Assembly (NCBI RefSeq): GCF_000010325.1
Contig: NC_009662.1
Span: 1,074,501 to 1,138,500 of the forward strand
Direction: 5' to 3'
DNA: 64,000 nt
Origin: Nitratiruptor sp. SB155-2
GTDB taxonomy: Bacteria; Campylobacterota; Campylobacteria; Campylobacterales; Nitratiruptoraceae
Shown here: positions 1-64,000 of the stretch, piece after piece
How positions within the stretch are numbered: position 1 is the stretch's first letter
Layout: each line of letters opens with the position of its first letter
Notes under the pieces: generated by a model
Database searches by the model: none
What the model saw: only the letters and a program-made list of their open reading frames with translations
Told to the model about the DNA's origin: nothing
Translations under genes and position numbers: made by a program

Positions 1-622
1 AAGCTTTGATGATTCCTGTACCTATATCGCTAAATTCCAGATAAGTAGTGATTGTATTTTTATACGAGTTAGGATTGACTCCAAGAGCATAGACAGAGAT
101 AAGATAAGCTGCAATATTTCCCAAAAAAACAAAAACGATTACCAAGATAGGTGTAGATAATGTCGCGGCGATAACACGGGGAACAATGAGATATTTTTTG
201 CTATCCACAGCCAACGTATCGATAGCATCTATCTGCTCCGTCACTCGCATCGTTCCAAGTTCAGCCGTCATGGCGCTTACCGCCCGTGATACTAGCATCA
301 ATGCTCCAAATACCGGGCCGAGCTCTTTGGAAATAGAAACAAATATAGTATAGCCCATAAACTCTTCTGCACCAAATTTGTGAAAGCCGTGATAGAGTTG
401 GATAGCTTCAACGAGGCCAGTAAAAATCGCCGTCAAAGAGATAACAAAAAGAGACCCTACACCAATGATATCCATCTGCTGCAACGTCTCTTTGACTCTA
501 TAAGGCGGTTTAAAAAAAAGCGGCAGTATCTTTATCTGAAAAAGTATAAAAGCACCAAATCTCTCCAGCATTCGAAAAAACTGGACAAACGGATAGCCAA
601 GATAGAAAAAAACCTGCTCCAT
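1..622 (-). CDS. mlaE: MlaE-family ABC transporter permease (partial, 3' end outside window)
   Basis: The leftward frame from the ATG at 622 stays open to the window edge and gives about 207 residues of a MlaE/YrbE-type permease, the inner-membrane part of the Mla phospholipid-transport ABC system that maintains outer-membrane asymmetry. Family hallmarks seen are the central segment with ELGPVFGALMLVSRAVSAM and the following TAELGTMRVTEQIDAID, plus long hydrophobic segments. AAGGAT lies 5 nt upstream of the ATG. Ribosome-binding site and start are convincing; the C-terminus and the rest of the operon (ATPase, substrate-binding MlaD) lie to the left and cannot be seen. The family assignment is firm; the exact substrate is inferred from the family. 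Confidence 0.85.
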   Translation of the reverse strand, partial: MEQVFFYLGYPFVQFFRMLERFGAFILFQIKILPLFFKPPYRVKETLQQMDIIGVGSLFVISLTAIFTGLVEAIQLYHGFHKFGAEEFMGYTIFVSISKELGPVFGALMLVSRAVSAMTAELGTMRVTEQIDAIDTLAVDSKKYLIVPRVIAATLSTPILVIVFVFLGNIAAYLISVYALGVNPNSYKNTITTYLEFSDIGTGIIKA

Positions 623-645
623 TAGGATCCTTCATGGATAGTTGT

Positions 646-651
646 TATAAT
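646..651 (+). promoter_or_regulatory. -10 box of acpS
   Basis: TATAAT sits in the short divergent gap between the permease and acpS. It would place a start near 658, followed by AAAAGG (661-666) as ribosome-binding site and the ATG at 672. No clear -35 is visible, as is common in Campylobacterota. Confidence 0.5.
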
Positions 652-671
652 TTTATCAAAAAAAGGCTTGT

Positions 672-1022
672 ATGATAGGTATAGATATTGTCCAGATAGA
701 ACGCATAGAACAATTGATAGAAAAATATGGTCAAAAAGGACTTGAGCGATTTTTACTGCCTCAAGAGATGGAAGTGGCGAAAAAGCCTCAGACAGTAGCC
801 GGCTTTTGGGCAGCGAAAGAAGCCGTGGCAAAAGCACTCAAAACGGGAATAGGAAAAGAGCTTGGATTTCACGATATTTTCATCTATAAAACTGAAAAGG
901 GAGCACCGGAATTTAAACTTCTCAATGGAAAAGAGCAGATGTTTCGTATCCAGCAAACTGCCCTATCCATCTCCCATGATGCTGGAGTGGCAGTTGCCGT
1001 AGCGGTAATCATTCGCTGTTAA
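672..1022 (+). CDS. acpS: Holo-[acyl-carrier-protein] synthase
   Basis: This 116-residue protein transfers 4'-phosphopantetheine from CoA to the serine of apo-ACP, activating fatty-acid synthesis in the cytoplasm. The N-terminal GIDIVQIERI with the metal-binding Asp and the later FWAAKEAVAKAL motif with its Glu-Ala-x-x-Lys core are diagnostic of AcpS, and the length is typical of the family. AAAAGG precedes the ATG at good spacing. It is the only rightward gene in this region; its stop directly abuts the end of the convergent thiS gene, leaving no room for a conventional terminator. Confidence 0.95.
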   Translation: MIGIDIVQIERIEQLIEKYGQKGLERFLLPQEMEVAKKPQTVAGFWAAKEAVAKALKTGIGKELGFHDIFIYKTEKGAPEFKLLNGKEQMFRIQQTALSISHDAGVAVAVAVIIRC

Positions 1023-1226
1023 TTATCCACCGCCTGTAAATCCCAAAAACTCTATCTTATCTCCCTCTTTGGGTTGAAAACTGCCCCACTCCTCTTTTTT
1101 GACAATCTGCATATTCACTGCAACTGCCATCACTTTATCCATAACACCCAAATCTTTTAAGATATCCTCAATGGTCATGTTTTCTTTAATCTCTCTTCGT
1201 TCACCGTTAATTGTTACCAACAACAC
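1023..1226 (-). CDS. thiS: Sulfur carrier protein ThiS
   Basis: A small beta-grasp protein of about 66 residues that ends in Gly-Gly-Gly. The C-terminal Gly-Gly is the site adenylated by ThiF and thiocarboxylated to carry sulfur into the thiazole ring of thiamine. The start VTINGE and the end IEFLGFTGGG fit the family; a third Gly before the usual pair is a small oddity. The start is uncertain: GTG at 1226, TTG at 1223 and TTG at 1220 are in frame, and GGGGAG upstream is best spaced for one of the TTG codons. It overlaps the end of the ankyrin gene, suggesting translational coupling. No thiF, thiG or thiH lies nearby. Confidence 0.8.
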   Translation of the reverse strand: MLLVTINGERREIKENMTIEDILKDLGVMDKVMAVAVNMQIVKKEEWGSFQPKEGDKIEFLGFTGGG

Positions 1227-1764
1227 ACTCCCCCTTTGTAAAACTTTGCATATATTTTGCCACCAAAAATCTGTGCTTAGCGTAAGCGAGCTGACAAGGA
1301 TTCATTCCTAAAGCGTTTTTAATATTTGGATCCGCTCCCAGTTTCAAAAGAAGATCGATCATCTTAACATCTCCCATATAGGCTGCTTGATGCAGCGGAG
1401 TGATCCCATATCTGTTTTGTGCATTGATATCGGCATCATGTTTAAGCAGGTACTTCACGATGTTGACTCTTCGTTCACCCACAGCATAGTGAAGAGCCGT
1501 CATTCCGTTGTTATCCTCGTCATCTACATCGGCACCATGTTCGACCAAATATTTTACGATATCAAGATTTCGTATTTTTACAGCCATCAATAGCGGCGTA
1601 ATCCCTGCTTTACTGGAAGCCTCAACATCTGCTCCACTTTTGATCAAGTTTTCGATTCGTTTCATATCCTCTTTATAAATTGCTTCATGAAGTTGTGTCC
1701 ATCCATTGACACTATCTGCGAATAGACCCAAAGCAAAAAGAAAAATTGCCAATAACTTTTTCAT
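1207..1764 (-). CDS. Secreted ankyrin-repeat protein
   Basis: This 185-residue protein has an N-terminal signal peptide (KKLLAIFLFALGLFADS) and then four to five ankyrin repeats between about residues 22 and 175, each with the TPLHxA and IVKYLLxxGADxN type signatures. It is therefore likely a periplasmic protein-interaction module; in other bacteria small periplasmic ankyrin proteins are often linked to oxidative-stress defence, but nothing here fixes the partner. A very strong AAGGAGGAG ribosome-binding site stands 4 nt before the ATG. It has its own probable -10 (1785-1790) and its end overlaps thiS by 20 bp. Confidence 0.85.
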   Translation of the reverse strand: MKKLLAIFLFALGLFADSVNGWTQLHEAIYKEDMKRIENLIKSGADVEASSKAGITPLLMAVKIRNLDIVKYLVEHGADVDDEDNNGMTALHYAVGERRVNIVKYLLKHDADINAQNRYGITPLHQAAYMGDVKMIDLLLKLGADPNIKNALGMNPCQLAYAKHRFLVAKYMQSFTKGECVVGNN

Positions 1765-1784
1765 ACACTCCTCCTTTTGCTTCT

Positions 1785-1790
1785 ATTATA
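1785..1790 (-). promoter_or_regulatory. -10 box of the ankyrin/thiS unit
   Basis: Read on the minus strand this is TATAAT, 20 nt upstream of the ankyrin ATG, giving a short leader of about 14 nt that contains AAGGAGGAG. It suggests that ankyrin and thiS can be transcribed separately from the longer upstream gene train. Confidence 0.45.
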
Positions 1791-1806
1791 ACATAATTAA
1801 TAAATT

Positions 1807-2799
1807 TTATCCTTTACTAAATTGTATCATTTTAAAACGTTCTCCCATTTGAGAGGGGTGTATAAGAATTTTGACTTTCTCAAGCTCTTGCTTGTACAGT
1901 TCATACCCTTTTTTCTGCAAAATCTCTTCAAGAAGCTCCATAATGCCAAACTCCACTAAAGCGGCCAACTGCGTCTGGTACGAATCCATCACAAATCCAG
2001 TTTCTTCAAAAGCCTTTTTAAGATGAGAAAAATTGACATCATAGGTAATGTCGCTTCTTTTATACGCTCTTTTTATATCCAGTTTTTCATCAAAAAATGG
2101 GAAAACTTGATGTTTCGTATACACCCGAATACTAAAGTCATTTCTCACTTCCAAATCGCCATAATCAAATGTTACGAACTCCACTTTTTCGAAAGCTTTA
2201 TCCATCTTTTTTGCAAATTCTTCATATCCAACGGCAACTTCTCCTTTGTTCTGTCCGAACACTCTTGAAAGTTCAACGATTTTTGGGTCTGCATCTTTCC
2301 ATTCAATCGTAAAATCCTCTTTCACAAAAGCTTGTTTCCCTTGATAGATCAATTCACACCCAAATGCATCGAATATTTCGTTCGCTACAACAAAAGCTTC
2401 TATACTGCGTACCTCATCCAAAGAGTTATAATGGAGAAAATGGATCGCATCGCCAAAACTTGCCCTCATATATTCTTTTTGCAATGAACGAAGTTTTGCA
2501 ATGGGCTCCACAATAGCAAACTGCAATGTTTTTAACAATGCAGGATCGAAAGTATAGAGAAACTGAATGATATCTGCCAAAAGATACCCCTGATGCGCTC
2601 CAATCTCCATGATGGTCGCTTGGGGGGAGAGTTTTCCTGTTTGAATCTGTTTATAGATATGTTTCGCTATCGCCCCGCCAAAAAGGGGCGTGACACTGAC
2701 TGCCGTAAAGAAATCACCGCTTTTTCCTATTTGAAGCTGATTTGCATAATATCCGTCAGGATCATAGAGCCACTCATTCATAAAAGTACTAAATCGCAT
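1807..2799 (-). CDS. MidA/NDUFAF7-type SAM-dependent methyltransferase
   Basis: A 330-residue protein of the PF02636 (DUF185) family, class I SAM-dependent methyltransferases whose mitochondrial member NDUFAF7/MidA methylates an arginine of a complex I subunit. The N-terminus (FSTFMNEWLYDPDGYY) and the SAM-binding loop ATIMEIGAHQGYLL near residue 60 are typical, as is VVANEIFDAFG after it. The bacterial substrate is unknown to me; a role in respiratory complex assembly is inference from the eukaryotic member. It overlaps the upstream TolC-type gene by 11 bp and so belongs to the same leftward transcript. Confidence 0.8.
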   Translation of the reverse strand: MRFSTFMNEWLYDPDGYYANQLQIGKSGDFFTAVSVTPLFGGAIAKHIYKQIQTGKLSPQATIMEIGAHQGYLLADIIQFLYTFDPALLKTLQFAIVEPIAKLRSLQKEYMRASFGDAIHFLHYNSLDEVRSIEAFVVANEIFDAFGCELIYQGKQAFVKEDFTIEWKDADPKIVELSRVFGQNKGEVAVGYEEFAKKMDKAFEKVEFVTFDYGDLEVRNDFSIRVYTKHQVFPFFDEKLDIKRAYKRSDITYDVNFSHLKKAFEETGFVMDSYQTQLAALVEFGIMELLEEILQKKGYELYKQELEKVKILIHPSQMGERFKMIQFSKG

Positions 2800-3976
2800 G
2801 AGCCATCTCTTGATAGAGCTTGCTTAACAAAATCTGTTTTTGAATATCATATATCTGCAAATCGATCTTTTTTGTCTGCAAGGAATTTTGCATAATCATC
2901 ACATCGTACTTTGTTTTTTCTCCCGCCTCATAACGATCTTTCGTATCTTGTAAAAGCGTTTTATAAAGATCGAGATCCTCTTTCGTTAATACTATTTTTT
3001 TCTCTAAAATATGCAGGGAACGCAGTATCGATTGGTATAAATTCGATTTTTCTCGTTTTAGTTGAGCAAGTCTATTTTTTGATTTGAGATAATCGATTTT
3101 TGCAGATTCGATATTGCGCAGTGCATTGATATCAAACAGTGGCATCGAGACACGGAAACCGTAGGTTTTATAGTGATCAGTATATTGATAACCTGGGAAA
3201 TAGAGACTTCCTTGCATCTTTTGAAAATTTACATTGGCAAAGATTGAAACAGTAGGTAAGTATCTGGCTATACTCATATACTTATAATGCCTGTTCGCTT
3301 CGATATCGGCTCTGCTTTGCCTGAGCAAGATATTTTCATCGAGGTAGTTGTGCTTTGTGACAAGAGAAAATCTTGGAAGTTTTGCATCACTTGGATCCAA
3401 GTCGCTTATATTGTGAATATTTTGCAATGTCTGTTGGCGTTGGTCCTCTAAATCCAAAAGGGCAAGAGCGAGTCTGTTTTTATTCAATATGGCATTGTCC
3501 AAAAAAGTGCTATCAATCTCACCATGGAGATATTGCTCTTTTTTGATCAAAATATCAAGCTTGGCATTCTCAATCAAAAGTTTTTGCTTTTGAATGGAAA
3601 GATCGAGTTGTTTATACTGTAAAGCTAGTTGAATATATTGAAAAACATACGCCTTTTTCTTGCTTTCGACACCGAGCAGTGCGCTTCTTTTTTTGGCATT
3701 GGCATACAGCATCGCTTTGTAAATGCCCCCACTTTTGAAAATGGGTTGGTCAACTTGAATAGAAAAAGATTCAAACAGCTGGTTTGGATATTGATCCCCC
3801 TTTTGGTAGGTATATTGCATATTGACAGGATTGATCCAGTTATCATGCAAAATCTTCGCCTCTACGACACTTTTTTTGGAATCGAGCTCTATCTCTTGCT
3901 GCTTCAGTTTTGAGATGAGACCGTTGTGCGCAAAAAGTATCAGTGGCAAAAAAGCAATCGCGGCTTTTTTAAGCAA
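2789..3976 (-). CDS. TolC-family outer-membrane efflux protein
   Basis: This 395-residue protein begins with a signal peptide (LKKAAIAFLPLILFAHNG) and continues with long amphipathic alpha-helical stretches typical of the outer-membrane efflux (OEP) family, including a C-terminal part with YEAGEKTKYDVMIMQNSL, the family's characteristic turn before the last long helix. It would form the outer-membrane channel of a tripartite exporter. A possible periplasmic adaptor is encoded upstream in the same train (7641-8429), but no inner-membrane pump gene lies between them. The start overlaps the end of argD by 8 bp and its end overlaps the methyltransferase gene. Confidence 0.8.
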   Translation of the reverse strand: MLKKAAIAFLPLILFAHNGLISKLKQQEIELDSKKSVVEAKILHDNWINPVNMQYTYQKGDQYPNQLFESFSIQVDQPIFKSGGIYKAMLYANAKKRSALLGVESKKKAYVFQYIQLALQYKQLDLSIQKQKLLIENAKLDILIKKEQYLHGEIDSTFLDNAILNKNRLALALLDLEDQRQQTLQNIHNISDLDPSDAKLPRFSLVTKHNYLDENILLRQSRADIEANRHYKYMSIARYLPTVSIFANVNFQKMQGSLYFPGYQYTDHYKTYGFRVSMPLFDINALRNIESAKIDYLKSKNRLAQLKREKSNLYQSILRSLHILEKKIVLTKEDLDLYKTLLQDTKDRYEAGEKTKYDVMIMQNSLQTKKIDLQIYDIQKQILLSKLYQEMAHAI

Positions 3977-5159
3977 CTTCTACCCTTTTGAGCCCATTTT
4001 CAAATCTTTGAAAACCTTCATCGATCTCCTCTTTGGTAATAGTTAGAGGTGGCAAAAATCGAACGGTATTTCGTCCCGCTTTCAGAACTAAAAGCCCTTC
4101 ATGAAAACTCTTTTCTATCACTTCTCCCTGAATTTCACTACTTTTTGCCCTTAACCCTCTCATAAGTCCTAGACCTACCTCTTTTTCAAAAAGATGTTCA
4201 TATCTTTTTGCTATATCTTTGAGTTTTGTTTCAAAATAGATTAAACGCTCATCCAGTTTTCCACTCTCCTTGAATTCTTGCAAAATGGAAACAACCTCCA
4301 AAGCGGCTCTTGTACTGAGATAATTTCCTCCAAATGTACTCCCGTGATCTCCGGGCTTGAAAATCTCTTTGAGACGTGTCATAACAGCCCCTATCGGTAC
4401 ACCTCCGCCTAGTCCTTTTGCTAGCGTGATGATGTCTGGTTCAATTTCATAAAGATTGCTTGCCAAAAACTCACCCGTCCTGTAAATTCCCGTTTGCACT
4501 TCATCAACTATCAGTAGCACATCTTTTTCTTTGAGCACTTTGGAAAGATTTTGCACCGCCTTTTTATCTTGCGGTTCCACACCTCCTTCACCCTGAATCA
4601 GTTCTATCATCACAGCAACCGTATGATCGTCTATAAGCTCAGGAATCTGCTCGATCGAGTCCGCATACACAAATCCATCCGGAAATGGACCGAAATAGGT
4701 ATGCATCGCCTCCTGTCCTGTTGCTTTTAAAGCAGTAATGGTCCTGCCATGAAAAGAGTGTTTGAGAGTAATAATTTTATATCGCTTGATTTCTCCGTCC
4801 ACTTCTCCATATTTTCTGGCTATCTTTATCGCCCCCTCATTTGCTTCTGCACCACTGTTGGCAAAAAAAAGGCGCATATCATATTCGCTCAAATCTACAA
4901 TTTTTTGGGCAAGTCGAGCCTGAGGTTCTATGAGATAAAGATTTGATATGTGAATGATTTTTTGCGCCTGATCACAGATAGCCTCAGCCAATCTTTTATT
5001 GCCGTGCCCTACACTCACTACACCGATGCCACTGGTAAAGTCGATATACTCTTTCCCTGTATCATCATATAGTTTCGCATTATCACCTTGTACAAAATTG
5101 ACATAGTTTCTCGCATAGGTATGTAACACATAGGTTTGGTCAATTGCTTGTAAATTCAT
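3969..5159 (-). CDS. argD: Acetylornithine aminotransferase
   Basis: A 396-residue class III PLP-dependent aminotransferase that makes N-acetylornithine in arginine synthesis, and may also serve lysine synthesis as succinyl-diaminopimelate aminotransferase. Features seen are FTSGIGVVSVGHGN near the N-terminus, HGRT, the IVDEVQTGIYRTG segment with the PLP-binding Asp, and the Schiff-base lysine in ITLAKGLGGGVPIGAV. I prefer the ATG at 5159 over the one at 5165 because AAGG lies 6 nt before it. The end of the MntA-like gene overlaps this start, so argD is apparently translated downstream of a toxin-antitoxin pair. Confidence 0.9.
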   Translation of the reverse strand: MNLQAIDQTYVLHTYARNYVNFVQGDNAKLYDDTGKEYIDFTSGIGVVSVGHGNKRLAEAICDQAQKIIHISNLYLIEPQARLAQKIVDLSEYDMRLFFANSGAEANEGAIKIARKYGEVDGEIKRYKIITLKHSFHGRTITALKATGQEAMHTYFGPFPDGFVYADSIEQIPELIDDHTVAVMIELIQGEGGVEPQDKKAVQNLSKVLKEKDVLLIVDEVQTGIYRTGEFLASNLYEIEPDIITLAKGLGGGVPIGAVMTRLKEIFKPGDHGSTFGGNYLSTRAALEVVSILQEFKESGKLDERLIYFETKLKDIAKRYEHLFEKEVGLGLMRGLRAKSSEIQGEVIEKSFHEGLLVLKAGRNTVRFLPPLTITKEEIDEGFQRFENGLKRVEVA

Positions 5160-5457
5160 CTTCATCCTTTTGATAAATTACTATTCCTTTTTTTGCTTCT
5201 TGCTCTATCGCTCTGTGAGTATCTCTATGAAAAACAATATCAATCTTTTTATAAACTATTTTTTTCCTCAGCTCCACAAGGAAATCCAATTTTTTTGATA
5301 CTTTCCTCTCATTTTTAGGCACAATTAAATATAGATCAATATCCCCACCCTTTACATTACCATAAACTCTACTTCCAAAAAGTATAATCTTGCCTTGACT
5401 AAAAACTTTTTCAAAACTTTTTTTTATTGTTTCTATCTCATCTTTTGAGAGTCTCAT
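5140..5457 (-). CDS. MntA-like nucleotidyltransferase (antitoxin of HEPN/MNT pair)
   Basis: This 105-residue protein is a minimal nucleotidyltransferase. The motif ILFGSRVYGNVKGGDIDLYL supplies the Gly-Ser and the Asp-x-Asp catalytic pair, and a third acidic position is likely in KIDIVFHRD. In the described HepT/MntA systems the MNT protein neutralises the HEPN RNase by adding AMP to a tyrosine next to its active site. It overlaps the preceding HEPN gene by 20 bp and runs into argD by about 20 bp, an unusually close tie to a biosynthetic gene. The role as an antitoxin is inferred from the gene pair. Confidence 0.8.
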   Translation of the reverse strand: MRLSKDEIETIKKSFEKVFSQGKIILFGSRVYGNVKGGDIDLYLIVPKNERKVSKKLDFLVELRKKIVYKKIDIVFHRDTHRAIEQEAKKGIVIYQKDEDEFTSN

Positions 5458-5893
5458 TGGCTTTTTTCTCTATTCTATTTAGAATCTTTTGAAGAAAGGT
5501 AAAACCTTCCATAGCAATTTGTATATTCTCTATCCGCTCATTCAAATCATATGTATATTCGTGGGCCAAAATGTTACGTATTTCTCTAAGCCGCTGCCAC
5601 TCATCTATCTGCAGTATATTTAATTTTTCCAAAATATTTAAAATCTCTATCATAGAAACTTCAAAACTGTCAATCTCTTGCAATTCATATAAAAATTTTT
5701 TAAAAAGTTTAGAACCGATCTTATCCTGCAGTTTTGAAAAGTTAAATAAAAAACTGTTGACAATTCTGATGTTATTGTAATCTTCAAAAAATTTCTCGTC
5801 TAAATTCTTCTTTCGCAGATCTTCAAAATCTATGCAAGCACTTTTTTCGATCTCTTTGTACAGTCGAATCATTTCAAAAAGAGTATTGTTCAT
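5438..5893 (-). CDS. HepT-like HEPN-domain protein (putative RNase toxin)
   Basis: A 151-residue helical protein with LREIRNILAHEYTYD near residue 110, which contains the Arg-x4-His active-site motif of HEPN ribonucleases followed by a Tyr at the position AMPylated by MntA in known HepT/MntA pairs. The ATG at 5893 has GGAG 6 nt upstream; a longer TTG start at 5905 is less likely. Its gene order (toxin first, nucleotidyltransferase second, 20-bp overlap) is the standard one. Activity on RNA is inferred from the motif. Confidence 0.8.
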   Translation of the reverse strand: MNNTLFEMIRLYKEIEKSACIDFEDLRKKNLDEKFFEDYNNIRIVNSFLFNFSKLQDKIGSKLFKKFLYELQEIDSFEVSMIEILNILEKLNILQIDEWQRLREIRNILAHEYTYDLNERIENIQIAMEGFTFLQKILNRIEKKANETLKR

Positions 5894-5925
5894 TATGCAC
5901 TCCAACTTTTATAAAAATACATCTA

Positions 5926-7644
5926 TCAAGAAACCTTTTTAATCGAAACTTTTACTTCCTGAAAAACAGCATTGTTTCCATGCTCATCCGTCATCGGAGG
6001 CGTAACAAAATTTATCAAACTGCCTGAATAGGCAAGAACACAGTCATCCCTCAACTCGGCTAGAAGTTTCACTTCCATCTCCGTTTCTCCCCATTGACTC
6101 CTTACGATGACTCTGTCACCATCATGCAATCCGCTTCGAAGGGGAACATACAGATAGGGATCTCTTTTAAATTGTGAGTTGATCGCGTTTTTCGCCTTTG
6201 GCGTAATGAGATAGTACCCTTCTTGCAAAATATCAAACTCATCCTCAACCTCATCGATAAAGCAAAACGGCTCTTCGAATCCCTGCTTGTATGGAACCTC
6301 TTCATAACTTGGCAGGAGATAATACTCTCCTCTTTTTTTGAGCTGTTTTGTAAAGATCTCGACATACTCCTCTTCAGCTTTCAATTCACCCAATCCAAAT
6401 CGCCGCATCATCTCTTTCGTAAACTCATATTCGCTCAAAGCCTTGTCATTCTCCTGTAGTTTTGGCATCAGTTCCACAAACTCATGTCCATAGCTGAACC
6501 GAATATCGCTCTTTTGCAAAAAGTTTTTCGCTGGAATAACAAGATCGGCAAGCTGCGCCGTTTCATCATTGTAGAGCCCGAAAACTACGGTAAAACTTTT
6601 TTGTAATCCCTCTTTGACTCTTTTGCTTGCAGGCATTGTTACAACGGGATTGGATCCTTGAATGAAGCAAAGATCATAGAAACCAAAATCGACTGTGGCT
6701 TTTGGTACGCGTTTTGCTTTGACTCTGAATGGATCTTCGAGTCCAACCGAAGTATCGCCTAAAAAGCTAACACCGCACCCCTCTTTTCCAAAGAGGCCAA
6801 GCATCGCAGCCAGACTGTCTATAGCTCGTACCACTTCGGTACCATGCGCATATTTTTGCACACCGTTTCCCACTAAGATAACCGTTTTCATATCCATCAT
6901 GAGCTCGGCCAAAGTGGCTATATCCACAAGATCGACACCTATTTTTTCGGTTGTCGGAACCATTCTGTAACTTCGGATAAAATCGGTATAAAAGTTGTAA
7001 TCCTCCGTATGTTTTTCGATAAACTCCTCATCCTCTCTGTTTTGCATATAGACAAACCTGGCCAACATACAGGCAAGTTCAAGATCGGTTCGTGGCGTAA
7101 TTTGCAGATGCATCGAAGCATTTTTCGCTAGATTCGTTTTCACGGGATCTATCACTACAAGGGTTTTTCCCTGGAGATAAGGGATAAGATGGTGGTTCGT
7201 ATATCCAACATTTCGTCCCCAAACAATAACAAGCTCGCTTTTTTCAATCTGTTCCAGAGGCAAAATCAGATTTTTTCCTCTCCCCTTTTCAATGCCAAAT
7301 TGACCTGCGGCATCGCATAGACTGCCTTCTGTCAACGTAGCACCGATAGCTGAAAAGAAAAGATCGGTAATAGCTTGCATTTTCCCCACATTACCACTTC
7401 CTCGAAAGTGTAAAATTTCTTGGCTGCTTTTGATCTTTTCTTCCAAAATATCCAAAGCACGCTCCAAGGAAACAGGTTCACCTTCATAATAGGCACTTTG
7501 CAACTGAGGATAATCAAAATAGTGATTGAGTTTGTAGCATAGATGCCCTTTCGTAAAGGGATGCTCTTTATCACCTACAAGTTTATCACCTTCCAAAATG
7601 ACACTGCACGCATCATAGCAATCTAACGGACATGCTGTTTTCAT
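5926..7644 (-). CDS. Stand-alone molybdopterin oxidoreductase
   Basis: A 572-residue member of the DMSO-reductase/formate-dehydrogenase superfamily. The N-terminus has a C-x3-C-x3-C cluster (ACPLDCYDAC) plus a fourth Cys in GHLCYK for a 4Fe-4S centre; bis-MGD-binding blocks follow (IVWGRNVGYTNHHL, LVVIDPVKTNLAKNA), and the C-terminal domain ends with the typical GNNAVFQEV. A Cys in EGSLCDAAGQ may be the Mo ligand (inference). There is no Tat signal, so it should be cytoplasmic. It is shorter than most family members and no electron-transfer subunit lies beside it. It overlaps the upstream adaptor gene by 4 bp. The substrate cannot be deduced. Confidence 0.8.
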   Translation of the reverse strand: MKTACPLDCYDACSVILEGDKLVGDKEHPFTKGHLCYKLNHYFDYPQLQSAYYEGEPVSLERALDILEEKIKSSQEILHFRGSGNVGKMQAITDLFFSAIGATLTEGSLCDAAGQFGIEKGRGKNLILPLEQIEKSELVIVWGRNVGYTNHHLIPYLQGKTLVVIDPVKTNLAKNASMHLQITPRTDLELACMLARFVYMQNREDEEFIEKHTEDYNFYTDFIRSYRMVPTTEKIGVDLVDIATLAELMMDMKTVILVGNGVQKYAHGTEVVRAIDSLAAMLGLFGKEGCGVSFLGDTSVGLEDPFRVKAKRVPKATVDFGFYDLCFIQGSNPVVTMPASKRVKEGLQKSFTVVFGLYNDETAQLADLVIPAKNFLQKSDIRFSYGHEFVELMPKLQENDKALSEYEFTKEMMRRFGLGELKAEEEYVEIFTKQLKKRGEYYLLPSYEEVPYKQGFEEPFCFIDEVEDEFDILQEGYYLITPKAKNAINSQFKRDPYLYVPLRSGLHDGDRVIVRSQWGETEMEVKLLAELRDDCVLAYSGSLINFVTPPMTDEHGNNAVFQEVKVSIKKVS

Positions 7645-8429
7645 CGTATCTCCACCTTAATGAATTTACCGAAAGTTTTCGGTCTTGGAACTTCAATTTC
7701 TGCTCTATACTGCGTAATATATTCACTATCCGGTACTCGAATAATTTTCAAAAATTTGGCGTTGCTTTTTTTTCCATCAATATAGATCGATTTATGCTCT
7801 ACTCCCTCCATCTCTTCTGGAGTAAGATAGACGATCACTTTTGCCTTACTTGTATCCGCAAGATCCAACAGAGGCTTGCCAGGTGAAACGAAGTCACCCT
7901 TTTTGACATACATTTTATAGATGTACCCTTTCGGTGCCACCTTTTTCTTCTGTAAAATGTCATCCGTTTGGGCTATGGCCAGATTGAGATCGGACAACTG
8001 CATCTGAAGAGATCGAAGTTTTTCAAGAGTCGCAAGATAGTTTTGCAGTGCCGCTAAAAATTCCGATTCTCTCATATCCTTTTCATACTGAGATTTTGTG
8101 CGAAGATGCTTTATCCGATCAAAGCTCTTTTTCTTAATCTGCATCGTTCTTTTGGCATTTTCAACGCTTTTTTGAGTGATCGTGATCATTTTTGACAGAT
8201 ACTTCCGTTTTTGGCGAAGTATTTTCAGTTTTATTTCGTCAACATAGTTATCTATTTGAATAAGCCTCTTCCCTTCATTGTAGCTTCCTTCCTTCTCAAG
8301 TGCACTAAAAATGACTTTCCCAGAGACTGCGGCTTTGATTGTGTAGATCTCATACGGCACTACCTGTGCAGTATGGACTTTTGCCCAGAGAATGGAAGCA
8401 GATATCAAAAAAAGAATCACTCTCATCAA
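7641..8429 (-). CDS. HlyD/RND-type periplasmic adaptor (membrane-fusion protein)
   Basis: This 262-residue protein starts with a signal peptide (RVILFLISASILWAKV), then a lipoyl-like half motif (AAVSGKVIFSALEKEGSY), a long coiled-coil hairpin at about residues 70-165, the second lipoyl half (PKGYIYKMYVKKGDFVSPGKPLLDLAD) and a short beta-barrel domain. That order is the membrane-fusion protein fold, linking an inner-membrane pump to a TolC channel. It is first in a leftward train that also contains a TolC-family gene, but no pump gene. AAGAGG lies 5 nt upstream of the start. The protein is shorter than typical adaptors and lacks a membrane-proximal domain. Confidence 0.75.
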   Translation of the reverse strand: MMRVILFLISASILWAKVHTAQVVPYEIYTIKAAVSGKVIFSALEKEGSYNEGKRLIQIDNYVDEIKLKILRQKRKYLSKMITITQKSVENAKRTMQIKKKSFDRIKHLRTKSQYEKDMRESEFLAALQNYLATLEKLRSLQMQLSDLNLAIAQTDDILQKKKVAPKGYIYKMYVKKGDFVSPGKPLLDLADTSKAKVIVYLTPEEMEGVEHKSIYIDGKKSNAKFLKIIRVPDSEYITQYRAEIEVPRPKTFGKFIKVEIR

Positions 8430-8460
8430 CGCCTCTTCTTTCGTTTGAGAAGTATTTTAC

Positions 8461-8466
8461 TATAAT
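8461..8466 (+). promoter_or_regulatory. -10 box of the Clp-FtsH chimera gene
   Basis: TATAAT lies 26 nt upstream of the preferred ATG at 8493. Transcription would start near 8473, exactly where a three-codon ATG-AAA-GAA-TGA reading frame begins (8473-8484), followed by GAGG and the real start. Confidence 0.5.
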
Positions 8467-8492
8467 TATCGCATGAAAGAATGAGGAATACC

Positions 8493-10853
8493 ATGAAACA
8501 TAAAGATTTGTTACAAAGATATGAAGAACTTAAAAAAAGACTCAAAAGTAAAATTTTTGGACAAGATGATGCGATTGAGGAGCTTATAAATGCTCTTTTT
8601 CATATACACCACTCTCCAATAAACCAACCATTCAAAGGCCTCTTCACCTTCTTTGGACCACACAATAGCGGAAAAGTATATTTAGCTACTCTTTTGGAGC
8701 AAGAAAGTGAAGAGTTTCAAGGGATAAAAGTGGTCAACATGGCCGAATTCACCGATCCCGCTGATCAAAAAAAGCTTATAGGTTCCAGTGGTGCACTGCC
8801 TACTTTCATAAAAGCCCATCCTCAATCGATTGTCGTTTTTAAGGATATTGAAAAGTGTGACAACGTCATCCAACTGGCACTCATGAACTATATTTTTGCT
8901 TCCAAAGAGGAAAGTGGAGTCGATTGTTCGAATGTCTTGTTCATTTTCACCTCAACCCTTGGAAGTTCTTTGATCAAAAAAGAGGATTTTCAGCGTTTTT
9001 ACAAAAAAGATCCGCTCAAAGCCCAGGCAAAGTTTATCGAATTTATCGCAAAAGAAAAAAAGATCATCTACGATATCGTTGAAAGCGCTATCGTTCCCGA
9101 ACTTCTTTCTGTGATGGTACAAAACTATATCATCCTCTTTAAACCGCTGGAATTTGATTCGATCGTCAAAATCGCCAAGGCAAGTTTCAAAGAGACGATA
9201 CAAAAGAGCAACATAGAAGGCGTCGACAAAATTTCGCTTCCCAAAAATGATTTCATCGAACTGCTTGTACTCTCATTTTCACCCTATATCAATGCCAGAA
9301 GAGTGCATAAGAAACTTCCTGATCTCATTATAGATCTCATATATCAAGCAGTCATAAAAGCGAAGCTACCCATCAAAAAAATCGTTTTTGAAGTATCGGA
9401 TGAAGCAAAAGATTTTTTCAAAAAGGTTGATAAGAAATTTTTGGAAAACCTCATCAAACAAAACAGATCTGTCCATCTTTCCTGGTCCATTACAACTCTA
9501 AAAAACATCGTTACAATAAACATACAAAAAGCAACCCTTTTCAAGCTGCCACTTTATATCGAACCGACTCAAAAACCGTATGTGAACTATTCAACGATCT
9601 CTTTCAACGACATTGCCGGGCAAAAGCATGTGAAATCACATCTTAAAGAGATCGTGCGCATACTCAAACAACCTTCCATTGTGGAAAGGTTTCATATCCC
9701 CATGCCAAAGGGCATGTTGCTTCATGGGCCAAAAGGTGTGGGGAAAACCCTTTTGGCATACGCCTTTATCAAAGAGACAGAGTTTGCTTATGTGATGCTC
9801 ACCGGATCAGATCTTTTAGACACCAACCTCATTCACGCTGCATATCAAAAAGCAAAAGAGATTGCACCGGCTATTGTTTTTTTAGATGAACTGGATGGGA
9901 AAGATGGGATGATCATACCATACGATGCCATTAGCGAAGAGATCGATGCTATCAGCGATGAAGAGTATGTCTTTACCGTCGCTACGGCACTCAATATCGA
10001 TGCAATCGACAAAAATCTTCTGGCAAGCGAACGGTTTGACTTTTTGATAGAGGTGCCAGATCTCGATATGGAAGCGAGGAAGTTTTTTATCAAAAAGATT
10101 TTACAAAAACCGAACGACGGCAAGATCGATGTCGAGAAAGTGGCACGATACATGAGTGGACTCAGTGGATATGAAATGCAGCGCGTAGGCAAAGAAGCTG
10201 CACTTTATGTCATTCGCAAAAATCTCAAAGTTATCACTGAAGAGATTTTGATAGAGCAGATCAACAACATCAAATATGGACAGAAGATCGACAAGAAGCG
10301 CATCAGAAATCTTGAAAAAGATCTTCACAAAACAGCCTATCACGAAGCGGGCCATGCAGTTATCAGCTATCTTTTGCTCCCTGATATCAAAATAGAACAA
10401 GTTACCATTACACCTAGGGCAGAAGCACTTGGATTCGTCTCTTACACTGACGAGTTCATTACCAACATCTCCAAAGAGGAGTTGTACAACGACATCTGTG
10501 TCGCTTTGGCAGGTAGGCTCAGCAAACTCAAAAAATTCCCTCAAGAAGGCGAAGATACTGGAGCTGCGCAAGATTTGGAACAAGCGACTTGGGAAGCCTA
10601 CAATCTTGTAGCCACCTTTGGAATGGATGAATCACTCGGGTATGTCCACGTCGATACGCTCATGCAAAATGTCAGCAAAGAACTTTTCAATGACACGATA
10701 GAAGAGCGGGTGGCATACTGGATAGAAAAAGCCACCAACGATACGATTGAACTTATCGAAACCCATTGGGAAAAGATAGAAAAGGTCGCCGCTACTCTTA
10801 TCGAAAAAGAGATGATAGATGGAACGGAACTGAAAAATATTATGGAGTCCTAA
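8493..10853 (+). CDS. Chimeric protease: degenerate Clp-type AAA+ domain, FtsH-type AAA+ and M41 peptidase
   Basis: The 786-residue product (790 from an ATG at 8481) has three parts. The first 270 residues resemble the second AAA+ domain of ClpA/B/C: SKIFGQDDAIEELINALF, a Walker A-like GPHNSGKV lacking the usual Thr/Ser, SIVVFKDIEKC in place of a DE Walker B, and sensor-like NVLFIFTSTLGSS. Residues of about 370-590 form an FtsH-type AAA+ with good Walker A (HGPKGVGKTLLA) and Walker B (AIVFLDELDG), but only one Arg of the usual RPGRFDR (ASERFDF). The rest is an M41 peptidase with intact HEAGH (codons at 10341-10355) and the third zinc ligand in AAQDLEQAT (10572). There are no N-terminal membrane helices, so unlike FtsH it should be soluble. 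Start 8493 is preferred because GAGG lies 6 nt before it. The substrate is unknown. Confidence 0.85.
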   Translation: MKHKDLLQRYEELKKRLKSKIFGQDDAIEELINALFHIHHSPINQPFKGLFTFFGPHNSGKVYLATLLEQESEEFQGIKVVNMAEFTDPADQKKLIGSSGALPTFIKAHPQSIVVFKDIEKCDNVIQLALMNYIFASKEESGVDCSNVLFIFTSTLGSSLIKKEDFQRFYKKDPLKAQAKFIEFIAKEKKIIYDIVESAIVPELLSVMVQNYIILFKPLEFDSIVKIAKASFKETIQKSNIEGVDKISLPKNDFIELLVLSFSPYINARRVHKKLPDLIIDLIYQAVIKAKLPIKKIVFEVSDEAKDFFKKVDKKFLENLIKQNRSVHLSWSITTLKNIVTINIQKATLFKLPLYIEPTQKPYVNYSTISFNDIAGQKHVKSHLKEIVRILKQPSIVERFHIPMPKGMLLHGPKGVGKTLLAYAFIKETEFAYVMLTGSDLLDTNLIHAAYQKAKEIAPAIVFLDELDGKDGMIIPYDAISEEIDAISDEEYVFTVATALNIDAIDKNLLASERFDFLIEVPDLDMEARKFFIKKILQKPNDGKIDVEKVARYMSGLSGYEMQRVGKEAALYVIRKNLKVITEEILIEQINNIKYGQKIDKKRIRNLEKDLHKTAYHEAGHAVISYLLLPDIKIEQVTITPRAEALGFVSYTDEFITNISKEELYNDICVALAGRLSKLKKFPQEGEDTGAAQDLEQATWEAYNLVATFGMDESLGYVHVDTLMQNVSKELFNDTIEERVAYWIEKATNDTIELIETHWEKIEKVAATLIEKEMIDGTELKNIMES

Positions 10854-11297
10854 CTATCGTAAGGGCTCCACGGAAATGACACGAGAACCTTTTGTCACTA
10901 TTCGAACTCGCTCACCAGGATAGAAACGAACCCCTTTGACTACAACGACCACCTCTTCGCCGTTATCGAGTAAAACTGTAAGTTCTTGGGCATTTGCTTT
11001 CGCAAGTTCACTTCCAACATAAGCTCCTGCAAGTCCCCCTCCAAGAGTAGCGAGTGTTTTTCCTTTCCCTTTTCCGACCATCGATCCAAGAACGGCACCT
11101 GTGATGGCACCCAAAAATGCACCCGTTCCACTATCTTTAATGACAACGGGACGAATCGATTCGATGGTGCCTCTTTGTACTTTCATAACATATGTTGTAG
11201 AAGCTGGAGACACTTCTTGAACATATGGTCTTTGCGCACATCCACTCAATACAAACATGATCACCAAGCTTACAATCATGACTATACTTCTTTGCAT
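10854..11297 (-). CDS. Glycine-zipper 2TM lipoprotein (SlyB/Pcp-like)
   Basis: A 147-residue outer-membrane lipoprotein: signal peptide with lipobox LSGC (Cys about residue 20), then a glycine-zipper segment (GAFLGAITGAVLGSMVGKG and GGGLAGAYVGSELA) typical of the 17-kDa antigen/SlyB family, and a C-terminal beta-rich part (VRFYPGERVRIVTKG) as in SlyB. Such proteins are thought to stabilise the outer membrane under stress. AAGGAG lies 5 nt before the ATG. The gene ends exactly one base after the stop of the convergent chimeric protease gene, so neither has a visible private terminator. Confidence 0.85.
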   Translation of the reverse strand: MQRSIVMIVSLVIMFVLSGCAQRPYVQEVSPASTTYVMKVQRGTIESIRPVVIKDSGTGAFLGAITGAVLGSMVGKGKGKTLATLGGGLAGAYVGSELAKANAQELTVLLDNGEEVVVVVKGVRFYPGERVRIVTKGSRVISVEPLR

Positions 11298-11331
11298 TTT
11301 TGCTCCTTATTTTTCATCATAGCAAAATTCC

Positions 11332-12687
11332 TCAAACATTTTCTTTTTTCAAAGATTGCTGCAAACTTTGGGCCTCTTTTTTCAGTTTCCTGCCTATTTT
11401 TGGAATATATGGATTTTCATTATATATATTTTTGAGTTCTGTCGGTATTTTTTGGAAGCTCTTTTGAAAGTATTCTCTAATCTGCGGAAGTTCTGGATAC
11501 GAACGGCAAAGTCTTCCCTTTTCCATCCACTTCTTCAATAATGGTATTCTGCCTTGATACTCGCTATCAAATGTATCAACGATATCCTCTTCGAAAATAT
11601 TGTTGCTGTACTTTCTGAAAATCTGTTTCTGTCCAGGCAAGGTTAATTTATGAGAGCTGAGTTTCATTTTCGGTTTTCCTGCATACTCCACCATTTTATA
11701 GGCACAATCAAGATAGGGGACATCTGCGGATACGACCAGTTCCGTTCCCACACCCCACGCATCGATAGGAGATTGGCGTTGCAAAAGAGCGTCGATTGTA
11801 TACTCATTGATTCCTCCACTTGCCAAAATGATCGCATCTTGAAAACCTGCCTCATCCAGTAGTTTTCGTGCCTTTTTCGAAAGTGTTTCAAGATCCCCGC
11901 TATCAAGCCGGATGCCTTTGAAATGTTGTAAACCCATCTCCTGGACAGCTTCGATGGCATGTTTTATCCCTTGTATGGAATCATACGTATCTACAAGCAG
12001 TATCGCATTGTCAGGATAGCTTTGGATAAAACTTTTGAATGCTTGCAGTTCACTCTCATGAGCCAGTATAAAGGAGTGAGCCATCGTACCAAATATAGGT
12101 ATCTCATAGGTTTTTCCGGCCAACACATTGGATGTGCCAAGAAAACCTGCTATATAAGAGCTTCTAGCGGCTTTCAAGCCGGCATCCATCCCGTGTGCCC
12201 TGCGAAGACCGAAATCGACCAGTATCGTATTTTGTGCAACGCTTTTGCATCGCGCCGCTTTTGTGGCAATGAGTATGGAGTATTGTAAGGTATTGATTAA
12301 AAAGGTTTCGATAATTTGTGCTTCGATCAAATTGGCTTTTATCGTTACCAGCGGTTCATTGGCAAAAATGATCTCTCCTTCACTCACAGCCCATACATCG
12401 CCAGAAAATCGAAAATGTTTGAGATACTCTAAAAAACTTTCACTGAATTTCTTACTTCCTCTGAGATATTCGATAGAAGAGTCGCCGAATCTGCAATGTT
12501 GCAGAAAATAAAGAAGCTGCTCAAGACCAGCCATTACAAAATAGGGACGATTTTTGGTGGGTCTGATAAAAAATTCAAATACAGCCTCTTCATTCATACT
12601 CTTTTCAAAATAGACCTGTGCCATTGTCAATTCATACAGATCCGTTAGCATGGAAAAGTTTTTTGCATCCACAAATCCAAACTCCAT
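11332..12687 (-). CDS. pncB: Nicotinate phosphoribosyltransferase
   Basis: A 451-residue enzyme that converts nicotinate and PRPP to nicotinate mononucleotide for NAD salvage. The N-terminal SMLTDLYELTMAQVYF, the VDFGLRRAHGMDAG segment with the His phosphorylated in this family, FLGTSNVLAG, and IRLDSGDLETLSKKAR are characteristic. I chose the ATG at 12687, which has AGGAG 5 nt upstream; a GTG two codons earlier overlaps that ribosome-binding site. It is divergently paired with pncA, the preceding enzyme of the same pathway, with overlapping -10 boxes in a 48-bp gap. Confidence 0.92.
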   Translation of the reverse strand: MEFGFVDAKNFSMLTDLYELTMAQVYFEKSMNEEAVFEFFIRPTKNRPYFVMAGLEQLLYFLQHCRFGDSSIEYLRGSKKFSESFLEYLKHFRFSGDVWAVSEGEIIFANEPLVTIKANLIEAQIIETFLINTLQYSILIATKAARCKSVAQNTILVDFGLRRAHGMDAGLKAARSSYIAGFLGTSNVLAGKTYEIPIFGTMAHSFILAHESELQAFKSFIQSYPDNAILLVDTYDSIQGIKHAIEAVQEMGLQHFKGIRLDSGDLETLSKKARKLLDEAGFQDAIILASGGINEYTIDALLQRQSPIDAWGVGTELVVSADVPYLDCAYKMVEYAGKPKMKLSSHKLTLPGQKQIFRKYSNNIFEEDIVDTFDSEYQGRIPLLKKWMEKGRLCRSYPELPQIREYFQKSFQKIPTELKNIYNENPYIPKIGRKLKKEAQSLQQSLKKENV

Positions 12688-12714
12688 AGCCACTCCTGTG
12701 TTACAATATATTCA

Positions 12715-12722
12715 ATTATAAC
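12715..12722. promoter_or_regulatory. Overlapping divergent -10 boxes of pncB and pncA
   Basis: ATTATAAC reads TATAAT on the minus strand (towards pncB) and TATAAC on the plus strand (towards pncA). Both would give short leaders of about 7-20 nt containing the AGGAG boxes seen before each gene. Polymerase binding in one direction should exclude the other. Confidence 0.4.
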
Positions 12723-12735
12723 TCAAGGAGCTGTA

Positions 12736-13308
12736 ATGCGTTTGAAAATCACCCAAAAGGACGCCTTGATCGTAGTGGATATGCAAAAAGACTTCATGCC
12801 AGGAGGTGCGCTTCCCGTAGAAGATGCCGATACGATCATACCTGTCATCAATGCCTATATAGAGCTTTTCCAAAAAGCGCAAAGACCCATCTTTTTTACA
12901 CGAGACTGACATCCAAAAGATCATCTCTCATTTCAAGAGCATGGTGGTATCTGGCCACCCCACTGTGTTCAAGAGAGCGAAGGAGCGGATTTTGCAGAAG
13001 GTTTACGGCTACCTCAAGAGAACTACTTTATCATCTCAAAAGGCACATCAAAAGAGTTTGATGCCTACTCTGGCTTTCAAGGAACGATCTTACACGATCT
13101 GTTACGAGAAAGAGGTGTTAAGCGAACATTCATCTGTGGTGTTGCAACGGATTTTTGCGTCAAAAACAGCGCTTTGGGAGCATTGCATCTCGGATTTTTT
13201 ACCATCATTTTGGAAGATGGGATCAAAGAGGTATTTGAAAGCACCCAGACCTTGCAGATGCTGCAAGACAAAGGTGCCATACTTTGCAAAAAAGAGGATC
13301 TAGAGTGA
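12736..13308 (+). pseudogene. pncA: Nicotinamidase/isochorismatase-family gene with one in-frame TGA
   Basis: Read through one stop, the frame encodes a 190-residue nicotinamidase (nicotinamide to nicotinate). Catalytic residues are all present: Asp in IVVDMQKDFMPGGAL, Lys in IISKGTSKEFD, and Cys in CGVATDFCVKN; metal ligands lie in TRD-x-HPKDHLSF. Codon 58 (12907-12909) is TGA where this family has a nearly invariant Trp in RDWHP. No other disruption occurs and the frame is continuous on both sides, so this is either a very recent nonsense mutation, a sequencing error, or a recoded/readthrough stop. AAGGAG precedes the ATG by 5 nt. The last 9 bp overlap the end of metK. Its position opposite pncB supports the pathway assignment. 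Confidence 0.85.
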
Positions 13309-14481
13309 TTGGAACCACTCTATCTCATCTAGCTGTTCCCAGGGATAGTTTTCATATCCTACCTGCCCTTTGGCGGCAGTTTCTTTGTAGGAAAATCCTT
13401 GCGGTTTATGGAGCGAAAACTTCTGCATAATCCAGTACGGACTCAGCTCATAGCGATCCGCAATAAGAGCTGAAAGCTTTTCGTCATCGAGTCTTCCGGT
13501 ACCAAATGTATCCACTGTCACCTGAAGCGGTTTGGCTCTACCGATCACATATGAAAGGGCAACCTGCACTTTTTTTGACAATCCAGAGGCTACAATATGT
13601 TTCGCGATCCACCTGGCGGCATAATGAGCACTTCTGTCCACTTTGGTGTAGTCTTTACTGCTTTGGGCCCCTCCACCGATCGGCACATAAGGGCCATAAT
13701 TGTCAACTACAATCTTTCTTCCAGTAAGACCTGAATCCGCAATGGGACCATGGATGACAAATTTCCCTGTTCCATTGATAATAAACTCCGTCTTTTCATC
13801 GATAAAAACGTTGAAACTGCATTTTTGCTCAATAAGTTCTCGAATCTGGTTTTGCAAACTCTTTTGATCAAAATCTCTTACATGCGACTGGGCGACGATG
13901 ATCTTATCCACTCTTTGGGGTCTGTTCGCTTCGAAATTGGCCTTGTTACCATAATCTAAAACTACTTCCGTTTTGATATCAACGCCATATTTGTCAGGAT
14001 TGAGTTTTGCATTATGGTATAAAATATCTCTCAATTCCCTTGCCATCATAGTGGCATAAGGCATGAAATCCCCTCTTTCACTGGTGGCATATCCTATCAT
14101 GATCCCTTGATCCCCGGCACCAAGCTCTTCGGGCTTGTCAACACCCTGGCTGATATCAGGAGATTGTCGATTGACAAAAATATGGTAATTCAAGTCTTTT
14201 GGATAGAGAGTCTCTTCCTTGCTAAATCCGGCTTCTGGATAGCCGATATATTCCAAAGCCTCCATCGCTTTTTCAACGAAGAACTCCTTTTGCAACTCCT
14301 TATCAAGCTTCACTTCTCCCCCAATTACAACATGGTTCCCAGCTACAAAAACTTCAGTAGCCACCCTTGCATTGGGATCGATTTCCAACAGAGCATCGAC
14401 AATGGAATCAGCTATAATATCGGCACATTTGTCTGGATGTCCGGGACTTACCGATTCGCATGTAAAAAGATACATTTTCAC
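13300..14481 (-). CDS. metK: S-adenosylmethionine synthetase
   Basis: A 393-residue enzyme making SAM from methionine and ATP in the cytoplasm. Recognised motifs are FTCESVSPGHPDKCADIIADS at the start, GAGDQGIMIGYAT, and the GGGAQSSKDYTKVDRSAHYAARW segment covering the second signature (GGGAFSxKD in most bacteria; here Gln and Ser vary). The C-terminus and length fit, and the start at 14481 lies four bases inside the end of the upstream signalling gene, so it may be co-transcribed with it. It converges with pncA. Confidence 0.95.
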   Translation of the reverse strand: MKMYLFTCESVSPGHPDKCADIIADSIVDALLEIDPNARVATEVFVAGNHVVIGGEVKLDKELQKEFFVEKAMEALEYIGYPEAGFSKEETLYPKDLNYHIFVNRQSPDISQGVDKPEELGAGDQGIMIGYATSERGDFMPYATMMARELRDILYHNAKLNPDKYGVDIKTEVVLDYGNKANFEANRPQRVDKIIVAQSHVRDFDQKSLQNQIRELIEQKCSFNVFIDEKTEFIINGTGKFVIHGPIADSGLTGRKIVVDNYGPYVPIGGGAQSSKDYTKVDRSAHYAARWIAKHIVASGLSKKVQVALSYVIGRAKPLQVTVDTFGTGRLDDEKLSALIADRYELSPYWIMQKFSLHKPQGFSYKETAAKGQVGYENYPWEQLDEIEWFQSL

Positions 14482-16241
14482 TCCCTTTTTCCATTAAAAA
14501 GCAGTTGATTATTTTTTAATTTTTCTAAAATCTCCTCTTTTGGCATTGGCGGTGCAATATAAAATCCTTGAACATAATCGCATCCAAGTTTTTCAAGCTC
14601 TTGCATAATCGCTTCGTTTTCTACACCCTCTGCAATAATTTTATAACCAAAAATCTTGGCTAGTGCAATAGAGGCTTTTATAATCTCATAACTTTTTTTA
14701 TCCTCCAACATATTGACAACAAAACTAGTATCAATTTTCACAAAATCAACATCAAAATTTTGCATATAGGTTAAAGAGGCATACCCTGTTCCAAAATCAT
14801 CAATTGCAATCTTGCTTCCTAGATCTTTTAATTCTTCAAACATTTTTTTTGCTCGAAGAAGATCTTTTAGTGCAGAAGTTTCTACAATCTCAAAAACAAA
14901 TCTTGAAGCAGATATATTATATCTTTTTAAAATATCTTGAAAAAAATCTAAAAAGATTTCACTTTCTATATCATATACTGTTATATTCACACTAAAATCA
15001 CTGCTTGTATCATGTAACATAAAGTCTGTAATATCTTTTGCAACTTGTTCAAGAACATAGTGGCTTAACTGTTTCATAAGTGATTCATTGTTTTCTATAT
15101 AAGGTAAAAAGTGTGATGGTATTAAGATTCCTTTTTTTGGATGATTCCATCGAATTAAAACTTCATATCCTTTCAGCTGTCTATTTTTTAAACATATTTT
15201 TGGTTGATAATATAAAACAAACTCATGATTAATAAAAGCTCTTTCAATTTCAACAACTCTTTGATCACACTCTCTCATTGATCCGGCAAAATTGCTATCA
15301 TATGGATCAAAAATAAAAAACTCTCCTTTTTTTTTCTTTTTGATGTAATACATTGCAAGATCAGCCTGCTTTAAAAGCTCATTGGCTCCAATTGCTCTAT
15401 CTTGTGGATAAAATGTAGCTCCTATACTCATACTAATATTGATCATTTTTCCATTACAATCTATAGGCTTACGCATCTCTTTTTGCAATCTATCCAAAAG
15501 TGAATAGATTGCTTCTTTGCTTTTGAGTCCCCATAAAATCATCGCAAACTCATCCCCAGAGATTCGAGAAACAATATCTTCTTGTCTGCTTATGCTTGTT
15601 AGTCGATTTGCAATTGTTTTTAAAACACAATCACCCATATCATGACCAAAAGTGTCATTTATATCTTTAAAATTATCTACATCCAAAAAAAGAATTGCCA
15701 TTAGCTCTTTTGTTCGATCACTTCGTTTTAATAATTTTTCTAAAAATTCGATAAAGAGGTTGCGTTGATAAAGATTTGTCAAAGGATCATACTTTGTCAT
15801 AAACTCCAATCTCTTTTGATAATATTCCTTTTCTCTTTTATAAAACAGGACTCTTGTAACATTTAAAATAGTCGTTAAAAACTGCTCCAAAGAAAATGGC
15901 TTTAAAATATATCCATTAATTCCCAGTTTAATCGACTCAAGCAGATACGCCGTATCGCTATAGGCAGTAAAAAATACAATTATTTGCTCTAAATCTTTTT
16001 CTCGTATCTTTGCACTCATCTGCAAACCATCCATCTTTGGCATTATAATATCGCTGATGATAATATCTGGTTTAAAGCGTTTATATTTTTTATACCCTTC
16101 CTCTCCATTTTGTGCAATCCAAACCTTTTTAAAATAGTTAGAAAATATACTTGTCATAAATTTAGTTATCTCTTTCTCGTCTTCTACATATAAAACACTC
16201 AATTCTTTTAATTTAGCTATCTCTTTTTGATCAAATTTCAT
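14478..16241 (-). CDS. Response regulator with GGDEF and EAL domains
   Basis: A 587-residue cytoplasmic signalling protein. Residues 1-125 are a receiver domain with the phospho-acceptor Asp64 (IIISDIIMPKMDG) and the Lys in LKPFS. Residues 145-310 are a diguanylate-cyclase domain with LFLDVDNFKDINDTFGH but SGDEF instead of GGDEF (228-232). Residues 330-580 are a c-di-GMP phosphodiesterase domain with EVL instead of EAL at 360, and intact DDFGTGYASL, KIDTSF and AEGVE. The acidic catalytic residues remain, so phosphodiesterase activity is likely; cyclase activity is less sure because of the Ser. Its start overlaps the end of the upstream hybrid kinase gene by 4 bp, marking it as the probable output partner. 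Confidence 0.9.
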   Translation of the reverse strand: MKFDQKEIAKLKELSVLYVEDEKEITKFMTSIFSNYFKKVWIAQNGEEGYKKYKRFKPDIIISDIIMPKMDGLQMSAKIREKDLEQIIVFFTAYSDTAYLLESIKLGINGYILKPFSLEQFLTTILNVTRVLFYKREKEYYQKRLEFMTKYDPLTNLYQRNLFIEFLEKLLKRSDRTKELMAILFLDVDNFKDINDTFGHDMGDCVLKTIANRLTSISRQEDIVSRISGDEFAMILWGLKSKEAIYSLLDRLQKEMRKPIDCNGKMINISMSIGATFYPQDRAIGANELLKQADLAMYYIKKKKKGEFFIFDPYDSNFAGSMRECDQRVVEIERAFINHEFVLYYQPKICLKNRQLKGYEVLIRWNHPKKGILIPSHFLPYIENNESLMKQLSHYVLEQVAKDITDFMLHDTSSDFSVNITVYDIESEIFLDFFQDILKRYNISASRFVFEIVETSALKDLLRAKKMFEELKDLGSKIAIDDFGTGYASLTYMQNFDVDFVKIDTSFVVNMLEDKKSYEIIKASIALAKIFGYKIIAEGVENEAIMQELEKLGCDYVQGFYIAPPMPKEEILEKLKNNQLLFNGKRE

Positions 16242-19200
16242 TGTGTTTCCTTTGGAATTTTAAGAGTTACTTTCACGCCATCACCCTCATTTTCCAATAT
16301 AATATCGCCACCCATTGCTTCCATAATCATCTTGGACATATACAGCCCCAGCCCTGTTCCATGTGATTTAAATTTTGTTGTAAAGTATGGTTCAAACACT
16401 TTGTCCAAAATTTCTGGCTCAATACCTCCACCATTGTCTTGGACATAAAAATAGACATATTTTCTTTCAATTTTGTTGGAAAGTATAATCTGTCCATATT
16501 GAATTTTTCGCTCTTTTATAGCATCTTTTGCGTTATTAATCACATTGATTAACACCTGCATCAATTCATTTTTATAGCCAAAGAGTTCTATGTCTTTGAT
16601 ATCTTCTTTTAGGGTAATATGGTTTTGCTCTAAAGCCGGTAAAACAATCTTTTTTGTATCTTCAATAAGTTCTTTGAGTCTGAATTTCACCTTTACCTTA
16701 TGGGTAGAAAAAAAGTTTCTAAAATCATCAATCGTTTTTGACATATTTTGAATGATTTCATTGCTTTTTTCATAAAACTCTTCAAATTTATCTTCTGTTA
16801 AATGATTATTTTGAAATGATACCTGTAAATTGGTAATAAGTAGACTCAAAAGATTGAGAGGTTGTCTCCATTGATGGGCAATATTTGCTATCATCTCTCC
16901 CATGGCCGCTAATTTGGATTGCTGGATAAGTAAAAGATCCTTTCGTTTCATCTCTGTCACATCTGTAAGTGTTACAATACGCTTTTTATCGATTGATGTT
17001 TGACTGACTTTGATCAAAAATATTCTTTTATTGCCATTTTTGTCTTTCAAATAGACCTCATGCGCTTCTTCTGGATGTTTTTTGAGATACTCCATCCATT
17101 TTTCTTTTTTGACTTTTTGAAAAAGTGGAGAATCTTCTTCAAAAAACTCATAAACCATTTTCTCTTTAAGTTGCTCTAAATTCCTAATACCTAAAAAGGT
17201 AAAAAATTTCTTATTTGCTAAAAAGATATGGGATCTATTAGCAAGTAAAATAATATTTTGCGATTCATCGATAATCGTTTTGAGTTTTTCTTGCTCTAAC
17301 AATAATTTCTTTTGATAATTTTGGAGCATCTCTTCTTTTTTTCGATACTCAGTTACATCATAGATTGCGATAATAGCACCTTTGCACTCTTTATGGATAG
17401 AATTTTTATCGATATAAGGAACAATTTTGATCTGGAAAATTTTATGTTTGTCTTTGACTTCAAAACTATACTCTTTTTTTGTTTTAATAACACGCTCCAA
17501 AATTGGTCGAATGTTGCTTATATCAACTTTCGTACCAACTGTAGTAATCAATTCATGAAGATTCTCATAGGATAGATTAAAAATATAGTTTGCTTTTTGG
17601 GTAAAGTTTTTGATACGAAGCTCATTATCGACAATAACGGCTCCAAAATCTAAAATCCTAAAAATATTTTCCAAATCGTTTGTTTTTTCCCTTAACTTTT
17701 GTGTTTTAATTTCTAACTCTTCGTTGACTGTCCGTAACTCTTCATTGGTTGATTGTAGCTCTTCATTGGAAGTTTCAAGCTCATCATTTGTTGATTGCAG
17801 TTCCTCATTGGCTGATTGCAACTCCTCATTGGCTGATTGGAGTTCCTCGTTGGAAGTTTCAAGCTCTTCAATCGTTGTTTGAAGTTGTTCTTTTGTAAGC
17901 ATCAATTCCGTTTCAAGATCATTGATATATTGCTGTAAATCTTTGTTGTCTATTTTGATATCTTTATCAATCGCAACTTCATCGGAACTTTCTATAAAGA
18001 TTAAAGCAATGCAATCTCTGCAGTGTTGATTACTGAAAGGTATCGCCATGATGTTAATATATTGTACTTTTGTTTTGTTTTCATCTTCTGTATAACGAAT
18101 TCTTTTATTAATTGAAATTGCCTCTGTTCTTACTTTCGAAATCAAATATCTCACATCAAATTTCAATTCATTGTTAATAAGTGTCAAAATATCGTTACTA
18201 AAATTGCCCTTAGGAAATTGTAAATACTTACTTGCATTACCTCCAACGTAAACAATATTGTTATTTCGATTGATAATGACAATATTTTTAAAAATATTTT
18301 TCATTAACGCTTGGACTACACTTTTTAAAAGAGTTTCTTCTTTCGTAAGAGCACTTTCCAGTTTTTGTTCACTATGATCTGAAGCCAATAAAGCAATTTT
18401 ATTTTTATATCTTTTTGGATAGTAAGTCAATGCACTTAAATCGGTTTGTTTGTATGTGGGATCTTTTTTAAAGATTCTAGCTTTTGCATCTAAAACGATG
18501 AACTTCTCATTCAAGCTCGAAATTGCTTCGCTCTTACCTAAAAATAAGATTCCATTATCTTTTAAAGAGTGATGAAAAATATTGATAATTCTATTTTGCA
18601 ATATTGGATTAAAATAAATTAAAAGATTTCTACAACTGATTAGATCGAGATTTAAAAATGGAGAATCTTTTATGAGATCGTGAACAGAAAAAATTATTTT
18701 TTCCCGAATCTCTTTGATTATCTCATATTTATCGTTATCAATTTTTCTAAAATAGTTTTCAAGATAAAAATCATCAATATTTTCCACTTCATCTTTAGAG
18801 AATATTCCGATTCGTGCTTTTCTTATAGCCTCTTCACTAATATCTGTCGCAAAGATTGTTATTTTTTTATGAATCTTCATTTGGTGGCAAATCTTATCCA
18901 AAAGCATTGCAATTGAATAAGCTTCTTCTCCCGTAGCACATCCAGGAACCCAGACTCTATAATCTTCATCTTGACTTTCACTCATCTGATTAACAATATG
19001 CTTTTCAAGTATTCCCCAAAACTCTTTATCCCGAAAAAAAGAGGTTACAATAATGATCAAATCTTTAAATAATAGTTTAAGTTCCTGTGGATTGTTACGT
19101 AAAATCTCAATATACTCTTGGAGTGAATTGACATTATTTACAGCCATTCTTCTTTCAATTCTTCGATGAATCGTTCCAATCTTATAGTCTGTAAAATCGA

Positions 19201-19840
19201 CATTGAATTTTTCTTGTAACATATCAAAAATGGTTTCAAGACTGCTTTTTTCCGTTCCCTTTTCAACGGTATGGGGAATATTTAAGATTTTTAGTAGATT
19301 TTTGGCAATATCTTTGACTGGAAGCACTAAATCAACACATCCAGTTTGAATTGCGGCTTGCGGCATGGAGGAGTATTTTGCCTCTTTGGGATCTTGTGCG
19401 ATGGTAATACCTCCAGCATTTTTAACAGCTACAATTCCCTCTGCTCCATCACTCCCGGTCCCAGAAAGAATAATCGCAACGATATCCCCATCAAAATGTT
19501 TTGCAAGCGATTTGAGAAAAAGATTGATAGAAGGCTTTGGAAATCCCTTTTCTCCTGGAGGTGTCAGAATAAACTCTTGTTGTTCGTTGACTGTTAAATT
19601 ATTGTTTGGTGGACAGATATAAATAGTTCCGGGTCCAATCTTTTGATGATCATAAATCATCTTAATCGGTAAAGTGGTATACCTTGAAAGCAAATCTTTT
19701 AGAAGGGTTGGATGGGTTGGATCGAGATGTTGTGTTATAACAAAAGCAATATCTTTACTATATTCCTCATCTAAATTTTTTATAAACTCTTGTAGTGCTT
19801 CATATCCTCCTGCACTTGCTCCTAAAGCCACTATTTTCAT
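16238..19840 (-). CDS. CheB-CheR-PAS-histidine kinase fusion protein
   Basis: A 1200-residue multidomain sensor. Residues 1-180 are a CheB methylesterase domain (GASAGG with Ser9, TQHLDP, GTGSDG); 200-470 a CheR methyltransferase (WVPGCATGEEAYSIAML for SAM binding, SCRNLLIYF); 650-717 a coiled coil of repeated ELxxxNEELQS units; then two PAS-like domains (about 740-850 and 860-960); then a kinase with phospho-acceptor His989 in AHQWRQPL and an ATPase domain with NVINNAKDAI, DNGGGI and GTGLGL. No receiver domain is attached to CheB and no membrane helices are visible, so it should be cytosolic. The downstream RR-GGDEF-EAL gene overlaps by 4 bp. A GAGGG box precedes the ATG. Confidence 0.9.
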   Translation of the reverse strand: MKIVALGASAGGYEALQEFIKNLDEEYSKDIAFVITQHLDPTHPTLLKDLLSRYTTLPIKMIYDHQKIGPGTIYICPPNNNLTVNEQQEFILTPPGEKGFPKPSINLFLKSLAKHFDGDIVAIILSGTGSDGAEGIVAVKNAGGITIAQDPKEAKYSSMPQAAIQTGCVDLVLPVKDIAKNLLKILNIPHTVEKGTEKSSLETIFDMLQEKFNVDFTDYKIGTIHRRIERRMAVNNVNSLQEYIEILRNNPQELKLLFKDLIIIVTSFFRDKEFWGILEKHIVNQMSESQDEDYRVWVPGCATGEEAYSIAMLLDKICHQMKIHKKITIFATDISEEAIRKARIGIFSKDEVENIDDFYLENYFRKIDNDKYEIIKEIREKIIFSVHDLIKDSPFLNLDLISCRNLLIYFNPILQNRIINIFHHSLKDNGILFLGKSEAISSLNEKFIVLDAKARIFKKDPTYKQTDLSALTYYPKRYKNKIALLASDHSEQKLESALTKEETLLKSVVQALMKNIFKNIVIINRNNNIVYVGGNASKYLQFPKGNFSNDILTLINNELKFDVRYLISKVRTEAISINKRIRYTEDENKTKVQYINIMAIPFSNQHCRDCIALIFIESSDEVAIDKDIKIDNKDLQQYINDLETELMLTKEQLQTTIEELETSNEELQSANEELQSANEELQSTNDELETSNEELQSTNEELRTVNEELEIKTQKLREKTNDLENIFRILDFGAVIVDNELRIKNFTQKANYIFNLSYENLHELITTVGTKVDISNIRPILERVIKTKKEYSFEVKDKHKIFQIKIVPYIDKNSIHKECKGAIIAIYDVTEYRKKEEMLQNYQKKLLLEQEKLKTIIDESQNIILLANRSHIFLANKKFFTFLGIRNLEQLKEKMVYEFFEEDSPLFQKVKKEKWMEYLKKHPEEAHEVYLKDKNGNKRIFLIKVSQTSIDKKRIVTLTDVTEMKRKDLLLIQQSKLAAMGEMIANIAHQWRQPLNLLSLLITNLQVSFQNNHLTEDKFEEFYEKSNEIIQNMSKTIDDFRNFFSTHKVKVKFRLKELIEDTKKIVLPALEQNHITLKEDIKDIELFGYKNELMQVLINVINNAKDAIKERKIQYGQIILSNKIERKYVYFYVQDNGGGIEPEILDKVFEPYFTTKFKSHGTGLGLYMSKMIMEAMGGDIILENEGDGVKVTLKIPKETQ

Positions 19841-19872
19841 ACTAAACCCTCATAATTAAATATTTTTAGTGG

Positions 19873-19878
19873 ATTATA
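19873..19878 (-). promoter_or_regulatory. -10 box of the CheB-CheR-kinase operon
   Basis: TATAAT on the minus strand, about 33 nt before the ATG at 19840, within a 197-bp AT-rich divergent gap (19841-20037). The rest of that gap shows no gene; a second TATAAT-like run lies just upstream, so the exact start is uncertain. Confidence 0.4.
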
Positions 19879-20005
19879 TACTACAATTTATATAATACAT
19901 TTGTAAAATAAACATTAACTTGATACGCATTCATTGGTATTGGTGGCAATTTTTGTTGATAATTTTTTAGATCTTGTCTATTTGTTGTAGAGCATAAAAA
20001 TAATG

Positions 20006-20011
20006 TATAAT
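20006..20011 (+). promoter_or_regulatory. -10 box of the dksA-like/fur unit
   Basis: TATAAT lies 26 nt before the start of the AAGGAG-led dksA-like gene. The AAGGAG ribosome-binding site occupies 20027-20032, 5 nt before the ATG. Confidence 0.5.
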
Positions 20012-20037
20012 AATTTCCAACTATTTAAGGAGCTTAC

Positions 20038-20352
20038 ATGACCCAGGAACAATTGGAACATTTCAAAAAAATACTGCAAGAAAGATTGGTTCAAGTCCAA
20101 AAAGATATCGATGCATTGCTAAATGAACTGGAAGAGATAGGAACATTTGAAAATGTCGACGATATAGAAGATCTCGCCCAGCTTGAAACGATCAATGATA
20201 CCGACAAAGCGCTCCTGCAAAAACTCAATGAAGAAAAAAAACAGATTCTAAGAGCCTTGCGAAAAATCAAAAACGGAACATATGGTCAATGCAGCGACGG
20301 CTCAGCAATACCTCTGGAAAAATTGGAAGCAGATCCTTTATATGAGTGCTAA
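20038..20352 (+). CDS. DksA/TraR-family protein with reduced zinc finger
   Basis: A 104-residue protein with an N-terminal coiled coil (about residues 1-75) and a DksA-type C-terminus (LRALRKIKNGTYGQC, IPLEKLEADPLYEC). DksA proteins enter the secondary channel of RNA polymerase and act with ppGpp. Normal DksA has four zinc-binding Cys in two C-x2-C pairs; here only the first Cys of each pair remains and the protein stops at the second. The usual Asp pair of the coiled-coil tip may correspond to the acidic run DDIEDLAQLE. It is co-directional with fur, whose start is within a few bases of its stop. Regulator function likely; zinc binding doubtful. Confidence 0.8.
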   Translation: MTQEQLEHFKKILQERLVQVQKDIDALLNELEEIGTFENVDDIEDLAQLETINDTDKALLQKLNEEKKQILRALRKIKNGTYGQCSDGSAIPLEKLEADPLYEC

Positions 20353-20353
20353 G

Positions 20354-20794
20354 ATGAAAAAAAATCTAGAAAAATATCTCCAAGAGCTCAAAGAGATCGT
20401 CAAAAAAAGAGGATTGAAACACTCTTCGCAAAGAGAGCAAGTTCTAAAAGTCCTTTTTCATGCCAAAGAGCATCTCACTCCGGAAGAGATATACAACAAA
20501 GTAAAAAAAGAGAACCCAAATATCGGTTTGGCAACCGTCTACAGAACCCTCTCATTGCTAGAAAAAGAGGATATGGTCAGTAGCGTCTCCTTTGGCCATG
20601 AGGGGAAAAAGTATGAGTTGAACCGCGGCGAGCATCATGACCATATGATCTGTCTAGAATGTGGCAAAATCTTGGAATTTTACGATGAGAATCTCGAAAA
20701 GCTCCAAGAAAAAATAGCAGAGGAACACAACTTCAAGCTCCTAACACATCAGATGAACCTGTATGGCATCTGCAAAGAGTGCCAAAAGAAATAG
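20354..20794 (+). CDS. fur: Ferric uptake regulator family repressor
   Basis: A 146-residue Fur-family metalloregulator. The winged-helix DNA-binding part has RGLKHSSQREQVLKVLF and the recognition segment NIGLATVYRTLSLLE; the metal site includes HHDHMICLECGKILEF and a second C-x2-C in CKEC at the C-terminus. The family assignment to Fur rather than PerR or Zur is by general similarity and moderately sure. The ATG at 20354 is preferred, directly after the stop of the dksA-like gene; an in-frame ATG at 20342 would overlap that gene by 11 bp. Neither has a strong ribosome-binding site, suggesting translational coupling. Confidence 0.88.
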   Translation: MKKNLEKYLQELKEIVKKRGLKHSSQREQVLKVLFHAKEHLTPEEIYNKVKKENPNIGLATVYRTLSLLEKEDMVSSVSFGHEGKKYELNRGEHHDHMICLECGKILEFYDENLEKLQEKIAEEHNFKLLTHQMNLYGICKECQKK

Positions 20795-20795
20795 A

Positions 20796-20957
20796 CTATT
20801 TTCTATAGATCAGCTCTCTTTGCTCTTTTGGCTTCTTTGCATCACTTTGTACCTTGTTTACCATGTAAACTGGAGCAACAAAAATAAACAGAATGGATGC
20901 CACTAAAAAAAGAGCGAGTAGATACATGGGTATAAGTCGTATATGTTTACTCTTCAT
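20796..20957 (-). CDS. 53-aa single-span membrane microprotein
   Basis: This short frame is preceded by AGGAG 5 nt before its ATG. The product has a basic N-terminus (MKSKHIRLIP), one hydrophobic helix at about residues 11-31, and a charged Lys/Glu-rich tail (KKPKEQRELIYRK). The positive-inside rule is ambiguous, so topology is not certain. It is the last gene of the nine-gene operon, overlapping the 68-aa gene by 11 bp, and it converges with fur. I do not recognise a family. Both the ribosome-binding site and the overlap argue for a real gene. Confidence 0.65.
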   Translation of the reverse strand: MKSKHIRLIPMYLLALFLVASILFIFVAPVYMVNKVQSDAKKPKEQRELIYRK

Positions 20958-21153
20958 GGCTGCTCCTATCCACTAATTCCAACGCTTCAAGAGTATTGAT
21001 CAAAATCTGCTTTTTCGTCACAAGTGGCTTTGTTTTCAGGTTTTTTTGTTTCTTATCCAACTTGGGATTTGCGATGATTTGCATAAACTCATTTTCTAAA
21101 TCTTTCAACAGTTCATCCATACACTTTTTGTATTTTTGCGTAATATCGCTCAT
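20947..21153 (-). CDS. 68-aa hypothetical helical protein
   Basis: A small, highly charged, probably cytoplasmic alpha-helical protein (SDITQKYKKCMDELLKDLEN at its start, rich in Lys and Leu). Its ATG shares its last base position with the mogA stop and it has AAAGG 7 nt upstream; its end overlaps the 53-aa membrane microprotein. The arrangement suggests that it is translated with mogA. I do not recognise a family or catalytic motif. Confidence 0.65.
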   Translation of the reverse strand: MSDITQKYKKCMDELLKDLENEFMQIIANPKLDKKQKNLKTKPLVTKKQILINTLEALELVDRSSHEE

Positions 21154-21686
21154 TATTTCGCCTTTGGCCTAAAGGCTTGTATTACATCCTCGTTTGTCTC
21201 GATATATGGTCCTCCTATGAGGTCGATACAGTAGGGAACTGCCGGGAAAACCGCATCAAGACATTCTCGGATGCTTTTTGGCTTTCCAGGCAGATTGATA
21301 ATGAGGCTTTTCCCCCGTATTCCCGCAGTTTGGCGCGAGAGAATTGCCGTAGGGACATATTTGAGACTTACAGAGCGCATCAACTCTCCAAAACCTGGCA
21401 TCATCTTCTGGCAAACCGCTTCTGTAGCCTCTGGGGTCACATCTCTTGGTGCCGGGCCTGTCCCGCCAGTCGTCACGACCAGTGCGCATCCTTCCTCGTC
21501 ACAAAGCTCTATCAAAGCCTTTTCAATCTCACTCTGTTCATCCGGAATACAGCGATAGACTATCTCGAAATCGTTCAAAAGATACTCTTTCATCGTATCC
21601 ATGATCGCTTTGCCGCTGATATCTTCATAAATTCCTGCACTCGCCCTGTCACTAGCTGTTACAACGCCTATTTTGATTTTATCCAT
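21153..21686 (-). CDS. mogA: Molybdopterin adenylyltransferase
   Basis: A 177-residue MogA-type enzyme that adenylates molybdopterin before molybdate insertion, needed for molybdenum enzymes such as the oxidoreductase at 5926-7644. Seen motifs are IGVVTASDRASAGIYEDISG at the N-terminus, VVTTGGTGPAPRDVTPEAT with the substrate-binding Asp, and IINLPGKPKSIRECLDAVFPA. Length is as expected. The ribosome-binding site AAGGGGGAG lies directly before the ATG and overlaps the end of bioV. It is an internal gene of the operon. Confidence 0.93.
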   Translation of the reverse strand: MDKIKIGVVTASDRASAGIYEDISGKAIMDTMKEYLLNDFEIVYRCIPDEQSEIEKALIELCDEEGCALVVTTGGTGPAPRDVTPEATEAVCQKMMPGFGELMRSVSLKYVPTAILSRQTAGIRGKSLIINLPGKPKSIRECLDAVFPAVPYCIDLIGGPYIETNEDVIQAFRPKAK

Positions 21687-22209
21687 TACTCCCCCTTAAT
21701 AGATGTCCTACATCTTTAATGTAATATACTTGACCATATTGTTGGAAAAAGTGTTTACTTTTTTGTGGATTGACAATTTTATCCAAAGCACCGATAAAGA
21801 CTTCGATATGAACTCCACTTTGAACCAGGAACTCCAGTGCTTTGTCATCCCAGGTAAAAAAAAGAAGTGCTTTAAGATCTCCTAAAGATGGTTGCGTAAA
21901 AAATTTTGAATAATCTTTTTTGGATGGATAGGCAGCTTTTTTATAAAAAAAATGTAAATAGGCATCTTGGTTTTTCACAAAAGACAAAATCTGTTTATGC
22001 TTGAACTCTTTTGACTCTTCATCGAAATATGCAGGCGATATGAGTTGTAACGTATCGACTCTTTTGCCCTCTTGCACCTGTTTCACTGCTTCTTGAAACG
22101 CTTTTTGCGCTCCATAGCTGAAACCTGCTATCGTAAAATCACTTCGATTCAAAATATCGAGAAAAAGGATTTTTTCATTGTGAAAGCCAAAACCGCTAAA
22201 AAACTGCAT
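21679..22209 (-). CDS. bioV: Pimeloyl-ACP methyl ester esterase, BioV type
   Basis: A 176-residue alpha/beta hydrolase resembling BioV of Helicobacter, which releases pimeloyl-ACP from its methyl ester to feed biotin synthesis. It begins [13 protein letters not shown], has the nucleophile motif GFSYGAQKA, a late Asp in GALDKIVNP and the His in KDVGHLL, so the triad is complete. The ATG at 22209 is chosen because GAGGG lies 7 nt upstream; a longer frame to 22227 would overlap more of the preceding gene. No other biotin gene is in this window. The BioV assignment rests on overall resemblance and is moderately sure. Confidence 0.75.
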   Translation of the reverse strand: MQFFSGFGFHNEKILFLDILNRSDFTIAGFSYGAQKAFQEAVKQVQEGKRVDTLQLISPAYFDEESKEFKHKQILSFVKNQDAYLHFFYKKAAYPSKKDYSKFFTQPSLGDLKALLFFTWDDKALEFLVQSGVHIEVFIGALDKIVNPQKSKHFFQQYGQVYYIKDVGHLLRGSNG

Positions 22210-23878
22210 CCACGACCCTCTTGACATCCTCTTTCGTCACAGACTCATGCTCTTGAAGATAGGTTGCTATCTTTTCCACCAGTGCAAAATGGCTGCTCAG
22301 ATACTCTTTGAGTTCGACTTTCGCTTCCTCCACTATTTTTATTGCATCATTTACATCAGCAAAAAGCCTATCTCCCATACCGTATCGCATCACCATCTCT
22401 TCAGCAAGCACTTTTACCCGTTTCAAATCTTCTGCAGCATTGGAGAAGGTTTCATTGTATTTGAGTTGCAAAGCCACGTAACCGGCAAGAAGCGCTTTTA
22501 TTTTTGACATGAAATCCTGTTTGGAAACGATCTCTCTATCTATATCTTTGAGGTATCCGCCGACAAGTGTCAATTTGTCAAAATCGACGCCATACCAGTA
22601 AGCGCACAAAGCTTTTGCCGCTTGATAGACACTTTGGATCTCTTTCTCCTTTTCATCAAAAACAAGCAGTTTTTTCTTGCCATACAGTACTTTGTCCTTG
22701 ACAGCTTCAAAATCGCTCAACTCCACGATTTTTTTCCCCAATTTCAAAGCATGAAGTGCCGCTTCATTCACAAGACTGGCAAGAGCGGCACCGCTAAATC
22801 CGACGCTCATATCTGCAAGTCGTTCCAGATCTACGTTGTGTGGAATCTTTCGAAGATAGATTTTGAGTATCTTCATTCTATCCTCTTTATTTGGCAAAGC
22901 CACATAGATTCTTCGATCAAAACGACCAGGTCGAAGAAGCGCTTCATCCAAAACTTCGATCTTGTTCGTCGCCCCTATAACGATGACCCCACTGGAAGCT
23001 TCAAAACCATCCATCTCGGTAAGAAGCTGGTTGAGTGTCGCTTCGCGCTCGTCATTTCGCATGCCTCCTCTGGCTTTGCCAACTGCATCGATCTCGTCGA
23101 TAAAAACGATGCTTGGGGCCATCTCTTTTGCTTTTTTGAAAAGTTCGCGAACCCTTTTCGCTCCCATACCTACATAGATCTGCACGAACGCACTTCCACT
23201 TTGATAAAAAAACGGTACCCCGGCTTCACCCGCTACCGCTTTTGCGATCAATGTCTTTCCGACTCCTGGTGGGCCAACGAGCAGCACGCCTTTTGGCATG
23301 CGAACCCCAAAGCTTGTATATTTTTTCGGATCTTTCAAAAAGTCTATTATCTCTTCAAGCTCCTCTTTCACTTCATCGATGCCCGCCACATCATCAAAGG
23401 TATAAGCACTCACTTGCGGCTTGATATCCATCTTCATCTCAGGCGTTTCCGCCGGAGCTATCTGTATCTGATGCTTAATCGGTATAGGCTCTTTTCTTTG
23501 GCGCTTAAGATAGTACACAAGGTATCCTACAAAAAAAGCCAAAATCATGATTGCCAGAAAATCATAAAAGTTTTGATAATTTTCCTGCATCTTGACCGGT
23601 ACTTTTTTATACAGCTCTTTCGTATCGATAAACTCTTTTGGGATTTTGTACTCGATACCGCCACTCTTTATATAGACATATTCGTTTCCTATCTTCGCTG
23701 AATCGATCATGCCGTTTTCAAGAAGCGTCTGATAGGTAGAGTAGTCGATATCTCTTTGCGGAAAATATTTCATAAAAAAGAGTGTGCTCAACATAATGAG
23801 CACTAAAGATGATAACGCTATTACAATGATCTTTTTTGTTTTAGAATTTTGCAAAATTGGCCTCTTCTTGTATTTCAT
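22196..23878 (-). CDS. FtsH-family AAA+ membrane protein with inactivated protease domain
   Basis: A 560-residue FtsH homologue with two N-terminal membrane helices (about residues 15-37 and 105-128) flanking a periplasmic domain. The AAA+ part is fully intact: [25 protein letters not shown], and the arginine fingers in RPGRFDRR. In the C-terminal M41-like domain the zinc motif HExGH is replaced by QAAKA (residues 419-423, bases 22610-22624), removing both His and the catalytic Glu, though the downstream Asp in AAEDLKRV is kept. It should unfold or remodel membrane proteins without cutting them. The ATG at 23878 has no ribosome-binding site; a TTG at 23854 with AGAGG 6 nt upstream is an alternative start. 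Confidence 0.88.
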
Positions 23879-25073
23879 ATTTGTGAATATTAACCCAGTT
23901 TCCTTTCAAATCCAATGCACTCTCGATGAAAACAGGGTTGTAAAACTGATCATATCCAAAATAGTGCCCTCTTTTTTCTCCTTCGACAAGCACATACAGA
24001 TCGCTCTGTTTTTTTCTAAAATCGAAGTTTTTTTGTTTGACAAGCTCTTGTATTTTTTTGTATCGCTCTTTTGCCACATTGCCTAAAACGTGGGGTTTCA
24101 TCGAAGCAGATGGTGTTCCATCCCTTTTTGAGTATGTAAAAAGGTGTATGTGGGTCAATGGAAACAGTTTTAGATTTTCATACGCCTCTTCAAAAATCGC
24201 CTCACTCTCTCCAGGGTGTCCCACAATAAAATCTGTTCCTATGGCATAACCGTGTGATGCGATCTCTTCAAACAGTTGCAAATCCTCTTTGACTCTGTTT
24301 CGACGATTCATGATTTCCAGCATTGTATCTGATGTGTGCTGTAAAGCTATATGCAGATGCTTTGCCATCCAAGGCTCATCCAAAATCTCTTTAAATTCAT
24401 CCGTTATCTGAATCGGCTCAATGGAGCCTAAGCGAATACGTCGCACTCCTCGTATCATGGCTATTTTTTTGAGAAGTTTCGCCAAAGAAGTATCTTTATC
24501 TTTGCCGTAGCTACCAACATTGGTCCCCGTGAGTATAAACTCACCAAAGCCATTCGATGCCAGTTTTTGAATCTGCTCTAAAATAAGCGATTCATCCATG
24601 CTTCTGGCATTGCCTCGTACATAGGGAATGATACAGTAGCTACATCTGAAATCACACCCCTCTTGAATTTTGATAAAGGCCCTGCTTTTTCCGATAAACT
24701 CGCTTACGATCGTTTTATCGACAGATTCCAGATCTCCCAGCTGAAAAAACTGCTCTTTTTTTAGTAGATCGTTAATTCGCTCTTTTTCGGAATGTCCAAA
24801 AACACCAATGACTTTTTTCTTTTCAAAGAGCTCTTCACCTTTTGTAAACGCTCCACATCCTGTCAAATAGATCTTTTTGTTTCCTTTTTGGATTCTGTTG
24901 ATATAGTTGCGTACGCTACTGTCTGCTCCATTGGTTACGGTACAGGAGTTCACGACGACAATATCCGCATCCTCTTCATTTTGAGTAATGGTAAAATCTT
25001 TCAGTTTACTCATCATTACCTGAGTATCGAATAGATTGGTCCGACATCCAAATGTTTTAAAGAAAACTTTCAC
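23841..25073 (-). CDS. mtaB: tRNA (t6A37) methylthiotransferase, MtaB type
   Basis: A 410-residue radical-SAM methylthiotransferase. The N-terminal domain (FFKTFGCRTNLFDTQ, VVNSCTVTNGAD, LTGCGAF) holds three Cys for one 4Fe-4S cluster and the radical-SAM core has GCDFRCSYCIIPYVRG for the second. The sequence following the core resembles MtaB/YqeV rather than MiaB or RimO, so the likely product is 2-methylthio-t6A at position 37 of tRNAs reading ANN codons. The C-terminal TRAM domain appears short. The start overlaps the upstream mscS gene by 4 bp and the end overlaps the FtsH-like gene. Confidence 0.85.
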   Translation of the reverse strand: MKVFFKTFGCRTNLFDTQVMMSKLKDFTITQNEEDADIVVVNSCTVTNGADSSVRNYINRIQKGNKKIYLTGCGAFTKGEELFEKKKVIGVFGHSEKERINDLLKKEQFFQLGDLESVDKTIVSEFIGKSRAFIKIQEGCDFRCSYCIIPYVRGNARSMDESLILEQIQKLASNGFGEFILTGTNVGSYGKDKDTSLAKLLKKIAMIRGVRRIRLGSIEPIQITDEFKEILDEPWMAKHLHIALQHTSDTMLEIMNRRNRVKEDLQLFEEIASHGYAIGTDFIVGHPGESEAIFEEAYENLKLFPLTHIHLFTYSKRDGTPSASMKPHVLGNVAKERYKKIQELVKQKNFDFRKKQSDLYVLVEGEKRGHYFGYDQFYNPVFIESALDLKGNWVNIHKYEIQEEANFAKF

Positions 25074-26677
25074 ACTCCAGCCTCACTCTCTTTTGGCAAA
25101 CTTTTATCATTAAAATCCTCTTTTGTCAAGAAGATTTTTTGGGCCGGATATGTTATCTTGATATCTTCCTCTTGTAGATATTTCTCGATCACTTCTGCGC
25201 TAATGGTACTTCGCAACGTCAAAGTAGCGTATGAGTTTGTCTGATACCACAAACTTATACGAATCCCATAGTCTTCAGCAAATGTATAGACTCTCACATC
25301 CACGTTTGTATTTTTGAGATGGTAGGTTGAGCGTAGTTTATTGAGCTGCTTTCTGGCAATATCAGTGTAACCTTTGGCATATTTCCGTGCTGTCTCTTTC
25401 GCAATATGTGCAGCTTTTTTATGATTGGAATCAAATGTGATATTGAAGTTGATATTGTCCCAGACCGTTTTGAGACCAGAATGGGTATAGTTGGCTATCA
25501 AATCGGTAAATATATAATTATTGGGAACAAAAATGATACGACCCGAACGAATATTGTGCAAGTAGCTTGTCAAAGTAACATCTTCGAGTATCGTAATTCG
25601 CAGCAAAGAAATATCTACGACATCGCCCACATACTCCAAACCGTTTCTTTTCACTTTGATTCTATCTCCCACATGGATAGAACCGCCAAAAACGATCACC
25701 ATCCATCCCAGGAGACTCATGAACATATCTTTCATCGCAATGGCGATACCCGCCGATGCAAACCCTAAAATAGTGACTAGATAACCCACATTTTCTATGT
25801 AGGAAAAAAGAAGAATCATAATGATAAGTAACGCAAGTAGAAAGTTTATAAATTTGTTTGCCATATAGGCCCGCTGATTATCTTGGATGTATCTATGGAT
25901 AATCCATTTCAAAAAGAGACTAAATAGTAAAATACCCAGAATGATGGCGCCTATACGGAAAGCCTTTTCTCCTTGGATCTTGATCTCGTCTGTCGTTTTC
26001 AAAACATTTTCTTCAATTTTCCGTTTATAGACACGCAGCGTCTCTTTTGCCACTTTCAAAGATTCTTGGAAATCTTTGATCTCTTTTTTCATAGCCTTCA
26101 GTTCATCCTGCGGTACAGCATCTGGATCTAATTTAGCCATTTCGCTCAAAACATGGTACTTTTTATTCAATAGATCCAACGCCGTTTGCATGTCTTGCAA
26201 TTTTTGCAAGTAATACTCTTTTGAACTATTGAGCTGTTTGATATAAGAAAGTGCAGTGATAATATCGAAAGGATTTTTAATGGTTGGCGGTTTGGGAAGC
26301 GTAGGTGGTTTGACAATTTCCATAAAAGGAGATTCCTGATACTCCTTCAACAGTTCAAGTTGATTTTTCAGTGTCTCTTTTTTTGCCAAAAGATCTTGCA
26401 ATCGCTTTTTTTGCCGCCTCCTTTTCGCTTTCCATATCTGCTTGTCGAGATCTTTCAACTCTTTACTGATTTTGTAATAGGTTTTATAGTTCTCATACTT
26501 TTTGAGCCAGATATTTTGCTCGATTTTTTCTTTGAGGTGATTGAGATCCGCTTGCAACTCTTGAAGATGGAACCGCTTTTGGATCTCTTGCTGCTCTTGT
26601 TGCTCTTGAATTGAAGCATTTTGTTCGGCATATAACGACAAAAGAGACAAAAAGACAACCAATAAAAGTTTCAGCAT
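25070..26677 (-). CDS. MscS-family mechanosensitive channel
   Basis: A 535-residue inner-membrane protein with a signal peptide and a long periplasmic coiled coil at about residues 20-230 (rich in Lys/Glu/Leu), followed by membrane helices and the MscS pore and beta domain (GFASAGIAIAMKDMFMSLLGWMV, VGDRIKVKRNGLEYVGDVVDISLLR). Such channels release solutes on osmotic downshock. The coiled-coil extension makes it longer than E. coli MscS. It sits between aroB and mtaB with overlaps of 7 and 4 bp. Confidence 0.88.
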   Translation of the reverse strand: MLKLLLVVFLSLLSLYAEQNASIQEQQEQQEIQKRFHLQELQADLNHLKEKIEQNIWLKKYENYKTYYKISKELKDLDKQIWKAKRRRQKKRLQDLLAKKETLKNQLELLKEYQESPFMEIVKPPTLPKPPTIKNPFDIITALSYIKQLNSSKEYYLQKLQDMQTALDLLNKKYHVLSEMAKLDPDAVPQDELKAMKKEIKDFQESLKVAKETLRVYKRKIEENVLKTTDEIKIQGEKAFRIGAIILGILLFSLFLKWIIHRYIQDNQRAYMANKFINFLLALLIIMILLFSYIENVGYLVTILGFASAGIAIAMKDMFMSLLGWMVIVFGGSIHVGDRIKVKRNGLEYVGDVVDISLLRITILEDVTLTSYLHNIRSGRIIFVPNNYIFTDLIANYTHSGLKTVWDNINFNITFDSNHKKAAHIAKETARKYAKGYTDIARKQLNKLRSTYHLKNTNVDVRVYTFAEDYGIRISLWYQTNSYATLTLRSTISAEVIEKYLQEEDIKITYPAQKIFLTKEDFNDKSLPKESEAGV

Positions 26678-27720
26678 CTCTCAAACTCTCTTAAAACATC
26701 GATGATCTGATCTTTTTTGATTGTATCCGTGATCACAAAATCTCCGATATCTTTTGGCAAAACGAATTTGATCGTATCGTTTTGCGTTTTTTTATCCAAG
26801 AAAAAGTGTTCATAAAAATCCTCTGGATCTTCTACTTCGTAACAGACAGGCAAATTGTATCGTTGCAGTAGATTTTTTATTTTTTCCGCATCCTCTCGGC
26901 TCAGTAGCCCAGTTTTCACGGCAAGTTCATTTGCCATAACCATCCCTATCGCTACCGCTTCCCCATGCAAAAATCGCTTATATCCCGTTTCATTTTCGAT
27001 CACATGGGCAAAAGTGTGACCGTAGTTGAGACTTGCTCTGACACCGCCTTCGCGTTCATCTTTGGCAACGATAGCGGCTTTGAGTTCAACGGATCGTTTT
27101 ATAGCGTATTTGAGATTATCTTCTTCTTTAAGATCGTTTTTCATAAGCCATTCAAAAAAGTCTTTATCGAAAACAACTGCCATTTTAACAATCTCGGCCA
27201 CACCTGCAGAAAACTCTCTTTGAGGCAGTGTCTGTAAAAAATGAGTGTCGATATAGACCGCTTTTGGCTGATGAAAAGCACCTATGAGATTTTTGCCAAA
27301 TCGATTGTTGATACCAGTTTTTCCTCCTACACTGGCATCCACCTGAGAAAGCAGTGTCGTAGGAATCTGTATAAAGTCGATCCCCCTTTGAAAAACGGAA
27401 GCAGCAAATCCGGTCATATCTCCAATGACACCACCGCCAAAAGCGATAAGCACAGATTTTCTATCAAGTTTATGATCAAAAAGTCTATCGAGTAAAAAAT
27501 CGAGCGTTTCTTGATTTTTATAATCTTCACCGTCAGGAAGCGTAATGATATAAAGCTCTGGAGCTTCGATTTTATTTAAAAGATATTTCAGATGTAGTCC
27601 GGCAACTTTTGGATTCGTCACTATAGCCGTTTTAGAAGAGAGTCGAATAGATTGAATTGGATCGATGTATATTGAATAACTTCGATCCTCACACGTTTTG
27701 AGATCGATAAACACTTCCAT
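26671..27720 (-). CDS. aroB: 3-dehydroquinate synthase
   Basis: A 349-residue enzyme for the second step of the shikimate pathway, using NAD and a divalent metal. Characteristic parts are LPDGEDYKNQETLDFLLD, ALxxGGGVIGDMTGFAAS as IAFGGGVIGDMTGFAAS, TTLLSQVDASVGGKTGIN and the metal ligands in LNYGHTFAHVIE and FLHGEAVAIGM. Length is normal. Its end overlaps mscS by 7 bp. The next gene upstream is 48 bp away. Confidence 0.95.
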   Translation of the reverse strand: MEVFIDLKTCEDRSYSIYIDPIQSIRLSSKTAIVTNPKVAGLHLKYLLNKIEAPELYIITLPDGEDYKNQETLDFLLDRLFDHKLDRKSVLIAFGGGVIGDMTGFAASVFQRGIDFIQIPTTLLSQVDASVGGKTGINNRFGKNLIGAFHQPKAVYIDTHFLQTLPQREFSAGVAEIVKMAVVFDKDFFEWLMKNDLKEEDNLKYAIKRSVELKAAIVAKDEREGGVRASLNYGHTFAHVIENETGYKRFLHGEAVAIGMVMANELAVKTGLLSREDAEKIKNLLQRYNLPVCYEVEDPEDFYEHFFLDKKTQNDTIKFVLPKDIGDFVITDTIKKDQIIDVLREFERC

Positions 27721-27768
27721 AGATCACCTTTTTTTGTTTTTACAATTATAAAAAAAGTTCTCTTTCTT

Positions 27769-29178
27769 TTAGGTTACAGGAAAGAACATCTGATGATGCA
27801 TGCCAAGTTTGTAAAAAAGCGCTTCTGGGTCGGTACAAAATGGATTGAGAGGTGTGGCTTGGGCTACTTTTTGACTGAATGGATAAACAAGAAGCAGATC
27901 CGTTTTCGATCGTAGCATACGGATAGGATTCGATCTTGTTTTTTCTACAGCAATCGGCTTGGAAAAGATATTCGCAAGATTTTCAAAATGTTCGATAATT
28001 TCCTGCGTCTGAGTAGAGCTTTGTTCAAGATACTCTACGAGTTTCAAAGAGATTTTCAATTGAATAGCAATATCGAAAACGATAGATGAGATGGTTTCTA
28101 GTTTTTGATTCTTCGTTAAAATCAGCTCCAACTCCTTTATTTTGGACAAGGATGAGTCGGCAAGTGAAAAGACTGGAATTTTCATCTCATACAAAAGCGA
28201 GCGACAATGTTTTTTCATGAATGTTTTATGGTGCAGCATAAAAAGGCCAATGCGCCGATGTTCAAGATCTTCTTGAACATTTTGTTGCAGCGATTTGTAA
28301 CGGTAATCCACCATCACCTCTATCGTATCACCGTCATAATTCTTGATAAACTGCAACAGTCCGATGTCGTTTGGGTTGATAACGCGGATAAAAAGCTTTT
28401 TATCTTTGAAACGACTATGCGCATACACGCCACTCAACACCATATGCCTGATCGATTTTGGACTCAACTCCTCCATATCCACAAGTAGATAGGAGTTGGT
28501 GCCAAATGGCATGGGAAACTGTCCGACTTCTCGTTTGATCGAGCGATAGACGTTTTTCAAAACATCCGGATCGCCAATAAGCAAAAGAATGTCATTTGGC
28601 CATATCATCCTGCTCGGAGTTGGCAGTAAAAGCTTATTGTTCCTATAAATGGCGGCGATTTTCCAGTTTTTTTGCTCGATGGATCCAATATGCCGATAGA
28701 CATAACTGCTTCCAAAAGGGACAAGCACCTCCATAATCTCGCCTAGGCCTAGTCCCACATTCTGTGCTATGACAGGGACATTTGGAAAGTAGTCCATAAC
28801 CCTGTTGGCCAATATTTCATTCGCGTTGAGCAGACGGAAATTTCTGCCTGGAAACTTCAGATCCCATCGATCCAAAACGACGATATTGACATTGTTATCG
28901 AGTCTTCGGACATTTTCAAAAGATGCGACAGTGTCGATTTTATTCCCAAGGACGATGACCACTTCGTTATATTTTTTATTAAAGAGGCGAGAGAGTTTCA
29001 CAAACGAGGTAGGATCAAAATGATAATAAAGAATATTTTCTGCACTTTCCGATGGTTTTATGGTAGGATCGTTATAGACGATATGATAGAGATTGTTCGT
29101 TACCTGATTTTTTACAATTCTTTGTAATAGATGTTTTGCTACAATTCCATCAGCAAGTACTAAAACATGGGTTTGCAC
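27769..29178 (-). CDS. COG3400-type protein with RCK (TrkA-C) domain
   Basis: A 469-residue soluble protein with an N-terminal Rossmann-like domain ([19 protein letters not shown]) similar to TrkA-N, a TrkA-C-like part in the middle (residues about 130-215, [14 protein letters not shown] and [14 protein letters not shown]), and a C-terminal domain of no clear type. The family is typical of Campylobacterota and is presumed to bind nucleotides or regulate ion flux; no channel gene is linked. The GTG at 29178 is preferred over the TTG at 29181 because of GGGG 4 nt before it. It heads the nine-gene operon and diverges from tgt with a 25-bp gap. Confidence 0.7.
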
Positions 29179-29203
29179 CAAGCCCCTTTATAAAGGAAAT
29201 TTA

Positions 29204-30325
29204 TTGGATTTTTTTATCGACGCTACCGACAATAACGCCAGAGCCTGTACTATAAAAACATCACATTCTACCATAAAAACGCCTGTGTTTATGCCTGTCG
29301 GAACGGCTGCCAGCGTAAAATCTCTCGATACTGTCGACTTGCGAGATATCCTTCAAACACAAATTATCTTGGCAAACACATACCATCTATATTTAAGACC
29401 GGGAGACAATGTGGTCAAAAAACTTGGAGGACTACACGGATTTACCGGTTACAATCGAAGCTTCCTGACAGATAGTGGTGGCTTTCAAGCTTTCAGTCTC
29501 AGCGATATCAGCAAAGCCAATGAAAGAGGCATCGAATTCCAAAGCCATATAGATGGTTCGAAACACTTTTTTACTCCGCAAAAAGTTTTAGACATCCAAT
29601 ACAATCTTGGTAGTGACATCATGATGATTTTAGATGATCTGGTCGCACTTCCGGCAACAAAAGAGCGTCTTGCACTCTCTGTCGATAGAACCACCCGATG
29701 GGCACAAGAGTCGATCAAATACCACAAAAAAATGCAAGCACAAGGCATCGGAACCAACCAAAATATCTTTGCCATTATCCAAGGCGGAACCGATTACGAA
29801 TTTCGTAAAAAAAGCGCTATGGAACTGACAGCTCTCGATTTCGACGGATTTGCCATAGGAGGGCTGAGTGTAGGAGAGGAAAATAGCGTCATGTATAATA
29901 CAGTAGAGTTCACAACTCCTTTTATGCCCAAAAACAAACCAAGATATCTCATGGGCGTAGGCACACCAGAAGATTTGGTTGAATGCATCGACCGAGGCGT
30001 AGATATGTTCGATTGTGTGATGCCAACAAGAAATGCACGAAACGGGACGATATTTACCTCTTTTGGCAGACTCAACATCAAAGCTGCAAAATATAAACTT
30101 GATCAAAACCCTATCGATGAAGCGTGTAGCTGCTATACATGCCAAAACTACACCAGAGCCTATCTCAACCATCTTTACAGAGCAAAAGAGCTGACATATT
30201 ACCGCCTCGCTTCCATTCACAATCTGCACTACTATCTAACGCTTATGAAAGAAGCAAGAGAAGCGATCGAAAAGGGTGAATATAAAGCGTTTAAAAAAGC
30301 ATTTTACGCAAGGAGACAATCATGA
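29204..30325 (+). CDS. tgt: tRNA-guanine transglycosylase
   Basis: A 373-residue enzyme that swaps guanine 34 for preQ1 in GUN-anticodon tRNAs during queuosine synthesis. Diagnostic parts are [42 protein letters not shown] with the catalytic Asp, [19 protein letters not shown], and the zinc site in [16 protein letters not shown]. The start codon is TTG with AAAGGA 6 nt upstream; the next Met is 30 residues inside the conserved fold. It leads the tgt-pdxJ-pdxA unit. Confidence 0.95.
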
Positions 30326-31119
30326 AACTCGGTGTCAACATCGATCATATTGCAGTACTAAGAGAAGCGAGAAAAATCAATGATCCTGATCCCATAGAAG
30401 CTCTTCCCATCGTGAAAAGAGCGGGAGCAGATCAGATAACCATCCATCTTCGTGAAGACAGACGCCACATCAACGATTTTGATGCAAAAAGGATCATTGA
30501 GTACTCTTCTCTCCCGGTGAATATGGAGTGTAGCATCGATCCGGATATTATCGACATCGTTGCACAGCTCAAGCCTCACAGAGCAACGCTTGTTCCTGAA
30601 AAGCGAGAAGAGGTGACTACAGAAGGTGGCCTTGACGTCATTGGACAGTATGAACGCATCAGTGATGCCATTGAAAAACTGAAAGCGAACGAGATAGATG
30701 TCTCCTTGTTTATCGATCCAGATATCGAAATCATAGCGGCCTGTGCCGATACGGGAGCCGATATGGTGGAACTGCATACAGGAGAGTATGCAAATATCTA
30801 TGCAATGCTCTATTCCAATCTATCCAAAACGCCACACTCCATCAAATCTTTGGAACTTTCGAGGAAAGAACTGCAAGAAAAGCTCTCCATTGCTATCGGG
30901 GACTTGGAAAATGCTGCGATTTACGCTGCAAAATCGGGACTGCTCGTAGCCGCTGGACATGGTCTTAATTATCAAAATGTTGGAACTATTGCTGCAATGG
31001 CAAATATCATTGAACTCAATATCGGTCAAAGCATCATCGCTAGAAGCATTTGGGATGGCCTTTTTGAAGCGGTCAGGAAAATGAAAGAGATCATCGATGA
31101 AGCCGGTCATTGCCATTAG
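30322..31119 (+). CDS. pdxJ: Pyridoxine 5'-phosphate synthase
   Basis: A 265-residue TIM-barrel enzyme that condenses 1-deoxyxylulose 5-phosphate with the PdxA product to form pyridoxine 5'-phosphate. It starts [15 protein letters not shown] and contains [38 protein letters not shown] and [11 protein letters not shown], all family signatures. It overlaps tgt by 4 bp and pdxA by 23 bp, so the two B6 genes are tightly coupled. A slightly long form of the family, with an extra stretch near residue 150. Confidence 0.95.
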
Positions 31120-32014
31120 TCTAGGCGATTTCAATGGTATCGGACCAGAAATTGCCCTGAGATGCCACGATCAAATTAAACAATCCTGTACCCCACTCTA
31201 CTTTACAAACTATAAAATAATTCAACAAGCTGCCAATATTTTGAAGGTTCAGGTTCCTGAAGATTTAGAAGTAGAGTATGTCAAAGGCGATTTCATTATC
31301 AAACCTGGAAAAGTCAGCAAGAAAAGTGGTGCTTTTTCCTTTCGATCTTTCCAAAAAGCTGTAGAGTTCACCGCTTCAGGAATATGCGATGCCCTTGTTA
31401 CCCTTCCTGTTCATAAGGAAGCGTGGATGAAAGCGAATATCCCTTATAAGGGCCATACGGATTATCTTCGAAAAAGATTCAAAAAAGAGGCTATCATGAT
31501 GCTTGGCTGCGATAAACTTTTTGTAGCCCTTTTTACAGAACATGTCCCTTTGAAAAAGGTGCCAGGTTTGATCGAAAAAAAGAGACTGACCCAGTTTCTA
31601 ATCGATTTTTACCATGAGACTACTCCTGCCAAACCGGTTGCCGTTTTGGGTCTCAATCCTCATGCAGGCGATGGCGGCGTTTTGGGAGATGAAGAGCGAA
31701 TTATCAAAAAAGCGATCGACAAAGCAAATGAAGCAATCAAACAAGAGATCTTTTTCGGTCCAGTCGTACCCGATGTGGCGTTTACATCAAATTTTAGGAA
31801 AAAACTCTCTCACATTGTCGCCATGTATCATGATCAAGGGCTTGCGCCTTTGAAAGCTCTCTATTTCGATGAATCAATAAACGTCAGCTTAAACTTACCT
31901 ATACTCCGTACCTCTGTCGACCATGGCACCGCTTTTGATATTGCCTATAAAAAAATGGCAAACACCACGAGTTATCTTAACGCCGTACAATATGCAATCT
32001 CTCACCTACGATGA
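31097..32014 (+). CDS. pdxA: 4-hydroxythreonine-4-phosphate dehydrogenase
   Basis: A 305-residue NAD-dependent enzyme providing the amino-ketone substrate for PdxJ. Motifs seen are [46 protein letters not shown], the zinc ligands in AMYHDQGLAPLKAL, and RTSVDHGTAFDIAYK. Its ATG lies inside the end of pdxJ. The C-terminus overlaps the convergent gene by 9 bp. Function is secure by family and by context. Confidence 0.95.
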   Translation: MKPVIAISLGDFNGIGPEIALRCHDQIKQSCTPLYFTNYKIIQQAANILKVQVPEDLEVEYVKGDFIIKPGKVSKKSGAFSFRSFQKAVEFTASGICDALVTLPVHKEAWMKANIPYKGHTDYLRKRFKKEAIMMLGCDKLFVALFTEHVPLKKVPGLIEKKRLTQFLIDFYHETTPAKPVAVLGLNPHAGDGGVLGDEERIIKKAIDKANEAIKQEIFFGPVVPDVAFTSNFRKKLSHIVAMYHDQGLAPLKALYFDESINVSLNLPILRTSVDHGTAFDIAYKKMANTTSYLNAVQYAISHLR

Positions 32015-32311
32015 GAAATGTTTTTGTACTGATTCAACCTTTTGTTTAAGTCTGTTACTCTTTCCAGGCCTGATATCAAACTTTGCTACACTGTATACCC
32101 GCCCGCACCCCATCTTTTCCAAAGCGTGATACATTTTGGGTATCAGTGCACTCACCTCTTCCACACTCTCTCCCTCCACGATAGTCGCCATTGGTGTGAG
32201 TTGATATGGCAGTCCGCTTTCTTCAATAACCTTTAGAACCTCGGCCACATATTTACTTTTGCTTTCTCCAACATCCGTTGGAAACATCGCTATCTCCATC
32301 AAAACACTCAT
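32006..32311 (-). CDS. MTH1187/YkoF-family thiamine-binding-type protein
   Basis: A 101-residue protein of the MTH1187 family (PF01910), ferredoxin-like folds that in YkoF bind thiamine or hydroxymethylpyrimidine. The start MSVLMEIAMFP, LTPMATIVEGE and RVYSVAKFDIRPGKSNRL fit the family. The ATG at 32311 has AAGGAG 5 nt upstream, so the two-codon longer GTG form is unlikely. It overlaps pdxA end-to-end by 9 bp. Ligand assignment is by family only. Confidence 0.8.
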   Translation of the reverse strand: MSVLMEIAMFPTDVGESKSKYVAEVLKVIEESGLPYQLTPMATIVEGESVEEVSALIPKMYHALEKMGCGRVYSVAKFDIRPGKSNRLKQKVESVQKHFSS

Positions 32312-32327
32312 AAACACTCCTTACCGA

Positions 32328-33092
32328 TTACACTTTCGCATGTTCTGAAGAGAAAACGTACACACCTGCATTATATAGACTTACTAGGTATGCAATGACA
32401 AGTACCAAAGGTAAGAGGATAATACTCAGCGACAGGGGTATCAAAAGCATAAAAACGCCTAAAACGATCAAGGACCAAATAAACACGAGGATAAAGTACT
32501 CTTTATTGAAGCACCGCTTCCAATATCCGGGATTGAAAAGCAAAAAAACTTTTTTAAAGCCATCATTGAACGTCTCTGAACGGATCACCTCACCCATGAC
32601 GCCAGGAAAAAAATAGAAAAGAAAAGCTCCAATCAGTAATATCACCAAACCAAGTGCACCGTTTGCCATGAAGCCGGCCGCCATTTCCTGCTCCATTGCA
32701 ATGCCGTTTTGCATCGTTTGCATATCCATATGCATATTCATTCCCATAACCATCATCATAAGAGCCATAAAAAGAAGGGAGAGCAAGAAAAGAGCCAAAA
32801 ACGCTCCTGCTGCTACGTGAAGATACTGAATCAGCAGATCCCCTATTCTTGAATTTTGTGCTACTTCTATCATCTCTTCTTCACTCTTTACTTGTAAAAG
32901 CGCTTTTCCAAAATAGATCTGTACACTGAGGCTTAAAATGGAATAGGCCAAAACGAAAAGCATTCCAACAATTGGAATAGCACCCAAAAGACTAACAACT
33001 ATCAAAATCGCCAATACACCGAAATTGAGTGCATAATTTCCCTTAAAAAAATTCCAAGCCGCTTTAATCGCCGTTATATTGTTTTTTTGCAT
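32328..33092 (-). CDS. Multi-span membrane protein with methionine-rich loop
   Basis: A 254-residue membrane protein with about six hydrophobic segments, of the DUF975/YciC-like general type. Residues 109-142 hold 13 Met in 34 positions together with His and Asp (MMMVMGMNMHMDMQTMQNG). Such Met-His clusters can bind copper or silver ions, but this is an inference; it could simply be a hydrophobic hinge. AAGGAG lies 5 nt before the ATG. It is placed between the thiamine-binding-type gene and the MazG-like gene. The function is unknown. Confidence 0.65.
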   Translation of the reverse strand: MQKNNITAIKAAWNFFKGNYALNFGVLAILIVVSLLGAIPIVGMLFVLAYSILSLSVQIYFGKALLQVKSEEEMIEVAQNSRIGDLLIQYLHVAAGAFLALFLLSLLFMALMMMVMGMNMHMDMQTMQNGIAMEQEMAAGFMANGALGLVILLIGAFLFYFFPGVMGEVIRSETFNDGFKKVFLLFNPGYWKRCFNKEYFILVFIWSLIVLGVFMLLIPLSLSIILLPLVLVIAYLVSLYNAGVYVFSSEHAKV

Positions 33093-33101
33093 TCACTCTC
33101 C

Positions 33102-33426
33102 TTAGCATCCGCTTTTTTTCATACTTTTTGCCATTTCAACCGGAAATCGCTTTTGATTTTTTGCAATCTTTTTCTTTGATGCCTCATACAGATCAATATC
33201 CAGTACCGAAGCAAGCCTCAAAAGATAGTGTAACACATCTGCCATCTCTTCACCAATTTCCTCTTTTTGAGATTGCGTAAACTCCTTGGTATCTTTATCA
33301 CACCACTGGAAATGCTCCATGAGTTCCGCCGCTTCTATTGCCACACTCATGGCAAGATTTTTGGGTCTGTGATACTTTTGCCAATCCCGCTCTTTGATAA
33401 ACTCATCAAAAGATGCTGCAGTTCAT
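33102..33426 (-). pseudogene. MazG-like nucleotide pyrophosphohydrolase with N-terminal frameshift
   Basis: The main frame from ATG 33350 encodes 82 residues with SVAIEAAELMEHFQW and GEEMADVLHYLLRLA, the EExxE and ExxD metal-binding motifs of MazG-type pyrophosphatases (removal of non-canonical NTPs). The same frame continues upstream without a stop through DEFIKERDWQKYHRPKNLA, the expected N-terminal helix, but has no start codon before a TGA at 33427. A well-placed ATG at 33426 (GAAGGG 8 nt upstream) is in another frame and would read MNCSIF before joining the main frame if one base of the T4 run (33408-33411, minus strand) were removed. So the gene seems to carry a single-base indel. If not an error, only the short form from 33350 would be made; that ATG has no ribosome-binding site. 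Confidence 0.7.
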
Positions 33427-33431
33427 ATAGA

Positions 33432-33929
33432 TTACCCTTCAAAATACTCCTTTGCATGGCTTTTCAGTTTCTTATATATTTTGAAAAAATCGGTACTGTA
33501 GACTCTTGTATGACCAATTGTTGTGATAAAGTTCGTATCCCTTTGCCATCTGGGTACGAGATGCATATGGATATGTTCTGCGATCCCCGCTCCTGCTGCA
33601 GCTCCTAGATTCATCCCGATATTGACACCCTCTGCATGCAAAACATCTTTTAATAGAGCCACACCTCGTTTGGTAAGTCTGGACATCTCCTCCCAAGCCT
33701 CCTCGGAAAGATTTTCCAGATTGTCGATATGCTGATTTGGAATGACCATAAAATGACCTGGCGTATAGGGATACTTGTTCATAACAACAAAAGAGTATTT
33801 GGCTCTATAAAGCACTCCAAGTTCTTCATCCTCTTCAGGATGCTCTACAACATAGCAAAACACACACCCTTCGATTTTTTTTCTAGTCACATAATCGCTT
33901 CGCCATGGGGCATATAGAATATCGTACAT
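33432..33929 (-). CDS. HIT-family nucleotide hydrolase/transferase
   Basis: A 165-residue histidine-triad protein with the motif EHIHMHLVPRW (H-x-H-x-H) near residue 112, and a preceding C-x2-C (EGCVFCYVVEH) of the zinc-containing HIT branch related to AP4A phosphorylases. Substrates are AMP-linked compounds. The ATG at 33929 overlaps the TGA of the TRAP gene (TGATG), so they are coupled. The length is longer than Hint proteins, matching the FHIT/Aph-like branch seen in Aquifex and Campylobacterota. Confidence 0.85.
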   Translation of the reverse strand: MYDILYAPWRSDYVTRKKIEGCVFCYVVEHPEEDEELGVLYRAKYSFVVMNKYPYTPGHFMVIPNQHIDNLENLSEEAWEEMSRLTKRGVALLKDVLHAEGVNIGMNLGAAAGAGIAEHIHMHLVPRWQRDTNFITTIGHTRVYSTDFFKIYKKLKSHAKEYFEG

Positions 33930-35779
33930 CAAAACACCTTTATCAAAGATGGGAAAAGATAGATGATTGCAAGCACAACGACCTGTAAAAGAATATAGGG
34001 AATGACACCTTTATAGATATCTTTCGTTTTTACTAGATCACCGGCTGCACCTTTAAGATAAAAAAGACTAAATCCAAACGGAGGCGTCAAAAAGGAAGCT
34101 TGCAAATTGAGCGCTACCAGGATGCCAAACCACAAAGGATCGATATTGAAATGTGCAAGAAGCGGAACAAAAAGAGGGATCACAACAAAAGAGATCTCAA
34201 CAAAATCGATGAAAAATCCAAGGAGAAAGATAATCGCCATCGAAACGAGCAAGAAGGTCTGTTTATCACCTATTTGATAGGCAAAAAAATGTTTCACAAG
34301 TTCTTCACCTCCGATTTCATTGAAAACAAGGCTAAATGCTGTAGCACCGATCAAAATAGTAAATATCATAGCACTCAGTTTCACCGTCTCAATCGTTACA
34401 TAAACAATCATCTCTTTATTGAGCGTTTTTGTCAATAGCGTTAATATCAAGGCACCAACGACACCCATTGCAGCAGATTCAGTCGGAGTGGCAATTCCTG
34501 CAAAGATAGAACCAAGTACTGCCAAAATCAATACAGAGGATGGGACAATCGCTTTTAGCAGCTCAATCAAACTCGGTCTTTTCTCTAATGTTATGGCTGG
34601 TGCCACATTCGGTTTTAAAAAAGCAAAAACGAGAATGTATACAATATAAAAAAAGACCAATAACAGTCCCGGAACAACGGCTGATTTAAACAGATCACCG
34701 ACACTAACACTCAAAACATCACCCAAAACAATCAATACAATCGATGGAGGTATGATTTGTCCAAGTGTCCCGCTCGCGGCAATCGTTCCACTGGCAAGTG
34801 CTTTGTCGTATCCGTATCTGATCATCACAGGCAGCGTTATCACACTCATCATCACCACACTTGCACCGACTATTCCCGTTGCCGCGGCCAATATAGCTCC
34901 AACGATCACGACACCCACAGCTAGGCCGCCTCGGATATTGCCAAACATCAGTCCAAGATTTTCCAGTAAAGATTTGGCTATCTGGCTCTTTTCCAAAATG
35001 AGCCCCATCAAAATGAAAAGAGGTACCGCCATCAGCGTAAAATTTTGCATGATGCCATACATCCGCATGGGAAGCATCTCGAAGATAGAAAGATTCAAAT
35101 CTGCATCGATAAGTGCAAAAACAATGGCAGAAGCAGCAAACACAAAGGCTACTCGAAATCCCAGCATCAAGAGAACCAAAGAGAGTCCAAACATCAAAAG
35201 AGCAGGATGCAAAAAGTAGTACAAATCAACAAATCGAAAGGCTACAACTGTAACCACAATCACAACAGCAATGAAAAAAGCCTTTTTCCACTCTATTTTT
35301 TGCGAAATTTTGATGATTTCACTGATAGCTTGCAAAAAGAGCAACAGTGCAAAAAGGACAATCGCGGATTTGATAAGCCATCTGTATGGAAGACCGCCAG
35401 GGTCGCTCGATGCTTCATGCTGCAAGAAACTTTGCCAGGTAAAAATCCCTGAATAGTAAAGAATAATCAACGAAAAAGGAATGATAAGCAACAACGCATC
35501 GTAAAAATTGATCAACGCTCTTGTCTTTGGAGAAAAGCGCTCATAAAAGATATCGACCCGAACATGCTTGTCATGTTTGAGGGCAAATCCGGTACTCAGC
35601 AAGAAAGTGAGATCAAAAAAGTACCACTCAAGCTCTTGAAGAGCGATAGACCCTTCATGAAAAAGGTATCGCATAAAGGCATCATAAAAGACCAAAAAGG
35701 CAAGAGCCAAGGCAATAAACGCACTGAGGTAAGCAAAAACCCTATTGATCTTATCTATCCACAAAGAGATCTTACTCAC
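33929..35779 (-). CDS. TRAP transporter, fused small and large permease (DctQM)
   Basis: A 616-residue inner-membrane protein. Residues 1-190 correspond to the four-helix DctQ subunit (FYDAFMRYLFHEGSIALQELEWY), and residues 200-616 to the DctM subunit (MAVPLFILMGLILEKS, IVGASVVMMSVITLPVM, GQIIPPSIVLIVLGD, LNLQASFLTPPFGFSLFYLKG). TRAP systems import organic acids or similar solutes with a Na+ gradient and a periplasmic binding protein; no DctP gene is seen here. I place the start at GTG 35779, with AGGA 6 nt upstream, rather than at 35827, because the latter overlaps the 38-aa gene without a ribosome-binding site. Confidence 0.9.
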   Translation of the reverse strand: MSKISLWIDKINRVFAYLSAFIALALAFLVFYDAFMRYLFHEGSIALQELEWYFFDLTFLLSTGFALKHDKHVRVDIFYERFSPKTRALINFYDALLLIIPFSLIILYYSGIFTWQSFLQHEASSDPGGLPYRWLIKSAIVLFALLLFLQAISEIIKISQKIEWKKAFFIAVVIVVTVVAFRFVDLYYFLHPALLMFGLSLVLLMLGFRVAFVFAASAIVFALIDADLNLSIFEMLPMRMYGIMQNFTLMAVPLFILMGLILEKSQIAKSLLENLGLMFGNIRGGLAVGVVIVGAILAAATGIVGASVVMMSVITLPVMIRYGYDKALASGTIAASGTLGQIIPPSIVLIVLGDVLSVSVGDLFKSAVVPGLLLVFFYIVYILVFAFLKPNVAPAITLEKRPSLIELLKAIVPSSVLILAVLGSIFAGIATPTESAAMGVVGALILTLLTKTLNKEMIVYVTIETVKLSAMIFTILIGATAFSLVFNEIGGEELVKHFFAYQIGDKQTFLLVSMAIIFLLGFFIDFVEISFVVIPLFVPLLAHFNIDPLWFGILVALNLQASFLTPPFGFSLFYLKGAAGDLVKTKDIYKGVIPYILLQVVVLAIIYLFPSLIKVF

Positions 35780-35888
35780 CCATTTTCCTTTTGAAAATGT
35801 ATTCGAAAACCTTTTGCAAAGCGACAACGATCAATACTAAAGCGATGATCGCCAAAAACTCTATGGCAAAATCTTTTATATCTTCCAT
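35772..35888 (-). CDS. 38-aa single-span membrane microprotein preceding the TRAP gene
   Basis: A short frame from ATG 35888 encodes EDIKDFAIEFLAIIALVLIV and then a Lys/Arg-rich tail, i.e. an acidic N-terminus, one membrane helix and a positive C-terminus, favouring C-terminus inside. Its TAA overlaps the GTG start of the TRAP permease, and the ribosome-binding site for that gene lies inside its last codons. It begins 9 bp after the murF stop without a visible ribosome-binding site of its own, so it may be translated by coupling. I know no named family; it could be a small accessory subunit or a leader for the permease. Confidence 0.55.
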   Translation of the reverse strand: MEDIKDFAIEFLAIIALVLIVVALQKVFEYIFKRKMGE

Positions 35889-35896
35889 ATTATCCC

Positions 35897-37321
35897 TTAC
35901 ATAAACGAAGGTGTGTCGTTGCTAAACAGAATCAAATCACCACTTTTTGTATGTTTTGCAAGCAGATTTTGCAGCTGCTTTTTGTCTTCTACCATTATCT
36001 TTTCAATCGTAATATTTTTTTGTAGTACCTCTTTGTTGATTTTACCCGTGATGATGGCAAGATCAAAAACTTCGTTGATCTTTTTTGCCAGTTCGATGTT
36101 GCTCTTTTCATCGCTCTCAACAATACCAGGAGTCACTACCACTTTTCTGCCAGGATAGTTTTTGACAAGTTCATAGGATGCAATCATCCCTTCCAAATTT
36201 CCATTGAAACTGTCGTCTATGATAACTTTCCCACCAGCTTCTATTCTTTGGAGTCTATGCTCAACTCCCTTAAGCTGTGATACTCTTTTTTGCAGTGTTG
36301 CCATATCGATACCAAGCTCTTTTGCCACCAAGATGGCTGCAGTGATATTAAAAGCGTTGAAACCTCCTAAAATTGGCGCCTGGAAATGAAAAATCTCTCC
36401 TTGCAACTCAAGATCCCAGCTCACTCCATCCAAATCGGCTTTGACATTTTTAATGTTTGAGCCGAATTTGACAAATTTTGGATCATCTTTGACAGGCAAT
36501 CCATCCCATAAAAAGGCTTTTTTCAAACGTTTGGAGTGCAAGATCTCCAGCTTCGTCGCGATTATATTTTCCAGTGTCTTGAAATATTCGATATGTTGGG
36601 GCCCGACTTTACCGACAACGGCATAGTGATGATTGAGAAATTTCGTGATTTCCAAAATATCGCCACGCTCTCTGGCTCCTGCTTCCACTACGTATACTTC
36701 ACACACTTGGGGCAAAGCGGTATTGATATCTTTGATGATTCCTGCCAGGGTATTAACGCTTCTTGGTGTTTTGTACACATGGTATGAGTCTTTCAACAGC
36801 TGATAAATGAAGTTTTTAATGCTGGTTTTTCCATAACTTGCCGTAACCGCTATAATGGTAGGGTCTATCGTTTCAAGTTTTTTTCTCGCCTCTTTTTTAT
36901 ATATGGCCATCAAATAACTCTCGATGAGATTCGAAAGCAAAAGAGCGACCAAAAGGGGTGCGATAGTACTGAAGAGCGGGCAATGCAATTTTGCGATGCA
37001 TAAAAGATCAAGAAGCAGTGTGATCACAAAAAGAAGTAGAAAAAAACGTTTCACTCGAGCTGTAAATACCAGTTTTTTATCAATTTTTCGCTGCCAAACA
37101 TAGAGGATCGCTCCATAAAAAACATCCAAAACCAATACATATTCGCGAATGGCTATATAGACAAACAGAGGAGCCAAGAAAAAAAGAATGTGTTGCCATG
37201 GAGCGTGATGGTGCAATACAACTCTACCGAAACGGTAGTTGTACCATTGCAGATTTTGGATCAGATAAAACCCGAGCATGAGTACAAAAAGAATATGCCC
37301 GATGAAATGAAGCCATATCAT
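35897..37321 (-). CDS. murF: UDP-N-acetylmuramoyl-tripeptide--D-Ala-D-Ala ligase with N-terminal membrane domain
   Basis: A 474-residue Mur ligase. The first 145 residues are hydrophobic with about four membrane helices, a feature of epsilonproteobacterial MurF. Then come the ATP loop AVTASYGKTSIKNF, VEAGARERGDILEITKFL, GGFNAFNITAAILVAKELG and VIIDDSFNGNLEGM with the ATP-binding Asp and Asn. It adds D-Ala-D-Ala to the UDP-MurNAc tripeptide, the last cytoplasmic step before lipid I. D-Ala-D-Ala is made by the ddl gene about 3 kb upstream on the same strand. The N-terminal Mur domain appears reduced; membrane anchorage is inferred. Confidence 0.9.
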   Translation of the reverse strand: MIWLHFIGHILFVLMLGFYLIQNLQWYNYRFGRVVLHHHAPWQHILFFLAPLFVYIAIREYVLVLDVFYGAILYVWQRKIDKKLVFTARVKRFFLLLFVITLLLDLLCIAKLHCPLFSTIAPLLVALLLSNLIESYLMAIYKKEARKKLETIDPTIIAVTASYGKTSIKNFIYQLLKDSYHVYKTPRSVNTLAGIIKDINTALPQVCEVYVVEAGARERGDILEITKFLNHHYAVVGKVGPQHIEYFKTLENIIATKLEILHSKRLKKAFLWDGLPVKDDPKFVKFGSNIKNVKADLDGVSWDLELQGEIFHFQAPILGGFNAFNITAAILVAKELGIDMATLQKRVSQLKGVEHRLQRIEAGGKVIIDDSFNGNLEGMIASYELVKNYPGRKVVVTPGIVESDEKSNIELAKKINEVFDLAIITGKINKEVLQKNITIEKIMVEDKKQLQNLLAKHTKSGDLILFSNDTPSFM

Positions 37322-37587
37322 CGAAGCACCTCGAAAAGTCCGCTGAACGTTTTTTCGATAGGCTCTATTTCGATCGACTCCACTTTTGCCAAAGGCGGTC
37401 CTTCATGTAATGCTTGCAAAAACTCTTCCCATACACTTTCGGGAACACTCGCTTCCACTTCCACAGACCCATCGGGAAGGTTTCGAACATGTCCGCTGAC
37501 TCCCAGTTTGTTGGCAACTTCCTGGGTAAATCGTCGAAACCAGACCCCTTGCACCCTTCCTCTGATGATACACTTACAGTTTTTCAT
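37318..37587 (-). CDS. acyP: Acylphosphatase
   Basis: An 89-residue enzyme hydrolysing acyl phosphates. The catalytic Arg is in IIRGRVQGVWFRRF (about residue 18-19) and the catalytic Asn in GHVRNLPDGSVEVEA (about residue 36); both are intact. Length is normal for the family. Its start overlaps the end of the alpha/beta hydrolase gene by 14 bp and its end overlaps murF by 4 bp, so it is translated inside a cell-wall operon without an evident pathway link. Confidence 0.93.
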   Translation of the reverse strand: MKNCKCIIRGRVQGVWFRRFTQEVANKLGVSGHVRNLPDGSVEVEASVPESVWEEFLQALHEGPPLAKVESIEIEPIEKTFSGLFEVLR

Positions 37588-38296
37588 ACCGCTCCTTTAC
37601 GATTTCACAGATCTCACTGCCTTTGTCCAAAAAGAAGTAGTGATCACCTTTGAGAGGGAAAAAGTTACTTTTTTTGATCAAAGAGGCTATCGTTTGACCG
37701 CTTTGCAACGATGTTGCTCGATCTTCCTCTCCCCAAAATATCAAAGCCTCGCTATGACATTTCTCAAAATGGGAAGAAAAATCCTCATCGACGACATTTT
37801 TAAATGTTTCATACATCGCTTCACTCATCCCTTTGGCATCTTGTGAGACAAAAAGATTTCTAAGACGTACGATGCCAAAAGGTTTGAGCATCTTGAATAA
37901 TGCAATCTTTGCTCGTACTGTGAATGGCTTTTTTTCCACAATTCCAGCACTACTTAAGAGCACAAGCATTTTTGGCTCTAACAGTGTCGCAACCTTACCA
38001 CCAAAAGAGTGACCAACGACGATATCAGGACGAACGTTCAAATCTTGTAGAAAAGTTTGAACGATATTGGCATAATCTTTTGTGGTCAAGACCGATTCGT
38101 TCGGACTTTTTCCAAATCCGGGCAGATCAAGATAGATCGATTTGTAAGGACAGTGTTTTACAAAAGCCGTTTGCATGAGATCTTTATTGCTGCCCCATCC
38201 ATGCAAAAAAAGAATCGTCCGATCACATTTAGGGTTTTTCAGTTCATAATTCAATGAAAAGATATTGCCGTTATAAGATACTTCACGAACAGCCAA
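37574..38296 (-). CDS. Alpha/beta-fold hydrolase
   Basis: A 240-residue hydrolase with LFLHGWGSNKDLM (oxyanion region), YLDLPGFGKS, the nucleophile motif VVGHSFGGKVA, a late Asp in WGEEDRATS and His in LKGDHYFFLD, completing a Ser-Asp-His triad. It is likely a cytoplasmic esterase or lactonase; substrate unknown. It belongs to the operon with acyP and murF. The initiation region is not strongly marked, but no alternative start fits the fold better. Confidence 0.85.
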   Translation of the reverse strand: MAVREVSYNGNIFSLNYELKNPKCDRTILFLHGWGSNKDLMQTAFVKHCPYKSIYLDLPGFGKSPNESVLTTKDYANIVQTFLQDLNVRPDIVVGHSFGGKVATLLEPKMLVLLSSAGIVEKKPFTVRAKIALFKMLKPFGIVRLRNLFVSQDAKGMSEAMYETFKNVVDEDFSSHFEKCHSEALIFWGEEDRATSLQSGQTIASLIKKSNFFPLKGDHYFFLDKGSEICEIVKERYEKL

Positions 38297-38347
38297 GAAG
38301 ATCCTCTTTTTTGATTCAATTGTACCAATAAAGAGGTTAAAGCTAAT

Positions 38348-38518
38348 TTAGCCAACAGGTTTTGCGATGGATCTTTCATAACTGCATGTTTTTACGCACG
38401 ATCGTTTGCTCGTCACATCCAGTATCACCCAAATGGTCGTAATGATCATAAACAACACAAAAGCAGCTAAAATTGCGGTGACAAGGTAGATATTTTTATA
38501 CTCTTTATTGAAAGTCAT
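38348..38518 (-). CDS. 56-aa single-span membrane microprotein with its own promoter
   Basis: The frame has a near-perfect AAGGAGG ribosome-binding site (38524-38530) 5 nt before the ATG and a TATAAT -10 box on the minus strand just upstream. The product has a short charged N-terminus (TFNKEYKNI), one hydrophobic helix at about residues 10-34 and a basic, Cys-containing tail (SKRSCVKTCSYERS). The basic tail suggests the C-terminus is cytoplasmic. No family is recognised. The gene lies between the hydrolase and the UPF0126 gene and seems to be transcribed separately. Confidence 0.65.
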   Translation of the reverse strand: MTFNKEYKNIYLVTAILAAFVLFMIITTIWVILDVTSKRSCVKTCSYERSIAKPVG

Positions 38519-38540
38519 TACAGCCTCCTTTTGCGGCTAT

Positions 38541-38546
38541 ATTATA
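38541..38546 (-). promoter_or_regulatory. -10 box of the 56-aa microprotein gene
   Basis: TATAAT on the minus strand, about 23 nt before the ATG at 38518, would give a 16-nt leader holding the AAGGAGG box. It lies in the 81-bp gap after the UPF0126 gene, which is otherwise empty. Confidence 0.5.
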
Positions 38547-38599
38547 TTTTGCTCTTATTTTTCTAAAAATTTGTTTATTATTATTTTTAATAAATAGAG

Positions 38600-39205
38600 T
38601 TATGCTTCAGGAAGGTTCCATCGCCGGTAATAGGCAATCATACGAAGCAAAAACGAGAAGATAAATATTGATAGAACACTCAATGTATTCATGAACTGCA
38701 TTTTATCTGCACCATAAACGAGTCCTCCGGTAATGATCGCAACGCTTCCGTAAAAATCGCTTTTGAGAATCAGTGGGACCTGATTTAGGAGCATATCACG
38801 CAAAACTCCACCGCCAACTGCCGTGATGAGCGCAACCAAAATAACGCCAAAAAAATTGAAATCTGCCTGGGTAGCAACCATCGCTCCTGTAATAGCAAAG
38901 GAAACAAGACCGATCGCATCGCTGATAATGAAAAGTGTCCTGTTTTGAAAATGAAGATATTTTTTCAAATGAAACAGATAGGAGATCAGAACGACTGAAA
39001 TCACTAAAAGAGAAGGCAGCGAATGCGAAAAAGCGTATGGGGTCCTATCCACCAAAATATCGCGCAAAACTCCTCCTCCAAGTGCTGTCAAAAAAGAGAG
39101 GATAAATGCGCCCAACAGGTCGAACCTCTCTTTTGCCGCTACCCAGTATCCACTCAAAGCAAAAGCCACTATCCCAAGGATATCAGTGATTTCCAAGATA
39201 CTCAT
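38600..39205 (-). CDS. UPF0126/TRIC-type membrane protein
   Basis: A 201-residue membrane protein of the YadS/YicG (UPF0126) family, built from two repeats each containing the GGGVLRDxL signature (FLTALGGGVLRDILVDRTP and LITAVGGGVLRDMLLNQVP). Bacterial members resemble TRIC channels; glycine transport has been reported for YicG-type proteins, so transport is likely but the substrate is unsure. The start at 39205 has AAAGGGG 4 nt upstream; the longer frame to 39358 lies wholly inside the next gene's end and is unlikely. It overlaps the flavoprotein gene by 23 bp. Confidence 0.85.
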   Translation of the reverse strand: MSILEITDILGIVAFALSGYWVAAKERFDLLGAFILSFLTALGGGVLRDILVDRTPYAFSHSLPSLLVISVVLISYLFHLKKYLHFQNRTLFIISDAIGLVSFAITGAMVATQADFNFFGVILVALITAVGGGVLRDMLLNQVPLILKSDFYGSVAIITGGLVYGADKMQFMNTLSVLSIFIFSFLLRMIAYYRRWNLPEA

Positions 39206-40319
39206 GACACCCCTTTGCTGCACTGTATCCGCTGGAAAAGGCCCACTGAAAATTGTATCCGCCAAGCTCTCCAGTGACATCGAGAACTTCTCCAGCAAAA
39301 AAGAGACCGGGAACATGCACACTTTGCAAACACTTATCCAATTCTTGCAAATGTACACCCCCTTTTGTCACTTCCGCCCTTTCATAGCCAAAGGTTCCGG
39401 CGGGTGCAAAAGAGTAGGACTCAAAAAGTCTCAACCTTTTTCTCTCATTCACACCTAACTGCTCATACCTTTTATCTTGAAGACCGATGACCTGCAAAAA
39501 TCGTTTTACAAACCGTTTTGGCAGAGGAATTTGAGAGCTGATCTGCTTATGAGGTACAAATCTGGGAAGCCTTTTTAAAAATGCGATTTCTATCGCTCCT
39601 TTCTCCCAATACAGCGATGCATTTAAGATTGCTGGCCCACTGATGCCCCTGTGTGCGAAAAGGATATTGTCTCGAAACTCCTTCTTGCCAACACGCACCG
39701 TCGCTTCAAAAGCGATTCCACTGAGCTCTTTGAACCAAAACTGCTCTTTTTGAACCGTCAGACCGACAAGAGCAGGACGAAGGGGTGTCACTTCCAACCC
39801 AAAATTTTTGGCAATCTCATATCCGATACCGCTTGCTCCGATTTTTTTATAGCTTAGCCCACCTGTAGCAACCAAAACGGCTCTTGCCTTCATCTCATTT
39901 CTTGCAGTTTTGATCAAAAAATGATCACCAATCTTGGCAAGGTCCAGAACTTCTGTATCGGTATGGATTGATGCATTGGTTTCCGAACGAAGGATTTCGA
40001 TAAGCTCTTGGGAGGACTTGGGGCAAAAAAACTGATCTTTTTTCTGTTTCACAGGCTCACACCCTTTATCATGAAGCCATGACAGAAGCTTTGTGTTGTC
40101 AAATCTTTTTAGGATCTGCCACGCTTTATCTGGCGTTGAGGTAACGAAGTTATCGATGCCAAGCCTTTCGTTGGTTACGTTGCAGCGCCCTCCACCACTT
40201 ATTTTTATCTTTTGGGCGATTTTAGGATTATGTTCAAAAAGAACCACTCTTTTGTCTTTAAGATGGGCAGCGGCAAACAGTCCGCTTGCCCCGGCTCCCA
40301 GTATCGCTACATCAATCAC
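39183..40319 (-). CDS. HI0933/YhiN-family FAD-dependent oxidoreductase
   Basis: A 378-residue flavoprotein with an FAD-binding Rossmann motif at the very N-terminus (VAILGAGASGLFAAAHL), the family-specific KIKISGGGRCNVTNE, VATGGLSYKKIGASGIGYEIA, and the C-terminal FFAGEVLDVTGELGGYNFQWAFSSGY. Members are implicated in flavin-dependent reduction of unknown substrates. It overlaps ddl by 4 bp. Catalytic role is not established. Confidence 0.9.
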   Translation of the reverse strand: MIDVAILGAGASGLFAAAHLKDKRVVLFEHNPKIAQKIKISGGGRCNVTNERLGIDNFVTSTPDKAWQILKRFDNTKLLSWLHDKGCEPVKQKKDQFFCPKSSQELIEILRSETNASIHTDTEVLDLAKIGDHFLIKTARNEMKARAVLVATGGLSYKKIGASGIGYEIAKNFGLEVTPLRPALVGLTVQKEQFWFKELSGIAFEATVRVGKKEFRDNILFAHRGISGPAILNASLYWEKGAIEIAFLKRLPRFVPHKQISSQIPLPKRFVKRFLQVIGLQDKRYEQLGVNERKRLRLFESYSFAPAGTFGYERAEVTKGGVHLQELDKCLQSVHVPGLFFAGEVLDVTGELGGYNFQWAFSSGYSAAKGCHEYLGNH

Positions 40320-41344
40320 TTTTTCGCTGATTGAATGGAGTTGATATATCGATAATCTATAACAATATTTTTTGATTTTGGAAGATGTTTTGCAACATCT
40401 TCCAAAACAGCCCTGAAATCTCCAAAAAGATAGTTGGCAAGACTTCCTGGGACCGGATTGATTTCATTGAGATAGAGCTTTCCATCACGAACAAAAAAAT
40501 CGATCCGAATAATTGCCCCTGAAAAGAGAGGATCGTATATCTTTTCAAACGCATTTCGTATGTGCAAACGTAACGTTTCATTCAATGAAGCATCCTTAAC
40601 CTCTCCGCTTCTTCCAAAATCGAGATATTTTTTCTCAAAATCAAGCAGTTTCTCTTTTTTCACAGCCTCTATCTTGGAAAAATGAAAAGTCTGACCTTTC
40701 GCTCCAGCGAGATTGTACTCTTCGATTCCTTCAATAAATGGCTCTATCAAGACCTCATCATCAAATTCAAAGGCCACATCTAGTGCATATTCCAGTTCCG
40801 AACTATCGTACACCACACTCACTCCGATGCTGCTTCCAAGATGGTTTGGCTTGATGATGACAGGGTATTCAAAATCTATAATTTTTTTATCTTGCTTTCT
40901 TAGAAGCTGATAGGGTAAAACTTCTATGCCACACTCTTTTGCATAGAGTTTCGTCAAAAGTTTACTGTAGCTTATCACACTTCCCTCAATTCGTGGTCCA
41001 ATGTAGTCTATTTCAAAAAATTCCAACAAGGAAGCCAGTTTTCCATCCTCTCCATCTGCACCGTGGACGAGATTGATCACAACATCGGCAGGAATCTTCT
41101 TCTCTTTCAAAAGAGATTTTTGATAAAACCCTCCCTTTTTGAGTTCCAGTTTTGGCGATTTTTTATAATTGCCAGAACTAAAATAGTTGGATTTCAGATC
41201 TGCTTTTTCGATAAGGTAAAAATCTCTGTTACCATCCAAAAAGATAAAAATAGCTCCTGGAATAATATCTTTGATGGCGATCGTACTTACGATACTGATC
41301 TCGTGTTCATAGCTTTTTCCACCAAATACTACAGCATATTGCAT
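40316..41344 (-). CDS. ddl: D-alanine--D-alanine ligase
   Basis: A 342-residue ATP-grasp enzyme that makes D-Ala-D-Ala for cell-wall precursors. Seen are VVFGGKSYEHEIS at the start, HGADGEDGKLASLLE, IIKPNHLGSSIGVSV, VLIEPFIEGIEEYNLA and the metal site LYLNEINPVPGSLANYLF. The ATG at 41344 has AGGAG 5 nt upstream; the longer frame to 41416 would lie inside ruvA and is unlikely. It is co-directional with murF, the enzyme using its product. Confidence 0.94.
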   Translation of the reverse strand: MQYAVVFGGKSYEHEISIVSTIAIKDIIPGAIFIFLDGNRDFYLIEKADLKSNYFSSGNYKKSPKLELKKGGFYQKSLLKEKKIPADVVINLVHGADGEDGKLASLLEFFEIDYIGPRIEGSVISYSKLLTKLYAKECGIEVLPYQLLRKQDKKIIDFEYPVIIKPNHLGSSIGVSVVYDSSELEYALDVAFEFDDEVLIEPFIEGIEEYNLAGAKGQTFHFSKIEAVKKEKLLDFEKKYLDFGRSGEVKDASLNETLRLHIRNAFEKIYDPLFSGAIIRIDFFVRDGKLYLNEINPVPGSLANYLFGDFRAVLEDVAKHLPKSKNIVIDYRYINSIQSAKK

Positions 41345-41352
41345 CCCTGCTC

Positions 41353-41907
41353 CTACAGTTTTTGAATTTTTTTCAGCGCCTCTTTGACTAAACTCGCGGT
41401 ATCTGTCGCCGTGCACTCCTGCAACGCTTTTTGGATCTGCTCTTTTTTAAATCCAAGGCTTTGCAAAGCCATGGAAGCTTCTTGAAAAGCGCTGGAAGTA
41501 ACATTGGATTCAGAAATATCAAATTCACCTAGTTCAACAAGAATTCTTTGCGCACTCTTTGGTCCGATTCCAGGAACTTTTTTGAGCATGGCAACATTTT
41601 TTTGCTGGACAATCTGCACAAACTCCTGAGGCTTAAAAGTCGAACAGATAGCAATGGCAACTTTTGGTCCCACACCGTTGAGTTTGATGAGCCTGTCGAA
41701 CATCTTCTTTTCGTTGATGTCCACAAATCCGTAGAGGCTTTCACTATCTTCTCTGATGATATGTGTCGTATGGAGGCGAATCTGTTTCTTGTCTATTGCG
41801 GCACTTGCATTTAATGATATAAACACTTCATAGACTACACCACCCACTTCGATATGCAAATAGGTGGGCTCCTTTTTGAGCACTTCTCCCACAAGTCCAA
41901 CAATCAT
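41353..41907 (-). CDS. ruvA: Holliday junction helicase subunit RuvA
   Basis: A 184-residue protein binding four-way DNA junctions and loading RuvB. The OB-fold domain begins [21 protein letters not shown]; helix-hairpin-helix parts include [15 protein letters not shown] and [19 protein letters not shown]; the RuvB-binding C-terminal domain has [20 protein letters not shown] lies 5 nt before the ATG. RuvB is not in the window. It heads the leftward unit ruvA-ddl-flavoprotein and diverges from the MFS gene. Confidence 0.95.
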
Positions 41908-41937
41908 GGTCGCTCCAAAGTTTTTGCAATTTTATCA

Positions 41938-41943
41938 TATAAT
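41938..41943 (+). promoter_or_regulatory. -10 box giving a probably leaderless MFS transcript
   Basis: TATAAT ends 7 nt before the ATG at 41951, so transcription would begin at or next to the start codon. No ribosome-binding site precedes that ATG. Confidence 0.4.
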
Positions 41944-41950
41944 TTGCGCC

Positions 41951-43153
41951 ATGAACTATGCAAAGAACAATCTCAAAAATGTGCTTCACGGTTTTTTCCT
42001 CGCCATCGCTTTGGGTGTGGCAGACCCGGCAACCACACTGCCACTTATCATCCACCATTTCAGTTCCGATGTTACGATTGTAGGATACTACACTTCACTA
42101 TTGCGCGGTGGTGCCATTTTGGTTCAACTTTTCGCAGCCTTTTATGCACAAAGTTTCACTCTTGTGATGCCCTATCTCAAAAGAGTCTTTCTTACAAGAT
42201 TTCTCAGTTGGCTCAGCATCGGTCTTGTACTCTATTTCGTAGGAGACAAAAATCCGACATTAACGCTTCTTCTTATCGCACTGTTTCTGTTCATTTTCAG
42301 TTTTTCAGCCGGTTTTGGAAGTATCTATTTCAACGAAATCTTGGCAAAAGTTTTTGATCAAAACACAAGAGGAAAATCGATGGCAAACAGACAGTTTTTC
42401 GCTGCCATCGGTTCGATCCTGAGCGGCGTTGCTGCGGGATTTATCTTACAGCACTACCCGGCACCTGTAAGTTACGCCTATCTTTTTATTATCAGCGCAT
42501 TTTTGATGGCAATAGGTCTCGTCGCTTTCTCAACCATTGAAGAACCCAAAAAAGAAAATATCACAAAACGGGAAAATAGTTTTGGAGCGTTTTTGAAAAA
42601 CGCTTTTTCTCTTTTACAAAAGGATACAAGACTGCAGCGCCAAATCACTACGGTTTTACTCAGTTATTCCTTTTTGTTCTCTTTTGCATACGTCATTTTG
42701 CAAGCAAAAGAGCATATCCACTTAAGCGGATATCTCATAGGGGGATTTATCGTTATCCAGATGAGCGGTGCGCTTCTTGGAAACATCATCTACAAAAAGA
42801 TGTCACCTGCATATAAAAAGATAATGATACTCTCTTTTACTCTTTCAATCACCGCTTTTGCCATTCTACTTCTTTCTCATCATACCTTCAGTTACATTAC
42901 AGCTTTTTTCCTGCTTGGCATGGCGATCGATGGATTTCGTATCGCTTCTATCAATCTTTTGATCCATATCGCTCCCGAATCGAAACGCCCCGTCTACATC
43001 GCGCTACAAAACAATCTCACTTCCATCGGCCTCTTTTTTGCGATTCCGGGAGGTTTTCTTCTCAGGTTTTTTGGATACGAGACACTTTATGCTTTTACGA
43101 TCATCATGCTTTTATTAGGACTTCTTTTTGCCAGCTTTTTACAAGAGCATTGA
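41951..43153 (+). CDS. MFS transporter
   Basis: A 400-residue inner-membrane protein with about twelve hydrophobic segments, of the major facilitator superfamily (LGVADPATTLPLIIHHFS and GSILSGVAAGFILQHY resemble the loop regions of the family). Substrate not deducible; it might be a sugar, peptide or drug transporter. The start at ATG 41951 fits the first membrane segment; upstream codons lie in the ruvA region on the other strand. No ribosome-binding site, and a -10 box at 41938 points to a leaderless message. Confidence 0.75.
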   Translation: MNYAKNNLKNVLHGFFLAIALGVADPATTLPLIIHHFSSDVTIVGYYTSLLRGGAILVQLFAAFYAQSFTLVMPYLKRVFLTRFLSWLSIGLVLYFVGDKNPTLTLLLIALFLFIFSFSAGFGSIYFNEILAKVFDQNTRGKSMANRQFFAAIGSILSGVAAGFILQHYPAPVSYAYLFIISAFLMAIGLVAFSTIEEPKKENITKRENSFGAFLKNAFSLLQKDTRLQRQITTVLLSYSFLFSFAYVILQAKEHIHLSGYLIGGFIVIQMSGALLGNIIYKKMSPAYKKIMILSFTLSITAFAILLLSHHTFSYITAFFLLGMAIDGFRIASINLLIHIAPESKRPVYIALQNNLTSIGLFFAIPGGFLLRFFGYETLYAFTIIMLLLGLLFASFLQEH

Positions 43154-43172
43154 CTCTTACGATTAGCTTTTC

Positions 43173-43178
43173 TATAAT
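43173..43178 (+). promoter_or_regulatory. -10 box of murJ (probably leaderless)
   Basis: TATAAT ends 7 nt before the murJ ATG at 43185, so the transcript likely begins at the start codon. No ribosome-binding site lies between. Confidence 0.4.
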
Positions 43179-43184
43179 TGCCAA

Positions 43185-44588
43185 ATGTTTACAAAGATAT
43201 TTACCAACAGCGCCGGCATTTTATTTAGTAGAATCCTGGGATTCATCCGGGATCTCTTAACCGCTTCCATTTTGGGAGCGAACATATACAGCGATATCTT
43301 TTTCATCGCTTTCAAACTGCCAAATCTTTTTCGAAGAATTTTTGCCGAAGGCGCTTTCGTGCAAAGCTTCTTACCGGCCTATACCCATTCGCGTCATAAA
43401 ATCCTTTTTGCGACTGCCATCTTCAAGCGTTTTTTTCTCATTTTAATCCTATTTTCTTTACTTGTAACCATATTTTCACCTTTTTTTACGAAATTGATCG
43501 CTATCGGATACGATCAGCATCTCATCGAATTGGCAGCCCCCTATGTAGCGATCAATTTCTATTATCTTGATTTTATCTTCTGCGTCACATTTTTGGCAGC
43601 CCTGTTGCAATACAAAGAGCATTTCGCAACAACCGCCTTCTCCACGGCCCTTCTCAATCTCTCCTTGATTGCCGCTTTGATACTGTTTCATAACGCCTCC
43701 AAAGAAAAAATCGTTTATGCCATGAGCGTAGCTGTGTTAGTAGGTGGGTTGTTGCAGTTTATCGCCCATTTGTACATGAGCCAAAAGCTTGGTATCTTGC
43801 CAAAACTTTGCAAAGGCTTTTTCCTCCAAAAAAAAGCTGCTATCCAAAAGGATCTTCAAAATTTCACTTCCAACTTCTTTCCAGCCATCTGGGGCAACTC
43901 AACCGCTCAAGTTTCGGCATTTTTGGATACATGGCTGGCTACCTTTTTGCAAGCGGGAGCCATCAGTTATCTCTACTACGCCAATAGAATCTTGCAACTC
44001 CCTTTGGCTCTTTTTGCTATTGCTACTGCCACAGCACTCTTTCCAAGTATCTCCAAAGCGATTAAAAACGGTGATGAAGTAAAAGCGCTTGTGTATCTCA
44101 AAAAGAGTTTTTGGCTCCTTCTTTTTGTACTGGGATCTTCCATGATCGGAGGCATCATTTTGGCAAAGCCAATTATTTGGCTTTTGTTCGAAAGGGGCAG
44201 TTTTACCCATCATGATACGCTTCAAACCGCTTTTGTTCTTCAGATGTATATGATTGGACTCCTTCCTTTTGGTCTATCCAAACTTTTTTCTTTGTGGCTG
44301 TATGCCAACCAGCAGCAAAAAACAGCCGCCAAAATCGCCACCTATTCGCTTTTTTCCAATATGGCTTTGTCACTGCTTTTCATCAACTTTTTGGGAGCTG
44401 CGGGACTTGCTCTGGCTTCGAGTATTTCAGGCTTTGTGCTTCTTTTTTTCAATCTCAGACTCTTTGGAAAAGAAAAATTTACGATAATCGCCAAGGATAA
44501 AAAAGGTTTTTTTATAACACTTGCTATAATTGCACAAGCTGTTTTGTATACATTTTTACTAAAGGTCCTCGATGGTTATATACGATAG
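43185..44588 (+). CDS. murJ: Lipid II flippase
   Basis: A 467-residue MviN/MurJ inner-membrane protein with about 12-14 helices that moves lipid II across the membrane for peptidoglycan synthesis. The N-terminal pattern RILGFIRDLLTASILGAN, FKLPNLFRRIFAEGAFVQSFLPAY and the later ISYLYYANRILQLPLALFAIA are family signatures. It has no ribosome-binding site and a -10 box directly upstream. Its end overlaps the start of cysS by 17 bp. Confidence 0.93.
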   Translation: MFTKIFTNSAGILFSRILGFIRDLLTASILGANIYSDIFFIAFKLPNLFRRIFAEGAFVQSFLPAYTHSRHKILFATAIFKRFFLILILFSLLVTIFSPFFTKLIAIGYDQHLIELAAPYVAINFYYLDFIFCVTFLAALLQYKEHFATTAFSTALLNLSLIAALILFHNASKEKIVYAMSVAVLVGGLLQFIAHLYMSQKLGILPKLCKGFFLQKKAAIQKDLQNFTSNFFPAIWGNSTAQVSAFLDTWLATFLQAGAISYLYYANRILQLPLALFAIATATALFPSISKAIKNGDEVKALVYLKKSFWLLLFVLGSSMIGGIILAKPIIWLLFERGSFTHHDTLQTAFVLQMYMIGLLPFGLSKLFSLWLYANQQQKTAAKIATYSLFSNMALSLLFINFLGAAGLALASSISGFVLLFFNLRLFGKEKFTIIAKDKKGFFITLAIIAQAVLYTFLLKVLDGYIR

Positions 44589-45969
44589 TTCCAAAAAAGA
44601 GTACTGTTCCCTCGAACCGCTCAAAAATCGCCATATCAAGGTCTATGTCTGTGGACCGACAGTCTATGACGATGCCCATCTTGGCCATGCACGAAGCGCA
44701 ATTGCATTTGATCTTCTTAGACGCACGCTGAACGCTTTGGGCTACAAAACCACATTTATGAAAAACTTTACCGATATCGATGATAAAATCATCAAAAAAA
44801 TGAATGAAACCGGGAAGTCTTTGCAAGAAATCACCAGCTATTACATTCAGCGCTATTTAGAAGATATGGAGGCTCTTGGCGTTCAAAGAGCCGATATCGA
44901 ACCAAAAGCGACTCAAAACCTGGATGCCATGATCGATATGATTGAGCGCCTTTTACAAAAAGAGTGCGCCTATCAAACACCGAATGGCGACATATACTTT
45001 GATACTTCAAAAGATGAAAAATATTGCACATTAAGTCATAAATGCGACGAAGAGAGTATGAGCCGTATCGAACCCAATCCGGACAAAAAAAATCCGGCCG
45101 ATTTTGCACTGTGGAAAAGATGCAAAGGCGAAGGGGATGTCTGTTTCGATTCGCCTTTTGGCAAAGGAAGACCGGGATGGCATATCGAGTGTTCAGCCAT
45201 GATCGACAAGCATCTTGCCTACCATGACACCCCTTTTCAGATCGATATCCATGCCGGAGGTGCGGATCTTCTTTTTCCCCATCACGAGAATGAAGCGGCG
45301 CAGACACGGTGTGCCTGCAACCAAGAACTAGCAAAATACTGGATGCATAACGGATTTGTAACCATCAGTGGTGAAAAAATGAGCAAGTCCCTTGGCAATA
45401 GCTTCTTCATTAAAGATGCTTTGAAGGTATATGACGGAGAGATCTTGAGATTCTATCTTCTCTCCACCCATTACCGGTCCGATCTCAATTTCAATGAAGA
45501 GGATCTTTTGGCGTCCAAAAAGAGGCTGGACAAGCTCTACAGACTCAAAAAAAGGGTCTATGGGGTGCAGGCTTCCACTCCCCAAAAAGAGTTTGTGGAT
45601 GAACTGCTGCAAGCTCTGAGCCAAGATCTCAATATTTCGAAAACCTTGGCTGCTATCGATCAGTTTATCGCTTATGCCAACGAGCATCTGGATAACAATC
45701 CAAAAGATAAAGCTTTTAAAAAACAGATCGTTGCCAATATAGAGTATATCTCCAAACTATTAGGAATAGGCCACAAAGATGCGTACAGCTATTTTCATCT
45801 TGGAATAAGCGAGGAAGAGAAACAGAAGATCGAAGAGCTCATCGAAAAGCGTACTACGGCAAAAAAAGAGAAAAATTTTCAACTGGCTGACAGTATCAGA
45901 GAGGAACTTCGCTCAATGGGTATCGCTATCATGGATACACCTCAAGGGACTTTGTGGGAGAAGATTTGA
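44572..45969 (+). CDS. cysS: Cysteinyl-tRNA synthetase
   Basis: A 465-residue class I synthetase. VYVCGPTVYDDAHLGHAR contains the zinc Cys and the HIGH-like HLGH; ECSAMIDKHL and HAGGADLLFPHHENEAAQT follow; KMSKSLGN is the KMSKS loop. The C-terminal anticodon-binding region is normal in length. It lies between murJ and an ABC exporter; the ABC start overlaps its stop. Confidence 0.96.
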   Translation: MVIYDSSKKEYCSLEPLKNRHIKVYVCGPTVYDDAHLGHARSAIAFDLLRRTLNALGYKTTFMKNFTDIDDKIIKKMNETGKSLQEITSYYIQRYLEDMEALGVQRADIEPKATQNLDAMIDMIERLLQKECAYQTPNGDIYFDTSKDEKYCTLSHKCDEESMSRIEPNPDKKNPADFALWKRCKGEGDVCFDSPFGKGRPGWHIECSAMIDKHLAYHDTPFQIDIHAGGADLLFPHHENEAAQTRCACNQELAKYWMHNGFVTISGEKMSKSLGNSFFIKDALKVYDGEILRFYLLSTHYRSDLNFNEEDLLASKKRLDKLYRLKKRVYGVQASTPQKEFVDELLQALSQDLNISKTLAAIDQFIAYANEHLDNNPKDKAFKKQIVANIEYISKLLGIGHKDAYSYFHLGISEEEKQKIEELIEKRTTAKKEKNFQLADSIREELRSMGIAIMDTPQGTLWEKI

Positions 45970-47675
45970 TCAAAATCTTAAAACGTTTTTTGCCCTTTTT
46001 ACTTCAATACAAACTGCAGTTTTTCATAGCGATCCTTGGCATGATCGCTGCCGCCATTGGAACCAGTGCTTCAGCCTATATCGTAAAACCGGTTCTTGAT
46101 GACATATTTATCAATAAAAACGAGCAGATGCTCAATATCCTGCCATGGATTGTCATATTTTTATACTTTCTCAAAGGAGCAGGCCGATTTATTCAGGTCT
46201 ATTTCACTGAGTATATCGGCCAAGATGTCATACGAAAGATACGCGATCAGATGCTTGATTCCATCCTCGCTATGCATATAGGCTACTTTATCAAGCAGCC
46301 TTCCGGTGAACTGATCAGCCGACTTACCAACGATATCAACCGCATCAAAAACGTCGTTGCAAACATGATTCCCGACTTTCTTCGCGAAACGATCACCATC
46401 ATAGCCCTTGTTGGCGTGGTGGTTTATCAAAGCCCAAAACTGGCTCTATACTTTCTTTTCATCATGCCGCTTGCGATGTGGCCTTTGAGTAAGCTGGCCA
46501 AAAGAATGAAAAAGATATCCCATCAATCGCAAGAAAAGATAGCAGATCTTACCACCCATCTTACCGAGATTTTTAACAATATTGAACTTATCAAAGCTGA
46601 AGCGAGAGAAGAAGAGGAGCTGTACAGATTTAAAAAACATAACCTCGATTTTTTTAAACTCTCACTCAAACAGGTTAAAACCAATGAGCTTGTATCTCCT
46701 TTGATGGAGGTTCTTGGCGCACTGATTGTCGCTCTGGTCATCTATACTGGAGGACATGAAGTTATTGACGGCCATATGACAACAGGGGAGTTTTTCTCGT
46801 TTATGACTGCCCTCTTCATGCTCTATACCCCTATCAAACATGTCTCAAAGCTGTACAACTCCATCCAAGATGCATTGGCCGCTTCTGAGAGGATCTTTTC
46901 CGTTATCGACCTACAACCCCAAATCAGAAGTGGATACAGACCTTTCCCATCACATCCAAAAATTCTCTGTTTCGAGCATGTAACATTGACGTATGATGAT
47001 AAAGAGGTTCTAAAAGATGTTCATTTTTGCTGTAAAAAAGATCATATTACTGCAATTGTGGGTGATAGCGGCAGTGGAAAAAGCTCTTTGGTCAATCTCT
47101 TGGTTCGATTTTATGATCCGGTATCTGGAAGGGTTGTTGTAGACGGTATTGACATTAAAGAATTTGATATTTTGAGCCTTCGAAAAAATATCGCTTTAGT
47201 AACGCAGAGAGTCTATCTTTTTCAAGCAACCATCGCAGAAAATGTTGGGGGGGGTTCATTTGATGAAGCCCGTGTCATTGAGGCGCTCAAACAAGCAAAC
47301 GCATGGGAGTTTGTCCAAAATCTTCCTGAAGGCATTCACACAAAACTGGATGAAAATGGTATGAACCTCAGTGGTGGACAGCGTCAACGGCTTGCCATCG
47401 CAAGGGCGCTTTACAAAAATCCGTCTATCATGATTTTTGACGAAGCCACCAGTGCACTGGATCCAGTAAGCGAACAGCAGATTTTTCAAACGATCCAAAA
47501 AATTTCCAAAAATCGAATCGTCATTCTTATTTCACACAATGTCCGATCCCTCACCTTTTGCGATACAATTGTAGTTATGAAAGATGGAAAAAGTGTCTGT
47601 GATGGCTCCCCTGAAAGTTTACAAACATGCAGTGAATATCAAAGACTTCTTGTGAAAAGTGAAGGAGATAGATGA
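45966..47675 (+). CDS. msbA: MsbA-type ABC exporter
   Basis: A 569-residue half-transporter with six membrane helices (about residues 1-310) and a nucleotide-binding domain with Walker [13 protein letters not shown], signature [14 protein letters not shown] and Walker [13 protein letters not shown]. It most resembles the lipid A/LPS flippase MsbA; peptidoglycan-lipid context agrees. The TTG start at 45966 has GGGAG 5 nt before it and overlaps the cysS stop; GTG 45954 is an alternative. A run of eight G (47247-47254) encodes Gly-Gly-Gly in the NBD, a possible phase-variation tract. Confidence 0.8.
47247..47254 (+). repeat. Homopolymer G8 tract inside the ABC exporter gene
   Basis: Eight consecutive G in an AT-rich gene. 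It lies in the frame [10 protein letters not shown] between Walker A and the signature motif. Poly-G tracts of 8 or more are classical slip-strand contingency sites in Campylobacterota; a one-base change would end the protein before its signature motif. Confidence 0.7.
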
Positions 47676-48964
47676 GTTTTTCTGTCGTTATTTTGGCTGC
47701 GGGACAAGGGACACGGATGAAAAGTTCTTTGCCCAAAGTTTTACACACTATCTGCGGTCGTCCTATGATATGGCATATTATTAAAGAAGCCCAAAAAATC
47801 AGTGATGATATCACCGTCATTTTGTATCATCAAGCTGAGATCATCAAAGAGTATATTCAAAAAGAGTTTGATGGCATACGATTTGTGTTGCAAGATCATA
47901 AAAACTATCCCGGAACCGGCGGTGCCCTTCGAAATATCTATTTTTCCAATGAAAAAATTCTTGTCCTCAATGGAGATATGCCGCTGATTCAAGCAAAAAC
48001 GCTCAAAAATTTTATCTCTATCGATGCAGACATCGTTTTAAGTGTTATACGTATGGAGGATCCTTGCGGATACGGACGAGTGATCATCAAAAACGATGAA
48101 GTGGAATATATCGTTGAACAAAAAGATGCCAATGAAGAGGAACTTGCTGTATGTAATGTCAATGCAGGCGTCTACCTTTTCAAAAAAAATTTACTGGAAC
48201 AGTTTTTGCCTAAACTCACCAATGACAATGCACAAAAAGAGTATTATCTCACTGACATCATAGCCTTGGCAAAACAACATGGCTTTTCTATTAAGCCAAT
48301 ATTTGTACCTAAAAACGAATTTCAAGGGGTCAACTCTAAATATGATTTGGCAAATGCAGAAATTGTAATGCAAGATCGAATCAAGCGACACTGGATGCAA
48401 CAAGGGGTCATCATGCGACTCCCACAGACAATCTACATTGAAGTGGATGTCCAGTTTCAAGGCGAGTGTGAATTAGAAAACGGAGTTGTTCTGCGTGGCA
48501 AAACCCTTATAGAAAACTCTCATATAAAAGCCCACAGCGTTGTCGAAAACAGTACCATTCGCTACTCCACAATCGGTCCATTCGCTAGAATTCGGCCACA
48601 AAGCATGATACAAGAAAGCCATATCGGCAATTTCGTAGAAGTGAAAAAAAGCAGTCTCAATGGTGTCAAAGCTGGACATTTGAGTTATCTTGGAGACGCG
48701 ACGATTGATGAGGGAACCAATATAGGTGCCGGCACGATCACTTGCAATTATGATGGCAAAGCAAAGTATCAAACGATTATCGGCAAAAATGTATTCGTTG
48801 GCAGCGATACACAACTCATAGCGCCTGTGAAAATTGAAGATGATGTACTCATTGCAGCCGGAACGACTGTTACAAAAGATATTCCAAAAGGCGCTTTGGC
48901 TATCAGTAGAACGCCATTGAAAATCGTGAAAGATTTTTACTACAAATTTTTTGGGAAGAATTGA
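47672..48964 (+). CDS. glmU: UDP-N-acetylglucosamine pyrophosphorylase / glucosamine-1-phosphate N-acetyltransferase
   Basis: A 430-residue bifunctional enzyme. The N-terminal uridyltransferase has [19 protein letters not shown] and [10 protein letters not shown]; the C-terminal left-handed beta-helix acetyltransferase has [37 protein letters not shown] and [12 protein letters not shown]. It makes UDP-GlcNAc for peptidoglycan and lipid A. It overlaps the exporter gene by 4 bp and coaBC by 1 bp. Confidence 0.96.
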
Positions 48965-50223
48965 TGCTTGAAAACAGAAATATTTTACTTGGTGTGAGCG
49001 GAAGTATTTCCATCTACAAAGCGGTAGAGCTTTTGAGACGATTCAAAAAGGCTGGAGCCAATGTCAAAGTGGTTATGACTCCCTCATCGAAAAAGTTTAT
49101 TACTCCTCTCACCTTTGAAGCTGCCGGAAGCCAAAAAGTTCTGTGCGAAGAGAGCGAAGACTGGACCAATAGAAACAACCATATCCATGTTACTGAGGAT
49201 TACGAACTTTTTGTTATCGCTCCGGCAACGGCAAACACCATCAATAAACTGAGTAATGGCATAGCGGACAATCTTTTGACCCAAACGGCTCTCGCATTTG
49301 ATGGTCCTAAAATTATAGCTCCTGCCATGAATACGAAAATGTACAATAATCAGTTCACCCAGGCCAGTTTCAAACTGCTCAAGCTCAATGGATACACAAT
49401 CATAGAACCTCAGACAAAAGAGCTCGCATGTGGCACAGAAGGTGAAGGTGCTCTGGCTGAGATAGAGGATATTTTTTATGAGGGGGCTAGAGCGTTATTG
49501 AAAGATTCTTTTTGGGAGGATCGCTACGTTATCGTAACGGGTGGAGGAACGAAAGAGCATATAGATGATGTTCGATCCATTACGAATGAATCGAGCGGGA
49601 AACAGGCGTGTGCTCTTGCAACAGCCCTGTACCTCAAAGGGGCAAAAGTTGAACTCATCACGACAAAACCGTGCGAAAATCTGCCAAAAGGGATCGATCT
49701 GTTTGCGTGTGAAACGGCACAGGAGATGTATGAACTTGTGCAAGAACGCATCAAAGTAGCCAAACGGGGCATCGTCAAAAAACCGGACCTCATCAACGAC
49801 CTTACGCAACCAAAGCTCATCACCAAAAAGCCATATCTCTTCATGGCGGCCGCAGTAAGCGACTATAGGCCAAAATATCCTCAAAAAGGAAAACTCAAAA
49901 AAGAGCAGCTTGGTAAAGAGTGGTGCCTGGAACTTGAAGAAAATATCGATATCTTACAGTCAATCGATAAAGAAGGGATCGTTGTAATAGGATTCAAAGC
50001 AGAAACCGATGAAAAAGTGGCTTTGGAAAACGCTCAAAAAATGCTTGTAAAAAAAGGGGTTGATGCGGTTTGTCTCAATATCGTCAAGCATAAAACCGCT
50101 TTTGGAAGTGACATGAACCAAATCGTATTTATCACGAAAGACAAAGCAGTCCAGAGCCCTTTGAAATCAAAACTTGAACTCTCACTTGATCTTGCAACAC
50201 TAGCAAAGGCACTGGATGAATAG
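48964..50223 (+). CDS. coaBC: Phosphopantothenoylcysteine decarboxylase / phosphopantothenate-cysteine ligase
   Basis: A 419-residue bifunctional coenzyme A enzyme. The N-terminal flavin decarboxylase part has LLGVSGSISIYKAVELLRR, the active-site His in NNHIHVTED, and APAMNTKMYNN; the C-terminal ligase part has VTGGGTKEHIDDVRSITNESSG and YLFMAAAVSDYRPK. The ATG at 48964 overlaps the TGA of glmU. Operon context is housekeeping. Confidence 0.95.
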   Translation: MLENRNILLGVSGSISIYKAVELLRRFKKAGANVKVVMTPSSKKFITPLTFEAAGSQKVLCEESEDWTNRNNHIHVTEDYELFVIAPATANTINKLSNGIADNLLTQTALAFDGPKIIAPAMNTKMYNNQFTQASFKLLKLNGYTIIEPQTKELACGTEGEGALAEIEDIFYEGARALLKDSFWEDRYVIVTGGGTKEHIDDVRSITNESSGKQACALATALYLKGAKVELITTKPCENLPKGIDLFACETAQEMYELVQERIKVAKRGIVKKPDLINDLTQPKLITKKPYLFMAAAVSDYRPKYPQKGKLKKEQLGKEWCLELEENIDILQSIDKEGIVVIGFKAETDEKVALENAQKMLVKKGVDAVCLNIVKHKTAFGSDMNQIVFITKDKAVQSPLKSKLELSLDLATLAKALDE

Positions 50224-50893
50224 ACCTAGACATATTGCTATCATTATGGATGGCAACGGACGCTGGGCTCAAGAAAAAGGGTTGAACCGCACAAAAGGGC
50301 ATGAAAGGGGAGCTCAGATCGTTCGGGATATTACAAAGTATTGTGCCATACACCCAGAGATAGAGGTTTTAACCCTTTACGCTTTCAGTACAGAAAACTG
50401 GAAGCGACCGAAAAAAGAGGTCGATTTTTTGATGCGGCTTTTGGATAGATGGCTCCAAAAAGAGTTGCCTACCTATCAAGAAAATGAAATCAGGTTTGTT
50501 GTCATTGGTGATATTTCCAAGTTTTCAAAAAATCTCCAACAAAGAATCATCCAAGTTCAAGATGCAACCAAGAATTTTACAAAATTGACGCAGGTTTTAG
50601 CCCTCAATTACGGTGGAAGAGACGAAATTATCAGAGCCTGTAAGCGTGCAGCAAAAGAAGGCTGTGAAATCAATGAAGAGAATTTTGAAAACTATTTCGA
50701 TGCAAAACTGGGTGATGTGGATATGCTCATACGAACCGGTGGTGAGAAGCGAATCTCAAACTTTCTTCTTTGGAGAATCGCTTACGCTGAACTCTTTTTT
50801 ACTGATACCTACTGGCCAGACTTTACCTCCAAAGAACTCGAAAAACTCATAGAGGAGTTTAAAAAACGTCAAAGAAGGTTTGGAGGAATATGA
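50216..50893 (+). CDS. uppS: Undecaprenyl diphosphate synthase
   Basis: A 225-residue cis-prenyltransferase producing the lipid carrier for peptidoglycan and O-antigen. IAIIMDGNGRWAQEKGLNRT carries the catalytic Asp; LTLYAFSTENWKRPKKEV and IRTGGEKRISNFLLWRIAYAE are further signatures. It overlaps coaBC by 8 bp. Supply of the polyprenyl carrier links it to murJ and to the glycolipid cluster downstream. Confidence 0.95.
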   Translation: MNRPRHIAIIMDGNGRWAQEKGLNRTKGHERGAQIVRDITKYCAIHPEIEVLTLYAFSTENWKRPKKEVDFLMRLLDRWLQKELPTYQENEIRFVVIGDISKFSKNLQQRIIQVQDATKNFTKLTQVLALNYGGRDEIIRACKRAAKEGCEINEENFENYFDAKLGDVDMLIRTGGEKRISNFLLWRIAYAELFFTDTYWPDFTSKELEKLIEEFKKRQRRFGGI

Positions 50894-51702
50894 TCATAGA
50901 GCTTTTGTCAGCAATCGTTTTAGGCCTGCTTTTTGGATCCTTTTTGAACGTCATCATCCTTCGGATTCCAAATGGCCTAAGCATCGTCTATCCACCAAGC
51001 CACTGTCCCACATGCCAAACGAAACTCAAATGGTGGCATAACATTCCCCTCCTTTCTTGGATGTTTCTGGGTGGAAAATGCGCGTATTGTAAAAACCCTA
51101 TCTCAATACAATATCCCTTGGTAGAGCTATTGAGTGCTACGATTTTTGCCCTTGTAACTCTCAAAAGCGGTTTTCATCTTAATACTTTGATCATCGCCAT
51201 CGTTTTTGATCTTCTTTTGGCCCTTTCACTCATAGACTGGCGATTCAAAGCGGTTCCTGACAGCATCAATCTCAGTGCTGCAACATTGTCCCTTTTTTCT
51301 ACACCAGATATCATGAATAATATACAAAACGCTTTAATAGTAGCTGGAATGCTTGCTATGCTTCGCTTTTTTGTTGGATATTATGTGAGTAAAAAAGAGG
51401 ATTTGCGAATCCGAAAAAAGCTCAAAGAGACACCATGGCTTTCCTCTTACTACCCAAAATTTCCTATGATAGAGGCAATGGGAGAGGGAGATATCATCGT
51501 AGGATTTACTCTTGGAGCGATCCTTGGAGTACAACTTAGCTTTGTCGCTTTTTTCTTGGCAGCGTTGATTGCTTTGCCTTTTTCACTCGCTTTTCGATAT
51601 AAAAAATCGGACAAAGAGCTTCCTTTCATCCCTTTCTTGGCACTTGGAGGATTTATCGCCTACCTTTTTGGCAATGAAATTTTAGGAGTTATCGGTGCCT
51701 AA
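50890..51702 (+). CDS. pilD: Prepilin peptidase (type IV leader peptidase)
   Basis: A 270-residue membrane peptidase/methylase for type IV pilins and type II secretion pseudopilins. The N-terminal methylase part has two C-x2-C pairs (CPTCQTKLKWWHN and CAYCKNPI), and the aspartic catalytic pair lies in LIDWRFKAVPD and in GEGDIIVGFTLGA. Seven to eight membrane helices. GGAGG precedes the ATG. No pilin gene is present in the window. Confidence 0.92.
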   Translation: MIIELLSAIVLGLLFGSFLNVIILRIPNGLSIVYPPSHCPTCQTKLKWWHNIPLLSWMFLGGKCAYCKNPISIQYPLVELLSATIFALVTLKSGFHLNTLIIAIVFDLLLALSLIDWRFKAVPDSINLSAATLSLFSTPDIMNNIQNALIVAGMLAMLRFFVGYYVSKKEDLRIRKKLKETPWLSSYYPKFPMIEAMGEGDIIVGFTLGAILGVQLSFVAFFLAALIALPFSLAFRYKKSDKELPFIPFLALGGFIAYLFGNEILGVIGA

Positions 51703-52711
51703 ACTGCTACGATACCTGGGGAATCATCTGTATGAATCTTTTCTTTCCTATTTTTTGCCACTTTTTGGTATCGCTTCACTCATATTTTTTATCAAAATCG
51801 TATCACTTACAAGCATTGTTCAACTCTCTTTAGTTGATTTGGCGAAACTTTATATCTTTATAACACCGCAGATACTTTTTTTTACGATACCTGTGGTATT
51901 CTTTATCGCGGCAGTAACTGCTTTGCATAAACTCTCTTTCGATTATGAAACGATAGCCTTTTTCTCGTTAGGCATATCGCCTACAAAAATCATGCGTTAC
52001 TTGACGCTTCTTGCCGTTTTACTGAGCCTTCTTCTTTTCATCATAGCTTATATGTTGATTCCTCAAGGAAAGCAGTTGGAAAAAGGTTTTTATCGCTACA
52101 AAAAAACAGAAGCCAATATCAATCTCAAACCAAGCGAATATGGCCATAAATTTGGAAATTGGTTCGTTTATGTACAAAAAAAAGATAAAAACAATCTTTT
52201 TGAAAATGTGGTTTTATACAATTTCGATAACGAACAAGAACGCTTCATAACATCCAAAAAAGCCACCTTTGACAACAGTCAGTACGGTTTGAAACTGACT
52301 CTGTATGATGGAAATGCTTACACCTATAAAAAAGGAATCCTGGATCAAATTACTTTTACAAAAATGGATCTTTTTGACACATCGACATCCTACTATTTTC
52401 AATATATCGATCCGATACACTATTGGGAAAAAGCGTTTTTAAACAAGCAAAGAGCTTTCGATATGCTCTTTTTTCTTTGGATTGCACTCTTACCGGTTCT
52501 TGGTATGCCTTATGCTGGCATGATTGGCATTCATCATCCAAGGTACCATAAAGGGGGCGTCTTTTTGAAAGTACTCTTCGCACTTTTTATCTATTTTGGT
52601 TTCGCTTTTTTACTGAGTAAAACACTCTATTACTATTCCCTTCTATTTATGGCACTATGGTTTTTCGGTGGTATTTATCTGTTTCACAAAACAATCATGA
52701 GTAGGTACTGA
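51695..52711 (+). CDS. LptF/LptG-family LPS export permease
   Basis: A 338-residue inner-membrane protein with three N-terminal helices, a periplasmic beta-jellyroll segment at about residues 130-240 and three C-terminal helices: the YjgP/YjgQ (LptF/G) pattern. It extracts LPS from the inner membrane with LptB and LptC. GTG start with AGGAG 6 nt upstream. I cannot separate LptF from LptG with confidence. Confidence 0.85.
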   Translation: MPKLLRYLGNHLYESFLSYFLPLFGIASLIFFIKIVSLTSIVQLSLVDLAKLYIFITPQILFFTIPVVFFIAAVTALHKLSFDYETIAFFSLGISPTKIMRYLTLLAVLLSLLLFIIAYMLIPQGKQLEKGFYRYKKTEANINLKPSEYGHKFGNWFVYVQKKDKNNLFENVVLYNFDNEQERFITSKKATFDNSQYGLKLTLYDGNAYTYKKGILDQITFTKMDLFDTSTSYYFQYIDPIHYWEKAFLNKQRAFDMLFFLWIALLPVLGMPYAGMIGIHHPRYHKGGVFLKVLFALFIYFGFAFLLSKTLYYYSLLFMALWFFGGIYLFHKTIMSRY

Positions 52712-53436
52712 TGCGCATTAAAGCAGTAATTTCGTATGATGGCAGCAGATTCGACGGATTTCAGATACAAAAGCATACGGCAAATACCGTGATGCACCAC
52801 CTCTATAACGCTTTACAGCGTGTAGGCATAGAAAGCAAGATAGTTGGAAGCGGAAGAACTGATAAAGGCGTTCATGCCACTGCACAGGTGATCCATTTTG
52901 ACCTGCCTCCTTTTTGGAGCGAACTTGAAAGACTCCAAAACCTGCTCAATGAATCTTTACGCCCCTATATTCAGATCAAAAGGGTTGTAAAAGTACCAAA
53001 AGAATTTCATGCAAGATACAGCGCAAAACGAAGAGCCTATCGGTATCTCTTGAAAAAAAGCGAACCGAGTGTTTTTGAAAATGCCTATCTTCACCATGTT
53101 TCAAATCTTGATATAGAGATAATAAAAAGAAATATTTCCCTTTTTGAGGGACGTCACGATTTTCGCTACTTCATGAAAACAGGCAGTGATACAAAAAGTT
53201 CTGTTCGAAGGATCTTTAAAACGGCTCTGTATGAAAAAGATGATCTGTATGTTCTTTATTTTGAAGGAGATGGATTTTTGCGAGCACAAATCCGCCTTAT
53301 TGTGGGTGCTTTGATAAAACTTGGCAAAGGGGAGCTTAAACCTGAGCAGATAATCGATCAGCTTGCGTGCAAAGCACGATATACCTCGACACTGGCTCCA
53401 CCCAATGGCCTTTATCTGTGTAAAATTATCTATTAA
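52711..53436 (+). CDS. truA: tRNA pseudouridine(38-40) synthase
   Basis: A 241-residue enzyme. ISYDGSRFDGFQIQ starts the fold, VGSGRTDKGVHATAQVIHF contains the catalytic Asp, and FLRAQIRLIVGALIKLGKG is the third motif. The ATG overlaps the stop of the LptF/G gene. It is the last gene of the rightward operon and its stop overlaps the convergent Memo gene by 4 bp. Confidence 0.95.
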   Translation: MRIKAVISYDGSRFDGFQIQKHTANTVMHHLYNALQRVGIESKIVGSGRTDKGVHATAQVIHFDLPPFWSELERLQNLLNESLRPYIQIKRVVKVPKEFHARYSAKRRAYRYLLKKSEPSVFENAYLHHVSNLDIEIIKRNISLFEGRHDFRYFMKTGSDTKSSVRRIFKTALYEKDDLYVLYFEGDGFLRAQIRLIVGALIKLGKGELKPEQIIDQLACKARYTSTLAPPNGLYLCKIIY

Positions 53437-54227
53437 AGAAAAGCCGCACTCATATATCCCACCACTGAACTCGTATCCCCACTTGCATCCGCACTGGTTC
53501 GATAATCCAAAATTCTCGGTCTTAGTCCTAGATCTTTTGCAGCTAAAATAATTGCTTCTACTCCGATTTTCCCGCATGCCTCACAGCCGTTATGGAGTTC
53601 AGTTATATCAAGTTCTGCAACTCCTTGCAAACAGTGCATATCGAGTTCTTTTGCTTTGGAAAGAGGATAGTAGTGGCTTAAATCTGTACTGATCACCACA
53701 ACATTGTGAGGATCACTCAATACCTCTTCACAAATCATAGCGACATTTCTTGGATCCACGTCTCCATAGACAAGCTCGATCACACTCGTATTTGGCAAAT
53801 AGTGATGGATAAAGGGCATCTGCACTTCGGTACTGTGCTCTTGATGTGCTTCAGGTACAAAACCGATACCAAATTTTTGCGCCAACATCTCTAGATATGC
53901 CGTATCAATCAAAAGATCACCGCATGGAGTCTCGAAAGCGTCATAAAAACTGCCACTTATACCGCTGAGATAGACTCTGTGGCTAGGACCGATGACGACG
54001 ACACGTTTGGCAGCTGTGTTTTGCAAAAGTCTATGGGCCACATTGGCCGTAAATCCGCTGTACACATACCCGGCATGCGGGGAAATAATCGCTCTGGGTT
54101 TCAAAGAAAAGTAGCTTTGATCTTCTATCGCTTTGTCCAATATGGAATTGAACTGCGCTATCATACTCTCTATCGATCCACATTCAGCTGGATAAAACGC
54201 TCCGGCGACACTCATCATCCGTTTCAT
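53433..54227 (-). CDS. Memo-family protein (AmmeMemoRadiSam system B)
   Basis: A 264-residue member of the MEMO1 family, related in fold to extradiol dioxygenases. GAFYPAECGSIE, AIISPHAGYVYSGFTA (metal His), VVVIGPSHRVYLSG and VVISTDLSHYYPLSKAKELD are recognisable. In many genomes it occurs with AMMECR1 and a radical SAM protein; neither is next to it here. GAGGAG precedes the ATG. The biochemical role is not settled. Confidence 0.85.
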   Translation of the reverse strand: MKRMMSVAGAFYPAECGSIESMIAQFNSILDKAIEDQSYFSLKPRAIISPHAGYVYSGFTANVAHRLLQNTAAKRVVVIGPSHRVYLSGISGSFYDAFETPCGDLLIDTAYLEMLAQKFGIGFVPEAHQEHSTEVQMPFIHHYLPNTSVIELVYGDVDPRNVAMICEEVLSDPHNVVVISTDLSHYYPLSKAKELDMHCLQGVAELDITELHNGCEACGKIGVEAIILAAKDLGLRPRILDYRTSADASGDTSSVVGYMSAAFL

Positions 54228-54246
54228 GATTCACTCCTCATTAGTG

Positions 54247-54252
54247 TATAAT
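54247..54252 (+). promoter_or_regulatory. -10 box of the glycolipid cluster
   Basis: TG followed by TATAAT, an extended -10, would start transcription near 54259 ahead of CAAGG and the ATG at 54278. It lies in the 50-bp divergent gap after the Memo gene. Confidence 0.5.
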
Positions 54253-54277
54253 TGCATCAAAATAATCAAGGTTTTTT

Positions 54278-55720
54278 ATGCCCAAGAGCAACTTCAAAAA
54301 TCTCTTAATCATTATCATTATAATACAAATCTACAGATTTTTTGTGCTACTAAACGCACAGATTGATTTATACGTCGATGAAGCCTATTACTGGGAATGG
54401 AGCAAACATTTAAGTTTTGGATACTACTCCAAGCCTCCTATGATTGCATGGATGATAGCACTCTTCACTTCCATCTGTGACGATTCCCAAATCTGTATCA
54501 AATTCCCGACTCTCATTTTTCATCCTTTAAGTGCAATTATTATCTACTGTATCGGGAAAAAACTATTTGACGAGAGCGTGGGATTTTGGAGTGGAGTTGT
54601 TTACATTACACTTCCTGCAGTGTCACTAAGTTCCATGATCATTTCAACCGATGTACTGCTCCTCTTTTTTTGGAGTGCAACGCTTCTTTTTTTCATTAAA
54701 GCATTGGAAAGTGACAGCTGGAAATATTGGATTGGAGCGGCTATTTTTGCAGGATGCGGGCTTTTAACAAAGTATACCATGATAATCTTTGTTATCAGTG
54801 TCTTTTTCTATCTTCTTTGGATACGAAGCCGCCATCTCAAAAATCCAAAACTCTACGTTACGATGGCCCTCGCGGCACTGATTTATCTGCCAAATCTTAT
54901 CTGGAACGCACAGCACCGTTTCATCACATTCGTTCATACGAAAAACTTGAGTGAAATAGACCAAAGTTCCCATTTTCATCTTGATAAACTTTTTGAATTT
55001 TTAGGTGCACAGTTTCTCGTTTTTGGTCCTGTTTTCTTTGGTATTCTACTCTATCTCATTTTCCTTCCAAAAATCATCGACAATCGATATAAACTTTTGT
55101 ATGCATTCACTCTTCCCTTTTTGACCATTATCTCTTTTCAAGCTTTCTTTTCCAAAGCTTTGGCAAACTGGGCCGCTCCCACATATGTAGCAGCAACCCT
55201 TTTGGTTGCAGCCTACTTAATCCAAAGAAACCACAAAAAGATCTTGAAACTTGGCATATTGATCAATATTTTCTTGGCGCTTGCTTTCTATCACTATCAC
55301 GCTTTGGCGCACACCTTCCATATAGAACTTACGAAAAAAACCGATCCTTATAAAAGAGTCAAGGGATACCATCAACTGGCGAAAAAACTACAACCCATCG
55401 TACAAAGATATCCAAAAACGAAGCTGTTGTTTGACGATAGAACGACGATGGCGGAGATGATATACTATCTCAAACCCCATCCATTTGACGCCGTGATATT
55501 CAATCCAACCCAGCAAATAGGCAGTCAATTCCACCTGTCAACAGATTTGCAAAGACATATAGGGGAAGATTTTATCTATATAACAAAATTTCCAATAAAT
55601 AAAGCTGCAAAATATTTTAAGGAATCGAAACTGATAGCAAAAATAGAAATTCCGCTGTATAAAGATTACACACGGATCTATTATGTCTATTATCTGAAGC
55701 AATTTAGAGGATACCAGTGA
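54278..55720 (+). CDS. GT39-family membrane glycosyltransferase (ArnT/PMT type)
   Basis: A 480-residue protein with about 10-12 membrane helices and the GT39/PMT_2 start LYVDEAYYWEWSKHLSFGYYS with the catalytic Asp-Glu. Such enzymes move a sugar from polyprenyl phosphate to lipid A or protein on the periplasmic side. The sugar cannot be read from sequence. It is the first gene of a four-gene cluster whose members overlap by 4 bp. Confidence 0.85.
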   Translation: MPKSNFKNLLIIIIIIQIYRFFVLLNAQIDLYVDEAYYWEWSKHLSFGYYSKPPMIAWMIALFTSICDDSQICIKFPTLIFHPLSAIIIYCIGKKLFDESVGFWSGVVYITLPAVSLSSMIISTDVLLLFFWSATLLFFIKALESDSWKYWIGAAIFAGCGLLTKYTMIIFVISVFFYLLWIRSRHLKNPKLYVTMALAALIYLPNLIWNAQHRFITFVHTKNLSEIDQSSHFHLDKLFEFLGAQFLVFGPVFFGILLYLIFLPKIIDNRYKLLYAFTLPFLTIISFQAFFSKALANWAAPTYVAATLLVAAYLIQRNHKKILKLGILINIFLALAFYHYHALAHTFHIELTKKTDPYKRVKGYHQLAKKLQPIVQRYPKTKLLFDDRTTMAEMIYYLKPHPFDAVIFNPTQQIGSQFHLSTDLQRHIGEDFIYITKFPINKAAKYFKESKLIAKIEIPLYKDYTRIYYVYYLKQFRGYQ

Positions 55721-56355
55721 GAATAGCTTTTTTATTGATTGCAGGATGTTTCATCTTTTGGTTCTTTCCACAAATTGATCTGTGGTTCTCTTCGCTTTTT
55801 TTCAAAAACGGTGTCTTTTTCCTAAAAAATCACTTGATTCTCCGAATCATCTATAAAGCCACAATGATTCTCATCACTCTTTTTACTCTCTCTTTAGCGT
55901 TGCTTCTGCTGATAGAAACAGTTACGAAAAAGGAGTGGGTTAGCAAAAAAATTTTGATATACCTCCTGCTTGTACTGCTCTTAGGACCAGGTCTTGTCGT
56001 CAATGTGGTCTTTAAAAACCATTTTGGTAGAGCCAGGCCTTCTCAGGTCGAACAGTTTGCTGGGACAAAAAAATTCACACCGGCACTGCAAATAGCCAAC
56101 CAATGCAAAAAAAACTGCTCTTTTAGCAGTGGGCATGCCGCAGCAGCTTTTTATTTCTTAGCCCTTATCCCACTTTTTCATGGAAGAAAAAGAAGAATAG
56201 TTGCTGCACTTGCTATAATTTGGGGAAGCGTTGTAGGGCTTGTGCGTATCGCACAAGGAGGACATTTTTTGAGTGATGTATACTGCAGCGCGGTTGTTGT
56301 GTATCTAGTCACTATTTTTTTACACTATCTACTTTTTGAAAGGAAAATTGGATGA
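55717..56355 (+). CDS. PAP2-family membrane phosphatase
   Basis: A 212-residue phosphatase with about five helices. All three catalytic blocks are present: KNHFGRARP (Lys-x6-Arg-Pro), CSFSSGHAAAAF (Ser-Gly-His) and RIAQGGHFLSDV (Arg-x5-His-x3-Asp). It resembles lipid A phosphatases of the LpxE/F type and undecaprenyl diphosphate phosphatases; context suggests lipid A or carrier dephosphorylation. GTG start, 4-bp overlap with the GT39 gene. Confidence 0.85.
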   Translation: MRIAFLLIAGCFIFWFFPQIDLWFSSLFFKNGVFFLKNHLILRIIYKATMILITLFTLSLALLLLIETVTKKEWVSKKILIYLLLVLLLGPGLVVNVVFKNHFGRARPSQVEQFAGTKKFTPALQIANQCKKNCSFSSGHAAAAFYFLALIPLFHGRKRRIVAALAIIWGSVVGLVRIAQGGHFLSDVYCSAVVVYLVTIFLHYLLFERKIG

Positions 56356-57290
56356 AACTCTCAGTCGTCATACCCGTTATGAATGAAGAAGAGAATATTG
56401 AACCCTTGATGAAAGCTTTGAAAGAAGCGTTGCAAGGCATAGATTATGAACTTATTTTCGTCGATGACGGCTCAACGGATGGAACTGTCGAAAAGATCAA
56501 AGAGCTTGCGGATAAAAGGACAAAACTGATCGTTTTTAAAAGAAATTTTGGTCAAAGTCTTGCTATGGCCGCAGGTATCGATGCTGCTACCGGAGATGTC
56601 ATCGCTACGATTGATGGGGATTTGCAAAACGATCCAAGAGATATCCCGCTGATGCTTGAGAAGATGGAAAAGGAGGGATGGGATGTGGTTGCTGGCGTTC
56701 GCGCAAATCGACAAGACGGACTGGTTTTAAGGAAAATCCCCAGCAAAATAGCAAACTGGATCATACGAAAAAGTACAGGAGTCTATCTGCATGACTATGG
56801 ATGTACACTGAAGCTCTTTAAAAAAGATGTAGCAAAAAACTTGGGTCTTTATGGTGAGCTTCATCGGTTCATTCCAGTCCTTGCGAAACTGTATGGTGCC
56901 AAAATGACAGAGATGAATGTGCGCCACCATCCACGACTGCATGGCCAGAGCAAATATGGCATAGGTAGAACGTTCAAGGTGATTAGCGATCTTTTACTTA
57001 TGCTCTTTTTTCAAAAATATGGCACAAAACCGATGCATCTTTTCGGGACCCTTGGATTTGGCATGTTCGGGATAGGTATGCTTATCAATTTCTATCTGTT
57101 TCTTCTCAAACTTTTTGGCAACGACATCGGTGGACGCCCTCTTTTGATACTTGGAGTAATGCTGACCCTTGGCGGTATCCAACTGATCACTACCGGTTTT
57201 TTGGCAGAAATCATGATGCGAACATATTATGAATCACAAAATAAAAAGCCTTATGTCATTAAAGAGATTTATGAGGGTTCAAAAGCTTGA
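56352..57290 (+). CDS. GT2-family polyprenyl-phosphate glycosyltransferase
   Basis: A 312-residue enzyme of the DPM1/ArnC type: VVIPVMNEEENIEPLM, LIFVDDGSTDGTVEKI and ATIDGDLQNDPRDIP (Asp-x-Asp-like metal site), followed by two C-terminal membrane helices after residue 225. Such enzymes load a sugar on undecaprenyl phosphate at the cytoplasmic face. It pairs logically with the GT39 transferase two genes upstream. ATG overlaps the PAP2 stop. Confidence 0.88.
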   Translation: MKLSVVIPVMNEEENIEPLMKALKEALQGIDYELIFVDDGSTDGTVEKIKELADKRTKLIVFKRNFGQSLAMAAGIDAATGDVIATIDGDLQNDPRDIPLMLEKMEKEGWDVVAGVRANRQDGLVLRKIPSKIANWIIRKSTGVYLHDYGCTLKLFKKDVAKNLGLYGELHRFIPVLAKLYGAKMTEMNVRHHPRLHGQSKYGIGRTFKVISDLLLMLFFQKYGTKPMHLFGTLGFGMFGIGMLINFYLFLLKLFGNDIGGRPLLILGVMLTLGGIQLITTGFLAEIMMRTYYESQNKKPYVIKEIYEGSKA

Positions 57291-58144
57291 AGAAAAAATT
57301 CAAAACTTTTCTCAAAATAGGCCTCTCTATTGGCCTACTTGTTTTCGTACTTTCTCAAATCGATATCAATAAACTTTTTCAAATTCTAAAAAAAAGCGAT
57401 CCATGGTGGCTCCTCGCTGCATTTATATTTTTCAATCTTTCCAAAGTTGTCAGTTCCGTTCGTCTCAACTACTATTTCAAAGATATAGGAGTCTATCTGA
57501 AAGAGAAAGAGGCGCTGATTTTATACTATGTGGGAATGTTTTACAATCTCTTTTTACCGGGTGGTATCGGCGGAGATGGTTATAAAGTCTATCTTTTACA
57601 AAAAGTTCATGCACCTGGAGTCAAAGAACTTATCCAGGCCATGCTGCTCGATCGCCTCAGCGGACTCGCCGCACTTCTCTTTCTTGCCGGTATTCTTTTT
57701 GTATTTAGTTCCTATACAGCTCTTTTTCCACCACTTATGTGGTTAGCTTTGGCTGGCTCTATTCTGGTCTATCCAATCTTTTTATATCTTCATAAAACTA
57801 TCTTCAAAAGATTCCTGACCTTTATTGTCCAAACAACATTTCTTGGACTCTCAGTACAGATACTGCAACTTGTATCGGCTTTTTGCCTTATATACGCCCT
57901 TGGAATTTCGGAGCATCTGATAGATTATCTTACCCTTTTTCTCATCTCAAGTGTCGTTGCGGTTCTGCCTCTGACGATAGGCGGTGTCGGAGCAAGAGAG
58001 TTCACCTTTTTGTATGGATTGAAACTTCTTCATCAAGACCCATCAACGGGTATCGCTTTTAGTTTTCTCTTTTTTTTGATTACCGCCATTTCATCGGCAA
58101 TAGGCCTCTTTTTCGTTCACAATCCTCTACAATCTCACGAGTGA
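57287..58144 (+). CDS. UPF0104/lysylphosphatidylglycerol-synthase-like membrane protein
   Basis: A 285-residue protein with about 8 membrane helices of the UPF0104 (PF03706) family: FNLFLPGGIGGDGYKVYLL and LPLTIGGVGAREFTFLYG are the characteristic loops. Members flip or handle lipids next to glycosyltransferases. TTG start with GAGGG 9 nt upstream and the TGA of the GT2 gene overlapping it. It converges with the dihydroorotase-like gene (18-bp overlap). Confidence 0.82.
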   Translation: MKKKFKTFLKIGLSIGLLVFVLSQIDINKLFQILKKSDPWWLLAAFIFFNLSKVVSSVRLNYYFKDIGVYLKEKEALILYYVGMFYNLFLPGGIGGDGYKVYLLQKVHAPGVKELIQAMLLDRLSGLAALLFLAGILFVFSSYTALFPPLMWLALAGSILVYPIFLYLHKTIFKRFLTFIVQTTFLGLSVQILQLVSAFCLIYALGISEHLIDYLTLFLISSVVAVLPLTIGGVGAREFTFLYGLKLLHQDPSTGIAFSFLFFLITAISSAIGLFFVHNPLQSHE

Positions 58145-59317
58145 ACCCCTCTTGATGACTGCCTCTACTTTTCCATCCAACTCCTCACCATACAGTGCAG
58201 GTGTATCTATTTTCGTTTTTGCATTTGGATCAAATATAACCAAATCCGCTTCGTAACCCGGAGTAATCTGTCCCACTCTTTTTTCTATAAAGCAGGCCGG
58301 GTTCGCGCTGGTCAGTTCCACCAGTTTCGTAGCTCTTATGATGTTCGATTTTACCAACTTGGTATAGAGGAGAGGTAGATAATAGAAAATGGATGATATG
58401 CCAAATGCCGCTTCATCAAAGCTGATATCTTTATGGACATTCGATTTTGGCGAATGCAGTGACGTCAAAAGATCTATTTTACCAGCTTGCAGGGCCTGCA
58501 CCAATGCTTCTCTCTCCTCTTCCTCACGAAGCGGAGGTGATATTTTTGCCAATGTATTGTACTCTTTGCAGCTCTCATCATTTAAAAGCAGATGGTGAAC
58601 ACTCACCTCGGCAAAACACTTTCTGCTTTTTGCAATTCTCTCTAGGCTTTTTGCTGTCGAAACGTTTTTAAACAAAACCCCAACACCGTAATGCTCACTG
58701 TATTCAATTATTTTGGCTACTTCTGCAATCTCTTCGAGGTTGTCTATCCCTCCCAAACCAAGTTCAAAAGAGGTCCTACCCTCATTCATAACACCTACAT
58801 CTCTAAAAACACTGTTTTTGGGCTCTATAAAGAGTGGGACTTGCAGCATCTTTGCATACTCAAAAATCCTGGCCATCAGGTATGGATTGATATCGGAAGT
58901 GGTATAGATCCCTTTTGCACCGTGCTTGAAGAGTATGGAAATCTCACTCAATCTGTCTTTGTCTTGCAGTGCTAAAATCACGGGGACTATCTCTTCATTT
59001 TCTTGCTGGGAACAGATGAAATCAAGAGTGATCTCATTACAAATTGGCGGCTCGCTATCAGGTACTAAAGCTATTGTGGTAACACCACCTTTTCTGGATT
59101 CATCGATACATTTTTTGAGATTGGAGGAGCTGATCTTATCGTCATGTACGCGCACATTCAAATCTATCAGACCGGGCATTACCATCTTCCCACTGCAATC
59201 GATCACCTCTTCATCGTTGAATCCGGTGCCTATCTTTTCAATTCGACCGTTTTTGATCAAGATATCCGCTTGAAGCTCTTTGTCAAAATCTATTATATGC
59301 GCATTTTTAATGAGCAT
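58127..59317 (-). CDS. Dihydroorotase homologue lacking the metal-binding site
   Basis: A 396-residue amidohydrolase of the dihydroorotase/allantoinase type (MPGLIDLNVRVHD, AEVSVHHLLLND, NPACFIEKRVGQITPGYEADLVIFDP). The metal motif D-x-H-x-H is DLNVRVH, with Asn54 and Arg56 in place of both His; the later His in the V-H-x-E site and the Asp in the T-D-H site are also missing (PLFIEPK, TSLHSPKS). So it is probably inactive, like PyrC' proteins that support aspartate transcarbamoylase, and likely corresponds to the second pyrC-like gene of Campylobacterota. AAGGAG precedes the ATG. ATCase is not in the window. Confidence 0.8.
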   Translation of the reverse strand: MLIKNAHIIDFDKELQADILIKNGRIEKIGTGFNDEEVIDCSGKMVMPGLIDLNVRVHDDKISSSNLKKCIDESRKGGVTTIALVPDSEPPICNEITLDFICSQQENEEIVPVILALQDKDRLSEISILFKHGAKGIYTTSDINPYLMARIFEYAKMLQVPLFIEPKNSVFRDVGVMNEGRTSFELGLGGIDNLEEIAEVAKIIEYSEHYGVGVLFKNVSTAKSLERIAKSRKCFAEVSVHHLLLNDESCKEYNTLAKISPPLREEEEREALVQALQAGKIDLLTSLHSPKSNVHKDISFDEAAFGISSIFYYLPLLYTKLVKSNIIRATKLVELTSANPACFIEKRVGQITPGYEADLVIFDPNAKTKIDTPALYGEELDGKVEAVIKRGSLVRL

Positions 59318-59699
59318 ATTTCTCCTTTATCTCTTTGAGTTTTTCCAAAAAAACTTTCGCTGTAGCCCCACCAACCAATGCCCTGGTCAACTTTTCTCCC
59401 TTTTCGTTCAAAAAGTAAAAGGTAGGCGTTCCATAGGCTTTGAGATTATGTTTTGGAGCATCTTTGAGCTTTATTTTCAACGGAATAAAATTGTTTTCAA
59501 CATATTCGGCCAGCTCTTCGTTTTCAAAAGCCACATCATCCATATATTGGCATGTGATACAGTTTTTTTGACTGATCATAACCATGATCGGCTTATGCTC
59601 TTTTTTAGCAAGTTTGAGCGCTTTTTCGTAAGATTCTATCCAATCAAACTCTGCTGCAAAGAGTGCAACAGCAAAAAGTAGTATTAAAAGCTTTTTCAT
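59307..59699 (-). CDS. Periplasmic thioredoxin-fold protein
   Basis: A 130-residue exported thioredoxin-like protein: signal peptide (KKLLILLFAVALFAAEF), active-site C-x2-C in KNCITCQYM, cis-Pro loop in YGTPTFYFLNEKG. It is of the SoxW/thioredoxin_2-type family, reducing cytochrome-c or enzyme disulfides. It overlaps dsbD by 4 bp, suggesting it is reduced by DsbD. End overlaps the dihydroorotase-like gene by 11 bp. Confidence 0.85.
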   Translation of the reverse strand: MKKLLILLFAVALFAAEFDWIESYEKALKLAKKEHKPIMVMISQKNCITCQYMDDVAFENEELAEYVENNFIPLKIKLKDAPKHNLKAYGTPTFYFLNEKGEKLTRALVGGATAKVFLEKLKEIKEKYAH

Positions 59700-61459
59700 C
59701 GGTATCTCCTTTTTACTTCTTCAAGTATACTCAAAAACTCTTTAGGATTCTTAAATCCCACAATACGAAGAGAGCGTATCTCCTTACCGTTTTTATCAAA
59801 AAAGAGAATCGCCGGTGGACCAAAAATGCCAAAACGCTTCATAAAAGCTTTATCTTCTTTTGAGTTGTCGCTCACATCTAGCCTTAAAGCCAAGAATTCC
59901 TTTCGTAATGCAGCCTGTACTTTTGGATCTGCAAAGGTGATCTCTTCGAGTTCCTGACAGCTTGCACACCATTTTGCGGTAAAATCCAACATAACCGGTT
60001 TATCAGAATTTTTCAATAATTTTTGAAATTCATCAAAACTTTGTACCTCCTGAAAAAGTGGTTTTTGTAATGTTGAAACCTCTGTTATAGCTCCTTTCGT
60101 TTTCAAAACTTTTAAAGGATCCAATGGATTGCTAGCTCCTGTAAAACTTCCAATCATCAAAAAGATCCCATAGACAAAAAAAACGATACCAACGCTCTTC
60201 TTAAGATACACAAACCAGTGAGCATCTTTTTCTATTCCCTCCAAAGTTCTCATATAAACTGCACTTCCTATAAAAAGCATAGCCCACAAGAAAAGAGAAA
60301 TAGAATCAGGAAGTATACGTGACAGCATCCAGATAGCAACTCCTAGCATCACCACGCCAAATACAGCATTGACCGCCTGCATCCACCCGCCTGGTTTTGG
60401 CATGAACTTGCCAGCACCAGTACCTACCAGTATCAGAGGCATACCCATCCCAAGGCTCATGAAAAAAAGAGCCGCTCCACCGAGCATTGCATCACCGGTC
60501 TGACCGATGTAGATAAGCGCTCCGGCCAGTGGTGGTGCGACACAAGGCCCAACGATCAATGCAGAAAGAAAACCCATGATCGCTACACCGATTAGTCCAC
60601 CCTTGTGACTAGCCTCATCACTTTTTTGCGCTATTTTAGTCTGCCAGGAAGCCGGAAGCCCTATTTCATAAAACCCAAACATACTCAAAGCCAGTGCTAC
60701 AAAGACCGCAGCGAATAGAACAATCGCTACAGGATTTTGCAAAGCTGCCTGTAGATTCGCTCCAAAGAGCCCGGCAAGTACTCCTGCAATCGTATAGGCA
60801 ATAGACATCGCCAATACATAAACAACCGAATAGAGAAACGCTTTTTTGGTATTCATGTTTTTCGCACCGACGATCAATGAAGAGAGAATAGGAAACATCG
60901 GAAAGACACAAGGAGTAAGTGCCAGTAAAAATCCAAATCCAAAAAAGGTTGCCAGTATCACACCGATCGACTGCGTTTTTAGTGTTTGTGTTATAGACAA
61001 CTCCTCAGAGAGCTCCTCACTCTTTTTTGTCTTCTCTTGCGATGTGTCTGGGATGGAAAATGTAAATATTTTTTTCTGGGGAGGATAACAGATGCCAACT
61101 TCGTTACATCCTTGATAATCAAATTCGACCTTAATGTTACCGGTACCGAATTCCTGTATTGGAATCGCAATGGTAAGGTTACCCTCGTAAACCTTTTCTC
61201 CATGCAGTTCTATCGGTTTGGGAAGATATTTTTTGATGTCAATCTCTTTTTTTTCCGGTTCAATCTCAGTTAGTTTAAAGTACTTTTGATATAGATAGAC
61301 TTTTGGAGCCATCTCAACCGTGATCTTGATCTTATCTTTTTGTACTTGTAGATTTGGTTTGTAGGCTTTTTCGACAGGAACAATCTTGACTTCCTGGTCC
61401 ACGAAACCGAATGCCAGCAACGAGGAGACCATGAAAATGGTGTATAATAGAAAACGCAT
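59696..61459 (-). CDS. dsbD: Thiol:disulfide interchange protein DsbD
   Basis: A 587-residue three-domain electron conduit. After the signal peptide, the alpha domain has the Cys pair in YQGCNEVGICYPPQ; the membrane domain has eight helices with LTPCVFPMFPILSS and VGPCVAPPLAG; the gamma domain has a thioredoxin motif in FTAKWCASCQELEEIT. It passes electrons from cytoplasmic thioredoxin to periplasmic partners. ATG 61459 with AGGAG 6 nt upstream is preferred to an upstream TTG. The linked thioredoxin gene is its likely partner. Confidence 0.93.
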   Translation of the reverse strand: MRFLLYTIFMVSSLLAFGFVDQEVKIVPVEKAYKPNLQVQKDKIKITVEMAPKVYLYQKYFKLTEIEPEKKEIDIKKYLPKPIELHGEKVYEGNLTIAIPIQEFGTGNIKVEFDYQGCNEVGICYPPQKKIFTFSIPDTSQEKTKKSEELSEELSITQTLKTQSIGVILATFFGFGFLLALTPCVFPMFPILSSLIVGAKNMNTKKAFLYSVVYVLAMSIAYTIAGVLAGLFGANLQAALQNPVAIVLFAAVFVALALSMFGFYEIGLPASWQTKIAQKSDEASHKGGLIGVAIMGFLSALIVGPCVAPPLAGALIYIGQTGDAMLGGAALFFMSLGMGMPLILVGTGAGKFMPKPGGWMQAVNAVFGVVMLGVAIWMLSRILPDSISLFLWAMLFIGSAVYMRTLEGIEKDAHWFVYLKKSVGIVFFVYGIFLMIGSFTGASNPLDPLKVLKTKGAITEVSTLQKPLFQEVQSFDEFQKLLKNSDKPVMLDFTAKWCASCQELEEITFADPKVQAALRKEFLALRLDVSDNSKEDKAFMKRFGIFGPPAILFFDKNGKEIRSLRIVGFKNPKEFLSILEEVKRRYR

Positions 61460-61514
61460 GAGAAACTCCTGCAATTAATTTATGAGACTGACAATATTTT
61501 AACCTAAAACTATT

Positions 61515-61520
61515 TATGAT
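61515..61520 (+). promoter_or_regulatory. Possible -10 box of the DUF255 gene
   Basis: TATGAT, one mismatch from consensus, lies 32 nt upstream of the ATG at 61553. The remainder of the 93-bp divergent gap is AT-rich and contains GAAGGG as ribosome-binding site. Confidence 0.3.
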
Positions 61521-61552
61521 TTGTAAATAAAAAAAACTAATGAAGGGCATTT

Positions 61553-63472
61553 ATGGCAAATAGACTCGAAAACGAGAAATCTCCTTATTTACAGCAACAC
61601 AAAGACAATCCAGTCGATTGGTATCCATGGGGTAAAGAGGCTTTTGAAAAGGCAAAAAAAGAGAACAGACTCATATTTTTGTCCATCGGATACAGCAGCT
61701 GTCATTGGTGCCATGTGATGGAAAAAGAGGTTTTTGAGAACGAAAAAGCTGCAAAAGTGTTGAATGAGCATTTTGTCAGTATCAAAGTGGATAGAGAAGA
61801 GAGACCCGACATCGACAAATATTATCAAGAGGTATATCAGCTACTCAATCAACGACCAGGCGGATGGCCGCTTTCGATCTTCATGACTCCGGATAAAAAG
61901 CCTTTCTATGCAGCCACGTATATTCCACTGGAACCAAAATACGGGATGCCCGGATTTATACAGCTTCTTCAAAACATGGTAGAGGTCTTTGAAAAAAAAC
62001 CGCAGGATATCGAACATCAGGCACAAGAGGTTCTTCGTTTCATGAAACCGGCGAACCCGCAAAAGGCTGTACGCTTTGATGAAAGTATCGCACATAAATT
62101 CGTAGAGACTACGAAACGGTTTTTTGATCAAAACCATGGAGGATTCGGAAGCAAACCAAAATTTCCACACACATCCACTATCAATACGTTACTTGATGTG
62201 TACCGCCTTACCGGTAACGAAGAAGCGTTACATATGGCTACATATACCTTGGACAATATGGCCAAAGGGGGTCTTAGAGATCTTGTGGATGGTGGGTTTT
62301 GCCGCTACAGTGTCGATGAGAAATGGCTTGTACCCCACTTCGAAAAGATGGCCTATGATAATGCCTTGTTGATGGAGAGCTATCTGAAAGCCTATCATGC
62401 AACGAAAAATGAGATGTATAAACAGATCGCTTTTGAAACAGCCGATTTTATCGCGACATATATGAGCCAAAAGGGGCTCTTTTTCAGTGCAAGCGATGCC
62501 GATAGCGAAGGCGTAGAGGGAAAATATTTTGTCTATAGCTACGATGAGGTTGTCCAAAAACTTCAAGAGGATGGTTTTAGCGAGGAAGAGATTAAAACCG
62601 TTTTGAATAAACTGGGTATTACTAAATCTGGCAATTTTGAGGGAAAAAATATCCCAAGAAGCGAAGAATTGGAACTTTGTGAAACGAGTAAAAGAGCTTT
62701 GAAGTCTCTAAAAGATCTACGAAAAAGCAGATGCTATCCCTTTATCGATAAAAAAATCATCACCAGCTGGAATGCGATGATGATCAAATCTCTTTATATA
62801 GCTAGCAGAATCGATACAAAATATTTCGAAATTGCCGAAGAATCACTGCAAAAGCTTCTTGAGACTATGCTCATAGACGATCATCTCTACCATGCAACAC
62901 TTATCGATGAAAAACCAACAATTCCGGCCTTTTTGGAAGATTACGCCTATTTGGCTACAGCCCTTCTTGAAGCTTACAAAACGACACTCAATGAAGAGTA
63001 TCTTGCGAAAGCAAATCTTTTGGTTAACGATGCAATAGTGAACTTTTTTGATGAGGGGCGCTGGTATTTTAGTAAAGGCGAAATCGTCACAGAAGCAGAG
63101 CACACCGACACCTCCTATCCAAGCAGTGCCGCAGTTATAGTGGATGCTATGCTGACTTTAGGAACGATTTTGGATCCAAAGTATATTCAATTCTCCTTTC
63201 TATCGATCGAATTTTATAGTGAGAAAATCTATAAGTACCTTCCTTGGGCGGCAAAATTTGTCGAAGATGTATTACGATTTGTCTATCAAGATCGCGTCAT
63301 CAAGGCAAATGAAGAAGATCTAATCCAGTGCATTGGATCCATCGACTTTGTCAAATACCCTTTTGTTCTTGTAAAAGAGGAGGAGATGGAGGGATTCATG
63401 CTTTGTGACCGTGCAAAATGTTTTTCACAAAGCAAATCGTGCGATTCTATCCTAAAGGCTATCGATGAGTGA
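61553..63472 (+). CDS. DUF255/YyaL-type thioredoxin-domain protein
   Basis: A 639-residue protein with an N-terminal thioredoxin-like domain (about residues 1-160: [37 protein letters not shown] with C-x2-C) and a C-terminal (alpha/alpha)6 barrel related to glycoside hydrolases ([32 protein letters not shown]). Human homologue is SSP411; function not known. GAAGGG lies 5 nt before the ATG. Its end overlaps msrA. Confidence 0.9.
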
Positions 63473-63989
63473 GAGTGCGATAGTTGGTGGAGGCTGCTTC
63501 TGGTGCCTCGAAGCTATTTTCCAACGAGTAAAGGGCGTGCATAGAGTTACGAGCGGATATGCGGGATGTAGAAGGCAAAATCCAACTTATGAACAAGTTT
63601 GCACTGGTACTACAAAATGCGCCGAAGTCGTCAAGATCGATTTCGATCCACATATCATCAATTACGAGGAACTTTTACATATCTTTTTTGCCGTGCACGA
63701 TCCTACGCAACTCAATAGACAAGGCGCCGATATTGGAACACAATATCGTTCAGTCATATTTCCTTTAAATGAGGAGCAAAAAGCGATAGCACAAAAAGTG
63801 ATACAAAAGCTCAACCCCTATTTCGAGAACAAAATAGTGACAACTATTGAAAATCCCGGAACATTCTATGAAGCGGAGAGCTATCATCAAAACTACTACA
63901 ATACCCATCCAGATCAGGGATATTGCCAGGTAGTCATCGCCCCAAAACTGAAAAAATTCATGAATATGTTCCAAGAGTATCTACAATGA
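63465..63989 (+). CDS. msrA: Peptide methionine sulfoxide reductase MsrA
   Basis: A 174-residue repair enzyme reducing methionine-S-sulfoxide. The active site [12 protein letters not shown] has the catalytic Cys and the Cys of the Trp pair; [25 protein letters not shown] and AESYHQNYY are further signatures. No signal peptide, so cytoplasmic. The start overlaps the DUF255 stop by 8 bp. Confidence 0.95.
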
Positions 63990-64000
63990 TAAAACTAGCC
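63986..64000 (+). CDS. Start of an unknown gene (only five codons in window)
   Basis: An ATG overlapping the TGA of msrA begins MIKLA and runs off the window. The overlap of ATGA is the usual style of this genome, so a further gene of the same transcript is plausible, but nothing can be said about its product. Confidence 0.4.

Follow-up and report, generated by a model that had tools for sequence, protein, structure and literature searches.

M41 proteases are described as membrane hexamers in which the AAA ring feeds the peptidase. Among the closest described systems, the LonC protease of Meiothermus taiwanensis, MtaLonC, is a hexamer that binds nucleotide and has no ATPase activity, and it degrades unfolded substrates without ATP (PMC3391209). 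In the FtsH ternary conflict systems both domains are of the FtsH type and the partners are MoxR and vWA proteins (Kaur et al. 2020, PMC7159879). The open-licence papers searched included none on a Clp-FtsH fusion and none on an ATP-independent M41 protease.

The window analyzed here, a 64,000-nucleotide stretch of DNA from the deep-sea bacterium Nitratiruptor sp. SB155-2, includes a gene that an earlier note, made from the sequence alone, had described as a Clp-FtsH chimera and a candidate new protease architecture. A named protease family with this organization was found neither in Pfam nor in NCBIfam or PADLOC; the PADLOC labels IetA, DolB, PDC-M37B and TRIP13 were rejected as generic AAA+ domain matches. 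The ORF spans nucleotides 8481-10853 (+) and encodes 790 amino acids from the start at 8481, from which residues are numbered throughout (4 must be subtracted for the start at 8493). The start at 8493, preferred in the earlier note, is the better of the two because GAGGA is found five bases before this ATG. A TATAAT sequence farther upstream is a weak candidate for a -10 element, since a consensus scan listed no promoter there. The features of the locus are the following:

8461-8466 (+), TATAAT, possible -10 element, 27 nt upstream of ATG 8493 (read directly)
8483-8487 (+), Shine-Dalgarno-like GAGGA, 5 nt before ATG 8493 (read directly)
8493-10853 (+), whole gene, 786 amino acids (full-length homologues without internal stops in relatives)
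8517-9050 (+), Clp/Hsp100 D2-type AAA+ large domain, residues 13-190, ATPase-dead by motif (Pfam AAA_2, TIGR02639, ClpB NBD2 by PDB sequence and fold)
8655-8678 (+), degenerate Walker A GPHNSGKV, residues 59-66, GK kept and Ser/Thr lost
8832-8855 (+), degenerate Walker B VVFKDIEK, residues 118-125
9051-9575 (+), Clp small domain and beta-rich linker, residues 191-365
9591-10100 (+), FtsH-type AAA+, residues 371-540 (Pfam AAA, FtsH matches)
9726-9749 (+), intact Walker A GPKGVGKT, residues 416-423
9807-9848 (+), site of the deleted FtsH pore loop 1 (MFVGVG), a segment of 18 amino acids instead of 24
9990-9992 (+), sensor-1 Asn changed to Leu, L504 (motif columns)
10032-10043 (+), Arg finger 1 retained (R518) and Arg finger 2 changed to Phe (F521) (motif columns)
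10101-10310 (+), AAA lid with the family signature EEILIEQINNIKYG, residues 541-610
10311-10850 (+), M41 zinc metallopeptidase domain, residues 611-790 (Pfam M41, 4.1e-34)
10341-10355 (+), HEAGH, with zinc ligands H621 and H625 and catalytic E622
10572-10574 (+), third zinc ligand D698 (101/101 members)

All motifs quoted in the earlier note were found in the translation. An assembly fusion of two genes was rejected, as the same single ORF is found with 34-95% identity in many genera of two phyla; a pseudogene was rejected on the basis of an overall dN/dS of about 0.04, zero stops and the retained zinc site. A phage or plasmid gene was likewise rejected, no plasmid or phage record covering 80% of the query, and the plasmid and phage matches listed cover the FtsH half only. 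The protein has no clear membrane helix, in agreement with the reported absence of the FtsH membrane helices: its best 19-residue Kyte-Doolittle mean is 1.64 (residues 195-213, in the Clp small-domain region) versus 2.72 for a membrane FtsH paralogue in the window used as control. By this measure the chimera is apparently soluble. The AlphaFold model of the full chain (pLDDT 86), a single-chain model that is silent on a hexamer, had FtsH as its best Foldseek matches.

The first half of the protein does resemble the second AAA+ domain of Clp/Hsp100 proteins. Pfam AAA_2 matched residues 55-186 (37.4 bits against a cut-off of 27), and the NCBIfam ClpA model TIGR02639 matched residues 11-292 (2.6e-14, far below the equivalog cut-off), so that HMM searches relate the first 270 residues to Clp AAA+ proteins. 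A phmmer search of the PDB with the N-terminal half identified ClpB NBD2 (1.7e-9), with ClpC and Hsp104 also matched, and the AlphaFold model of residues 1-356 (pLDDT 93, pTM 0.88) gave ClpB second-ring structures as the best Foldseek matches (E 1.2e-14; 1.8e-14 for the isolated ClpB NBD2). The Clp assignment is well above chance, and the profiles, the PDB searches and the fold exclude a chance motif match. The Clp-region motif GQDDAIEELINALF and FIFTSTLGSS, the latter from residue 154 on, are present as quoted, and the alignment with the ClpB1/Hsp104 small domain reaches about residue 302-307. The loss of the Walker A Ser/Thr and of the Walker B Asp-Glu pair held up on inspection, the window protein having GKV at the former and KD (D to K, E to D) at the latter, where the long-form relatives described below have VVFDEIEK. 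The GYVG pore loop of the Clp second ring is missing from the window protein, in which this segment is shortened; it has 17 amino acids in the Nitratiruptor clade versus 24-25 in the long forms. The ClpP-binding tripeptide xG[FL] was not found in residues 151-260 of the chimera; the same scan found it in the ClpA of the window genome.

The FtsH-type half was matched by Pfam AAA (residues 412-526), by the NCBIfam FtsH model TIGR01241 (residues 371-784, 236.6 bits against an equivalog cut-off of 600) and by FtsH in the PDB (1.8e-48). Aligned motif columns were compared in the 101 members included in the tree described below, with eight membrane FtsH proteins as controls. The stretch of pore loop 1 has 18 amino acids in 101/101 members and 24 in 8/8 controls, and Arg finger 2 is replaced in every member (101/101). 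The sensor-1 Asn is kept in 7/7 long forms and in only 5 of the 94 other members. The Walker A Lys is invariant across the family, and Arg finger 1 is retained in all forms carrying a Clp half. Walker B is intact in the window protein (D469-E470) and reads DE in the long forms, in six of the seven Nitratiruptor-clade members and in 4/39 Desulfobacterota members. The catalytic Glu has at least four different replacements across the family: Walker B reads DG in Desulfobacterota and, separately, in one Nitratiruptor relative, EG/ES and DN in the Hydrogenimonas group, and ED/EN in the Sulfurimonas/Sulfurovum group, and KD is also seen outside the DE-bearing groups. Within the Nitratiruptor clade the most conserved part is the AAA lid. 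Thus, the FtsH-type AAA+ that the earlier note had joined to a dead Clp ring is present, but as an unfoldase it is degenerate in its own right (pore loop 1, the sensor-1 Asn and Arg finger 2 are lost), and the picture of a dead Clp ring capping a working FtsH is for this reason an oversimplification.

Because this ring of the window protein has an intact Walker A and an intact Walker B Asp-Glu, it might still hydrolyze some ATP and carry out limited remodelling. The enzyme might even still be ATP-dependent, with the FtsH-type ring hydrolyzing ATP and threading substrates by means of other loops, and the dead Clp ring acting as an entrance funnel or, as the earlier note had it, a lid. In favour of this explanation, the window protein and five of the six other members of its clade have preserved Walker A, the Walker B Asp-Glu pair and Arg finger 1. 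The three losses named above speak against it, as does the fact that most of the family has also lost the catalytic Glu while keeping M41, and we regard it as rather unlikely.

The peptidase presents a different picture. Pfam Peptidase_M41 spans residues 613-787, and the intact HEAGH and third-ligand Asp were borne out (H621, E622, H625 and D698). Across the family H621 is kept in 100 of 101 members and E622, H625 and D698 in 101/101 each. On these residues the M41 domain looks active. In one long-form relative (L081:7587-10211) the zinc site reads YEAGH and the Clp Walker B is also changed; this protein is a possible pseudoprotease.

Full-length homologues showed 63-95% identity within the genus, 60-66% in other genera of the family and 34-44% elsewhere in the order. 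A scan of 84,980 genomes led to 141 confirmed loci, the best 80 of which belong to Campylobacterota and Desulfobacterota/Deltaproteobacteria, with a few titled only bacterium or Proteobacteria; the Campylobacterota titles among these 80 are Nitratiruptor, Hydrogenimonas, Sulfurovum, Sulfurospirillum, Sulfurimonadaceae and Arcobacteraceae. A member is carried by 39/397 genomes of the class of the window and by 8/291 in the class of a Desulfobacterales genome (G415). Mapping of the phylogenetic range, suggested in the earlier note, defines a conserved family of patchy distribution in Campylobacterota and Desulfobacterota. Two members, each in one genome, are split in two ORFs (L064:7880-10307 and L120:6355-8831), by a frameshift, a sequencing error or recent decay.

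In a tree of 101 sequences and canonical FtsH the family is monophyletic (UFBoot 100); within it, the Nitratiruptor members are sister to those of Desulfobacterota (UFBoot 99). The decayed forms are a clade (UFBoot 92), in which the short forms (UFBoot 100) are nested within a group of support 90; the long-form clade is weakly supported (74). FastTree agrees with this tree. Most long forms have GKT, DE and the 24-25-amino acid pore-loop segment in the Clp half, and in the FtsH-type half they keep the sensor-1 Asn and Walker B DE, with pore loop 1 already missing. The Desulfobacterota members retain the length of the Clp loop, and GKT and DE are mostly missing. In the Nitratiruptor clade the Clp half has GKV or GKL, the shortened loop and KD (DD in one case), the Asp-Glu pair being gone in 7/7 members. 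A lineage of 21 sequences, mostly of about 448 amino acids and titled mostly Sulfurovum or Campylobacterales, lacks the Clp half and carries Lys or Thr in place of Arg finger 1. On the simplest reading, the family descends from a single ancestor that combined M41 with two AAA+ domains; several lineages would then have lost motor residues, and the Clp half would have been lost once. The chimera is part of a decay series that leads from two intact motors to the 448-amino acid form without the Clp half.

The dead Clp half is under strong purifying selection and is not drifting freely. The dN/dS values, obtained from one pair only (the window sequence and a 95%-identical sister species, dS about 0.6), were 0.057 for the Clp large domain, 0.050 for the Clp small domain and linker, 0.024 for the FtsH AAA and 0.028 for M41.

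We give an even chance to the following explanation: the chimera would be an M41 zinc protease, soluble and probably hexameric, that has ceased to be a normal ATP-driven threading machine. As the M41 site was kept and the motors decayed several times, the enzyme probably cleaves protein that is already unfolded and does so in the absence of the usual motor; with no canonical pore loop on either ring in the window lineage, the usual ATP-driven threading is unlikely. An ancestral machine of the kind still represented by the long forms would have used an active Clp-type ring to grip and unfold the substrate; this would then have reached the M41 chamber by way of the FtsH-type ring, from which pore loop 1 was already missing. 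In the window lineage the Clp ring, having lost its ATPase site and pore loop, would have become a static collar; an adaptor or lid role, as proposed in the earlier note, may be envisaged for it. The FtsH ring would still bind ATP, using the Walker A Lys together with Arg finger 1; this binding would probably serve assembly or gating and not translocation. That the Walker A Lys is invariant and Arg finger 1 is retained suggests that nucleotide sits at the subunit interfaces, which would favour a ring. The M41 chamber would then digest peptides as well as cytosolic proteins that are already unfolded or are brought by an adaptor, much as LonC does. Against such a static chamber, substrate might be gripped by another loop.

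In the Nitratiruptor clade the chimera gene sits between oppositely oriented genes, with an HlyD-like protein encoded upstream and a glycine-zipper lipoprotein and a phosphoribosyltransferase-like gene (the latter named by eye) downstream. In two related genomes without the chimera (G005 and G009) the outer markers are about 870 bases apart, approximately the space for the HlyD-like gene alone, and the chimera gene is thus simply missing from its conserved place. An operon partner was rejected, as no neighbour is conserved across the family.

An FtsH2-like membrane paralogue of 560 amino acids is found in the window at 22196-23878 (-). It has intact AAA motifs and a pore loop, and its M41 site is dead, the HExxH motif reading YQAAK; the defect is kept in three genomes examined, including two related genomes. 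By its motifs this protein is a bacterial FtsHi-like pseudoprotease with a defect complementary to that of the chimera. It has to be considered, together with the canonical FtsH, ClpA and ClpP that the window genome also encodes, that the chimera could be a subunit of a mixed ring, the motor coming from a partner such as FtsH2, canonical FtsH or ClpA. The exactly complementary defect of FtsH2 and its conservation in the three genomes would fit. However, FtsH2-like genes are found across the order, including places where there is no chimera, no FtsH2-length gene was among the matches listed in eight Desulfobacterota genomes, and the chimera has no membrane anchor and is unlinked to any motor gene; a mixed ring is in our opinion very unlikely.

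The following long-form clusters encode Clp-FtsH-M41 proteins with intact motors:

L065:6649-17735, with an N-terminal extension, adjoining DUF4062/STAND/TPR genes
L070:628-13999, with an N-terminal extension (as in L071), adjoining DUF4062/STAND/TPR genes, a TIR gene also nearby (L070/L071)
L080:7434-14589, the long form between a DUF4062 gene and a Zeta-toxin-like kinase gene

These clusters are candidate immune modules. DUF4062 (PF13271) was matched in 4/6 long-form genomes searched and was not found in the genomes of L066 and L081. A 2026 preprint, in which FtsH, Clp and M41 are not mentioned, reported that DUF4062 is a family of TIR-like NADases that take part in antiphage defence (PMC13174449). 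The N-terminal extension of the long forms (L065:7246-7600, L070:7470-7830) resembles, by eye, the Clp N-domain. A small conserved gene of about 180-210 amino acids is located directly upstream of two long forms (L066:6709-7341, L065:6649-7191); the L065 copy had no Pfam or PADLOC match.

The chimera might, on the other hand, be a regulatory processing protease that cleaves one partner site-specifically; it could have descended from the immune modules in which the long forms are linked to DUF4062. That most long forms adjoin DUF4062/STAND, TIR or Zeta-toxin-like genes, that DUF4062 proteins are reported as NADases, and that the window gene is patchy within its genus are all in line with this possibility. 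It is nevertheless quite unlikely: there are zero DUF4062 matches in the window genome, so that the DUF4062 setting belongs to the sister lineage only, no conserved partner gene was found, and PADLOC gave only generic AAA+ matches.

Returning to the decayed-motor protease, we tentatively propose, at somewhat short of even confidence, a new class of M41 proteases, soluble and working without ATP-driven unfolding. They would have arisen from a double-motor Clp-FtsH protease, one shared with DUF4062/STAND immune modules, as its two fused motors decayed repeatedly, one being kept under selection as a scaffold and in one lineage discarded. The family forms a natural series: some members have two intact motors, others two decayed motors, and others a single decayed AAA, and the zinc site stays essentially the same throughout. 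This allows one to ask directly what an AAA+ ring does in a compartmental protease once pulling stops. The small, apparently soluble M41 enzymes of about 448 amino acids could be expressed without membranes, and the series links the Clp-FtsH double machine to DUF4062 NADase-type immune genes.

The FtsH/m-AAA/i-AAA proteins (TIGR01241) have, like the chimera, an AAA+ followed by M41 with HExxH and a third Asp. The chimera differs from them in the Clp-D2 domain in front, the lack of a clear membrane helix and of pore loop 1, the single Arg finger, and the score of 237 bits against an equivalog cut-off of 600. It shares with the second ring (NBD2) of ClpA, ClpB and ClpC the fold, the order of the motifs and the large and small domains; unlike these it has a dead Walker B, no D1, no ClpP loop and a deleted pore loop, and it carries the protease in the same chain. 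The conflict-system FtsH proteins are also tandem AAA+ proteins with a dead first and an active FtsH-type second domain (Kaur et al. 2020, PMC7159879), whereas in the chimera the first domain is a Clp D2, M41 is present and no MoxR or vWA neighbour was noted. LonC would be a functional parallel in combining a non-functional AAA part with a live protease; its Lon-type protease domain is unrelated, the chimera being a zinc M41 enzyme with two AAA+ domains. The pattern of a live protease with a non-hydrolyzing AAA fits the motif losses in most of the family, and the window copy keeps Walker A and B. Chloroplast FtsHi and Ycf2 (PMC9020784) are, like the chimera family, FtsH relatives in which one activity has decayed. 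FtsHi lost the protease, with HExxH lost and the AAA intact, whereas the chimera family shows the opposite pattern and lost its motors. The chimera is neither a canonical FtsH nor a Clp ATPase and is the inverse of FtsHi.
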